Shown here: in pieces, positions 1-42,196 of the stretch
How the letters are laid out: the number at the start of each line of letters is the position of its first letter
How positions within the stretch are numbered: the first letter of the stretch is position 1
Assembly (NCBI GenBank): GCA_022072125.1
Contig: JAJVIH010000033.1
Span: 1-42,196 of the forward strand
Reading direction: 5' to 3'
Source: Myxococcota bacterium
GTDB taxonomy: Bacteria > Myxococcota > JAJVIH01
Length of the DNA stretch: 42,196 nucleotides
Made by a program: the position numbers and the translations under genes
Notes under the pieces: model-generated
Told to the model about the DNA's origin: nothing
Database searches by the model: none
What the model saw: the letters and a program-made list of their open reading frames with translations, nothing else

Positions 1-105
1 AACCGGCAGACATATTATCAGGCGCAGGTTGATCCCGCGGATGATCGCCTGAAAGAGACCCTGCGAACCCGCACCGGCCCCCGCGCGGACTACTGCAAGA
101 AGTAA
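1..105 (+). CDS. C-terminal end of an unidentified protein (partial)
   Basis: Frame 1 is open from the window edge to a TAA at 103-105 and gives 34 residues ending in ADYCKK. The piece is hydrophilic and charged and contains a single Cys near the end. No domain can be recognised from so short a tail. It runs in the same direction as the pseudokinase operon that begins 348 bases later, but the gap makes co-transcription uncertain. The reading frame is inferred from codon-like GC bias and the clean stop, so it could be a chance open frame. Confidence 0.5.
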   Translation, partial: NRQTYYQAQVDPADDRLKETLRTRTGPRADYCKK

Positions 106-453
106 TTTTCCCTGGGAAATGGCTCACTGGACTCCGGCGCCAGGGAGCAAACGGGATTTGTCTTTTCCGCGCCCAGGCGTATTCACATCTGAACCGGACC
201 TGGTTGCCCGGGATACATTCCGGCGAAGCAGCGCGGGGGGAGGTGAGGTTCAATACGGCGGGAGGAAGAGGCGCGGTACATCAGGGGGTCAATGGGAGCG
301 GTCAAATCCGCAAACCTGGCAGGATGCGATGCCGGTCCTATTGGCGGCTCCCCCTCAACGCATTCTTCATGCGGCTTTCTTGTGATACCGCCATTCCGGG
401 GGTATGGTTCAACCTGGGTTTAGCGTCACAGGGCTTGGCCACAGAGGAGCGCC
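106..453 (+). other. 348-base intergenic region upstream of the cell-wall operon
   Basis: No convincing gene is visible. The open frames here lack ribosome-binding sites and recognisable protein features. Two weak sigma70-like promoters can be read: TTGTCT (158-163), 16 bases, TATTCA (180-185); and TTGTGA (380-385), 17 bases, TATGGT (403-408). The second would give a leader of about 40 nt ahead of the ATG at 454. A GAGG just before GCGCCATG serves as the likely ribosome-binding site. Confidence 0.4.
380..408 (+). promoter_or_regulatory. Candidate sigma70 promoter for the pseudokinase/PBP operon
   Basis: TTGTGA and TATGGT are separated by 17 bases, each matching four of six consensus positions. 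They lie about 45 bases upstream of the ATG at 454. No better candidate is closer, but in GC-rich DNA a match of this quality can arise by chance. Confidence 0.3.
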
Positions 454-2640
454 ATGTTCTGCCCACAATGCGGAACTTCCCTGCAGGATAACGCACAGTT
501 TTGCCACCGCTGCGGGTTCGCCATCCAGGGCGCGCCGCCGCCCGGCTTCAATCCTGATGCGCCATGGGTCACCACCCAGACGCCGGCGCTGGCCGATCCC
601 CCCCCGGCCGCGACCGAACTGATCCGCCCCCAACCCATGCCCGGATCGCCCGCCGCGGCGGCCGCGGCCCCCGCCAGCCCCTCCCAACGGCCCCTGACTT
701 CCGCCGCCGGACGTCCCACCTCCGCGGGTCAGCCCGCCGCCGGAGCGAAAGCCCCGGGAGACGGCGATATCATCGGCGGCCGTTACAAGGTGCTGAAGGT
801 CCTCAATGGACGCGGCCGCGCCCGGGAACTGCAATGCCAGGACATCCAGCAGGGGGTGATCTGCGTTGTCAAATGGTTTTCGCCCAAACTGCTCGGCGGC
901 CCCGAGGTGCTGGAGCGGGCCAAACAACAACTGACCGCGCTGAAGGGGCTGCAACACGAGAATATCATCCGCGTGCTGGACGTGGGGGAGGAAAACCGGG
1001 CCCTCTTCCTGGTCATGGAATATTTCGATGGAACTCCCCTGTCGGTGTTCATCGAGGAGCGGCGGAAGCGCGGCGCGCGTTTCGCCGCGGATGAAGTCCT
1101 GCGCTACCTCGAACCGGTCTGCGCGGCGCTGGGCGCGGCCCATCCCAACCATCTGCACCTCAACTTGCATGCGGGACAGATCCTTGTGGGCAACAACGCG
1201 GAAATCCGCGTCATCGGTATCGGAATCACCCAGATCTTCGGTTTGCCGCCATCGTCCGAAGAGCCGTTGATCAACAGCTTTTACCGCGCTCCAGAGATGG
1301 CCCAGGGCGTCTCCCGCGCGGACACCCGCTCCGATATTTTTTCGCTGGCGGTGCTGACCCACGAGTTGCTGTCCATCTCGCCGGCGGCGGATTACTCCTC
1401 ACAACTCGCCGGACGGATTCCGGGAGTCAGCGCGGATGTGGATCAGGTGATCCGCATCGCCACCACCCCCGATGTCAAAGGCCGCTTCCAGACCGCCTCC
1501 GCCTTTCTCTCGGCGTTGAAGGCGGGTTTCTCCGCCCCCGGGCTCTCCACGCTGGAAACCGGCGGCCCCATGCGTCCGGCGACCAGACCTCAACTGGTGC
1601 GTCCCCTGGTGATGGTGGATCCCGACGCCCCGGAGGAAGACGAACGCCGTCAAAGCTTTCGCATGTACGCCCTGATGGGCGGCGGTTTTGCGCTGTTCAT
1701 CGGAATCATCTGGCTGGTCTATATGAAGTGGTTCCAGCCGGACCCGCATCCGCCAGTGGCCACGGTGGATATCCCGGAGATTGCGGCGGCGACCACGGCG
1801 GCCGCGGCGGTTCCCGATCCCGCCACCCTGGCCGCCAGCGTGCAGGAAGCCGACAGGACCCTGGCGCCGGACCGGCGGATCGAGGAAGGCCGTTCCGAGC
1901 GTTTCCCTCCCCTGAATGTCCGGCATGAAGACCTGACCCCCGCGCAACTGGATCTGCTGCTGGCGGAAGTGGAGACCTTCCTGAAGGAAGGTGAGCGATT
2001 CCGCAACGCCGATGACTGCACCGCCGCCATCCCCAAATACCAGCGGGTGCTGCAGGCGCGGCCGCGGGACAGCCGCGCCCTGTTTGGACTGGGGGACTGC
2101 TTCCGGCAGGCGAAAGACACCGCCCGCGCCATTCCCATGCTGGAAATGGCCCTGCGCGACAATCCCCGCGACGATGAAATCCGCTTCTCCGTGGCCAAGG
2201 CCTATCTGGCCGCCGGCCGGAACTCCGAGGCGGTCAACGAGTTCCGGAAGGTCGCCAAACTCAGCCCGAAGAATGTAAAGGCGTGGCATAACCTGGGGGT
2301 GGCGTACCAGAAATCGGGGGATATCGAACGGGCGATCTGGGCCTTCCAGAAGGCGCTGAAAACCGATCCCAAATTCACGGCGTCTTCCGCCGCCCTGGGC
2401 AAGGCGTACCTCAAGCAGAACAAACCCCGCGACGCAGCGAAGACGCTGGCCGCCGGACTCAAACACAACAAGATGCACGCGCCATCGCACCTGGCCCTGG
2501 GCGAAGCCTTCGACGCCATGGGCAAGACCGACTACGCGATCAAACAATACGAACGCTTCCTCAAACTCAAGCCGGATGATCCCGGGGCGGATCGCGTCCG
2601 GAACCGGATCACGGAGTTGCGGGGCGGCGGCGGCCAATGA
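454..2640 (+). CDS. Membrane-anchored pseudokinase with zinc ribbon and TPR repeats
   Basis: The 728-residue protein has four parts. A zinc ribbon (CPQCG and CHRCG, residues 3-21) is followed by a Pro/Ala linker, a protein-kinase-like domain (about 105-358) and one membrane helix (about 404-424). The C-terminal half (about 495-715) is a run of TPRs. The kinase fold keeps the beta3 lysine (VVKWF, K140), the RAPE motif (278-281) and SDIFSL. The catalytic HRD is HLN (235-237), the catalytic-loop Asn is replaced by Gln242, and DFG is GIG (255-257), so phosphotransfer is unlikely. I infer a signalling scaffold with cytoplasmic kinase-like and extracytoplasmic TPR parts. The start is supported by GAGG before the ATG and by the zinc ribbon beginning at residue 3. 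It overlaps the next gene by ATGA, so it heads the cell-wall operon. Confidence 0.85.
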   Translation: MFCPQCGTSLQDNAQFCHRCGFAIQGAPPPGFNPDAPWVTTQTPALADPPPAATELIRPQPMPGSPAAAAAAPASPSQRPLTSAAGRPTSAGQPAAGAKAPGDGDIIGGRYKVLKVLNGRGRARELQCQDIQQGVICVVKWFSPKLLGGPEVLERAKQQLTALKGLQHENIIRVLDVGEENRALFLVMEYFDGTPLSVFIEERRKRGARFAADEVLRYLEPVCAALGAAHPNHLHLNLHAGQILVGNNAEIRVIGIGITQIFGLPPSSEEPLINSFYRAPEMAQGVSRADTRSDIFSLAVLTHELLSISPAADYSSQLAGRIPGVSADVDQVIRIATTPDVKGRFQTASAFLSALKAGFSAPGLSTLETGGPMRPATRPQLVRPLVMVDPDAPEEDERRQSFRMYALMGGGFALFIGIIWLVYMKWFQPDPHPPVATVDIPEIAAATTAAAAVPDPATLAASVQEADRTLAPDRRIEEGRSERFPPLNVRHEDLTPAQLDLLLAEVETFLKEGERFRNADDCTAAIPKYQRVLQARPRDSRALFGLGDCFRQAKDTARAIPMLEMALRDNPRDDEIRFSVAKAYLAAGRNSEAVNEFRKVAKLSPKNVKAWHNLGVAYQKSGDIERAIWAFQKALKTDPKFTASSAALGKAYLKQNKPRDAAKTLAAGLKHNKMHAPSHLALGEAFDAMGKTDYAIKQYERFLKLKPDDPGADRVRNRITELRGGGGQ

Positions 2641-3656
2641 ATCCGCCCGCTCCGATCATTCGCCGCGCCATGGTGCTGGCGGCCGGCCTGGGAACACGTC
2701 TGCGCCCCATCACCCACCGGATTCCCAAACCCCTGCTGCCGTTTTTCGGCCGTCCCCTGATCGCCTGGACGCTGCGCTGGCTGGCCCGCTCCGGCGTGCG
2801 CGAGGTGGTGATCAACACCCATCACCTGGGCGATCAATTGCGGCGGACGCTGGGCGATGGCGCCGCATTCGGCCTGGGCGCCGTCTGGTCCGACGAACAG
2901 CCGGAAATCCTGGGAACCGGCGGCGGCGTGCGCAAGGCGCTGGAGCACTTCCGGAACGAGCCATTTTTCATCATCAATAGCGACACCCTGATTGACCTGG
3001 ATCTGCATCTGCTGGAGCAATGTCTTCTCCAGGGGGCGGCGGCGGCCATGGCGGTGAGGAGTGATCCGGATGCAAGCCGCTTTGGCGCGGTGTCCATCCG
3101 CGGGAAAAGGGTGCTGCGCATCCGCGGGGAAGGAATTTCCGGCGGCGATGCGGCGGAAGAAACCATGTTCACCGGCATCCATGCGGTGACGCCGGATTTT
3201 ATCCGCCGGCTCCCTGAACAGGGGCCGTCCTGCATCATCCGGCAGGCCTATATTCCGGCGCTGCGGGATAATGAAACCATCGCGGCGCTGAAGCATGACG
3301 GTTACTGGGCTGATTTGGGTTCGCCGGCCCGCGTGCTGGCGGCGGCGCGGGATATCCTGCACGGCGCCCGTCCCTTTGGGGAGAACTGGCCGGAGCAATT
3401 CGCCGCCCTCGCCGGCGGGCGCTGGATATCCGGCCGCGAAACGCCGGGCGTCATCCCGCCCTGCGCCATCGCTGGCGACGCGCGGATTGGCGAAGGCGCG
3501 ATCATCGGGCCGGATGTGGTCATCGAACCCGGGGTGATCGCCGGCGAGGATATCCGCGTACGCCGATCCATGTTGCTGGATGGAGCGCGCTGCCCCGATC
3601 ACGCCTCCCTGGACCACGCCATCCTGTACGGCGGCATGATGGTGAAGGCGGATTGA
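2637..3656 (+). CDS. Sugar-1-phosphate nucleotidyltransferase (MurU/ManC-like)
   Basis: This 339-residue cytoplasmic enzyme should transfer a nucleotide to a sugar 1-phosphate. The family signature AGLGTRLRP (about 16-24) is followed by a conserved KP at residue 31, LGTGGG (92-97) and the metal-binding Asp in NSD (116). The C-terminus (about 260-335) shows irregular hexapeptide repeats like the left-handed beta-helix tail of GDP-mannose or glucose-1-phosphate enzymes. MurU itself is about 225 residues and lacks this tail. The ATG overlaps the upstream stop as ATGA, with no strong Shine-Dalgarno, which suggests translational coupling. The kinase gene follows with no gap. With a kinase, an amidase-like protein and a PBP downstream, a role in MurNAc salvage is possible; GDP-mannose-type or other NDP-sugar synthesis cannot be excluded. 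Confidence 0.82.
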   Translation: MNPPAPIIRRAMVLAAGLGTRLRPITHRIPKPLLPFFGRPLIAWTLRWLARSGVREVVINTHHLGDQLRRTLGDGAAFGLGAVWSDEQPEILGTGGGVRKALEHFRNEPFFIINSDTLIDLDLHLLEQCLLQGAAAAMAVRSDPDASRFGAVSIRGKRVLRIRGEGISGGDAAEETMFTGIHAVTPDFIRRLPEQGPSCIIRQAYIPALRDNETIAALKHDGYWADLGSPARVLAAARDILHGARPFGENWPEQFAALAGGRWISGRETPGVIPPCAIAGDARIGEGAIIGPDVVIEPGVIAGEDIRVRRSMLLDGARCPDHASLDHAILYGGMMVKAD

Positions 3657-4631
3657 ATGGCGATTTATCAAACCCTCGGTTCCGCAACGATTCAGCGCTG
3701 CGCCATGGCGTTTGGCCTGGGTGAGGTGCTCTCGTCGCGCGGCGAGCCGGCGGGCTCCGTCCACACCATCTATGAAGTGGTGACGCCGCGCGGGCGCTTC
3801 GCGCTGCGATACGTCAACCAGCCGGATGAAACCTGGCTGGCGGCGCTGCGTTATGAGGCCGCGCTGATGGATCACCTGCAACAACAGGGGTTTCCCTGTC
3901 CGGCGGTCGCACACATGGCGGACGGCGATGTGCTCTGGATGATGGACAATGCGGCCATCCAGTTTTTTACCTGGCTGCCCGGCCGTCACGTGCTTTCACC
4001 TGATCTCACGCCCGATCTCTGCGATCAGGCTGCGTTTCAGATGGGACGCATGCACGTGCTGGGGCGCGGGCTGGACCTGCGCGGCCCCGATCTCTTTTCT
4101 CTCCAACAGGTGGACCAGTGGATCAACGAGCCGCTGTTCCGGACTTCGTTGCCAGAACGGCACTTCCTCGCCATCCGGCGCGCGTGCGACGAACTGCTGG
4201 CGCACGCACCGGCGGAGACTCCCGGGGGCGCCATTCACGCCGACCTCTTCCCCGATAACGTGCTATATGAAAACGGGCGGCTCACTGGAATCATTGATTT
4301 TGGAGCAGCCTGCACCGGACGTTTTATTGATGATCTCGCCACCTTCATCTCGTCGTGGGCGTGGCGGGCGGATCATCTGGACTGGGAGCGCACCCGGGCG
4401 ATCGCGTCTGGTTACCGGCGCGCGCGGATTCCGGCTCCGGAGGAGGCGGAGGAATTTTCATGGGCGTTCAGAAAAATGAGCCTGCGTTTCACCGTCACCC
4501 GCGTGCGTGATTTTCATATGAATCCGGCTCCGCCGGAGTCCCGGGTTCACAAGGATTACCTGGATTACCTGCGTTGCCTGACTTCCGCCCGCGAAAACGG
4601 CGAACGCATCGCCGCGCTGCTCCGGAACTGA
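3657..4631 (+). CDS. APH-fold kinase, homoserine kinase type II (ThrB)-like
   Basis: A 324-residue aminoglycoside-phosphotransferase-fold kinase. The catalytic loop HADLFPDN (194-201) and metal-binding DFG (214-216) are intact. The wording of this loop, and the C-terminal LRFTVTRVRDF segment, resemble type II homoserine kinases. Length fits that family (about 315-325). The ATG immediately follows the TGA of the nucleotidyltransferase, so the two are surely co-translated. That pairing is unexpected for threonine synthesis and recalls AmgK/MurU, where an APH-fold sugar kinase makes the 1-phosphate used by the nucleotidyltransferase. I therefore see the fold clearly but leave the substrate open between homoserine and an amino sugar such as MurNAc. 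No other threonine gene is in the window. Confidence 0.75.
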   Translation: MAIYQTLGSATIQRCAMAFGLGEVLSSRGEPAGSVHTIYEVVTPRGRFALRYVNQPDETWLAALRYEAALMDHLQQQGFPCPAVAHMADGDVLWMMDNAAIQFFTWLPGRHVLSPDLTPDLCDQAAFQMGRMHVLGRGLDLRGPDLFSLQQVDQWINEPLFRTSLPERHFLAIRRACDELLAHAPAETPGGAIHADLFPDNVLYENGRLTGIIDFGAACTGRFIDDLATFISSWAWRADHLDWERTRAIASGYRRARIPAPEEAEEFSWAFRKMSLRFTVTRVRDFHMNPAPPESRVHKDYLDYLRCLTSARENGERIAALLRN

Positions 4632-4747
4632 CCGGCAAGGCGTTTTCTCCGGTCCGGGGCAGCCTCTGTTCAACATGCGGTGCAGGAACGCCTGAACGCG
4701 GCCCCGCTTTCTCGCCAGCCCCGCCGGAGTGCGGTAAGGATTCCGCC

Positions 4748-5725
4748 ATGAAAGCGTGCTGGATGACAGCCGCCATGCTGGCGTGGATTGGCGGCCTTGC
4801 GGTCCCCGCGCTGGCGCTGGATGACGACGACCTGGCGGGCGCCACCACGGCGGGCGCCGCGGCCCCGGCCCGCTTCGCGCCGCCGCCGCGCATCACCGGA
4901 CCCCTGCCCTATTTCATGCGCGATGACGCGGCGATCGAACAGGACATCATCGCCATCACCCGCGCCAAACCGCGGCTGATTGACCGTTTCACCGAATACA
5001 GCGGGCGGCTCCGGCACACTCCATACCGGTTCAGTCCCATGGGCGAAGCCGCCGGGGTGGATCCGGACCCGCTATGGAATGTTCAGGAGACCGATTGCCT
5101 GGCGTTCGTGGAAACCGTGCTGGCGCTGGCCAATGCCAGCAGTCTCGCCGGGGCCAGGCAATTGCTGAACGATATCCGCTATTCCAACGGAAAGCCGGAA
5201 TTCGCTTCGCGCAACCATTTCATGGAGGCGCAGTGGATCCCCGCCAACATCAAAAAGGGATACGTGCGCGACATCACCCGGCAGATTGGCGGAGACCGGG
5301 TGATCTGGGCGTCCAAGAGCTACACCCGCGAGGCATGGGAGAAACGCCGCAATCCCCACTTGATCCCGCTGGAATGGGAGCAGGTTCCCCACGGCGTGGC
5401 CGGGATTCCGGTGATTCCGCTGGACGCCTTTCCGGAACTGCTTCCGCGAATTCCTCATGGCGCGATTGTGAGCATCGTGCGCGCCGATTACTATTCCATA
5501 CCCAATCGCATCAGCCATCTGGGCATCGTGGTGGCTGGACGGGAAAAAAACTCCCGGATTTTCCGTCACGCCACCAAGGTCTGGTGGAACCGGGTGATTG
5601 ACGCACCGATGGAGGCCTATATCGAACGGCTCAAAAAAACGCCCCAGTGGCCCGTAACCGGCCTGCACATCATGCTGCCGGTGGAGCGCGAGGCCGTATC
5701 CCCGGCCGCGCGGAAGACGCCATGA
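4748..5725 (+). CDS. DUF1460 / N-acetylmuramoyl-L-alanine amidase-like exported protein
   Basis: A 325-residue protein with a signal peptide (MKACWM start, hydrophobic core to ALALA near residue 23). The DUF1460 family, part of the NlpC/P60-like papain fold, is recognised from TDCLAFVET (C117 as likely nucleophile), the segment SRNHFMEAQWI, GYVRDIT, and SHLGIVV with H257 as likely catalytic His, then FRHAT. Members are associated with peptidoglycan amidase or endopeptidase activity. The open frame extends upstream to 4574, but the ATG at 4748 is preceded by TAAGGA at good spacing and starts the signal peptide, so I chose it. It ends in an ATGA overlap with the large PBP gene, which supports joint expression and a periplasmic cell-wall job. 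Confidence 0.82.
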   Translation: MKACWMTAAMLAWIGGLAVPALALDDDDLAGATTAGAAAPARFAPPPRITGPLPYFMRDDAAIEQDIIAITRAKPRLIDRFTEYSGRLRHTPYRFSPMGEAAGVDPDPLWNVQETDCLAFVETVLALANASSLAGARQLLNDIRYSNGKPEFASRNHFMEAQWIPANIKKGYVRDITRQIGGDRVIWASKSYTREAWEKRRNPHLIPLEWEQVPHGVAGIPVIPLDAFPELLPRIPHGAIVSIVRADYYSIPNRISHLGIVVAGREKNSRIFRHATKVWWNRVIDAPMEAYIERLKKTPQWPVTGLHIMLPVEREAVSPAARKTP

Positions 5726-8700
5726 GCGGTCCGGGCGATCACAAGGATACCCCGCCGGATGGAACGCCGGGTGTTTTCAGGCCGGCAGGGCCCGCCCAGG
5801 CGCCGGATACGATCCCGCAATCGCAATATGAGCGCATGGCCGCGCCCGGCGGAACATCACCGGAACACAACGCCCCAGCGGAGACCGCCCCGGCCGGACA
5901 GGAGCAGCCGCGGCGTCCGGATCCGCTGGCCGCCATTTCACCGGCTGAGGATCGCGGCCTTGACGCGCCGGACCTGAGCATCCCGCTCCATGAAAGCGAT
6001 CCGGAAGCGCCCCGCGCCGCGGCGAAGCCCGGGGGAACCACCCGTGATGGCCCGGCCTCGCCCCGGATCGAGCCGGACGAAGCAGGCAAAGGCGCGGACA
6101 CGGACCGTTCGCGGGAATCCGGCGCGGCGCCGCAAGACCATGACAACAGTTCCTTTCTTCAACGGATGGCAGGTGTGATGGCCCGCCGGAAAAAATCCAG
6201 CGGCGGCGGAAGCAACGGCTCCGCGCCGCCCGCGAAATGGAAAAAATGGCTGATTGCGCTCGCGATCCTCGCGGCGGCGCCATTCGCCGCATTCCATGGC
6301 TTCCTGTGGTGGCTGCGCAACGCCGAACCGGGCGAGCACCTGAAACGCGAGAATATCATCGCGTCCATGAGCACGGAGACGCCGATTTACTATGATACCG
6401 GGGGCGAGTCCCCCAATCGGGTGCTGGGCGTGCTCTTCGACAACCAGCACCGCATCTACACGCCCATCGGCCAAATTCCGGACGCCTGCAAGAATGCGCT
6501 CATCGCCGCGGAGGACGCAGGCTTTCGCGAGCATGACGGCTTCAGCCCGGGCGGCGTCGCGCGGGCGATGTGGCAGAATATCCGGGCGGGCGCGGTCATT
6601 GCGGGCGGCTCCACGCTTACCCAGCAGACCGCCAAGAATATCTTCAACCGCAAGGACCGGACGCTGGGCTCCAAATTCACCGAACTCCGGAACGCCCTGC
6701 AACTGGAAAAACTCTACTCGAAGGATGACATCCTCGAATTTTATTTCAACCAGTTTTACGTCAACAGCAACGGACGGGGAATCGGCGTCGCGGCGCGCTA
6801 TTTCTTCAACAAGGAAGTCCGGGATTTGAGCCTGCACGAATGCGCCTTCATCGCGGGATCGGTCAAGGGACCCAACCTGTACAATCCGCTCATGCATCCG
6901 CCGGGCGACAAACGAGACGCCGCCCAGGCGCGCGCCACCCGCCGCGTCAACTACGTAATGGACCGGATGTTGGCCCTCGGGATGGTGGATCAACCCACCC
7001 ATGCCGCCATCTGGAACAAGCCGCCGCCCTTCAACGAAGGAAAATTCCAGTATGAACGCAATGTGCTGGTGGACGCGGTCGCCGCGGAACTGACCCGCCC
7101 GGTCTTCCAGGAAATTCTCGACGCAAAGGGGATTGACAATCCGGCGACGGCCGGACTGGAGATCGTCACCTCGATCAAACATGACTGGCAACTGGCGGCC
7201 ACTTACGGGCTGCGGCACCACCTGACGGAAGTCAGCGTCAAGCTGGAGAAACGCGGTATCGGGGCGTTCATCACGCCAGCGGAGAAGGCCACGCCCCTTG
7301 ACCCCCACGAGGTGGAGGAAAAACAGTTCCTTCATGGCAAGGTCATCCACGCCATGGGCGGAACCAGCCCGGAGGATGACGCCGCCATGCGGCAGCGGCT
7401 CGGTCTCCCGCCTTCGCTGGGCCTGCGGGAAATCCGCCGCCGCCAGTGGGGCTACTACAGCGCCGCCGCCGATCCGGCGAAGGAGCCCGCGAAGTTCATC
7501 AAGCGCGAGGAGCGGGCGCTGTTGTGGAAGCAGGACCAGCGCCGCCACCTGAAACGCCAGTTGACGGTCTCGCTGGGTCCCAAAGTGGCGGCCATTGTGG
7601 ACGACGCCGCGCTCGCCCGCGTGGCGGAGCGCCTGATGGAAGCGCAGGCGGGAGCCAACTGGCCCAAGGCCGAGTTTTTTGACCGGCAGGAGTTGATTGA
7701 CGCCCTGGGGCCGGGAACCGGGGTTTATCTCAGCATCCGTTCATGTACGCCGGGTCCGCCAGAACCGCCCAAGGGCCTGACCAACAAGGGGGGGCCCTTG
7801 CCCAAGGCCCCGCCCAAACCCGCGAAGAAGACGGTCAGGGGCAAGGCTCCGCAGCCTGAGCCCGAACCGCCGCCCAGGGCCCCGCGCGAGGCCGATCTGG
7901 ACGCTGACTGGCCCAATTTTGAGACCATCGAGAAGACCTGCCAGGCGGATCTGGAAGCGCGCGGCGATCTGGAAGGCGCGGTCATCGTGCTCGAAAAGGG
8001 GTTGATCCGCGCGATGGTGGGCGGCGAAGACAACACCAACTTCAACCGGGCCACGGTGGCCTTGCGGCAGTTCGGCTCCACCTTCAAACCGCTGGTGTAT
8101 TACGCCGCGTCGCTGCTCAAATGGAGCCACCTGGACACCCTGTTCAACGAGCGCGAGGTGTTTGTATTCCGCAACAAACCCTATTTTCCAAGACCGGACC
8201 ACGGTGGAGCGCCGCCATTCCCCTCCATGGTCTGGGCGGCGGCCAAATCGGAAAACCTCGCGAGCGTATGGCTGCTGTACCACCTGACCGATCGCCTCGG
8301 CGACGACGAATTCTGGCGCGCCGCCGAACACGTGGGTCTGGCCCAGCTTCCCGGAGAAAGCGGCGAGGACTGGTTCAAGCGGCTCCGCGACAAACACGAA
8401 ATCTCGGCGTCCGGCGCCTCTTTCGCCGAAGGCCTCTTCGCCATCGCCCGCCGCCGGATCGCCGATGAATTGCCCTGGGAAACGATCTCCATCCATGAAA
8501 AGGAGATTCTCCCGCGCATTCATTATGGAGAGAACTTCGACCGCATCTTCGCAAAGGCCAAACCGGACCGGAAGGAGCAGGCGGTGCGCACGCAAATCGC
8601 CGCCCGGTCCTTTCTGCGGCTGGAGAAGCTGGAGGCCGCGCTGGAGCGGAAGCTGCAGCCGCTTGCCGGAACGCCCGGCGAGGAGATCGCGCCCCCGGCG

Positions 8701-10116
8701 CTCGACGGGTTTTATACCCGGCCTGGCGATGATGGAATCGTTTTCTGGTTTCCCTCTGGCAGGGAGGGATTTGAAGCACTGACGCCCTCCTCGCTCGCCG
8801 CCCTCGCGGGCGCCTCTGGAAAAGCACCCGCGGACCTGCTGCGCGGCGCGCTGATTGACGGCCTGATCAGCGGCCCAACCATCCGCAAGTTGCGGATGGA
8901 GATGGATCGCCTGCGCGCGGAACGGGAGAAACTGCCGCGCCACGCCCGCGAACGGCTGATCGCCGATCAGGATTTTCGCGTCCTGGTGGGACTGCATTAC
9001 GTCACCGGACTGGCCCTCCGCATGGGCGTGTCGGTTCCGCTGTCGCCCGTGCTGTCCCTGACCCTGGGCGCCAATGAAATCACCCTGGCCGACGCCGCGG
9101 CCATCTATCAGACATTCCTGACCGGGGAGACCTGGAAATTCGGACTGACCAACAGCGGGGCCGGCGAACTGTCGCTGATCAAGGAAATCCGTCTCAACGG
9201 CGAAGTGCTGTATCAGCGCAATGGAACAGCCGAACGCATCGCGCCGCCCGGACCCGGACAGTTGCTGGCGGAATCGCTGCAGCAGACCTTCCTGCATGGC
9301 ACGGCCGCCGGAGCGCTGTTCGATGTCTCGGCATCCACCCATTCCGAACCGGGTTTGCGGGGCGTTCCGGAACGCCGGTTCATCGTTCCCATGGCGGGCA
9401 AGACCGGCACCACCAACAATTATATGAATTCCGCTTTCGTGGGATTCGTGCCGCTGGCCAGGCCCGGCAAAAAAGAGGTCTCTTTCGGCGAGGCCGTCAC
9501 CATCGCCGCATATGTCGGATACGATGACAATCGCTCCATGACTCTCAAAGGCATCCGCATCGCGGGCGCTTCCGGCGCGCTCCCCGTCTGGATTCAGACG
9601 GCCGCAGGGGTGGCGCGGGATCAGAATTATTTCTCCGCCTGGAAGACGGAGGATTTCCCCGCCACCGGGACCCCCGTGTTCATCCCCATCGAGTCCGCCG
9701 CAGGGGGAAGTTATACCGCCGTTGGTTTGAACGACGGCGTGGCGCTGGGCGACCGCTGTCTGCCGCGCCTGGCCGCCAATGATCCTTTCCTCGCAAAGTC
9801 GCAGGGATTTTCCTGGATACCCGTCCTGCCATCCGGGACCGCGCCGCCTCCCGCCGCGCCCGCGGGGGTGACGGCCGCCGCATCGCCCACCGCACTGGCG
9901 TCTCCAGGGGATGGGCAAGCCGCGTCCCCATCGGGGGGGGCGGCGCCGTTGGCTGGCGGTCCGCTATGCTGGGTGCAGGATGTCTCGGCGAAACGCTGGT
10001 TTGAATTGTATCCGCGAACTGTTGGAACGGCGGAGGCGCCTTCCCCGGCGCCGGCCGCCGCGGGTCCGGCGGATCAAAAGGTGAAACCCGGAGAAGACCC
10101 CATCAAGGCAGAATGA
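5722..10116 (+). CDS. Very large class A penicillin-binding protein (GT51 + transpeptidase)
   Basis: A 1464-residue bifunctional peptidoglycan synthase, roughly 1.7 times the usual PBP1A length. An N-terminal Pro/Ala/Glu-rich cytoplasmic tail (about 1-170) leads to one membrane helix (about 176-198). The GT51 glycosyltransferase has its catalytic Glu in EDAGFREHDG (E264) and GGSTLTQQTAKN from residue 295. A Pro-rich linker (about 675-715) precedes the transpeptidase with STFK (S786 nucleophile), SEN (843-845) and KTG (K1227), all intact. The SxN to KTG distance of about 380 residues is roughly twice normal, so an extra region lies there. The C-terminus is Ala/Pro-rich. The start at 5722 overlaps the DUF1460 stop by ATGA; the frame is open to 5647 but that part duplicates the upstream gene. 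Its end overlaps the convergent gene by 14 bases. Confidence 0.93.
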   Translation: MSGPGDHKDTPPDGTPGVFRPAGPAQAPDTIPQSQYERMAAPGGTSPEHNAPAETAPAGQEQPRRPDPLAAISPAEDRGLDAPDLSIPLHESDPEAPRAAAKPGGTTRDGPASPRIEPDEAGKGADTDRSRESGAAPQDHDNSSFLQRMAGVMARRKKSSGGGSNGSAPPAKWKKWLIALAILAAAPFAAFHGFLWWLRNAEPGEHLKRENIIASMSTETPIYYDTGGESPNRVLGVLFDNQHRIYTPIGQIPDACKNALIAAEDAGFREHDGFSPGGVARAMWQNIRAGAVIAGGSTLTQQTAKNIFNRKDRTLGSKFTELRNALQLEKLYSKDDILEFYFNQFYVNSNGRGIGVAARYFFNKEVRDLSLHECAFIAGSVKGPNLYNPLMHPPGDKRDAAQARATRRVNYVMDRMLALGMVDQPTHAAIWNKPPPFNEGKFQYERNVLVDAVAAELTRPVFQEILDAKGIDNPATAGLEIVTSIKHDWQLAATYGLRHHLTEVSVKLEKRGIGAFITPAEKATPLDPHEVEEKQFLHGKVIHAMGGTSPEDDAAMRQRLGLPPSLGLREIRRRQWGYYSAAADPAKEPAKFIKREERALLWKQDQRRHLKRQLTVSLGPKVAAIVDDAALARVAERLMEAQAGANWPKAEFFDRQELIDALGPGTGVYLSIRSCTPGPPEPPKGLTNKGGPLPKAPPKPAKKTVRGKAPQPEPEPPPRAPREADLDADWPNFETIEKTCQADLEARGDLEGAVIVLEKGLIRAMVGGEDNTNFNRATVALRQFGSTFKPLVYYAASLLKWSHLDTLFNEREVFVFRNKPYFPRPDHGGAPPFPSMVWAAAKSENLASVWLLYHLTDRLGDDEFWRAAEHVGLAQLPGESGEDWFKRLRDKHEISASGASFAEGLFAIARRRIADELPWETISIHEKEILPRIHYGENFDRIFAKAKPDRKEQAVRTQIAARSFLRLEKLEAALERKLQPLAGTPGEEIAPPALDGFYTRPGDDGIVFWFPSGREGFEALTPSSLAALAGASGKAPADLLRGALIDGLISGPTIRKLRMEMDRLRAEREKLPRHARERLIADQDFRVLVGLHYVTGLALRMGVSVPLSPVLSLTLGANEITLADAAAIYQTFLTGETWKFGLTNSGAGELSLIKEIRLNGEVLYQRNGTAERIAPPGPGQLLAESLQQTFLHGTAAGALFDVSASTHSEPGLRGVPERRFIVPMAGKTGTTNNYMNSAFVGFVPLARPGKKEVSFGEAVTIAAYVGYDDNRSMTLKGIRIAGASGALPVWIQTAAGVARDQNYFSAWKTEDFPATGTPVFIPIESAAGGSYTAVGLNDGVALGDRCLPRLAANDPFLAKSQGFSWIPVLPSGTAPPPAAPAGVTAAASPTALASPGDGQAASPSGGAAPLAGGPLCWVQDVSAKRWFELYPRTVGTAEAPSPAPAAAGPADQKVKPGEDPIKAE

Positions 10117-11386
10117 TCTTGCCAGAACCCGGAGCGGCGTCGCTGGCGGACTGACCGGAAGCATCCACCAGCAACGAGGTGGAATCGCTCCTGGCCCTGG
10201 GTAGCTGTTCCGGATTCGGCATGCGGAACCACCGCTTCATCAAGGCGAAGGCGAAGGGGATATTTTCAATCGCGGTATCCGCCGCCTCCAGCGCCCGCGC
10301 GGACGCCAGGGCAAGTTCGACCAGATGTTTCCTGTCCGGCATGACGGAGAATAGGAAGGCGCTCTCGATCAGGCGGCCAGCGTAGGCGCGGCGGCGATCG
10401 GCGCTCCAGAAATCGGCGATGGCCTTGCGCATGCGCGACTGTCCTTCCTCCAGCTTCTGCTCGGGAGTCACCAGCAGCGGACTGAGGAAGGCTTCCATCA
10501 TTTTCTGCTCCGTCTGCACCAGCCATTCCTGGGGAGGAACCCAGCGCAGAAAATAATTGTCTTCCGCCAGCCGGGCGGATTCCTTCACCAAATCATCCAG
10601 ACCGGATGGCTCCGGCAGGGCGGTAGCGGCGGCGTCAAACTGGCAAAGCCACGGCTGGGCGAACTGGTAACGCTGGGATACGGCGGCCTGGCGCGCCTTG
10701 TTCACGGCCTGCGCCCGGCGCAGGCGGGCCGCCGCCCATTCCGGCGTCACCCGGCACACCATGGGGTTGGCCTCTCCGGTGCGCGCCTGCAGCTTGCGCT
10801 CGTAATCGCGGGCTTCCGAACGGCTGACGTAGGCGTAATAGTAATCCACAATGCCGTTGGAACAGTTGAGCATGCTGTCATGGACAGTCAGGCCCTGGCC
10901 TTTTTTCCAGAGGCCGAGCCAGATCATCTGGTCCCCCGCGGCGTCAATGGCGGTGGCGAAAGCCCAAGGCGGAAAGTCGTCGGACTCGGCCGCGGTGATC
11001 ACCGGCGAGGCAGGCGCGACGGGTTTTCCGGGCAGTTTGGCGCCCTTGGCCTTGAGCACGGCCAGTTGTTTTTTCGCAGCCTTGCGGGCGTCGCGCGGCC
11101 ACGCGGAATCCGCGATGGCCGTGATCGCCTGAAGGTTGTTGGATTCAATCGCCAGACGGGTGACGGCGTCGAGCATCTCGGCGGGAAAATCCTGCAGCGC
11201 CTTGACATCCAGATGGGACAAATCCTCGGGAGCGGCTTCCTCCCAGCGATCCAGCAGGCCGTTGGCGCGGTCGCTGGCGACACCCAGGTGCTTGAGTTCT
11301 TCCAGCACCTCGTCGCGATCCACCTCGCCATCCAGAAACATGGCGGTGACCTGGGTGAGCGGATGGGTTTTCTTGGTATTGCTCAT
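10103..11386 (-). CDS. Conserved-looking protein of unknown function
   Basis: A 427-residue, mostly alpha-helical, soluble-looking protein with no signal peptide or membrane helix. I recognise no family. The N-terminal 120 residues resemble a helical-repeat segment (for example LDGEVDRDEVLEELKHLG). The middle holds an aromatic-rich stretch with MIWLGLWKKG and IVDYYYAYV. The C-terminus is Ser/Asp-rich. The start at 11386 (MSNTKKTHPL) is preferred over upstream open frame because the upstream part is Gly/Pro-rich and unlike protein. It lies 98 bases downstream of the DksA-family gene on the same strand, so it may share its promoter. Its last codons overlap the convergent PBP gene tail-to-tail by 14 bases. 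Confidence 0.7.
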   Translation of the reverse strand: MSNTKKTHPLTQVTAMFLDGEVDRDEVLEELKHLGVASDRANGLLDRWEEAAPEDLSHLDVKALQDFPAEMLDAVTRLAIESNNLQAITAIADSAWPRDARKAAKKQLAVLKAKGAKLPGKPVAPASPVITAAESDDFPPWAFATAIDAAGDQMIWLGLWKKGQGLTVHDSMLNCSNGIVDYYYAYVSRSEARDYERKLQARTGEANPMVCRVTPEWAAARLRRAQAVNKARQAAVSQRYQFAQPWLCQFDAAATALPEPSGLDDLVKESARLAEDNYFLRWVPPQEWLVQTEQKMMEAFLSPLLVTPEQKLEEGQSRMRKAIADFWSADRRRAYAGRLIESAFLFSVMPDRKHLVELALASARALEAADTAIENIPFAFALMKRWFRMPNPEQLPRARSDSTSLLVDASGQSASDAAPGSGKIILP

Positions 11387-11484
11387 GAATTTACCGGACG
11401 CACGCGGGCCGGGACCCCCGCATCCCACGGGCCATGCGCACACTCTCTCGCGGATGCCATACGGAAAATAAAACGCCCCGGGAA

Positions 11485-11883
11485 TCAGAATTTGGAGGGC
11501 GCGAAGACCTCTACATCCTCAACGGTCTGGCGCTCATCCTGTTCCTGCTCCTCCTTGCATTTGATGCACAGCGTGGCGACGGGCCGCGCCTTGAGCCGGG
11601 CGTAGCCGATTTCATCGCCGCAGGACTCACAAAGCTCGTATTCATTCGCCTGCATGCGCTGCAACGCCACGGTGATTTTCTTCAACAACGTGCGCTCGCG
11701 GTTCTGCAGGCGGATTTCCTGATCTTTCAGGCCATCCTCGCTGGCTTCGTCCAACTCATCCCGTCCGCCGCCTTCCACGAAGCGGTCCACGCCGGTGGTG
11801 AAAGCGTCACGTGAACGCTGGAGCAGGCGATCACGCTCGTCCTCGAGGATTTTCCGAAGTTCGGCCAACTGTTTTTTGGTCAT
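11485..11883 (-). CDS. dksA: DksA/TraR-family RNA polymerase-binding regulator
   Basis: A 132-residue protein of typical DksA length. The coiled-coil region carries an acidic tip DELDEAS (42-48), which matches the Asp-x-x-Asp-x-Ala type tip that DksA inserts into the RNA polymerase secondary channel. The zinc finger is complete: CESC (C85, C88) and CIKC (C106, C109). The family acts with ppGpp on rRNA and amino-acid promoters. AAAGGAGG lies seven bases before the ATG, one of the strongest ribosome-binding sites in the window, and a good sigma70 promoter sits just upstream. Bacteria of this kind often have several DksA-like paralogues, so this need not be the principal one. Confidence 0.93.
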   Translation of the reverse strand: MTKKQLAELRKILEDERDRLLQRSRDAFTTGVDRFVEGGGRDELDEASEDGLKDQEIRLQNRERTLLKKITVALQRMQANEYELCESCGDEIGYARLKARPVATLCIKCKEEQEQDERQTVEDVEVFAPSKF

Positions 11884-11915
11884 TTCGGGCCTCCTTTGAC
11901 CTTCAGGGAGCAGGG

Positions 11916-11944
11916 TTCATATACGCCGCACAGTCACGGGTCAA
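11916..11944 (-). promoter_or_regulatory. Sigma70-type promoter of the DksA-family gene
   Basis: Reading the minus strand, TTGACC (11944-11939) and TATGAA (11921-11916) are 17 bases apart. Transcription would begin near 11909 and give a leader of about 26 nt containing the AAAGGAGG site. It lies in the divergent region between the DksA-family gene and the gene starting at 12157. Confidence 0.6.
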
Positions 11945-12121
11945 GGCTTTCCCGCCATTTGGCGGCCGCCCGGGACCGGGGATAGCGCTTTCTTCCTCGC
12001 CCACGATGGATGAGACCATCATCGCCAAGACTGGCGGCAAAAGTCCAATCGTTCAGCAGTCAACTGCAAACCACGCCAATTTTCCGTACCCCGGACGCCT
12101 GCTCTTCACCTGCGCCCGCGT

Positions 12122-12150
12122 TTGAACCCCTGCGCCGCAGGGGCTATAGA
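12122..12150 (+). promoter_or_regulatory. Promoter with a palindrome filling its spacer; probable leaderless start
   Basis: TTGAAC (12122-12127), exactly 17 bases, TATAGA (12145-12150). The expected start of transcription, 6-7 bases downstream, coincides with the A of the ATG at 12157, and no Shine-Dalgarno precedes that ATG. The spacer is nearly filled by a perfect inverted repeat CCCCTGC-GCC-GCAGGGG (12127-12143), a plausible operator. Confidence 0.55.
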
Positions 12151-12156
12151 CTCCCC

Positions 12157-14454
12157 ATGAATTTTTCCTCGCGGAAACTGGTTCTGGCGGCCTTGGCCCT
12201 GTTCGCCGCGGGGACATTGGCATGGGCGGGCTGGATGCTGTGGCGTCCGGCATTCCCCCTTCCGGAACGCCAGTCCCCGCCTGCCATGGACCAGATGGTT
12301 CCCGCGGCGGAGTGGGCCGCGCCCCCCCGCGAACCGGCCCTGCGCCCCAGAACTGATCGCTGGCCCGCGCCGGGGGAGGCGCTTCACGTCCCCTGCGGCG
12401 GCGCCATCAAACTGAGCGGTGTCGTCCGCCACAACAACTCGTCCATGGCGGGCGTGCGGGTGCGCGCCAATGAATGGCCGGAACGATCCCTGATCACCAA
12501 TGCGGCCGGCCAGTTCCAGTTGGAAGGGCTGTACCCCAGGACCTATTTCCTGTTGGCGGAGCACGGAGCCCTGCGCTCTGGCCTGGTGCGGCTGTCCCTC
12601 CATTCCGCGCAACTGGAGGAAATTCCGCTCCAACTTGCGGCGGCGGAGGACCCGGACGCGCCAACCCCGCTGCCGGAAAACCAGCCGCAGGAAACCGGCG
12701 GCGCTTCACTGACGATCCATCTCAAATTGCCGGACAACGCCGCCGCCAGTTCCGCCGTGGTGGAGTTGATCGGCGCGGATCCCCAGGGCTGGCGCATGTT
12801 CGCCGCCGTCTGCGGAACCACGTTGAAACTGGATCAACTGCCCGCGCGGGTGGTGCTGGTTCAGGCCTACACGGAAACCCTGCGGGCGGCGCCCGTGCGC
12901 GTGAACCTGCGGACCCAGGAAGGGAAGCCGCTCGAATTGCTGCTTCAACATGGCGCGCCGTTGCGCGGACAGTTGCGGGTTCCGCCCCTGGGCCGTCTGA
13001 CGCAGGTACACGCCCAACCGCTGCGAAGCCAGGATGGCGATCTGCGCTTCAGCCTTCCCATTGAATCCACCGTGGCGGACCGGGAGGGCCATTTCGCATT
13101 CCACAATCTGCCGCCTGGCAAGGTTCGCGTGTGGGCGTCGGAAGGTCCGGCGCTGGAACGGCGAACGCTGGGCTATGTCGAAGCCGAAATTGTGGAGGCG
13201 CCCCTGGAAAACCTGGCCCTGGACATGCAGGGACGAGGCTCCGTGCGGGGGAAAATCCGTTTCAGCGACGGGTCCCCGCCACGCCGCGTGCGGCTGACGG
13301 TGGATGATCTGCCGCCGCCGGTTGAACTGGATATCCAGTCCGGCGCCTTCTCCGTGGAGGACATCGGCGCGGGTGAGCACCGGCTGGAGTTTTCCGGACC
13401 GGATTTTGTCGCCCGCCGGCTGGAGAAAATCACCATCGCGGCGAATCAGACGTTCGACTTGGGCGAGATCGTGATCTCCCCCGCGGCGGCGCTGCGCGGA
13501 ACCATTCAGAACACGGATGGCCAGCCGGTCAGCGGCGCGGTGGTTTACGCATCCCCCGTATTGACGGGCGGTCAACTGGCGCCGGTTCCCCAGGGAGTGA
13601 CCGGCCTGACGGCTTCGGGAGTCCATTTTGGCGCCACGGACTCCGAAGGGCGCTATGAACTGGGTCCATTGCCCCATGGCTCCTGGGTCCTGCTAGCGCG
13701 GGACGGCCGGGGCGTCCTGTGGACGGAACCGATCACCGCCGCCAGTGAAATGCATATTCCGCGAACCGGCTCTCCGCCCGCCGCGCCGGCGGGCATGAAA
13801 ACCCCTGTGCTGAACCTGCATCCCACCGGCGGCGTTGAACTATCCCGCCATGTCTCGGCGCTGAGCGAAGCGGCGGGACCGGCGCTGGGGCTGCTGGCGC
13901 CCATCAATGCTCCGCTGTACTGGCGGCTGGGCGAAACGGCGCGGTTGTCCGTCCGCTTCGAGGCGGTGGCGCGGGCGGAATACGCCGGAGCCATGATCAC
14001 GCCCCTGCGCAATGGCTGGCGGCTGATGACCTGGCGCCGGTTCTGGAGCGCGCCCGGCGCGGATCGGCGCATGGATTTTCCGCCTTTCTCCGGCGGGGGG
14101 AGCGCGCGGGTGGAAATCTCCGGAGCGCCGCGCGGGAAGATGATTTTCACCGTCATTCTGCGCGGAAAAACCAGCGCGGCGGATACCCGCGCCCTGTTGG
14201 ACCAACTGGCCGGAAACGGCGGCGATGGCGTGCTGCAACTGGCTGAGCAGCCTGTCTTTTCCGCCGGCAATCTGCCGCCAGACACTTATACGGCGCTTGC
14301 GGGCGCGCTTCCCAATCCGCTGGGAGAAGGAATGTCTCCGGTTCACGTGCTGCGCGCCAACCCTCCGCTGGAACTGCGCGCCTGCCAGTTGACCACCGGA
14401 ATCAATCAGCCGGGGACGTGCGAGATTTCTCTTTCTTCTTCCCCAGGCCGCTGA
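12157..14454 (+). CDS. Membrane-anchored protein with carboxypeptidase-regulatory-like repeats
   Basis: A 765-residue protein beginning with a short basic stretch and one hydrophobic helix (about 6-28), so it is probably anchored in the inner membrane with a large periplasmic part. The rest is beta-rich with repeated carboxypeptidase D-type regulatory folds. These are visible as GVVRHNNSSMAGVRVRA (near 90-106), a TNAAGQFQLEGLYPRTYFL segment, GSVRGKIRFSDGSPPRRV, and LRGTIQNTDGQPVSGAVVY with TDSEGRYELGPLPHGSW. Such domains are non-catalytic and typically structural or ligand-binding. The ATG at 12157 is chosen because the upstream open frame crosses the promoter and has no protein character. 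The 3' end overlaps the convergent ctpA gene by 53 bases. Confidence 0.82.
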   Translation: MNFSSRKLVLAALALFAAGTLAWAGWMLWRPAFPLPERQSPPAMDQMVPAAEWAAPPREPALRPRTDRWPAPGEALHVPCGGAIKLSGVVRHNNSSMAGVRVRANEWPERSLITNAAGQFQLEGLYPRTYFLLAEHGALRSGLVRLSLHSAQLEEIPLQLAAAEDPDAPTPLPENQPQETGGASLTIHLKLPDNAAASSAVVELIGADPQGWRMFAAVCGTTLKLDQLPARVVLVQAYTETLRAAPVRVNLRTQEGKPLELLLQHGAPLRGQLRVPPLGRLTQVHAQPLRSQDGDLRFSLPIESTVADREGHFAFHNLPPGKVRVWASEGPALERRTLGYVEAEIVEAPLENLALDMQGRGSVRGKIRFSDGSPPRRVRLTVDDLPPPVELDIQSGAFSVEDIGAGEHRLEFSGPDFVARRLEKITIAANQTFDLGEIVISPAAALRGTIQNTDGQPVSGAVVYASPVLTGGQLAPVPQGVTGLTASGVHFGATDSEGRYELGPLPHGSWVLLARDGRGVLWTEPITAASEMHIPRTGSPPAAPAGMKTPVLNLHPTGGVELSRHVSALSEAAGPALGLLAPINAPLYWRLGETARLSVRFEAVARAEYAGAMITPLRNGWRLMTWRRFWSAPGADRRMDFPPFSGGGSARVEISGAPRGKMIFTVILRGKTSAADTRALLDQLAGNGGDGVLQLAEQPVFSAGNLPPDTYTALAGALPNPLGEGMSPVHVLRANPPLELRACQLTTGINQPGTCEISLSSSPGR

Positions 14455-15742
14455 AACGCGGGTTGTCCTTCACAAAATCGCTCCAGCCTTCCAGAATACC
14501 GAGACCGGCTTTCATCTGCGGATCCTCGGCCAGCCATTTATCGAGGGGAGATGACTCCCATTCACGCTGGGGCGATGCGGCCTGCGTATCCTTCGCGGGA
14601 ACATTCACGTCGGGGGGGATGCCGTCCTCGGTGATGGGCTTGCCCTTGGGCGTGTAGTAACGCGCAATGGTCAGTTTGAGGCCCGATCCGTCGTCCAGTT
14701 CCATGATGGTCTGCACGCTGCCCTTGCCGTAGGTGTTCACCCCCACCAGAACCGCGCGGTCCTGATCCTGCAGGGCGCCCGCAACGATCTCCGAGGCCGA
14801 GGCGCTGCCTTCGTTGACCAGCACCACCAGCGGATAATCTTCTTCCGTCCCCACCGGATGAGCATGGTTGCGCTCGATCTGGCGCTTGCCGCGGCCCTCG
14901 GTGCTCACAATCAGTCCGTCGGTCAGAAACTCATCCGCCACCTTGATGCCCTGATCCAGCAGGCCGCCGGGGTTGTTGCGCAAATCCATGATCAAACCGC
15001 GCAGGCGGCCGCCGGATTCCCGTTTCATCTCCTCCAGCGCGGTGCGCATATAATGCCACGTGCGATCCTGGAAGTTCTTGATGCGTACGTATCCAATTCC
15101 CTTCTTCAGCAGCCGGTGGGTGACGGAAACAGTGCGGATCTGCTCGCGGATGAGCATGACCTTCCGGCGTTTGTTGGGAGGCGTCAGCACCAGCAGTTCG
15201 ACGCGGGTCCCCACGGGGCCGCGCAGGCGTTCCGAGGCGCCGCCGAGATCGAGTCCCAGGGTTTTCACGCCGTCAATTTCAAGAATCTGATCGCCGCCCA
15301 GAATGCCCGCGCGCGCGGCCGGAGAATCGGGAACCGGAGAGAGGACCGTGAGCACGCCGTCGCGGATGGCGGTCTCCACGCCGATGCCCGTCAGTTCGCC
15401 GGAAGTATCCTGCTTGAGCAGGCTGTATTCGCCGGGAGACATCCAGGTGGAATGCTGATCCAGTTCTCCCATCATGCCGCGAATGGCGCCATGGATGACA
15501 CGCTCGGAATCCACCTGTTCGACATAGTTGTTTTCAATCAGGCTGAGCACCCGCGCGAAGATATCCAGCTTGGCGTAGGGAGCGGATTTTCCGCTGGCCA
15601 GAATCCCCCCGGCGGTGAAGGTGACGCCGCCAAGCAAAAACACCGCCAGCAGCAGGGCGGCGCGGCGGGCGCGGGACCAGGAGCCGGCGGCCCATTCACT
15701 TGCGCGCCGGAACCAGGGTGGACGGATCAACGGGTTTTCCAT
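14402..15742 (-). CDS. ctpA: S41 C-terminal processing protease CtpA
   Basis: A 446-residue periplasmic serine protease. An N-terminal membrane or signal segment (about 27-48) is followed by a PDZ domain (about 105-190, with TGIGVE and DQILEIDG) and the S41 catalytic domain. The dyad is Ser in GSASASE (about S315) and Lys in YGKGS (K340), 25 residues apart as expected. Ctp proteases trim periplasmic proteins including cell-wall hydrolases. It is the last gene of the ftsE-ftsX-envC-ctpA run, and its start lies 47 bases inside the end of envC with GAGGCGAC before the ATG. The unusually deep overlap suggests coupling with EnvC synthesis. Its 3' end overlaps the convergent gene on the plus strand. 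Confidence 0.93.
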   Translation of the reverse strand: MENPLIRPPWFRRASEWAAGSWSRARRAALLLAVFLLGGVTFTAGGILASGKSAPYAKLDIFARVLSLIENNYVEQVDSERVIHGAIRGMMGELDQHSTWMSPGEYSLLKQDTSGELTGIGVETAIRDGVLTVLSPVPDSPAARAGILGGDQILEIDGVKTLGLDLGGASERLRGPVGTRVELLVLTPPNKRRKVMLIREQIRTVSVTHRLLKKGIGYVRIKNFQDRTWHYMRTALEEMKRESGGRLRGLIMDLRNNPGGLLDQGIKVADEFLTDGLIVSTEGRGKRQIERNHAHPVGTEEDYPLVVLVNEGSASASEIVAGALQDQDRAVLVGVNTYGKGSVQTIMELDDGSGLKLTIARYYTPKGKPITEDGIPPDVNVPAKDTQAASPQREWESSPLDKWLAEDPQMKAGLGILEGWSDFVKDNPRFSGLGKKKEKSRTSPAD

Positions 15743-16850
15743 GTCGCCTCAGTTCAAAATATAGCTTTATGCCATCGGGCGATCCACTGTCGCCCATCAC
15801 GCCCAGCACGGCTCCGGCGGCCAGTTCGTCGCCCACCTCCACCGCGGACTCCGCAAGGTGCGCATACAGGGTATGGATGCTGTCTCCATGATCCACAATC
15901 ACCAGGTTGCCGTACCCGCGAAAACGCCCCGAAAACACCACCCGCCCCTTGAACGCGGACAGAACAGGACTTTCCGTTTCCCCACGTACAATCCAGCCGC
16001 GCAATGGCTCCGCATCCCCCGCCGCGCCGGCGGGCTTTTGCCCAAAAACCGACTCCAACCTGCCGTTCGCGGAAGGAAACACCGCTCCGCGTTTCAGCGC
16101 GGCGGGCGGATTGCTTCTCTCCGGTTTCGCCGGCGCCGGTTTGACGATGGTCCTGATCTGCTGTTCGGCCTGTTTGCGCGCAGCGGTCAACTGGGCGAGG
16201 AAACGCTTGCCCAGGTCCTCCCGCGATTTGAGTTCGCCGAGAAACGCCTTGCGGGTGGACAACCGCTCGCTCAGGTCGAGTTCCGCATCCGCGGTCTGTT
16301 TGTAGTTCTCCCCGATCTCCGCCAGCAGCCGGTCCAACTCCCGTTTGCGCTCCAGGGCCGCCGTCCAGGCGTTTTGCACCGTGCGCACCAGCCGCCGGTC
16401 AGCCTCCACCAGCGCGGCGGTCTGGCGCCGCGTCCACACGAGATCATTGAGATCGCCCTGGATGACCGCCGGGGCCCACTCCAGTTGTCCCCGGCTTTTT
16501 TGCAGGGCGCGCAGGCGTTCGCGGAAGCGGGAGAGCAGTTCATCAAGCCGCGTTTGCGACTGGTTGAATTTCGCCTCGACTCCGGGTTGCTCCTGACGCA
16601 GCGCATCCGCTTTGACCAGAAGATCCGCTTTTTTTCGCCGGATGGAAGCGATCTCCGCCTCCATGGCTTCCAGTTCATCAATCAGGTTTTTCCGGCTGGC
16701 CGCCAGTTCATCCAGATACCGGCGCTGGGCGGCGATACGATCCGCATCGCTGGATTCACCCCCCACGGGTTGCCGCGCCTGCGCATCCCACGGAAGCAAG
16801 GCCATGCAAAACAGGATCGGACCGGCGATTCTGGCGGCGGCCCCATTCAT
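15696..16850 (-). CDS. envC: Murein hydrolase activator EnvC (degenerate LytM domain)
   Basis: A 384-residue exported protein: signal peptide ending near AQA (residue 25), long coiled coil (about 35-250), then a LytM/M23-fold domain (about 270-380). The metallopeptidase ligands are missing: the usual HxxxD segment is LRGWIV and the usual HLHFE is KLYFELRR, which parallels the inactive LytM domain of E. coli EnvC. It should therefore activate amidases rather than cut peptidoglycan itself. FtsX normally recruits EnvC through the coiled coil, and ftsX lies directly upstream with an ATGA overlap. Basis: motifs are seen; the activator role is family knowledge; which amidase it activates is unknown, as no AmiA/B/C gene is in the window. 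Confidence 0.92.
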   Translation of the reverse strand: MNGAAARIAGPILFCMALLPWDAQARQPVGGESSDADRIAAQRRYLDELAASRKNLIDELEAMEAEIASIRRKKADLLVKADALRQEQPGVEAKFNQSQTRLDELLSRFRERLRALQKSRGQLEWAPAVIQGDLNDLVWTRRQTAALVEADRRLVRTVQNAWTAALERKRELDRLLAEIGENYKQTADAELDLSERLSTRKAFLGELKSREDLGKRFLAQLTAARKQAEQQIRTIVKPAPAKPERSNPPAALKRGAVFPSANGRLESVFGQKPAGAAGDAEPLRGWIVRGETESPVLSAFKGRVVFSGRFRGYGNLVIVDHGDSIHTLYAHLAESAVEVGDELAAGAVLGVMGDSGSPDGIKLYFELRRHGKPVDPSTLVPARK

Positions 16851-17770
16851 TCAATCCACTCGGAACCGGCGCCGGGGCGCACGCTGATCATGGCGATCAA
16901 TCCCGACACCAGCGATGCAACCAGCATGAAGGTCAGGACGGCGCCCCAGGACAGGAAGGAGAATCCGAATCCGCTGTACAGGGACTCGGGAATCACCGCC
17001 AGTTCGCTGAACACCCAGGAGGATCCAAACGCGGCGGCCAGCAACGCCAGCACCGATGAAGCGGCGCCGATGAACATGCCCTCGAAAAAATAAGGGATGC
17101 GCAGAAACACCGGCGTGGCGCCGAACACCGAAAGGATATGCATCTCGCCGGCGCGCCGGGCGTAGGACAACCGCACCACCGAGGCGACGGTGAACAGGCC
17201 AATCACCGCGGCCAGCAACGCCAGCGCGCCGCCAATCCGGTACACGGCGGCGGACAGGCGATCCAGCGCCTCGCGGACATCCTTGCCATAGTCCACGGAG
17301 TCCACCTCGGGCAGTTTCTGAAGCCCGGCGGCGAACGCCTGAACCCGCGCCAGATCGGTGTCGCCAGGTTTCAGGGCGGCTTCCACCGTGGGCAGCAAGG
17401 GCGGATCGGGAAACTGATCCAGCGCGGCGCCAATATCGGGAAACTGCCGCCGGAACCGCTCGGCCGCATCGGCGGGGGGCAGGTAGCGCGCCTCGCGCAC
17501 CAGGGCGTTCCTGGCGGCCTGACTGGCTATCTCCTTGCCTCGCGCATCGGAGGCGCCCGGCTTGAGGAAAACCGACACGCGCACCACTTCGTTGAAGCGC
17601 AGCAGGGCCATGTCCAGATTGGCGGCGATGGTCCACGCGGTGACGATGGCGAAAAAACTGAGCGAGGCGGTGAGGATCGTCAGCATGGTGGTGAGCGGCG
17701 CGCGCGCCAAGCCCTGCATCGCCAGGCGGGCGGCGAACTGCAACTGCCGGGCGGCGGGCGTCTCGCTCAC
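16847..17770 (-). CDS. ftsX: Cell-division permease-like protein FtsX
   Basis: A 307-residue integral membrane protein with the FtsX layout: one N-terminal membrane helix (about 28-50), a periplasmic domain (about 52-185, the part that contacts EnvC-type partners), and three further helices (about 190-215, 235-260 and 272-298). Characteristic segments include [11 protein letters not shown] after the first helix and [21 protein letters not shown] after the second. It carries no ATP-binding motifs and works with FtsE. The gene overlaps ftsE by ATGA upstream and envC by ATGA downstream, so the three products are surely made together. Length agrees with the family. Confidence 0.95.
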
Positions 17771-18441
17771 ACGGAACCTCCGCTGCCGGCGTCGCGTATG
17801 CCTCCATCACCCAGCACCAGCACCCGGCTGTGGTATTTTTCAATCAACTCGGCGCTGTGGGTGGCGACCACCACGGTGGCTCCGCGCGCGTTGGCCTCGC
17901 GCAGCAGTTCGAGAATGGAAAACGAGCGTTCGGTGTCCAGGTTGCCGGTGGGCTCGTCGGCCAGCAAGACCTGCGGATCATGCACCAGCGCCCGGGCGAT
18001 GGCGACGCGCTGTTGCTCGCCGCCCGACAACTGGCGCGGATAGGCCTGCTGGCGGTGCGGCATGCCCACCCGCGTCAGCACCTTGAACACCCGGGCTCGA
18101 ATCTGCGCCGGGGGTTTGCCCAATACCTCCAGCGGAAGGGAGACATTCTCCGCGACCGTGCGGTTCGGCAACAGCTTGAAATCCTGAAAGACCACGCCGA
18201 TGGATCGCCGCGCCAGGGCAAGCTGGTGACGGGTGAATTGGGTCACGGGTTGATCCGCCACCCGCACGGTTCCGGAATTGGGTTGATCCATGCCAATCAG
18301 GATGCGGAACAGGGTGGTTTTTCCGGCGCCGGAAGGTCCCGTCAGAAACACGAACTCGCCCCGCTCCACACGAAAGGAAATATTGTTCAGGACCGGCGGA
18401 GAGCCTGCAAACGCCCGGGTGAGTGACTGGACTTCGATCAA
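17767..18441 (-). CDS. ftsE: Cell-division ATP-binding protein FtsE
   Basis: A 224-residue ABC ATPase, the usual FtsE length. Walker A is GPSGAGKTT (35-43), the Q-loop carries the FtsE-typical VVFQDFKLL (83-91), the signature is LSGGEQQR (138-145) and Walker B is VLLADEP (158-164), all intact. The start is a TTG at 18441-18439; no ATG is available near the conserved N-terminus [11 protein letters not shown], and GGGTGACGGA lies just upstream. The gene follows the conserved Pro-rich protein gene by 11 bases. ATP hydrolysis by FtsE is transmitted through FtsX to switch EnvC and its amidases on during septation. Confidence 0.95.
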
Positions 18442-18452
18442 GGTCCGTCACC

Positions 18453-19241
18453 CTACTTCTTGGCGGATTCCTCCGCGAGATAACTCAGAATGATTTCGTC
18501 CAGGGACTTGTCGCTGGAAAGCTCATTGAAAAACCCGTTTGCGTTCTGGGAATTGACGGTGATGGTCGCCCCCGCGGTGGAGGGACGGACGGGGGGTTGA
18601 CCGGATGGTGGAACCGCCTGCATCGCCGGTGAAGTCGGCCGGGGCGGATTGGGCGGCGAAATCACCGCCTGCGGCATGGCCAGGGAAGGCGCTGGCATGG
18701 CCGGGGCCGGCCGCGCCGGAGCCTTTGGCAAGGGTGAGGATGCGGGTCTCGCCGGAGGCAGAACCCCGGGAATGGATGGCGTGGTCGGCCGGGGGGGCGG
18801 AGTTGGCGATGTGCTGGGCCGTGCGAAAGGCGGCGCCGGCTGGGCGGTTTTGGCGGCGGGTTGTTCCGCCGGTTCCGGTTTGGACGGCCCGGGTGGCGGA
18901 ACGGCCGGCGTCTGGACGGAAGCTTTGGCTTGCTGGGGCGGCAGACCGCTGCGCAACCGGGAGACATTCTGATCGTAAGAGCCCTTGATCAGATCCCGCA
19001 GCACATCCTTGTGCTGTTTTTCCATGATGGCGCGAACCAGGTCGGCCACATTGGCCTCGCTGATAATATCCGCGTAGCTGGTCTTTTTCGATGCGACGAT
19101 ATTCCCGCCGACAAAGACGTGGGTGATCACATGCGGATTCTTCAGCCCGGAGTCTTCCGTCTGCACATGGAAAATCTCGTTGTTATGCTTGATGTTGTGA
19201 TTATATCCGGGAAGCACGATCCATCCGCCCTGCAGGTTCAT
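18453..19241 (-). CDS. Conserved 'YNHN' protein with Pro-rich linker, first gene of the ftsE operon
   Basis: A 262-residue protein with three zones. Residues 1-95 look like a compact conserved domain (GYNHNIKHNNEIFHVQTEDSG near 12-32, then HVFVGGNIVASKKTSYADI). Residues about 100-215 are a Pro/Ala/Ser-rich disordered linker. The last 40 residues are again ordered-looking (NGFFNELSSDKSLDEIILSYL). From memory the N-terminal domain recurs in myxobacterial and related genomes as an uncharacterised protein; I cannot verify this here. No signal peptide is seen, so it is probably cytoplasmic. A promoter with a perfect TATAAT lies directly upstream and the gene is 11 bases ahead of ftsE, so it likely heads the division operon. 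Confidence 0.8.
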   Translation of the reverse strand: MNLQGGWIVLPGYNHNIKHNNEIFHVQTEDSGLKNPHVITHVFVGGNIVASKKTSYADIISEANVADLVRAIMEKQHKDVLRDLIKGSYDQNVSRLRSGLPPQQAKASVQTPAVPPPGPSKPEPAEQPAAKTAQPAPPFARPSTSPTPPPRPTTPSIPGVLPPARPASSPLPKAPARPAPAMPAPSLAMPQAVISPPNPPRPTSPAMQAVPPSGQPPVRPSTAGATITVNSQNANGFFNELSSDKSLDEIILSYLAEESAKK

Positions 19242-19269
19242 TCCTGACCTGCATCCTTAAGAAGGAAGA

Positions 19270-19298
19270 ATTATAATCCACCGCCCCGGAATTGAAAA
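19270..19298 (-). promoter_or_regulatory. Promoter of the ftsE-ftsX-envC-ctpA operon
   Basis: On the minus strand TTTTCA (19298-19293) and a perfect TATAAT (19275-19270) are separated by 17 bases. Transcription would start near 19263, about 22 nt ahead of the ATG at 19241. The surrounding sequence is locally AT-rich compared with the neighbouring genes. Confidence 0.6.
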
Positions 19299-19454
19299 GG
19301 CGGGATGAGGCGGCGGAAGGAATTTCCCCCAATCCGGGCGCCAAGACCCGGGATCCGGGGCCACGGGCGGAAGTGAAAAGTCCCGGTATTGTTGACCGTC
19401 CCGCAAGGGCGCGGATATCGTTTGTCTGTCAGAAACCACACGAGGGTGCGCGAG

Positions 19455-20603
19455 ATGAGAGTGGAAGCTGGGTCCCCGCAGACGCCGCTGACCTTCAAAG
19501 GGTCGCCCAATCCGACCATGGGCATCGAACTGGAGTTGGGCATCGTGGATAAAAACACCCGCGCCCTCGCCTCCGCCGCCCCCCGTCTTCTCGAAGAGTT
19601 TGGCGACACCCCCCATTTCAAGGCCGAATTGTTCCAGTGCATCGTGGAAGTGGTGACCGGCATCTGCACCAACGTGGGCGAGGCCCGCGCCGAACTCGAA
19701 GGCCACCTCAAAAAGCTGTTTGAATACGGCGACGCCAACGGCCTGGCCTTTATCGGCACGGGCACCCATCCCTTCGCCGACTACCGGGATCAGCAGATCA
19801 CGGACAACGAACGCTACCACCGCCTGGTCAACCGCATGGGATGGCCCGCCAAACGTCTGCTCATCATGGGCGCTCATGTCCATATCGGCATCGAATCCGG
19901 CGAAAAGGCCATCGCCATCATGAATTCCCTGACCGCCTACATGCCGCATTTCATGGCGATTTCGGCGTCCAGCCCGTTTTTCATGGGCAATGACACCGGC
20001 CTGGCCTCCAGCCGCCTGAAAATTTTCGAAAACCTGCCCACGGCGGGACTGCCCCCGCACCTGGAAAACTGGGCGGAATTTGTCCGGCTGATGCGCACCC
20101 TGATCAACGCCGAGGCCATCCAGTCCATCCGCGAAATCTGGTGGGACGTGCGGCCGCACCTCAACTACGGCACGCTGGAAATCCGCGTTTGCGATGGTTT
20201 GGCGACGCTTTCCGAGGCCATCACCGTGGCGGCTTTTGTCCAGGCGCTCGTGGTGCATCTGGGCGAGATGTACGATCAGGGCATGCAGATGCCGACGCTG
20301 ATGAACTGGACCCTGAAGGAAAACAAATGGCGGGCCGCCCGCTACGCCACCGAAGCGCGGATCATCCGCAACGAGCGCGGGGAACAGGTGGATGTGGTCG
20401 AGCACCTGAATAACCTGCTGATCGAACTCAACCCCATCGCCCGCCGTCTGGGAAGCGAAAAGGAATTGTTGGGCATACAAAGGGTGCTGTCCAGGGGGGC
20501 GAGTTACTCGCGCCAGCGCCGGGTTTTCCAGAAAACCGGCGACCTGCGCGCCGTGGTGGACAGCCTGGTGGAGGAACTCCGCCATGGCCAGCAGGACGCC
20601 TGA
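19455..20603 (+). CDS. ybdK: YbdK-type glutamate-cysteine ligase (carboxylate-amine ligase)
   Basis: A 382-residue cytoplasmic enzyme of the GCS2 family. Diagnostic segments are TMGIELELGIVD at the start of the fold, GTGTHPFADY, DNERYHRLVN, GAHVHIGIESG, SASSPFFMGNDTGLASSR and WWDVRPHLNYGTLEIRVCD, all in the expected order and close to E. coli YbdK. The family has weak glutamate-cysteine ligase activity; the true substrate is often unknown. The frame is open from 19389 (TTG), but the ATG at 19455 lies just before the conserved region and follows GAGGGTGCGCGAG, so I prefer it. The gene is divergent from the ftsE operon and stands alone. The long open frame on the opposite strand is a GC-driven shadow. 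Confidence 0.9.
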   Translation: MRVEAGSPQTPLTFKGSPNPTMGIELELGIVDKNTRALASAAPRLLEEFGDTPHFKAELFQCIVEVVTGICTNVGEARAELEGHLKKLFEYGDANGLAFIGTGTHPFADYRDQQITDNERYHRLVNRMGWPAKRLLIMGAHVHIGIESGEKAIAIMNSLTAYMPHFMAISASSPFFMGNDTGLASSRLKIFENLPTAGLPPHLENWAEFVRLMRTLINAEAIQSIREIWWDVRPHLNYGTLEIRVCDGLATLSEAITVAAFVQALVVHLGEMYDQGMQMPTLMNWTLKENKWRAARYATEARIIRNERGEQVDVVEHLNNLLIELNPIARRLGSEKELLGIQRVLSRGASYSRQRRVFQKTGDLRAVVDSLVEELRHGQQDA

Positions 20604-20645
20604 GCCGGCTCCATCCGCCCTGCCCCGGCATCCGCCGTTCTTGAC

Positions 20646-20668
20646 TTCGTGAAATCAGCGATCACGAA
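20646..20668. terminator. Hairpin between convergent genes, possible bidirectional terminator
   Basis: Perfect inverted repeat TTCGTGA / TCACGAA with a nine-base loop, in the 109-base gap where the YbdK-type gene and rfbD converge. No long T-run follows on either strand, so termination strength is doubtful. Confidence 0.4.
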
Positions 20669-20712
20669 AATCATGTTGTCCAGAGAAGGCCGCCGCTCTC
20701 CGGCAGGCTGAA

Positions 20713-21558
20713 TCATCCGCCGTCCAGGTATTCCATCAGGTCTTCCCGCCAGTGATGCATCCGGTCAAGGCCGCGCAGCCGCAGCCTTGCGTTGTCCAGC
20801 ACCGAATAGCGCGGGCGATCAGCGGGCGCCCCGTATTCCACGGTGGTGATGGGAACTAGTTCGCAGGCGGCGTTTTCATGATCGCGGATGACCCCGGCAA
20901 TGGCGAACCAGGCGGCTTCCCCCTGAGCGGTGGCGTGGTACAGCCCACCTTCCGGCTGTTCCGCGAGCACCAGCAGTTGCCGCGCCAGGGTGCGCGCCCG
21001 CGTCAGGGAGACGATCTGATCATTCACCACGCGCAGCGAGTTTTTTTCTTTCACCAGCCGCCGGATGGTGTCCACGAAGTTTTTACCGCCGCGCTCATAT
21101 ACCGCCGAGGTGCGAACCACCATCGCTTGCGGGCGGACCGACAACACCCGCTGCTCTCCTTCCAGTTTGGTGCGTCCGTAGGCATTCAGCGGATGGGGCG
21201 TGTCGCTCTCCACATAGGGACGCCCGGCCCGGCCATCGAATACGTAGTCGGTGGATACATGAATGAAGGGGATATTCTGGTTTCCGCATTCCTTCGCCAT
21301 CAACTCCGGCGCGAGGGCGTTGATGGCGCGGGCCTTTTCCTCCTCCTTTTCCGCCAGGTCCACCGCCGTATACGCGGCGGCGTTGATGACCAGTCCGGGC
21401 TTTTCCGCGGCGATGATCTCCACCGCCGCTTGCGGGCGGGCCGCCAGATCGCCGCGTTCATGGCCCGCGCAAATCACGGCGCAGCCATACATGGGCGCTT
21501 CCGCCGCGAGCGCCCGCGCCAGTTGCCCCGATTGTCCAAACACCAGCAGTGTTTTCAT
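20713..21558 (-). CDS. rfbD: dTDP-4-dehydrorhamnose reductase RmlD/RfbD
   Basis: A 281-residue NAD(P)H-dependent short-chain reductase that performs the last step of dTDP-L-rhamnose synthesis. The nucleotide-binding GQSGQLA is at 8-14, the family-specific STDYVFDG at 102-109, and the catalytic Tyr/Lys pair is YGRTK (Y127, K131). Length fits RmlD. RmlA, B and C are not in this window, so the pathway is scattered or its partners lie elsewhere. The neighbouring upstream gene on the same strand encodes a membrane-anchored SGNH hydrolase 40 bases away. This could act on surface polysaccharide, but the link is only positional. Confidence 0.92.
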   Translation of the reverse strand: MKTLLVFGQSGQLARALAAEAPMYGCAVICAGHERGDLAARPQAAVEIIAAEKPGLVINAAAYTAVDLAEKEEEKARAINALAPELMAKECGNQNIPFIHVSTDYVFDGRAGRPYVESDTPHPLNAYGRTKLEGEQRVLSVRPQAMVVRTSAVYERGGKNFVDTIRRLVKEKNSLRVVNDQIVSLTRARTLARQLLVLAEQPEGGLYHATAQGEAAWFAIAGVIRDHENAACELVPITTVEYGAPADRPRYSVLDNARLRLRGLDRMHHWREDLMEYLDGG

Positions 21559-21598
21559 GGCGAATCCGCTTGAACCTTATGCTCCCGGGAGAGCCGGA

Positions 21599-22657
21599 TT
21601 ATTCCGCCTTCACCGCGGGGGGCGGAGGAAATACCGGCGTCATGCCGTGGCGCGCCAACCCTTCCGCGATCTTGCCGGCCAGCCAGACGTGCCCCGCCGC
21701 ACTGGGATGATAAACATCCGCCGGGTCCAGGACAAAATCCGGATCGCCGGCGAGGCAGCCCGGAGCCGGTTCCACCCAGGGGATTCCGTTTTTCTCCCAT
21801 TCTCCCTTGAGCAGGCGATGGTACTCCCGGCAGCGCGGCAACTGATTGCCTTCAATGCGGGACGCCTCGCCAAAATAGGGCAGCAGAACCATCATCACCT
21901 TCAATCCCCGCTTTTTCAGATACAGCGGAGTCTGCACCGCGGCGGCGAAAGAACGGGCGGAAATGGCGTGATCGTTGGCGTATTCATCGCGCGGCCAGGC
22001 GTTGTGGGTGGCGAAGGTCTGGAACAACTGGAATTTCCACCAGAATTGACCCAGCGGAATGCGCCGCCAGACCGTGAAGCCGTTTTCCACCCAGGGCCAG
22101 TAAATTTCCTTGTCCGCGATGGTCAGCACCAGAGAGGCGTCGGCGTCGTTGGGGCAGACCGCGATGATCGCCGCGTGCGCCTCGAACCCGTGATATTTCC
22201 AGTAGTGCAGCCACTGCTGCGCATTGCTTCCCGGACTGCCCAGGTTGAAGGACTCGACCTTGAGCCCCTGCGAGCGGAAATTCCGCTCCACCACGTTTTC
22301 AAAGGTTTCCTGACGCATCACCCCCGTGCCCGCCGCCACGGAGTCGCCAATCACCAGATAACGGAATACGCCTTCCGGCGGGGATTTCGCGCGCGGCTCG
22401 TTCCACTCGAACATGCCATGGCCATCGGTTCCGCAGGCGCCGGGAACCCACACCCAACCGATGGGATGTCCTTCGATCACCCGCACGCAACCATTGTCCG
22501 GGTGGGTGGTGTACACGGGCCGGTTCAACCCGAAAACACGGAAGATCAATTCCGCCGCCAGCACGGCCGCCGCCACTCCGCCGCAGATCATCAGCCCAAT
22601 CAGCATGACGCGGAATTTCCAGACGCGGGACCCGCTGGATATGTTGGGTTGGCTCAT
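21599..22657 (-). CDS. Membrane-anchored SGNH/GDSL hydrolase
   Basis: A 352-residue protein with an N-terminal membrane helix (about 16-40) and an extracytoplasmic SGNH fold. The nucleophile block is VIGDSVAAG (S106), followed by a Gly/Asn block (SPGSNAQQW), and the C-terminal catalytic pair is DVYH (D314, H317). Families with this architecture are esterases or acyltransferases on lipids, glycans or cell-wall acetyl groups. The substrate is unknown. It sits upstream of rfbD on the same strand, which hints at polysaccharide acyl-group editing. It is divergent from the CoA-transferase gene, with 143 bases between the two starts. Confidence 0.85.
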   Translation of the reverse strand: MSQPNISSGSRVWKFRVMLIGLMICGGVAAAVLAAELIFRVFGLNRPVYTTHPDNGCVRVIEGHPIGWVWVPGACGTDGHGMFEWNEPRAKSPPEGVFRYLVIGDSVAAGTGVMRQETFENVVERNFRSQGLKVESFNLGSPGSNAQQWLHYWKYHGFEAHAAIIAVCPNDADASLVLTIADKEIYWPWVENGFTVWRRIPLGQFWWKFQLFQTFATHNAWPRDEYANDHAISARSFAAAVQTPLYLKKRGLKVMMVLLPYFGEASRIEGNQLPRCREYHRLLKGEWEKNGIPWVEPAPGCLAGDPDFVLDPADVYHPSAAGHVWLAGKIAEGLARHGMTPVFPPPPAVKAE

Positions 22658-22800
22658 CGGCGGGGATTATCCGGTGGTCAAATGTCCGCTGCAAATGAAA
22701 TGGGGCCCCTGTATCCGGCGACGCCGGAACCTCCACATTGCCTTTGCATGGCTGGCCGCCTAACGTCGGAACCGTTGCAATCCCGGAGAAACCAAACCCA

Positions 22801-24012
22801 ATGAGCGAATCTATACCACCGTTGCATGGTCTGCTGGTTGTCGATCTGACGCGGGTGCTCGCAGGCCCCTGCTGCACCATGATCCTGCGTGATCTGGGCG
22901 CGCGGGTCATCAAAATCGAACGGCCCGGCGGGGGAGACGACGCCCGCGCCTTTCCGCCGTTCATTCCCGGCTCCAATGAATCCGCCTATTTCATTTCGGT
23001 CAACCGGGGAAAGGAATCCGCGGTCATCAATCTCAAGGATGAGCGCGGGCGGGATTTGCTGATTCAGTTGATTTCCCGGGCGGATGTGCTGGCCGAAAAC
23101 TTCACCCCCGGATGCATGGATGCCCTGGGCCTCGGCCCGGAAGTACTGTGCGCCCGCAACCCGCGGCTGATCTACGCGCGGCTTTCCGGTATGGGACAGA
23201 CAGGGCCCGACAGCCAGTCGCCCGCCTATGACATCACCATTCAGGCGCGTTCCGGGCTGGCCTCCATCACCGGACCCGATGGCGGCGGCCCCGTCAAGGT
23301 GGGCAGCGCCATCAGCGACCTCGCGGGCGGCATGTACGCCGCCATGGCGATCATGGCCGCGATCATCGAACGCCAGCGTTCGGGCAAGGGCCAGACACTC
23401 GATATCGCCATGCTGGACGCCACGATCAGTCTTCTGGAGAACGCCTTCGCACGCACTTCGGTCGGCGGAGAACCGCCTGGACGCATCGGCATGCGCCATC
23501 CCTCCATCACGCCATTTCAGGCCTTCCGCGCCGCCGATGGAGAATTCGTGATCGCGGCGGGCAACGACAACCTGTGGCGGAAACTGTGCGAGGCGCTGGA
23601 AAAGCCCCAACTCGCCGGTGATCCGCGATTCACCGGCAATCCACAACGCACGGCCAACTGGCGGGCGTTGCAGTCCGAACTGGAGGCCGTGCTGGCCGCG
23701 CAGCCCATCGCCCACTGGCTGGCGTTATTCCGCGAACGAGGAATCCCCGCTGAACCCATTCAGAATATCCCGGAGGTCATGGCTGATCCGCAGGTCCGCG
23801 CCCGCGGCATGGTCACGCCCTATACAGACCCGAAAACCGGCGTGATGCTGGAACTGGCGGGCTCTCCCTTCGGATTCTTCTCCCGGACTCCGGGTGAAAG
23901 ACCGGGGCAAAGTCCGGTGCTGGGCGAACACACCAGCGCCATCCTGCGCGAGTTCTGCGGATTGGATGACGGACAGATCCGCCATCTCCATGCCGCCGGT
24001 GTAGTGGAATGA
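22801..24012 (+). CDS. CaiB/BaiF family III CoA-transferase
   Basis: A 403-residue enzyme that moves CoA between carboxylic acids. Family landmarks are VVDLTRVLAGPCCTMILRD near the N-terminus, VIKIERPGGGD, SVNRGKES, ENFTPGCMD, LSGMGQTGP, the catalytic Asp in AISDLAGG (D173), RQRSGKGQTLDIAMLD, and RTPGERPGQSPVLGEHT near the end. Length fits the family. The start at 22801 (MSESIPPLHG) is chosen because homologues begin a few residues before this conserved LVVDLTRV block; the frame is open 63 bases further. The neighbours give no clear pathway, so the acid substrate cannot be named. Confidence 0.92.
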   Translation: MSESIPPLHGLLVVDLTRVLAGPCCTMILRDLGARVIKIERPGGGDDARAFPPFIPGSNESAYFISVNRGKESAVINLKDERGRDLLIQLISRADVLAENFTPGCMDALGLGPEVLCARNPRLIYARLSGMGQTGPDSQSPAYDITIQARSGLASITGPDGGGPVKVGSAISDLAGGMYAAMAIMAAIIERQRSGKGQTLDIAMLDATISLLENAFARTSVGGEPPGRIGMRHPSITPFQAFRAADGEFVIAAGNDNLWRKLCEALEKPQLAGDPRFTGNPQRTANWRALQSELEAVLAAQPIAHWLALFRERGIPAEPIQNIPEVMADPQVRARGMVTPYTDPKTGVMLELAGSPFGFFSRTPGERPGQSPVLGEHTSAILREFCGLDDGQIRHLHAAGVVE

Positions 24013-24145
24013 CCATCTCCCCCCGGCCCTTTCGCGAACCGGATCCAGGCGGTTGAGGGGAAGATTCCCGCTTCTCGCCGGGATCACAATGGAAGGATGA
24101 CCGGTAAAGGCCAGAATGATTGCAGACGCGGGCCTCGCAACCGGC

Positions 24146-25981
24146 TCAGTTGTTTTTATCGAGCCGGTTTTGCAGATCGCTGACCATCATGGTGAGGCGG
24201 TTGATCTGCTGGTTCTGGGCTTCCACCAAGCCAAGGCGCTCGCGAATCAGCGACTCCAGGCTGGAATTGGCGGATTTGTAATCTTCCACCTTGTTGAGCA
24301 CGGTCTCCAGATTATGGCTCAAACCACTGACCTGCTGATCCCGCTGATCCAGCAATTTGTTATAGGATTCCAGCAATTCCGCCGCTTTTTGCTGGGCGGT
24401 CTCCATGCGCCGGACCGTGTCCTCCAGTTCGACGATGCGCTCACCGCGTTCCCTCGCCACGAAATGCTCCTCGGTCAGCGAGGAGCGGGCGCGCTGCAAA
24501 TCCTCAATCAGGGCGTGCAATTCGGCCGGAGGAGAGACGGATTTCGCCTGACGGTCCAGTTCCGCGCGAAGCCGGACGATTTCCGCGCGCAACTGGACGG
24601 CCTCCACATTGTCCCTGGATGATCCGGCCTCAACTGCAAGCTGCTGTTCCCGGCGGATGCGGCGGGTTTCCGCGCGGGCTTCCTGCAACTCGCCGTTCAG
24701 CCTGTCCAGTTCCTCCTGGCGGCTTTCCACCTCGCGCTTGAGCAGGCGGTTTTCGTCTTCGAGGGCGTGGGTGCGCGTGCGCAGATCCTTCAGTTCGTTG
24801 CGCTGCTGGGTGACGATCTCATCCAGCCGGTCGAAGCGGGAGCGAACCTCGTCCCGGTCCTTTGCAATGGCCTGCTGGAGCTTCGATTTAATCTCGACAT
24901 CCTCGCGCAGGACTTTTAACTCCACCTCGCCGCGCTGCTTCTGCTGGCGTGTTTCTTCCAGTTCGCTGGAGAGGGTCTCCTGCAGCTTGGATTTTTCCTC
25001 GACATTCTGCCGCAGGGTCTGGATTTCCGCTTCGCTCCGCTGCTTTTCCTCGCGGGTCAGGTTGAGTTCCTGAAGCAGGTTCTGGCGCGCCGCTTCCAGT
25101 TCGGACCGCTGTTTCTCGGCGGCTTCCACCGCCTTGCCCGCATGGCCCAGTTCTTCGCGGATGCGGGAGATCTCCGCCTCGCTGCGTTTGAGGCTGGAAG
25201 CCATGACATTGAGATTCTCCAGCACCGACTGGGGCCGGGAACGTCCGCCGAAAGACTCCACCTCGGAGAATGATTGCATCAGCGCCCGGGCGGCTGCGGC
25301 GAAGGATTTGGCGGCGGGAGAATCCTGGTTGAGCAGCCGCACAGGAATATGCTTGTAGCTGGCGCGCACCACGGCGTCATCCCGCGGAATGGACGGCGAC
25401 AGCACCGACCCGCTGAAGGCCTTGTACAGGTAGCCTTCAATCGAGGCGCTCAGGCCCTTGGCGTCCACCATGGTGAGCAGCGTGCCAAGGAATTTCATCC
25501 CCTCGATCTGTTCCTGGATGGTTTTCACCAGGGCGAGGGACTGGTGAAAGGTGCGCACGGCGATGGGTTCGCACTGCAGCACCAGCACCGCTCCGCCCGA
25601 CACTTCCAGGGCGGCGAAGCTGATCAGTTCCAGGGCGGAAGGGGTGTCGAACATCACCAGATCGTAACGCTCGCGGATGCTCTCCAGCAGGTCGAACAGC
25701 GGGTTGTCAATGCTCTCGCGGATGGCTTCGGGCAGGCGCGAACTGGAGGGCAGGACATGAATGCCGTTGATGCCGGTTTTGGCGATGTGATCCAGCGGGC
25801 TCTTCGCGGCGGGAGGCTCCGGTATGTTGTCGCCAAAGACCGCGTAGGCGACCGCGTTCTGGTGATCCAGGTCAATCACAAGCACGCGCTTGCCCGCCGC
25901 GGCGAACTCCGCCGCCAAGTTGATCACGGCCGTGGTTTTTCCACAGCCCCCCTTTTGACTCGTGATGGTAATGACCTGCAT
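24146..25981 (-). CDS. ParA-like ATPase fused to a long coiled coil
   Basis: A 611-residue protein. Residues 1-240 form a ParA/MinD-type P-loop ATPase with deviant Walker A KGGCGKTT (10-17), an A' motif VLVIDLDHQ (33-41) and Walker B LVMFDTPS (108-115). Residues about 260-611 are almost pure coiled coil, rich in Glu, Arg, Gln and Leu heptads and ending in LQNRLDKNN. Ordinary chromosomal or plasmid ParA proteins are 200-400 residues and end after the ATPase. No ParB or parS-like gene is adjacent, which argues against DNA partition and for positioning of protein cargo or a cytoskeletal role. A promoter with 17-base spacing lies upstream. The next gene upstream encodes an FHA-GGDEF protein in the same direction, 84 bases away. 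Confidence 0.88.
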   Translation of the reverse strand: MQVITITSQKGGCGKTTAVINLAAEFAAAGKRVLVIDLDHQNAVAYAVFGDNIPEPPAAKSPLDHIAKTGINGIHVLPSSSRLPEAIRESIDNPLFDLLESIRERYDLVMFDTPSALELISFAALEVSGGAVLVLQCEPIAVRTFHQSLALVKTIQEQIEGMKFLGTLLTMVDAKGLSASIEGYLYKAFSGSVLSPSIPRDDAVVRASYKHIPVRLLNQDSPAAKSFAAAARALMQSFSEVESFGGRSRPQSVLENLNVMASSLKRSEAEISRIREELGHAGKAVEAAEKQRSELEAARQNLLQELNLTREEKQRSEAEIQTLRQNVEEKSKLQETLSSELEETRQQKQRGEVELKVLREDVEIKSKLQQAIAKDRDEVRSRFDRLDEIVTQQRNELKDLRTRTHALEDENRLLKREVESRQEELDRLNGELQEARAETRRIRREQQLAVEAGSSRDNVEAVQLRAEIVRLRAELDRQAKSVSPPAELHALIEDLQRARSSLTEEHFVARERGERIVELEDTVRRMETAQQKAAELLESYNKLLDQRDQQVSGLSHNLETVLNKVEDYKSANSSLESLIRERLGLVEAQNQQINRLTMMVSDLQNRLDKNN

Positions 25982-26010
25982 GACGCGGGTGTTTCCGGAA
26001 AACGGTTCGC

Positions 26011-26039
26011 ACTTTATCCGGGGACGCGCCGCTTGTCAC
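26011..26039 (-). promoter_or_regulatory. Candidate promoter of the ParA-coiled-coil gene
   Basis: On the minus strand GTGACA (26039-26034) and TAAAGT (26016-26011) are 17 bases apart, matching five and four of six consensus positions. Transcription would start near 26004, about 23 nt before the ATG at 25981. Confidence 0.45.
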
Positions 26040-26065
26040 GCATTCCCGCTGACAGGCCGGCAGGA

Positions 26066-26962
26066 TTAACGGGTGGAAGGGCGGTGAGCCGACCGCCGCT
26101 GGGCGATGGTCAGGCTGGCGTCGGCGGCCTGAATCAGTTCATCCGCCGTACGAACCGCTCCGTTCGCCACCGCGACCCCCACGCTGGCGGTCACCCGGAT
26201 ACCCGTGCCTTCAAAGCGGAAATCATACGTGGAAATCAGGTCAGTGATGCGCGCCGCCACGTTTTCCGCCGCCTCCTGACCGCTTTCGGGCAGAATGATG
26301 GCGAATTCCTCCCCCGCAAAGCGGCCAATGACATCCTCCCGGCGGAGGTAACGGCGCATCTGCTTCGCCACCTGGGACAATACCGAATCGCCCGCCAGAT
26401 GCCCGTAGCTCTCGTTGACGTTCTTGAAATTGTCCAGGTCCACGAACAGAAGGGAGAGGGGGCGGTTGTAGCGCTGCGCCCGGGACAACTCCCGGTCCAG
26501 CATGTCCAGGAAATGTTTGCGGTTGTAGGCGTTGGTCAGGCCATCGAAGGTGGAGAGGCGGTAAATCTCCTCGTAGTAATCTTTTTCAATGGAATTGCCG
26601 GACAGGAACTTGAAAATGGCCCGTCCGATCTTGATCAGGTCGCCGTGCTTCAGTTCCTGGCGATCCACAATCACATCGTTGACATAGGTGCCGTTGGTGC
26701 TTTTGAGGTCTTCCACAAAGACCCCGCTGTTGGACGATACAAAGACCGCGTGTTTCCGCGAAACCGATTCCTGATCAATGGTCAGATTGACCTCGGAAGA
26801 ACGTCCCACCACGAACCGTTCCTGGGACAGTTCATATTTGCGGCCCAAATCGGGACCATAAATGGTGACAATGGCGGCGTTCCGGGTCCGGGGGGCCTTT
26901 TCATAGACCCGGCTGATGTTGGTCACAACGGTTTCAATTTTCTTGGAATCTTCCGGGGGCAT
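26066..26962 (-). CDS. FHA-GGDEF signalling protein (diguanylate cyclase-like)
   Basis: A 298-residue cytoplasmic protein. The FHA domain (about 32-123) has its phosphothreonine-binding residues: GRSSEVN (53-59), SRKHA (68-72) and STNGTYVN (88-95). The GGDEF domain (about 135-290) has the substrate segment FDGLTNAYNR, VDLDNFKNVN, an inhibitory-site RRED (207-210) and the active-site loop AGEEF (216-220) instead of GGEEF. The first Gly-to-Ala change is known in some active cyclases, so it probably still makes cyclic di-GMP, though this is uncertain. FHA control implies input from a Ser/Thr kinase. The ATG at 26962 is preferred over a TTG at 26983 because CAGG lies at useful spacing before it. 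Confidence 0.87.
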   Translation of the reverse strand: MPPEDSKKIETVVTNISRVYEKAPRTRNAAIVTIYGPDLGRKYELSQERFVVGRSSEVNLTIDQESVSRKHAVFVSSNSGVFVEDLKSTNGTYVNDVIVDRQELKHGDLIKIGRAIFKFLSGNSIEKDYYEEIYRLSTFDGLTNAYNRKHFLDMLDRELSRAQRYNRPLSLLFVDLDNFKNVNESYGHLAGDSVLSQVAKQMRRYLRREDVIGRFAGEEFAIILPESGQEAAENVAARITDLISTYDFRFEGTGIRVTASVGVAVANGAVRTADELIQAADASLTIAQRRSAHRPSTR

Positions 26963-26984
26963 CTGTTCAACCTGACAAGCCAAT

Positions 26985-27090
26985 AGCTGATTTCATTACC
27001 GAACCCAGACTCCCCCGTTCCGGTAGCTTATTAATAGCTTAATCAGTCAGAAATAAGAAATAAACCTGTGTCTGACAATCAGAAATTGTT
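26985..27090 (-). promoter_or_regulatory. AT-rich upstream region with repeats
   Basis: This stretch between tRNA-Arg and the FHA-GGDEF gene is markedly AT-rich. It holds two direct copies of TCAGAAAT (27047-27054 and 27079-27086), an inverted pair GTCAGA/TCTGAC (27046-27051 and 27071-27076), AGCTT-ATTAAT-AGCTT near 27025-27040, and a small hairpin ACAAT-CAGAA-ATTGT (27075-27089). These may be the promoter and operator of the FHA-GGDEF gene and the end of the tRNA transcript. No -35/-10 pair is clearly best. Confidence 0.35.
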
Positions 27091-27116
27091 GGGGGAATGT
27101 GCCAGGATGGGAGAAA

Positions 27117-27193
27117 TGGCGCGCCCGCAAGGATTCGAACCTTGGGCCTTCGGATTCGTAGTCCGACGCTCTATCCAACTGAGCTACGGGCGC
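27117..27193 (-). tRNA. tRNA-Arg (anticodon ACG), with encoded CCA
   Basis: On the minus strand the acceptor stem is GCGCCCG paired with CGGGCGC. The D arm contains GCTCAGTTGGATAGAGC. The anticodon stem TCGGA/TCCGA closes the loop CTACGAA, giving anticodon ACG (read as ICG after A34 deamination). The T arm CAAGG-TTCGAAT-CCTTG is complete. Discriminator G and a genomically encoded CCA follow (27120-27117). An A in the variable part of the D loop agrees with the A20 identity element of arginine tRNAs. Confidence 0.97.
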
Positions 27194-27244
27194 CCACGGG
27201 GGGACGGTGGATAACAAAACCATCCCCTGATGTAAAGAAGAAAT

Positions 27245-27997
27245 TCAATCCATCCGCGGACGGGGGCGGCGCTGGCCGCCGCCCTGGGAACGCCACTGCC
27301 GGCCGCCGCCACGCCCCTGCTGGTTCCGCTTGCGGTTGGGTTGTCCACCGCCCGGCTGGGCGCCGATCAACACGCCCCAGACCTCTCCGGAACGGATGGC
27401 GTAAACCAGATCGGCTTCACTCGACACCTTGTCCTTGAACAGGGTCGCCGCCTTGCCCACCAGTTCCAGATCATCATGCACGCCGCTGCCGCCAATGCCC
27501 GGCAGGTTCAGACGTTCAGCGGCCCGCAAGGCCAGGTCATTGGCGTTGCGGTTGACTCTGGCGCAAAAGACCTCCACCGCCGCCAACCCGTTCAACCCGG
27601 TGATGCGATCACCCATGAAGGGGGGGATATCCCGCGAAAACGGGGTCGCCGCCACCGCCACGCCGCCGCTTTCATTGATTTGATCAATGGCTTCCTGGGC
27701 CGGGGGCGCCGAACCATCGGCATTGAGCAGCCAGTTGCCCAATGGAGGGGTCTCCGCCACGTCCGGAAAAAAACACAGCAACAAACCATTGTCCGTGATG
27801 ACTTCAGCCCCAATCAGCACAGTCAGGTTACGGGCGGCGCCCATTTCCTTGAAGGGCTGGAAGTCGTCAATCAGGCTGTTCTGGCTGGTCAGACAAACAC
27901 CATCGAGGCCGCGCTCCGCCGCCACGTCCAGGATATCTGAAACCGGCAACTTGCCGCGGGCGGAAAGATCGCAATGCACATGAAGATCAAGCAGCAC
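27245..27997 (-). CDS. PHP-domain protein with degenerate metal site and RGG-like tail
   Basis: A 250-residue protein of the PHP (polymerase and histidinol phosphatase) superfamily. The first motif LHVHCD (H6, H8, D10) is intact. The usual TDH is TSQ (37-39), the usual HP is TP (118-119), and the usual GSDxH is GSGVH (170-174). Several metal ligands are therefore absent and catalysis is doubtful. The last 35 residues are Gly/Arg/Gln-rich (GRGGGR and similar), like RNA-binding RGG tails. The start is taken as the GTG at 27997 because AACGGAGG lies eight bases upstream and PHP proteins begin right at this motif; an ATG at 28045 in the same frame is the alternative. Alternatives for function include a tRNA/RNA-related phosphoesterase relative or a binding protein. 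Confidence 0.78.
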   Translation of the reverse strand: MLLDLHVHCDLSARGKLPVSDILDVAAERGLDGVCLTSQNSLIDDFQPFKEMGAARNLTVLIGAEVITDNGLLLCFFPDVAETPPLGNWLLNADGSAPPAQEAIDQINESGGVAVAATPFSRDIPPFMGDRITGLNGLAAVEVFCARVNRNANDLALRAAERLNLPGIGGSGVHDDLELVGKAATLFKDKVSSEADLVYAIRSGEVWGVLIGAQPGGGQPNRKRNQQGRGGGRQWRSQGGGQRRPRPRMD

Positions 27998-28113
27998 GAA
28001 GAATCCTCCGTTAGAGTCGGAATTGTCTGTTTTGATTGACACCATCAGCCGGGAATCTTACTTCCTCACGTGGCTGCATTGTAATTGCAAACAAACTTTG
28101 GGGGATTCCGGTC

Positions 28114-28299
28114 ATGATGGATGGTGTCAAGGTGTTTTCCGCCACCAAAGCCCGTGAGCGCGAAGAATTGGGTGAGGTCATCACCCGCTGGATCAAGGAC
28201 AATCCCGACATTGAAATCGTGGATAAAACAATCACTCAGACGTCAGACGATGAGTTTCACTGCCTCTCCATCACATTTTTCTATCGCAAACGGCGGTAA
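28114..28299 (+). CDS. Conserved small protein of unknown function (61 residues)
   Basis: MMDGVKVFSATKAREREE begins a 61-residue basic/acidic protein with a pattern suggesting beta-alpha-beta: a helical EELGEVITRWIKDNP segment followed by strands IEIVDKTITQ and CLSITFFYRKRR. I recall similar short proteins in myxobacteria and relatives but cannot verify this. No function is known to me. It starts at the first of two consecutive ATGs after GGGGGATTCCGGTC, and is divergent from the PHP gene with 116 bases between starts. A consensus TTGACA (28036-28041) lies upstream, but no good -10 at 17 bases. Its compositional regularity and conserved-looking core argue it is real despite its size. Confidence 0.7.
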   Translation: MMDGVKVFSATKAREREELGEVITRWIKDNPDIEIVDKTITQTSDDEFHCLSITFFYRKRR

Positions 28300-28311
28300 A
28301 CCCTGTCGCGT

Positions 28312-28432
28312 CCGGAAGCAGAATCAAGCATAACCCCATTTTGACTTCCGGTGCAAACCCGCTCCGGCGAGAGAATCGCCTTCCGGGCCCCACCCCGGAG
28401 CCAAAAGGCTGCAACGGTGTGCTTCTCACACC
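28312..28432. other. Structured convergent intergenic segment, compound terminator or RNA
   Basis: Between two converging genes lies a chain of complementary segments. CCGGAAG (28312-28318) can pair with either of two CTTCCGG copies (28345-28351 or 28380-28386). GCTCCGG (28361-28367) pairs with CCGGAGC (28395-28401). GGCGA/TCGCC (28366-28370, 28376-28380) forms a competing hairpin. AGCC-AAAA-GGCT lies at 28399-28410. GGTGTG-CTTCT-CACACC (28416-28432) is the last, terminator-like hairpin. The density of mutually exclusive pairings is unusual, but no known RNA family is recognised. Confidence 0.4.
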
Positions 28433-28438
28433 CTCGTT

Positions 28439-29752
28439 CTACTCCAGTTCGGGCGGGTGGTAATCCGGAAAGACCCTGGATAGCGGAACCAGACGGCCAT
28501 TCCGCCAGATGACCGGGGCATGCGGCCCGCCCCCGATATCAACAGGGATTTTGGTGACGGACTCCTCGGGCCGCATGACGATCATATAGTCATTGGGCAA
28601 GGCGCAGCCCCCATCGAAAATCGCCCGTGTTCCCAGGATGCATCCATGACCAATGCAGCCGCCCAGCACGCGGCGTCCGGTATCCACGGACTGGATGGAA
28701 ACGGACTCCTTCCCATCCTCCCCTTGAACGGCCACACGATCCTGCACGGGGATGGTTCCTTCATGCCGCTCACTGTAAAAGATCACCCCCGAAGTCACAA
28801 AGACGCTCCTGCCCAGCAATACATAACGCATCTGGAAATTCGACAGCGTGGCGCCGGGATACGACACGCAGTGGGAGAAGAAGGAATCGTTGAGAGTATG
28901 GCAATCCCGCGCCACCACGCAGTTGATCAGGCGGGTGAAATCGCCCACGGTCACGTTGTCGCCGATATAGCTGCCGCGCACCATGGCCCCAGCCCCAATC
29001 TTCACATTGGCCCCGATGACCGAACCCTCCACATACGCGGTGGGGTGGATGCGCACGCCGCGGCCGAGAACATTCTCCGCGCGCTGGCGCATCCAGGGAT
29101 TGGAGGAAAACCGGCCCAGGATATTGTGCGGCGACCACCAACCCCGTTCTTCCAGCCACTGACGCCGGGCTATCCGGGGCAATAAAAGATTGAGCAAAAG
29201 GATGGGAACCCAATGCCTCAGGTGAACGGCGATCCGGGAGGTATCCGGAATGCGTTCGGACCGTTCCAGCCCGGGGCGCAGGGGCTGGCTGATTTCCTCA
29301 AATTGCTCTCCCGGATCCACGATACAGGGGGAGAGCCGCCCAGCCGCCCAACCCCAGAATGATTCCGTGGATAATCCGGGAGGCGGGGCGGAGGTGAGCC
29401 TGCACAGCCGGACGCCGCGCAGGTCTTCCGCGGGCAGGTCCAGATACCGGGCGCAAGGGGTGAACCAGGAGGTCAACAGGCGATCCGGCAAGGCGGCGAT
29501 GGCGGACACCTCCGCCGGGGCGTTCAGAAAACTTTCCCAAAATTCGCGGCTGACAAAGGATTCCTCGCCAATCACCAGACAGGGAAAGTCCGTGATCGCG
29601 TCTGGAACAGCCGCCGTTTCCACCATCAGCCCAGAGTATCGCGCCAGCGCTTCCTGTACTTCCCGCAGAGAGGCGTCGAGCACCAGCGCCTCCCCCGGGC
29701 GATCCAGAAAAGGCTCCACAAGTTCCGGGCTGGCCAGAACATAGAGTTTCAT
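28439..29752 (-). CDS. Left-handed beta-helix (hexapeptide-repeat) protein
   Basis: A 437-residue protein. The N-terminal half (about 1-170) has no recognisable domain but resembles a nucleotidyltransferase-like or unrelated alpha/beta region. A hydrophobic stretch (HWVPILLLNLLLP, about 179-191) follows. The C-terminal part shows hexapeptide turns of a left-handed beta-helix (about 232-300, such as IHPTAYVEGSVIGANVKIGAGA, and about 355-400). Such helices occur in acyl- and nucleotidyl-transferases and in structural trimers. No catalytic His is obvious. The leader holds the candidate small RNA with a strong terminator hairpin ending about 45 bases before the ATG. Expression may therefore depend on readthrough or on another promoter. 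The function is unknown. Confidence 0.75.
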   Translation of the reverse strand: MKLYVLASPELVEPFLDRPGEALVLDASLREVQEALARYSGLMVETAAVPDAITDFPCLVIGEESFVSREFWESFLNAPAEVSAIAALPDRLLTSWFTPCARYLDLPAEDLRGVRLCRLTSAPPPGLSTESFWGWAAGRLSPCIVDPGEQFEEISQPLRPGLERSERIPDTSRIAVHLRHWVPILLLNLLLPRIARRQWLEERGWWSPHNILGRFSSNPWMRQRAENVLGRGVRIHPTAYVEGSVIGANVKIGAGAMVRGSYIGDNVTVGDFTRLINCVVARDCHTLNDSFFSHCVSYPGATLSNFQMRYVLLGRSVFVTSGVIFYSERHEGTIPVQDRVAVQGEDGKESVSIQSVDTGRRVLGGCIGHGCILGTRAIFDGGCALPNDYMIVMRPEESVTKIPVDIGGGPHAPVIWRNGRLVPLSRVFPDYHPPELE

Positions 29753-29793
29753 GACGGCAACTTACCGGGAGTCAGAAACAAAAGTGAAGGAAA

Positions 29794-29895
29794 GAAAAAA
29801 TGCATGGAGCCCCTGTCCCGGGGGGATGGGTACGGGAGGGAAACCAAGAGGCTCCATGCAACAGGAAAAAAACCGCGTGGGATGTCTCCCACATA
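29794..29895 (-). ncRNA. Candidate ~100-nt small RNA or attenuator leader
   Basis: Reading the minus strand from about 29895, a 5' hairpin GTGGGA-GACA-TCCCAC (29892-29877) is followed by a T-rich single strand. Then comes an 11-bp perfect hairpin TGCATGGAGCC/GGCTCCATGCA (arms 29860-29850 and 29811-29801) with a 38-base C-rich loop containing CCCTCCC and CCCATCCCCCC. Six T's follow directly (29800-29795), making an intrinsic terminator. A sigma70 promoter with perfect TATAAT lies upstream. CCTGT just before the big stem can pair with ACAGG in its loop, a possible pseudoknot. C-rich loops are typical of sRNAs that pair with Shine-Dalgarno sequences. It could instead be an attenuator for the beta-helix gene downstream. 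Confidence 0.55.
29795..29860 (-). terminator. Intrinsic terminator ending the small RNA
   Basis: An 11-bp perfect stem with extra internal pairing in its loop (TCCCG with CGGGA) is followed by T6 on the minus strand. No T-run follows on the plus strand, so it works in one direction only. It also separates the sulfite-oxidase-fold gene from the beta-helix gene. Confidence 0.7.
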
Positions 29896-29901
29896 TGAAG
29901 G

Positions 29902-29929
29902 ATTATAACGAATGATTATCGGTAATCAA
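29902..29929 (-). promoter_or_regulatory. Promoter of the candidate small RNA
   Basis: On the minus strand TTGATT (29929-29924) and a perfect TATAAT (29907-29902) are 16 bases apart. The spacer overlaps an inverted repeat GATTA-CCGA-TAATC (29925-29912). The start would be near 29895, exactly where the first RNA hairpin begins. Confidence 0.6.
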
Positions 29930-29932
29930 GTG

Positions 29933-30601
29933 CTATTTTGAATCAGGTGTGAAATTGTCGTCTGAATTTCCGCTTTCCTGCCAGGAGTAGCGTTCCTCTT
30001 TCCAGGGATCGGCGTGGTTGTGATAACCGCGCACTTCCCAGAAACCGCGCCGGTCCTGGGCCATGAACTCCACCCCAGAGACCCATTTGGCGCTTTTCCA
30101 GGCGTAGAGTTTGGGGACCACCAGCCGCATGGGTCCGCCGTGCTCCGGCTCCAGGGCCTGGCCATTGTGCATGGTGGCGAACAGGGCATCGGCGTCCGCA
30201 AACTCATGCAGGGGCAGATTGGTGGTATAACCGCCGTAACAGTGAATGGTGACATGCTTTACTTCGCTCGCCGGGCGGGTCAGATCCAGGATGGTTTTCA
30301 CCGCCACTCCCTTCCAATGGTTGTCGAGTTTGGACCAGCGCGTCACACAGTGGAAATCGGATACATCCTCGAATGGCTTGAGGGCGTTGAAATCGCTCCA
30401 CGACAAGGACAATGGATTCGCCACCAGACCAGACGTGGTGAAGCGCCAAGTATCGGGATTAAACTCCGGGATATCCCCCTCGTGCAGCACCGGCCATTTG
30501 GTTGTCAAAACCTGTCCGGGCGGAAGCCGGTCCAGAATGGCGCCTTCATAGCCGCGCTCAGCGGCGGTTTTCCTCAATCCCTTCGATCCCTTGAGATTCA
30601 T
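29933..30601 (-). CDS. Sulfite-oxidase-fold molybdopterin oxidoreductase
   Basis: A 222-residue molybdopterin-binding protein of the sulfite oxidase/MsrP fold. The molybdenum-ligand Cys lies in DFHCVTRWSKLDNHW (C85). Further family segments are ILDLTRPASEVKHVTIHCYGGYTTNLPL, EHGGPMRLVVPKLYAWKSAKWVSGVEFM and FWEVRGYHNHADPWKEERY. There is no Tat signal peptide, so unlike MsrP it is probably cytoplasmic, as in YuiH-type proteins. No heme or membrane partner gene is adjacent, so its electron partner and substrate are unknown. The ATG at 30601 follows GGAGAAAGG, and a promoter with TATACT lies just upstream. Confidence 0.88.
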   Translation of the reverse strand: MNLKGSKGLRKTAAERGYEGAILDRLPPGQVLTTKWPVLHEGDIPEFNPDTWRFTTSGLVANPLSLSWSDFNALKPFEDVSDFHCVTRWSKLDNHWKGVAVKTILDLTRPASEVKHVTIHCYGGYTTNLPLHEFADADALFATMHNGQALEPEHGGPMRLVVPKLYAWKSAKWVSGVEFMAQDRRGFWEVRGYHNHADPWKEERYSWQESGNSDDNFTPDSK

Positions 30602-30621
30602 GATGGACCTTTCTCCGGGGC

Positions 30622-30650
30622 AGTATAAACGCGCGGCGGAGCATTGAACA
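30622..30650 (-). promoter_or_regulatory. Candidate promoter of the sulfite-oxidase-fold gene
   Basis: On the minus strand TGTTCA (30650-30645), 17 bases, TATACT (30627-30622). The -10 matches well and the -35 poorly. Transcription would start near 30615, about 14 nt before the ATG, leaving just enough room for the GGAGAAAGG ribosome-binding site. Confidence 0.4.
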
Positions 30651-30771
30651 GGGAATCACCCTGCTCTGCACGGAAGGATTTGGCCGCAACGCCATTCGCC
30701 TGAACGCCGCGCAATCCGCCATGACCTGAATCGAATTTTTGCGCCATTCTGGTCCAATCCTGATGGACCAA

Positions 30772-32223
30772 TCAGCCATTGAGCGGAGCGAAATGGGCGT
30801 GACTGGCCGCGGGCAGCAGAACATCCAGTTCCAGACGGGCGACCGGGCCTTTGTCCGGCGCGGCGGCGTCCAGGATGACCACCCCGCTTTTCTTTTGCTC
30901 CGCCTGGATGATCCAGATCAACAACCAGCCGTCATCCTCCGCTCCACCGCCGCGCGGCGCGAAAACCGGCATGGAGGTGAAGGTGCGGGGCGGCGCCTGC
31001 CAGCGGCGGGCTTGCCGGGTATCCCAATCCAGCTTGCTGGCGCCATTGAACCACGCAAAGGCGCAATGGTCATTGAAGCCCGGGTATTTCATCCGGGAAT
31101 TGATCCAGGCGTAACGGTAGGAATTTCCCCGTTTGGCCGGATTGATCTCCGGCAGTTCGCCCGCGACTTCCGGAAATCGCGTGACCTGACAGGAGAGGGT
31201 TTGCGGGTTGATCACCCGCCGCTCAATCCAGGGGCCGCCCAGGGGGCCCGGCGGCAGATGGGGTATTTCATCGGGATAGAAGGCGCGAAAATCCACCCGG
31301 TTTTCATACACCACCATATCCACGACGACTTCGTCCGCGCGCTCGAAGGCGTTCAGGAAGTGGAAGCTCTGGTGTTCTCCCGGAAAGGGAATCACCGCCA
31401 GCCTTTCCGGACCCGTCCGCGAGGCGAGAAAGAGCCGCGACGGCTGTTGGGCGGAATATTGCAGCGATTCGACAAGGGGCTGAGTTCCCATGAGCGCGCC
31501 CCCCAGATTGAGGCGGCCAAACTCCGTGGTGAGATACCAGTTGGGGGTGAAACACAGGTCGTGGACAAAGATCGCCTTGCCGGGCAATTTGAACTCCCGC
31601 GATACTTTGACCCGCCATTCCGGGTCTACTTCAACGAAACGCAGGGTGTCATCACCCAGTCCGCCGGGCGTCACCGTATACGCCACCAGCCGGTTGGCGG
31701 CGGTGTCCGCCTGCGGCATCGGACCGAGATTGGATTGCCTGTTCTTCAACAAGCCGTTGAGCGGGCAGGGGCCCTTGGTTTCCAAGGTTTCCGCATCGAG
31801 AAGAAATTGTCCGGGATCGGCAGTGGCCACCGCATATCCGCCCCAGTAATAAACATCATGGTTGACGGTATTGGCCAAATCGAGGTGGAGAAAGTTGGAC
31901 CACCAGCCATCCCGGTTGGTGAAGATGCGGCGCTGCTTCCAGACCTGGCCGCCATTCTCCGCCACATAAGCTCCGCCCCGCACATGCGCGCCGCGAAAGG
32001 ATGCCTGGCCATTGTGCAACCGCAGCGCCGCCACGTAGCCATAGCGATCAAACATGTGCAGCGGCTTGCCGCCCGCGGTGGCCTTGCCGGGACCATTGCG
32101 CAGCAGAACACCGTTGAGATTCTCCGGAATCGCGCCCTCCACGACCCGCACCGGCGATCCGGGAATATCATCAATATCGGCGTAAACAACAGACTTGTCG
32201 GACTCCAGCAGCATTTCTTCCAT
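30772..32223 (-). CDS. Carotenoid oxygenase (RPE65/CCD family) with altered first iron ligand
   Basis: A 483-residue non-heme iron dioxygenase of the carotenoid/stilbene cleavage family. Recognised segments: GAIPENLNGVLLRNGPG and HMFDRYG (blade 1), ANTVNHDVYYW, VHDLCFTPNWYL (H221), SFHFLNAFE (H288), and SHAHFAPLNG at the C-terminus (H475 or H477). Three of the four iron-binding histidines are thus accounted for. Where the first usually sits in an AHPKxDPxTG-like segment, this protein reads GPMPQADTAANRL, with Met169 at that position by eye alignment. Loss of one ligand could weaken or abolish activity. CAGGAGGG precedes the ATG. A palindrome and a tandem octamer lie in the short upstream region. 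Confidence 0.88.
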   Translation of the reverse strand: MEEMLLESDKSVVYADIDDIPGSPVRVVEGAIPENLNGVLLRNGPGKATAGGKPLHMFDRYGYVAALRLHNGQASFRGAHVRGGAYVAENGGQVWKQRRIFTNRDGWWSNFLHLDLANTVNHDVYYWGGYAVATADPGQFLLDAETLETKGPCPLNGLLKNRQSNLGPMPQADTAANRLVAYTVTPGGLGDDTLRFVEVDPEWRVKVSREFKLPGKAIFVHDLCFTPNWYLTTEFGRLNLGGALMGTQPLVESLQYSAQQPSRLFLASRTGPERLAVIPFPGEHQSFHFLNAFERADEVVVDMVVYENRVDFRAFYPDEIPHLPPGPLGGPWIERRVINPQTLSCQVTRFPEVAGELPEINPAKRGNSYRYAWINSRMKYPGFNDHCAFAWFNGASKLDWDTRQARRWQAPPRTFTSMPVFAPRGGGAEDDGWLLIWIIQAEQKKSGVVILDAAAPDKGPVARLELDVLLPAASHAHFAPLNG

Positions 32224-32236
32224 CGCACCCTCCTGG

Positions 32237-32283
32237 TAAAGTCCTAAAGTCCGTACTTTGGCTCAATCACGATTGAGGTTCAA
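32237..32283 (-). promoter_or_regulatory. Palindrome and tandem octamer upstream of the carotenoid oxygenase
   Basis: CTCAATC-AC-GATTGAG (32262-32277) is a near-continuous 16-base palindrome. On the minus strand a TTGAAC (32283-32278) precedes it, and it fills the following 17-base spacer; the facing hexamer CAAAGT is a poor -10. Closer to the gene are two adjacent copies of TAAAGTCC (32237-32252). Together these suggest a regulated promoter. Confidence 0.4.
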
Positions 32284-32379
32284 TGAGCGGCGCTCGCACG
32301 CCACGACTCCCGCGATGAACCACGGCGGCGTGAAAACGAAGGAGAGCCATGAGGATGGCGCCCAACCAGCATCGCCGGA

Positions 32380-33363
32380 TCACACCAGACCCTGCTCCTT
32401 GAGCCATGCGCGGGTGCGGGACATCCCCTCTTCCAGCGATATCTCCGGATTGTACCCCAGGCGATCCCGGGCTTTCTGGCAGGACATCTCCGCATGGCGG
32501 CACATCAGAAATATGGCCGCCCGCGTGATCGCCGGCGGCTTCCCGGATACGCGCGCCGCCAGTTCCATCCCCGCGGCGATGGCCAGCGCCTGGTTTCGCG
32601 AGAGGGATCGCAGGGGGGGCGCGCCAGTCATGCGCTGGTAATAACCGAAAAATTCCTTCCACGCCGTCGCCACGCCGTCCGACAGAATAAACGTCTCGCC
32701 CGCGGCGGCTGGATGCGTGGCGCACAGGACCAATCCGTCCACGAGGTTGTCCACATACACGTGGTTGTTGAGGCCCTCGCCGTCCTCGATCAGAAACATG
32801 CGGCCTTCCCGCAGCAGCTTCACCGGGCGGACCGTCCAGTTATGGCTGCCCGGTCCGTATGCCGAAGCCACCCGGGCGACGCACAGGCGATCCGGCTGGT
32901 TGGCGAAGGCCTCCGCCGCGACCCGCTCGGCGATCAGTTTGGTTTCCGCGTAGACGTATGATTTCTCCGCCGCGGGGGTTTCTTCGTTCACCCGCGCGGG
33001 CGGATGAAATCCGTACACGCTGATGGTGGACAGCAGAACAAAGCGTTTGACGCCGGCCCGGGCCGCCTGGTTGGCCAGGCGCTCGGTTCCACGCACATTG
33101 TCTTCCCAAAACTGTTTTTCCTGGCCCCAGTCGCTGGAGCGCGCCGCCGCATGGATCACCGCATCCGCCTCGCCGCAGCCCCGCCGCAACGCCTCGGCGT
33201 TGCCCAGATCGCCCATGATGACCTGGACGCCCATTTTGTTGAGCGCCCGGACTTTTTCCTTGTCGCGCACCAAGGCGCTGACAGCCCAGCCGCGCTCCAG
33301 GCATTTCCGCGCCAGTTGTCCGCCAATAAAACCGGTGACGCCGGTGATGAAAACCGCGGGCAT
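32380..33363 (-). CDS. NAD(P)-dependent epimerase/dehydratase (extended SDR)
   Basis: A 327-residue extended short-chain dehydrogenase. The nucleotide-binding motif TGVTGFIGG (7-15) and the catalytic YAETK (Y138, K142) are intact, with LSTISVYG supplying the catalytic Ser/Thr. The sequence style (VIHAAARSSDWG, NVRGTERLANQAARAGVKRFV) resembles 3-beta-hydroxysteroid-dehydrogenase-like and nucleoside-sugar epimerase relatives, so the substrate cannot be fixed. It ends an apparent operon with the thioesterase (three-base gap) and alpha/beta hydrolase genes upstream. Confidence 0.88.
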   Translation of the reverse strand: MPAVFITGVTGFIGGQLARKCLERGWAVSALVRDKEKVRALNKMGVQVIMGDLGNAEALRRGCGEADAVIHAAARSSDWGQEKQFWEDNVRGTERLANQAARAGVKRFVLLSTISVYGFHPPARVNEETPAAEKSYVYAETKLIAERVAAEAFANQPDRLCVARVASAYGPGSHNWTVRPVKLLREGRMFLIEDGEGLNNHVYVDNLVDGLVLCATHPAAAGETFILSDGVATAWKEFFGYYQRMTGAPPLRSLSRNQALAIAAGMELAARVSGKPPAITRAAIFLMCRHAEMSCQKARDRLGYNPEISLEEGMSRTRAWLKEQGLV

Positions 33364-33366
33364 GGT

Positions 33367-33822
33367 TTACAGCTTTCCGCCCTGATCCGTTTCGTCCTGC
33401 TTGCGCTTGATATTGAACACCGCCCGGCCTTCGGCGACCAGTTTGTTATCATCATCCTGCCAGACGCGGATATTGGTCGTGGCGACCCGGTTGCCTATGC
33501 GCGTGACCTCGCCGCGCGCATGCAAATCCGCCGGCTGGGCGCGGCGCAGGTAGTCCACCCGCATGTCCACGGTGGAGACCCGATCCCCCGGCGTGACGGC
33601 GGTGAAAACCGCCATGCCGCCCGCGGTGTCCACCAGGGTGGCGATCAACCCGCCGTGAATGGCCGGACGCCAGGGATCGCCAATCAACTCGGGCCGGTAT
33701 GGAATGGTCAGGGTGCAGGCGCCGTTTCCCACATCCACCACCCTGATGCCTAAAAATTTGTTGAAAGGAATCAGTTCGTCGGTCCATTCGCGGATCAGGC
33801 GAAGATATTCCTCACGTTCCAT
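33367..33822 (-). CDS. PaaI-type hotdog thioesterase
   Basis: A 151-residue single hotdog-fold domain, normal for acyl-CoA thioesterases of the PaaI/YbaW-like group. Key segments are FNKFLGIRVVDVGNGACTLTIP, RPAIHGGLIATLVDTAGGMAV with the HGG turn followed by the catalytic-type Asp, and STVDMRVDYLRRAQ. It should hydrolyse an acyl- or aryl-CoA. I chose the ATG at 33822 (MEREEY) over the GTG two codons earlier because AGGGTGG lies just upstream of it. The start overlaps the end of the hydrolase gene, so the two are translationally coupled. Confidence 0.88.
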   Translation of the reverse strand: MEREEYLRLIREWTDELIPFNKFLGIRVVDVGNGACTLTIPYRPELIGDPWRPAIHGGLIATLVDTAGGMAVFTAVTPGDRVSTVDMRVDYLRRAQPADLHARGEVTRIGNRVATTNIRVWQDDDNKLVAEGRAVFNIKRKQDETDQGGKL

Positions 33823-34744
33823 AACCACCCTGCGGAAATAACTGGTTGCGAAAGACCTGTTCGCCGCACCAGCGCCCCACCAGGTCCCAGATGGGGCGGC
33901 TGGCGGTCGAGGTGACCAATTCCATATGGCCGGGAGCGATGCTCAGACCCGGAACCGTCTGGCGCGAGGCGGTGATACAGGAGACAGGCGCATTGCGCAC
34001 GGCCGCACGGATGAATTTCTCCGCGGATACAGGCCGGCACATCAGATCGTCCCCCGCTCCGGCGATGGACAGGATGGGAATCCGGATATTGCCCGCGCCT
34101 TCCAGGTAATCCACCTGGCCATCGGCGCTGGTCCAGCGGTTGTGGCGCACCCACTGGATGAACTGGCCGAAATAGCTGCGCGGCTCGTTGTCCGGTCCCA
34201 GCCGCAGCGCGCGAGCGGGAAAATACCCCAGGCGTTTGGTGATGCCCCAGACAAACTCCATCTGGGCGCGCTTTTTCAACCAGTAACGCAGTTCGGGCTC
34301 AAAACGCCGCAGCCAGACATTTCCCGCCAGCGACACCATTCCATGCACGGGAAGATGCGGCTTTTGCCCCAGCAGGGCGACGCCGGCATGGGCGGTCAAG
34401 GAATGCCCCGCCAACACCAGCCGGAGCCCCGGATGGCGCGACGCGCCGGCGCGGATCGCCGCTTCGATGTCAATCATGATGTCGTCGTAGGTCCAGTCCC
34501 TCTGACGGGAGGCGCCGGGACCGGAGTCCCCGTGGCCGCGGCAATCCCAGGTGATCACCACATGCCCCAGTTCGGCCCAACGGCTCGCCAGGCCGCCGCC
34601 GCGCGGACGGTCCAGCGTGCGGCGGCTGCACATCATGGCGTGACCCAGGACGATCAACCCCTTGGGCTCCCCGGGGGGAAGAAATTCCTCCGCCGCGAGG
34701 ACCCAGCCGTCGTGGGTCTGGATCGTGAACCGGTTGGCAGCCAT
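33812..34744 (-). CDS. Alpha/beta hydrolase
   Basis: A 310-residue alpha/beta-hydrolase-fold enzyme. The nucleophile elbow is GHSLT (S115), the acid is in GAGDD (about D232), and the catalytic His is in APGHMEL (H273). An oxyanion segment LGHAMMCS and a DCRGHGDS turn are typical. No signal peptide is seen. It resembles cytosolic esterase/lysophospholipase-like members. It leads the hydrolase-thioesterase-epimerase operon, which together suggests turnover of an acyl-CoA or lipid. The Cys-rich lipoprotein gene ends 34 bases upstream on the same strand. Confidence 0.88.
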   Translation of the reverse strand: MAANRFTIQTHDGWVLAAEEFLPPGEPKGLIVLGHAMMCSRRTLDRPRGGGLASRWAELGHVVITWDCRGHGDSGPGASRQRDWTYDDIMIDIEAAIRAGASRHPGLRLVLAGHSLTAHAGVALLGQKPHLPVHGMVSLAGNVWLRRFEPELRYWLKKRAQMEFVWGITKRLGYFPARALRLGPDNEPRSYFGQFIQWVRHNRWTSADGQVDYLEGAGNIRIPILSIAGAGDDLMCRPVSAEKFIRAAVRNAPVSCITASRQTVPGLSIAPGHMELVTSTASRPIWDLVGRWCGEQVFRNQLFPQGGYGT

Positions 34745-34778
34745 GAAAACCGATCAGAACAGATTTGACCCCATCCAG

Positions 34779-35612
34779 TCAGGGGGTGCAGAAGCCGATG
34801 CAAATTCCATCGGGCTTGTCTTCTTCATATTGGGCGCATTCCACCTGGGTTGAACCGCTCTGCTTGCATTCCGCATTGTTGATGGAACAAGAGCCGCCGC
34901 GGGTATTCGGGGCGTTGGGGGGAGGCGTGGGCGGACCACGCCAGTTGTTGGGAATACATACCCCCCCATAGGGGAACCCTGGCTCCTCAATAGGCAGGCA
35001 ATATTCGCCCTGCATACATTCCGCGCGGGGTTGCGGCGGAGTGGGCTCCACCGGCCCCGGCTCGACCGGCGTTTCTCCGGGGAGCGGTCCATAGCACTGC
35101 TTGTACTGGTCCGCGCAGCGGCGCGCGATGCAATCGTAATTCAATTCGCCGCGCCGGTTGACGCACCCGCCCCGTTGGGCGCAGCGGGTCAGTTCGCGGC
35201 GGCAATCCATGCAGGTTTCGTCCGAATCAATATTGTTCGAGCAGTTGCGGCGGCAGAACTCGTCGCCACAGGACGCGCGGCAGGCGGCGATCTCCGGGCA
35301 GGCGGTTTCTTCAATCCAGGGGGGAGGTTCGGCGGGACCGCCATCCATGTCTGGCGGAGGGGGAACCGGATCCGTTGGAACACCCGCATCGGGAGCAGGC
35401 GCAGGGGGGGTATCCACCATGCCGCCGTCGCGTCCAGGCATGGGACGTCCGGGTTTTGAACCCGGTTGCGGTCCGCCCGGCCCCTGTTGGGAAAGCCCCG
35501 CATCGCCGCCGCCGGACAAACCGCCATCGCTGGGGTTGAAGGAAGGCACGAACGAGCGCCCGCAGGCGGCCAACGCCCAGACCATGGCCAGAAGAAGAAG
35601 TGTATTGCGCAT
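34779..35612 (-). CDS. Cys-rich surface lipoprotein
   Basis: A 277-residue lipoprotein: signal peptide with lipobox LAAC (Cys18), then a Gly/Asp/Pro-rich spacer (DGG, DAG repeats, about 25-105) and a Cys-rich domain with about 20 cysteines (ASCGDEFCRRNC, CMDCRRELTRC, CIARRCADQYKQC, GYCL-like and a final CIGFC). The spacing looks like several small disulfide-bonded modules. No known domain is recognised. The DGG-rich spacer is the style of myxobacterial outer-membrane lipoproteins. The ATG at 35612 is chosen over a TTG two codons upstream. It follows the outer-membrane barrel gene on the same strand, 76 bases away. Confidence 0.8.
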   Translation of the reverse strand: MRNTLLLLAMVWALAACGRSFVPSFNPSDGGLSGGGDAGLSQQGPGGPQPGSKPGRPMPGRDGGMVDTPPAPAPDAGVPTDPVPPPPDMDGGPAEPPPWIEETACPEIAACRASCGDEFCRRNCSNNIDSDETCMDCRRELTRCAQRGGCVNRRGELNYDCIARRCADQYKQCYGPLPGETPVEPGPVEPTPPQPRAECMQGEYCLPIEEPGFPYGGVCIPNNWRGPPTPPPNAPNTRGGSCSINNAECKQSGSTQVECAQYEEDKPDGICIGFCTP

Positions 35613-35688
35613 GACCAATTACCCAGCTGATTGCATCGGGACCCCGCAGGCAAGCTAACAAACCCCGGGACACGGGGCAATGAAGGAA

Positions 35689-37260
35689 TCAAAACCGCGC
35701 CTGAACAATCAGGTTATAGCCAAAGCGGTAGGGATTCTGGAACTCCCGGATGGCGATGCCCTGGGCGTTGTCCGTCAACCGCGTTTCGTTGTTGTCAATC
35801 TGGAAATACACCTCGGTGAGCAGCGCCATGAAATCGGAGATCTGCCAGCGCACCGGCGCCTTGAAGGCGATGATCGGCGTGGCGTTTTCGCCGGGCGGAA
35901 GAATCGAAAAATCACCTTCGCGCCGCACCACCACCTTGCGCTCGCCCGCCATATCGGTTCCCGGGTTGTTGCCGGCGTCGAGTTTCCCCTTGAACCAGGC
36001 GGGAACCTGCAAGCCCGCCTGCAGACCCGGCGTCAGGTGCAGGTTTTCAAAATAGTAATCCAGCCCCACGGCGGCGAAAAACTCGGGTCCCTGCTCGCTG
36101 TTTTTCGAAAAATCCTGAAAGGGCACGAAGCCGGGCACGTTGTGCAGCACAAACGACAGCGACTGGAAGGCCGCGTCGCCAAACAGCCTGAAGCGGTTCC
36201 AGCGGAACTCCAGGTTCACGTCACCCGCCATGGCTTTCTGCACCACCGTGCCGCCCGCGGCGCCGGGGTCTTCCAGCGTCTGCCCCAGCAAGGTCAATTC
36301 GCTGGCGGCCTTCCAGGAAAAACCAGGCCGGTAGCTGGTGGGAGCGAAGAAATTCATCTCGTCCTCCGGACCATTGCGATAGAGGCGGAAATCAATCGAG
36401 GTCTCCGGCTCGATCCCTTCAAAGAATGCGATTTGCGTGGAACCGCCGAAGGCATGCACCGGTTTGCCCAGGACATTGCGGTTGGGATTGACCCCGCGCT
36501 CGAACCATCCGCCGTTGACCTCCCAACGGAAGAAGCGGGTGAAATCAATTCCCCAGCCCGCCAGCAGGCCGTAATTGGTCTGCTCTTCCTGGATTTCCTG
36601 ATTGAGCAATTGCGTGGTCTTGAGGCCGATGAACGAATACCAGCAGGGTTGCTTGATTTCGAACTTGAAGGCGGGCGTGGCGTTCGGATTGTTGACGAAG
36701 GGAATGCCGCCGCGGAAGAGATCGGAGGCGGGCTTGAAGAAGATCGGCGATCCGCCCCATGAAATGCGATACGAATATCCCAGGCGGAAACGGTCGCCGC
36801 TGAGCGGAAAACCGGTGAAGCTGATGTTGCTGCGGTTCCGCTCGTCCTTTTCTTTCTCTGGAGACCAAATGAGGCGGATATAGCTGCCCGAATCCTGGAT
36901 CACCGTGTTGCGGTCCGACACCAGAAAGAAACGGAGCACCAGCGAGGCCTCGGTTTCCAGCCCCTCGAAATAGGCGGGCATGCGCTTGTACATGACCAGG
37001 TGGCTCAGGGTTTCAAATCCCGAGAAGCGCGTGTTGTAGTTGTCGAAGAAGAGGGTGTTGCGATCTCCGCCGCCGATGCGCGCCCCCGGATTGGACGGAT
37101 TGGTCTCGCCCGGTTTGACCAGCACGTTTTCATCCACGAATGAAAACGACACGCGGGTGTCAATAAAATCCGACGCCCGTGCGGCGCCCGCCGCCAACAA
37201 CGCGCCTGTCAACAGGAATCCGGCCAGCCGCGCGGGTGCGCGGGAAATTCGCCCAGTCAT
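35689..37260 (-). CDS. Outer-membrane beta-barrel protein, function unknown
   Basis: A 523-residue protein with a signal peptide (hydrophobic core LLTGALLAAGAARAS, cleavage near residue 29). The mature part alternates hydrophobic and polar residues in many aromatic-rich strands and ends in a terminal Phe (NLIVQARF), the usual signature for barrel assembly. I recognise no named family; GSTQIAFFEG, FRWEVNGGWFERG and FRLFGDAAFQSLSF are typical barrel strands. It could be a porin-like channel or an enzyme-free surface protein. GGAGGGG precedes the ATG, and a small hairpin CCGGC-GAAA-GCCGG (37287-37274) lies just before that site. It sits among surface nuclease-type genes, possibly as their importer. 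Confidence 0.8.
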   Translation of the reverse strand: MTGRISRAPARLAGFLLTGALLAAGAARASDFIDTRVSFSFVDENVLVKPGETNPSNPGARIGGGDRNTLFFDNYNTRFSGFETLSHLVMYKRMPAYFEGLETEASLVLRFFLVSDRNTVIQDSGSYIRLIWSPEKEKDERNRSNISFTGFPLSGDRFRLGYSYRISWGGSPIFFKPASDLFRGGIPFVNNPNATPAFKFEIKQPCWYSFIGLKTTQLLNQEIQEEQTNYGLLAGWGIDFTRFFRWEVNGGWFERGVNPNRNVLGKPVHAFGGSTQIAFFEGIEPETSIDFRLYRNGPEDEMNFFAPTSYRPGFSWKAASELTLLGQTLEDPGAAGGTVVQKAMAGDVNLEFRWNRFRLFGDAAFQSLSFVLHNVPGFVPFQDFSKNSEQGPEFFAAVGLDYYFENLHLTPGLQAGLQVPAWFKGKLDAGNNPGTDMAGERKVVVRREGDFSILPPGENATPIIAFKAPVRWQISDFMALLTEVYFQIDNNETRLTDNAQGIAIREFQNPYRFGYNLIVQARF

Positions 37261-37332
37261 GTCAGCCCCTCCGCCGGCTTTCGCCGGATTTCAGTCGCCC
37301 ATTCGCGCGCCTCCCGGTTGGCGCGCTGGAGA

Positions 37333-38454
37333 TTAACGTTCCTGCAGGGGCAGATCGCCGCTGTCGCGCACGAGGAGCACCCACCGGGTGGGGTATCGCC
37401 CCTGGCCGCGCGGAATCTGCCGCAGATTGCCCGTGATGGAGACGAACTTCCGCTCCGCCTGAGTGGACGGATCAAAATTCCGCACTGTTCCATCGCTGAT
37501 GATCTTGATGGTCTCGCCCTGCCCCCCATCCAGCTTCACCGGCCATTGCTTGTACCGGTTGTAATCTTCCATCTCCGGCGCGAAGCCGCGCACGTTTTCC
37601 ACCCGCACCAGCCCGCCCTCGAACGCCTCCAGCGCGTCGCGGCTGGCCAGTTCCGGAGAGGTGATGACATGCGGCGGCGGCTCCGGCGCCCGCGTCTCCG
37701 AAACCTCCCACGCCGGGTTGGTCAACTGGGTGGAGATGCCGCCGAACTCGAAGACCGTGCCTTCCAGCCGCCGCAGCAGCATGCCGCGCTCCACATCCTC
37801 GGGAGAATTGAAGTTGAACACGAAGATGGAAGCCCAGCGGCCCTCCGGCTCTTCCAGATCGGTGACGAACATCCCGTCCACGGTCACCCGGGTGACCACC
37901 ATGGTTCCGCTGGTGATCGAAATCCGCCGGTCGAGCAGCGGAGACTCGCCGGAAACGCTTTCCTGCACATCCCGGATCCGCGGATTGGGAAAATAAATGG
38001 GCGGACTGACGCCCACCGCGTATCCGGCCGCATCCTGGCCCTCCCCCAGTTCTTCCGCCCAGATGAAGCATTTGCCAAAGGCCTGGACAAGGCCCGCCTG
38101 CACCCCGCGCGCCACGCCGTCTTTCAGTTCCACCGTCAGCGATTCGACGGCCTTGCCATCTGATCCCGTCAGCACGCCGCCGCGGGCGGTGATCAGCACC
38201 TTGCGATTGACGGGGAGAGGTTGCTTGCGCTCGTCCAGCGCCTGCAGGGATATACTGAAAAACCGCGGCTTGCCGCCCGTCTCCAGCGGGCGCGCTTCAG
38301 TTCCGGTCTCGCCATCGAGAACGAATGCAATACTGGTCAGGCCCTTGCGGAGTCCGGCGGTCTCGCTGACGCAGGAGACGGCGCCCATGGCCAGCACGAG
38401 CGCCACGGCCAGCCCGCGGGCGCGGCTATTGGGTGATGCGTTCAATGCGCTCAT
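37333..38454 (-). CDS. Lipoprotein with C-terminal OB-fold-like domain
   Basis: A 373-residue lipoprotein with lipobox GAVSC near residue 28. The last 120 residues (SRDALEAFEGGLVRVENVRGF, then TIKIISDGTVR, SITGNLRQIPRG, VLLVRDSGDL) look like the OB-fold-like module found in extracellular nuclease proteins such as ExeM/YhcR relatives. The middle is beta-rich without a known name. The frame extends further upstream, but the ATG at 38454 begins the signal peptide, with AAAGG eight bases before it. The start lies 29 bases inside the end of the 5'-nucleotidase gene, so it is co-translated. A nucleic-acid or nucleotide-binding role beside those enzymes is inferred. Confidence 0.75.
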   Translation of the reverse strand: MSALNASPNSRARGLAVALVLAMGAVSCVSETAGLRKGLTSIAFVLDGETGTEARPLETGGKPRFFSISLQALDERKQPLPVNRKVLITARGGVLTGSDGKAVESLTVELKDGVARGVQAGLVQAFGKCFIWAEELGEGQDAAGYAVGVSPPIYFPNPRIRDVQESVSGESPLLDRRISITSGTMVVTRVTVDGMFVTDLEEPEGRWASIFVFNFNSPEDVERGMLLRRLEGTVFEFGGISTQLTNPAWEVSETRAPEPPPHVITSPELASRDALEAFEGGLVRVENVRGFAPEMEDYNRYKQWPVKLDGGQGETIKIISDGTVRNFDPSTQAERKFVSITGNLRQIPRGQGRYPTRWVLLVRDSGDLPLQER

Positions 38455-40360
38455 CCTCGAAGCCTTTGACGCAGGGCAGCAGGTCATAACGGGAGGGCTC
38501 CAGTTGCGAACACTCCGGCAGCGCGGATCGTTCCGGGCGGTCGCAGTTCTTGACATAGGCGCAATAGGCCTCCGGGGTCCGGAAATTGCTCCGTCCACAC
38601 AACAGTTCGCCCAGGGGCAGGCGCTCCCCGGTCAAATAGGACTGCAACTCGCCGCCGTCGCAGTCCTTGAGGTGATAGTCCTCACGGCGGGCGCTTTCGC
38701 AGAGGTAGGATCGCCATTCGCTCTCCTGGGCGAAATCCTCTTTCCGGCAGGCGGGCAGTCTGGACATATGGTCAATCAGCGTTTCACGCAGCGAGATGCC
38801 CGTATTGAACTTGGTGGTGTTGCGCTGGAGGATGCGGAATCCCGATCCGCCGCCGGCGATATAGTCGTTCACCGCGGCCTTGTAAGAGCCGTTCAGGTTC
38901 AGCGGCTGTCCGCCAATGGTGATGTTTTCCGCCTTCTGGGTGACGCAGTTCATCACGAATTTAATCCCGGCGACCTGCGCCTGCGTGCTGCAGCCGCGTT
39001 CGCTGCTGCGCTCCACCACGAAGTTCATCAGGTCCTGCACCTCGCGTCCGCTCAGGAAAATGCTGGTCAGGGAGTTCTCAAAGGGGAAAACCTCGAACAT
39101 TTCCTCTCGGGTGATGGCGCCAGCCTGAAGATCCGCGCGGATGCCCAGCGAATTGGTCATGCCGAAATCCGCCTCGACGCGGCGGCGGGCGCGCATGGCC
39201 TCCGCCACCAGGTTGCCAAGCTGCGAATCCCCGCCATTGTCGCCGAAGCGGCGGACCATGCCCGGGGCGTAGGCGAAACGCTCCTCCAGGTTGATGCGCT
39301 GGTTCAGTTCAAACAGGAAAGGCTCCAGCATATTGGCGATGGCGCCGTCATCGGGAACGCGGCTGTCCACCGGAATGATCCGGTATTTGTGGCTGAGCAC
39401 CCGCTGGTAAACGGGACGCCCGTCAATCTCCACCGGCTTGCCGCCCTTGTCCTTGAGTGGGTTATCGAGGCGGATGACCGTGTCCAACCGCCCCACGTAT
39501 TTCGCGAAGGCGCCCGAATGAGACAGGATGACATCACGCCCCCAGGGGTCTTTGATGACCTCCGGCGGGTTGAGCACGATATGCAAATGGCCGCCCAGGT
39601 ACACATCAATATCGGGAACACGGCGGATGATCTCCCGGTCATCGTTCAGGCCCAGGTGGCTGACCACCACAATCAAATCCACCATCGGCCGCAGGAGTTG
39701 GACATAATCCCGCACGATGGAAACCCCTTCCAGCGGGGTGACGCCCAGCGAATTGCCGCCCTCGACGATGGAGTTCAGCGAGGAGATATTGGCCATGCCG
39801 ATCACGCCGATGCGCAGGCCGTCCTTGTTGAGGATGACGTAGGGCCGGGTGAAGTCGCCCAGATTGCTGCGGCGGGTGATGGTGTTGTCGAACAGATAGT
39901 TGGCCGCCAGAACGGGAAATCCCCGGTGCATCGTGTACATCTCGGACAGGATCTGTACGCCCTTGTCGAACTCGTGGTTGCCTATCACCGCCGCGTCCAG
40001 CCCAACCATGCCGAGAAAACGGATCTCCGCCTCGCCGGAAAACAGGTTGTAAATGGGGCCGCCCTGAAAGCAGTCGCCCGAATCAAGATGCACCACGCGG
40101 CTCGCCCGGGCGCGTTCCCGCTTGAGCACGGTGGCCATGCGCGCCGCCCCGCCAAAGGGGGCGTTTTCGGGAAGCAACCCCAGCGCCCGATCGGTCGCCC
40201 CCGGAGAAAAATCATAGGGAACCAGCCGGGAATGGATATCCGACGTGTGCAGAAAGGTCAGGCTCAAATCCTGGCCTTTCAGATCCGTCTTCACCCCTTC
40301 CGTGGTGCAGGCGGCGAACAGCAGGGCCGCGGCGGCGGTATGCGCGAACAAGGCTTTCAT
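38426..40360 (-). CDS. 5'-nucleotidase/UshA-family lipoprotein with Cys-rich tail
   Basis: A 644-residue lipoprotein: lipobox FAAC (C18), metallophosphoesterase domain with HTSDIHS (D41, H43), DSGDCFQGG, GNHEFDKG, VSHLG and GHLH, then the C-terminal 5'-nucleotidase domain with FPFENSLTS and YIAGGGSGF for substrate binding. All metal and active-site motifs are intact. It should dephosphorylate nucleotides outside the inner membrane. Beyond the normal family end is a roughly 110-residue Cys-rich extension (CRKEDF to CVKGF) not usual for UshA. The ATG at 40360 is chosen since it opens the signal peptide; the frame is open to 40507. A promoter with TTGTCA/TAGACA at 17 bases lies just upstream. 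Confidence 0.9.
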   Translation of the reverse strand: MKALFAHTAAAALLFAACTTEGVKTDLKGQDLSLTFLHTSDIHSRLVPYDFSPGATDRALGLLPENAPFGGAARMATVLKRERARASRVVHLDSGDCFQGGPIYNLFSGEAEIRFLGMVGLDAAVIGNHEFDKGVQILSEMYTMHRGFPVLAANYLFDNTITRRSNLGDFTRPYVILNKDGLRIGVIGMANISSLNSIVEGGNSLGVTPLEGVSIVRDYVQLLRPMVDLIVVVSHLGLNDDREIIRRVPDIDVYLGGHLHIVLNPPEVIKDPWGRDVILSHSGAFAKYVGRLDTVIRLDNPLKDKGGKPVEIDGRPVYQRVLSHKYRIIPVDSRVPDDGAIANMLEPFLFELNQRINLEERFAYAPGMVRRFGDNGGDSQLGNLVAEAMRARRRVEADFGMTNSLGIRADLQAGAITREEMFEVFPFENSLTSIFLSGREVQDLMNFVVERSSERGCSTQAQVAGIKFVMNCVTQKAENITIGGQPLNLNGSYKAAVNDYIAGGGSGFRILQRNTTKFNTGISLRETLIDHMSRLPACRKEDFAQESEWRSYLCESARREDYHLKDCDGGELQSYLTGERLPLGELLCGRSNFRTPEAYCAYVKNCDRPERSALPECSQLEPSRYDLLPCVKGFEDERIERITQ

Positions 40361-40379
40361 GCAGGATGGAATCCAGCGC

Positions 40380-40408
40380 TGTCTACAATGATCCGGAACC
40401 GGTGACAA
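40380..40408 (-). promoter_or_regulatory. Candidate promoter of the 5'-nucleotidase gene
   Basis: On the minus strand TTGTCA (40408-40403), 17 bases, TAGACA (40385-40380). The -35 is strong (five of six) and the -10 weak. Transcription would start near 40373, only 13 nt before the ATG at 40360, and no Shine-Dalgarno is evident. Confidence 0.4.
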
Positions 40409-40464
40409 CGGCTTGTCCGCCGCGCAACAAGAACACGGCGGCACGACCAGCATGCCAAGCGGCC

Positions 40465-40478
40465 GCGTGACGTCACGC
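40465..40478. promoter_or_regulatory. 14-base perfect palindrome, candidate operator
   Basis: GCGTGACGTCACGC is a perfect palindrome with core TGACGTCA. It lies in the 156-base gap between the endonuclease I and 5'-nucleotidase genes, about 60 bases upstream of the latter's candidate promoter. A few perfect 14-base palindromes are expected by chance in 42 kb, so only the location supports a role. Confidence 0.35.
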
Positions 40479-40516
40479 CGGCTTCTCCGCCCGCACCCCA
40501 GCCGCAACCAGAAAGC

Positions 40517-41926
40517 CTAAAAATCGCCGATCAGATCCGGCAGGTCAGGGATATCCACAAACGGGTTACGGCGGTCCTGGAGCTGGAATACCCGTTCATG
40601 CCGGCCTTTCTCCCATTCGCTGGGCGGATCCGCCTTGTTCCAGCGGCGGAAAAACGCCTCCTGCTCGCCGTCAATCTTCATGTTGTAGCGCACCGAGAAA
40701 TAGAACATCGAACGCGCCAGATCGCCCTTGTGAACATCGCGCGGCTCGAAACATTTGGTCCCGTTGGAACTGGACCCCAATTTGCTGCCGCCTCCCGTCC
40801 ACGACGAATTGACGACTTCGCAGAAGGGATAATTCGACCGCCGGGAGTTGGTTCCCGAATCAGTGGGATACAGGTGATTCAGATCGCTGCGCGCCGGTTC
40901 ATCATCCGCGCCTTTGGACTGCGGCCAGCTATGCTCCGTGTTCATGTTGCTGGAGCCTGGCTCCGTGCGCGTCTGGATGCGCCGGCCGGTGTATACGCAT
41001 TCGACCCAGCCGTTGTCGTTGTTCACCACGCCGAAGAGTTTCTCCTTGGCGTTGTCATACCCCAACGCCCGGTGACCGCTGACAAGATCGCGCAGACAGG
41101 CGAGGAGAGCGCCATCCCGCAACTGGCGGCATTTGGCGTATAGGCCCTCCAAATCCACCTGGCGCTTACGGCATTCGGAAGTGGTATAACGTCCGCTTTC
41201 GCAGCGGGTGTGCAGGTCGCCGCCCGGACAGCCGTTGGGCGTGACGCGATCCTGAACACATCCGGGCGGCGGCGGGGTGTCGTCGCCGGCGTCCGGGACG
41301 CCGGTATCGGCAAGTCCGCCGTCTGGGAGGCCAGTGTCGTGACTGGTTGGGTCATCTGATCCAAGATCATCGGGTCCGGCGTCCGGATCTCCGCCGGAGT
41401 CCTGCTCCGCATCCATTCCACCGGCGTCTGTCCGGCCAATATCTTCCGGCGGCTGGATATCCGGCCCCGGGCTTGCATCCGGCTCCCCAAAATCCGGCGG
41501 GGACTGGCCATCCTGTCCCGGGGCGCCGCCATCGCTTCGCGTCAGCCCGCCCGCGGTGCAATACGTATTGTCCACCAGGATATTGTTCACGCAGGGAATG
41601 ACCAGGTATTCGCTGGGGGCGCAGCCGCCGGCCACGAACTGGTCTTCCTTGCACTGGGCGCCGAAAAGCTGGCTTGGCGAGGCGCAGAATCCGCCGGTCA
41701 GCACGGCGCCGCGGCACAGGGTGACGCGGGTCAGGCCCGATCCGCAGCCGTTGGGGATGATTTCGTGATTGGCGCAGGAGCGGTCAGCGCCGCCACCGGG
41801 AGAACCGGGTCCGCCGCTGGTGAATCCGCCGGGTTTGTTTTCCGGAACCGTCCCGCATCCCGCCAGCAGGATGATCAATCCCCATGCGCCTGCTTTGGGG
41901 AAACCCGATGAACAACCGCTTTCCAC
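40517..41926 (-). CDS. Endonuclease I-family lipoprotein
   Basis: A 469-residue exported nuclease. Lipobox LLAGC (Cys24) is followed by a Cys-rich part (about 50-130, with GCGSGL and CAPSEYLVIPC) and then an Asp/Gly/Pro spacer with DGG and PDAG repeats. The endonuclease I domain is about 265-465. Its beta-beta-alpha-metal motifs NMNTEHSWPQSKG, DLNHLYPTD, EPRDVHKGDLARSMFYF and RRNPFVDIPDL are intact. Relatives cut double-stranded DNA non-specifically in the periplasm or outside. The start is a GTG at 41926; no in-frame ATG is near, and it gives a signal peptide of normal length. The nucleotidase gene follows, so DNA could be degraded to nucleosides. Confidence 0.9.
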   Translation of the reverse strand: MESGCSSGFPKAGAWGLIILLAGCGTVPENKPGGFTSGGPGSPGGGADRSCANHEIIPNGCGSGLTRVTLCRGAVLTGGFCASPSQLFGAQCKEDQFVAGGCAPSEYLVIPCVNNILVDNTYCTAGGLTRSDGGAPGQDGQSPPDFGEPDASPGPDIQPPEDIGRTDAGGMDAEQDSGGDPDAGPDDLGSDDPTSHDTGLPDGGLADTGVPDAGDDTPPPPGCVQDRVTPNGCPGGDLHTRCESGRYTTSECRKRQVDLEGLYAKCRQLRDGALLACLRDLVSGHRALGYDNAKEKLFGVVNNDNGWVECVYTGRRIQTRTEPGSSNMNTEHSWPQSKGADDEPARSDLNHLYPTDSGTNSRRSNYPFCEVVNSSWTGGGSKLGSSSNGTKCFEPRDVHKGDLARSMFYFSVRYNMKIDGEQEAFFRRWNKADPPSEWEKGRHERVFQLQDRRNPFVDIPDLPDLIGDF

Positions 41927-42025
41927 CGGACGCTTTTCCCGCGCACGGCAGGAAAGGTCAAGCGGGGTCAGGGCGGCGGTTCAATCCGCAACGCCCGCGT
42001 CCCCGCATGCGCCGGATCTCCGCCC

Positions 42026-42062
42026 AAAAAAAACACCCCCTGTTCGCATGCAGGGGGTGTTT
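42026..42062 (-). terminator. Intrinsic terminator of the Gly-rich protein gene
   Basis: A 12-bp perfect stem AAACACCCCCTG/CAGGGGGTGTTT with an eight-base loop (42031-42062) is followed on the minus strand by a run of T's (42030-42026). It lies 20 bases after the stop codon of the Gly-rich gene. Confidence 0.8.
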
Positions 42063-42082
42063 CGTGGGAACGGATGGAGCGA

Positions 42083-42196
42083 TTAGTAGCGCGGGCGTCC
42101 GCCGCCGCCGCCACGGCGATCTCCGCCGGGACGGCCGCCGCCGAATCCGCCAGGGCGTCCGCCGCCCGGGCGGCCGCCGCCGAATCCGCCGCCGCC
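42083..42196 (-). CDS. C-terminal Gly/Arg-rich tail, probable RNA-binding protein (partial)
   Basis: The frame runs off the window edge on the minus strand and ends with a TAA at 42085-42083. The 37 visible residues are Gly, Arg, Pro and Phe in repeats of the type GGFGGGRPGG, ending GRPRY. This is the composition of the Gly-rich tail of bacterial RRM-type RNA-binding proteins (as in RbpA/Rbp families). The RRM itself would lie outside the window, so the identification is inference. The tandem GC-rich repeats here (about 42098-42196) are coding. Confidence 0.65.
   Translation of the reverse strand, partial: GGGGFGGGRPGGGRPGGFGGGRPGGDRRGGGGGRPRY

Follow-up and report, generated by a model that had tools for sequence, protein, structure and literature searches.

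The intergenic region and its features

The window, the whole stretch of 42,196 nt of DNA that was analysed, is contig C35 of a draft genome of 3.97 Mb in 78 contigs from an uncultured Myxococcota-like bacterium, and related proteins derive from 'Deltaproteobacteria' and Myxococcales metagenome-assembled genomes. On its minus strand, an MsrP/sulfite-oxidase-like oxidoreductase gene is followed by a gene for a left-handed beta-helix (hexapeptide) protein; the two are co-directional and unrelated, and 180 nt of intergenic DNA lie between them. This region holds a promoter-like pair of hexamers, a hairpin at the predicted 5' end, and a terminator-like hairpin followed by T6 (Table 1), each where the original prediction had placed it. 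The candidate RNA region is non-coding, as had also been claimed, with the 40-codon open frame from 29894 scoring negative for coding. The window has a GC content of 63%, compared with 34% in a 65-nt stretch surrounding the putative promoter. No Shine-Dalgarno match was seen at the start of the hexapeptide gene (29752).

Table 1. Features of the oxidoreductase-hexapeptide interval, in window coordinates and in order along the minus strand
Feature	Position	Strand	Remark
Upstream gene, molybdopterin oxidoreductase domain (PF00174), MsrP/sulfite-oxidase-like	29933..30601	-	family match
-35 hexamer TTGATT	29924..29929	-	begins 4 nt past oxidoreductase stop codon
-10 hexamer TATAAT	29902..29907	-	16-nt spacer from TTGATT
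Predicted transcription start, A/T, 6-8 nt past -10	29894..29896	-	putative
Hairpin I, 5', 6-bp core GUGGGA/UCCCAC, loop GACA, -10.4 kcal/mol	29876..29893	-	fold
U7 single-stranded stretch, 3 nt (CGG) past hairpin I	29866..29872	-	sequence
Hairpin II, intrinsic-terminator-like, 14-bp stem, 32-nt loop, -29.8 kcal/mol	29801..29860	-	fold
UUGGUUUCCCUCCCGU, 5' half of C-rich loop and last stem base	29832..29847	-	complementary to translation-initiation sites
ACCCAUCCCCCC, 3' half of loop	29820..29831	-	no preference for translation starts
T6 tract, predicted 3' end	29795..29800	-	sequence
Downstream gene, left-handed beta-helix (hexapeptide) protein, 437 aa	28439..29752	-	family match

Several familiar identities were considered for the element. 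The hairpin was searched for as a transposon or repeat and occurs as a single copy in the genome, and Rfam covariance models placed no family above threshold at the candidate. A 6S RNA was rejected because the best 6S match of this genome sits elsewhere, at G000:C61. Within the window, the Rfam tRNA model finds a tRNA gene at 27120-27193 on the minus strand (73 bits).

Promoter and terminator against the genomic background

Background statistics were computed on 2.74 of the 3.97 Mb, with genes called by a simple codon-usage gene model. When the 180-nt intergenic region was shuffled, a promoter match as good as TTGATT-16-TATAAT arose in 0.7% of cases; when its AT-rich 65 nt were shuffled, the figure was 1.8%. 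Across the 2.74 Mb, 77 promoter matches reach at least 10/12. Intergenic DNA holds 81% of them, the random expectation being 13%, and for 74% a co-directional gene begins no more than 200 nt downstream, compared with 8% at random. The distance between such a promoter and its gene is usually some tens of nucleotides, whereas 149 nt separate the end of the -10 hexamer from the hexapeptide gene here. We also considered a Fur/Zur-type operator in the promoter spacer, where GATAATCATT fits part of a Fur box, and rejected it: about 7 of 19 positions are mismatched, and 1241 sites do equally well. A perfect Fur box (19/19) was seen elsewhere in the genome, at G000:C1:264845, where it overlies a promoter-like site that precedes a gene by 20 nt.

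The predicted RNA of about 100 nt folds at -42.6 kcal/mol, compared with -29.4 +/- 3.4 kcal/mol for shuffled sequences (z -3.9), and none of 200 shuffles folded as well. The terminator hairpin proposed originally is present with its T6 tract but differs in size, having 14 contiguous pairs (13 Watson-Crick and one U-G) around 32 nt rather than 11 bp around 38. The internal UCCCG/CGGGA stem expected to compete does appear in the predicted fold, where it masks part of the C-rich motif of the loop. The suggested pseudoknot fares less well, for although CCUGU and ACAGG match base for base, ACAGG overlaps the upper stem of hairpin II, and the structure is sterically implausible because two zero-length connecting loops would have to span helices of 11 bp and 5 bp.

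Sequence counts indicate that intrinsic terminators are in use in this genome, because T-tailed stems clearly exceed an A-tailed control, most of all for short loops: 68 T-tailed short-loop stems of at least 11 bp were found in the 2.74 Mb, against 9 with an A-tail. At the 14-bp level, two long-loop stems carry a T-tail and none an A-tail, and hairpin II is the joint longest contiguous stem among the long-loop terminator-like cases. The second 14-bp stem, with a pyrimidine-rich loop of 31 nt and a T-rich tail, lies at the start of a DUF1826 gene (G000:C1:121856-121914, minus strand) and may fall inside an in-frame extension of that gene. A shorter stem of 11 bp, with a 43-nt loop containing CCCCCC and then T7, lies in the gap downstream of ftsZ (G000:C4:31239-31303, minus strand) and is possibly a further RNA element. 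We rejected a family uniting hairpin II with these two long-loop C-rich terminators, as their loop similarity is no better than that of shuffled sequences (p 0.16 for C1:121856 and 0.09 for C4:31239).

Promoter and terminator were then taken together. Of the intergenic promoter-like sites, 166 leave 45 nt or more before the next gene, and in five of these a terminator lies between promoter and gene. The present locus accounts for two of the five, as overlapping promoter calls, and the other three have a promoter of only 9/12 or a stem of only 7 bp. This is the sole locus in the 2.74 Mb that combines a promoter of at least 10/12 with a terminator stem of at least 10 bp before the next gene. A promoter followed by a strong terminator with no gene in between is thus unusual in this genome, which supports a real short transcription unit, and the genome-wide statistics support the earlier proposal that promoter, hairpins and T tract belong to one unit.

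The most likely reading, which we hold tentatively and at somewhat below an even chance, is a small RNA some 100 nt long with its own promoter, which lies within the oxidoreductase gene's 3' untranslated region, shares the terminator of that gene, and would act by loop pairing without Hfq. From these elements we infer that RNA polymerase would start near 29895 on the minus strand, that the 5' hairpin would shield the end of the RNA, and that transcription would stop at hairpin II and T6, which probably also terminate the upstream oxidoreductase mRNA. The likeliest pairing domain would be the long loop of this hairpin, with its 5' half covering Shine-Dalgarno regions of target mRNAs.

Conservation and alternative readings

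The main rival, which we regard as a real possibility while leaning against it, is an ordinary terminator: hairpin II, perhaps together with hairpin I, would only end the oxidoreductase mRNA, the promoter would be coincidental or would weakly drive the downstream gene by read-through, and the loop would have no function. A position between two co-directional, unrelated genes fits this reading, intrinsic terminators are common in this genome, and about 2% of shuffles of AT-rich DNA produce a 10/12 promoter by chance. The conservation search also speaks for it, as it found none among 192 other genomes of the phylum. However, a 32-nt loop on a 14-bp stem is extreme for this genome, roughly three-quarters of the promoters in this class stand immediately before a gene, and hairpin I is placed exactly at the predicted start.

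The missing homologues are the largest weakness of any functional claim for the locus. A single-sequence covariance model found only itself in 193 genomes (this one and the 192 others), the closest genomes compared being those of the same phylum. A DNA search in relatives and protein-anchored searches for syntenic loci recovered no homologous intergenic region, and a distant BLAST search in plasmids and phages gave no match. For well-known small RNAs, conservation usually extends at least across a genus or family, and the result counts against a small RNA.

The same promoter could alternatively serve the hexapeptide gene, with hairpin II as a premature terminator and a signal deciding read-through. 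The promoter is aimed at that gene, and the promoter scan listed no other site between hairpin II and the start codon. Attenuation of the beta-helix gene, which had been raised originally, was nevertheless not supported. Step-wise folds of growing transcripts gave only a weak 6-bp alternative and no strong antiterminator; six loci in relatives, namely those checked that have the hexapeptide gene directly behind another gene, show no leader; and the clearest paralogue in this genome lacks a terminator leader. In those six loci the preceding gene is, as we take it from sequence motifs judged by eye, PPi-dependent phosphofructokinase-like. For these reasons (no strong antiterminator, gapless loci in relatives, and a paralogue with no terminator leader) attenuation is less likely, and we consider it improbable overall; a protein-dependent form is possible, since attenuators of that type can do without a visible antiterminator (PMC2965389). 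The hexapeptide gene is single at this locus and has paralogues elsewhere in the genome, while several relatives carry a tandem pair of such genes behind another gene.

A leaderless mRNA for a 40-residue peptide can be set aside as highly improbable, for although the frame is open from the ATG at 29894, 8 nt past the -10 hexamer, to about 29772, its codon-usage score is -8.2 (non-coding), it crosses the terminator, and its start codon sits at the base of hairpin I.

The C-rich loop and known small RNAs

If the locus does encode a small RNA, as we tentatively favour, the loop of hairpin II, which contains UUUCCCUCCC, is the part whose sequence suggests a function. The original prediction held that both of its motifs could pair with Shine-Dalgarno sequences, and we tested this against 1,951 predicted translation starts. 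The 5' half of the loop has 8-base complements at 40 starts, whereas coding controls give 4 and upstream controls 11; an equally good result came from 5 of 500 shuffles (about p 0.01, for a half picked after looking). The signal centres around -10 and covers GAAACCA, GAGGGAA and CGGGAGG contexts. For the whole loop, 13 of 200 shuffles equal the real sequence in complements. The 3' half (CCCATCCCCCC) showed no preference for translation starts among exact complements, so this part of the proposal was not borne out; nor did duplex energies of the loop against the 1,951 starts show a preference over shuffled loops. Pairing with the start regions of the two neighbouring genes is weak, at ranks 1815 and 1576 of 1951. 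Pairing of the 5' half with ribosome-binding sites thus has modest support from sequence complementarity, and only modest because that half was chosen afterwards and CCUCC alone is anti-Shine-Dalgarno.

Bacteria without Hfq are expected to depend on structured RNAs with C-rich loops; Helicobacter is not known to possess it. The present genome, which is 95.8% complete, has no match to Hfq (PF17209), and a trans-acting small RNA dependent on Hfq was rejected for a host in which that protein is not detectable. To our knowledge, little has been charted of Myxococcota small RNAs apart from Pxr, and we know of no characterised regulatory RNA in this lineage. By analogy, an undetected Hfq would fit the known RNAs with C-rich loops that work in the absence of Hfq or can dispense with it (PMC3771888; RepG, PMC8295292), and the candidate could work as they do.

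RepG of Helicobacter pylori offers a close comparison, since its C/U-rich terminator loop pairs with a G-repeat in an mRNA leader (PMC8295292). Like RepG, the candidate is predicted to be a stem-loop RNA from its own intergenic unit that uses a C/U-rich terminator loop as its pairing domain. RepG, however, shows conservation among strains and in related species, and its targets are proven (PMC8295292), and no sequence relation between the two is shown. The 115-nt sX13 RNA of Xanthomonas pairs through C-rich loops with G-rich motifs near translation starts and is independent of Hfq (PMC3771888), and the candidate resembles it in its predicted length and C-rich loop, may likewise pair with G-rich sites near translation starts, and comes from a host with no Hfq detected. 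In contrast to sX13, which has three stem-loops with short apical C4/C5 loops and is conserved downstream of polA (PMC3771888), the candidate has one long C-rich loop and a different locus. Pxr comes from Myxococcus xanthus, a myxobacterium without hfq (PMC5684412), and the candidate resembles it in its Myxococcota-like host with no Hfq detected and in its predicted stem-loop architecture. Pxr differs in having three stem-loops, an adjacent PxrR/PxrK two-component system and homologues known only in Cystobacterineae (PMC5684412). The candidate has two hairpins and no PxrR/PxrK neighbours, and identity with Pxr was rejected on hairpin count and the Pfam names of the neighbours.

A further likeness is found in the Cuckoo / CcsR RNAs. 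These carry an anti-Shine-Dalgarno motif of the CCUCC type in two hairpin loops, and the candidate, too, has a hairpin exposing such a motif. Identity with Cuckoo was rejected, as only one candidate loop has the motif (the loop of hairpin I is GACA) and the neighbours are not DUF1127 genes, which Cuckoo RNAs adjoin (PMC10253847). The locus is best described as a plausible candidate small RNA of a known kind, assigned to no family.

A more specific proposal goes beyond the general small-RNA reading: a lineage-specific, Hfq-independent anti-Shine-Dalgarno RNA from a deep branch that is Myxococcota-like. It would pair through its own terminator, by way of a loop that is unusually long, and its targets would be many mRNAs with a GAGGGAAACC-type start context, such as those of the genes at C20:58476 and C1:126392. 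We think this rather unlikely. If the RNA is real, it would add another independent instance of an Hfq-free C-rich-loop design, the evidence so far being a single locus from a single draft genome of metagenome type.

Read on the plus strand, the loop (window positions 29819-29840) carries a G-quadruplex motif (GGGGGGATGGGTACGGGAGGG), a motif that occurs in this genome at a density of about 0.08 per kb.
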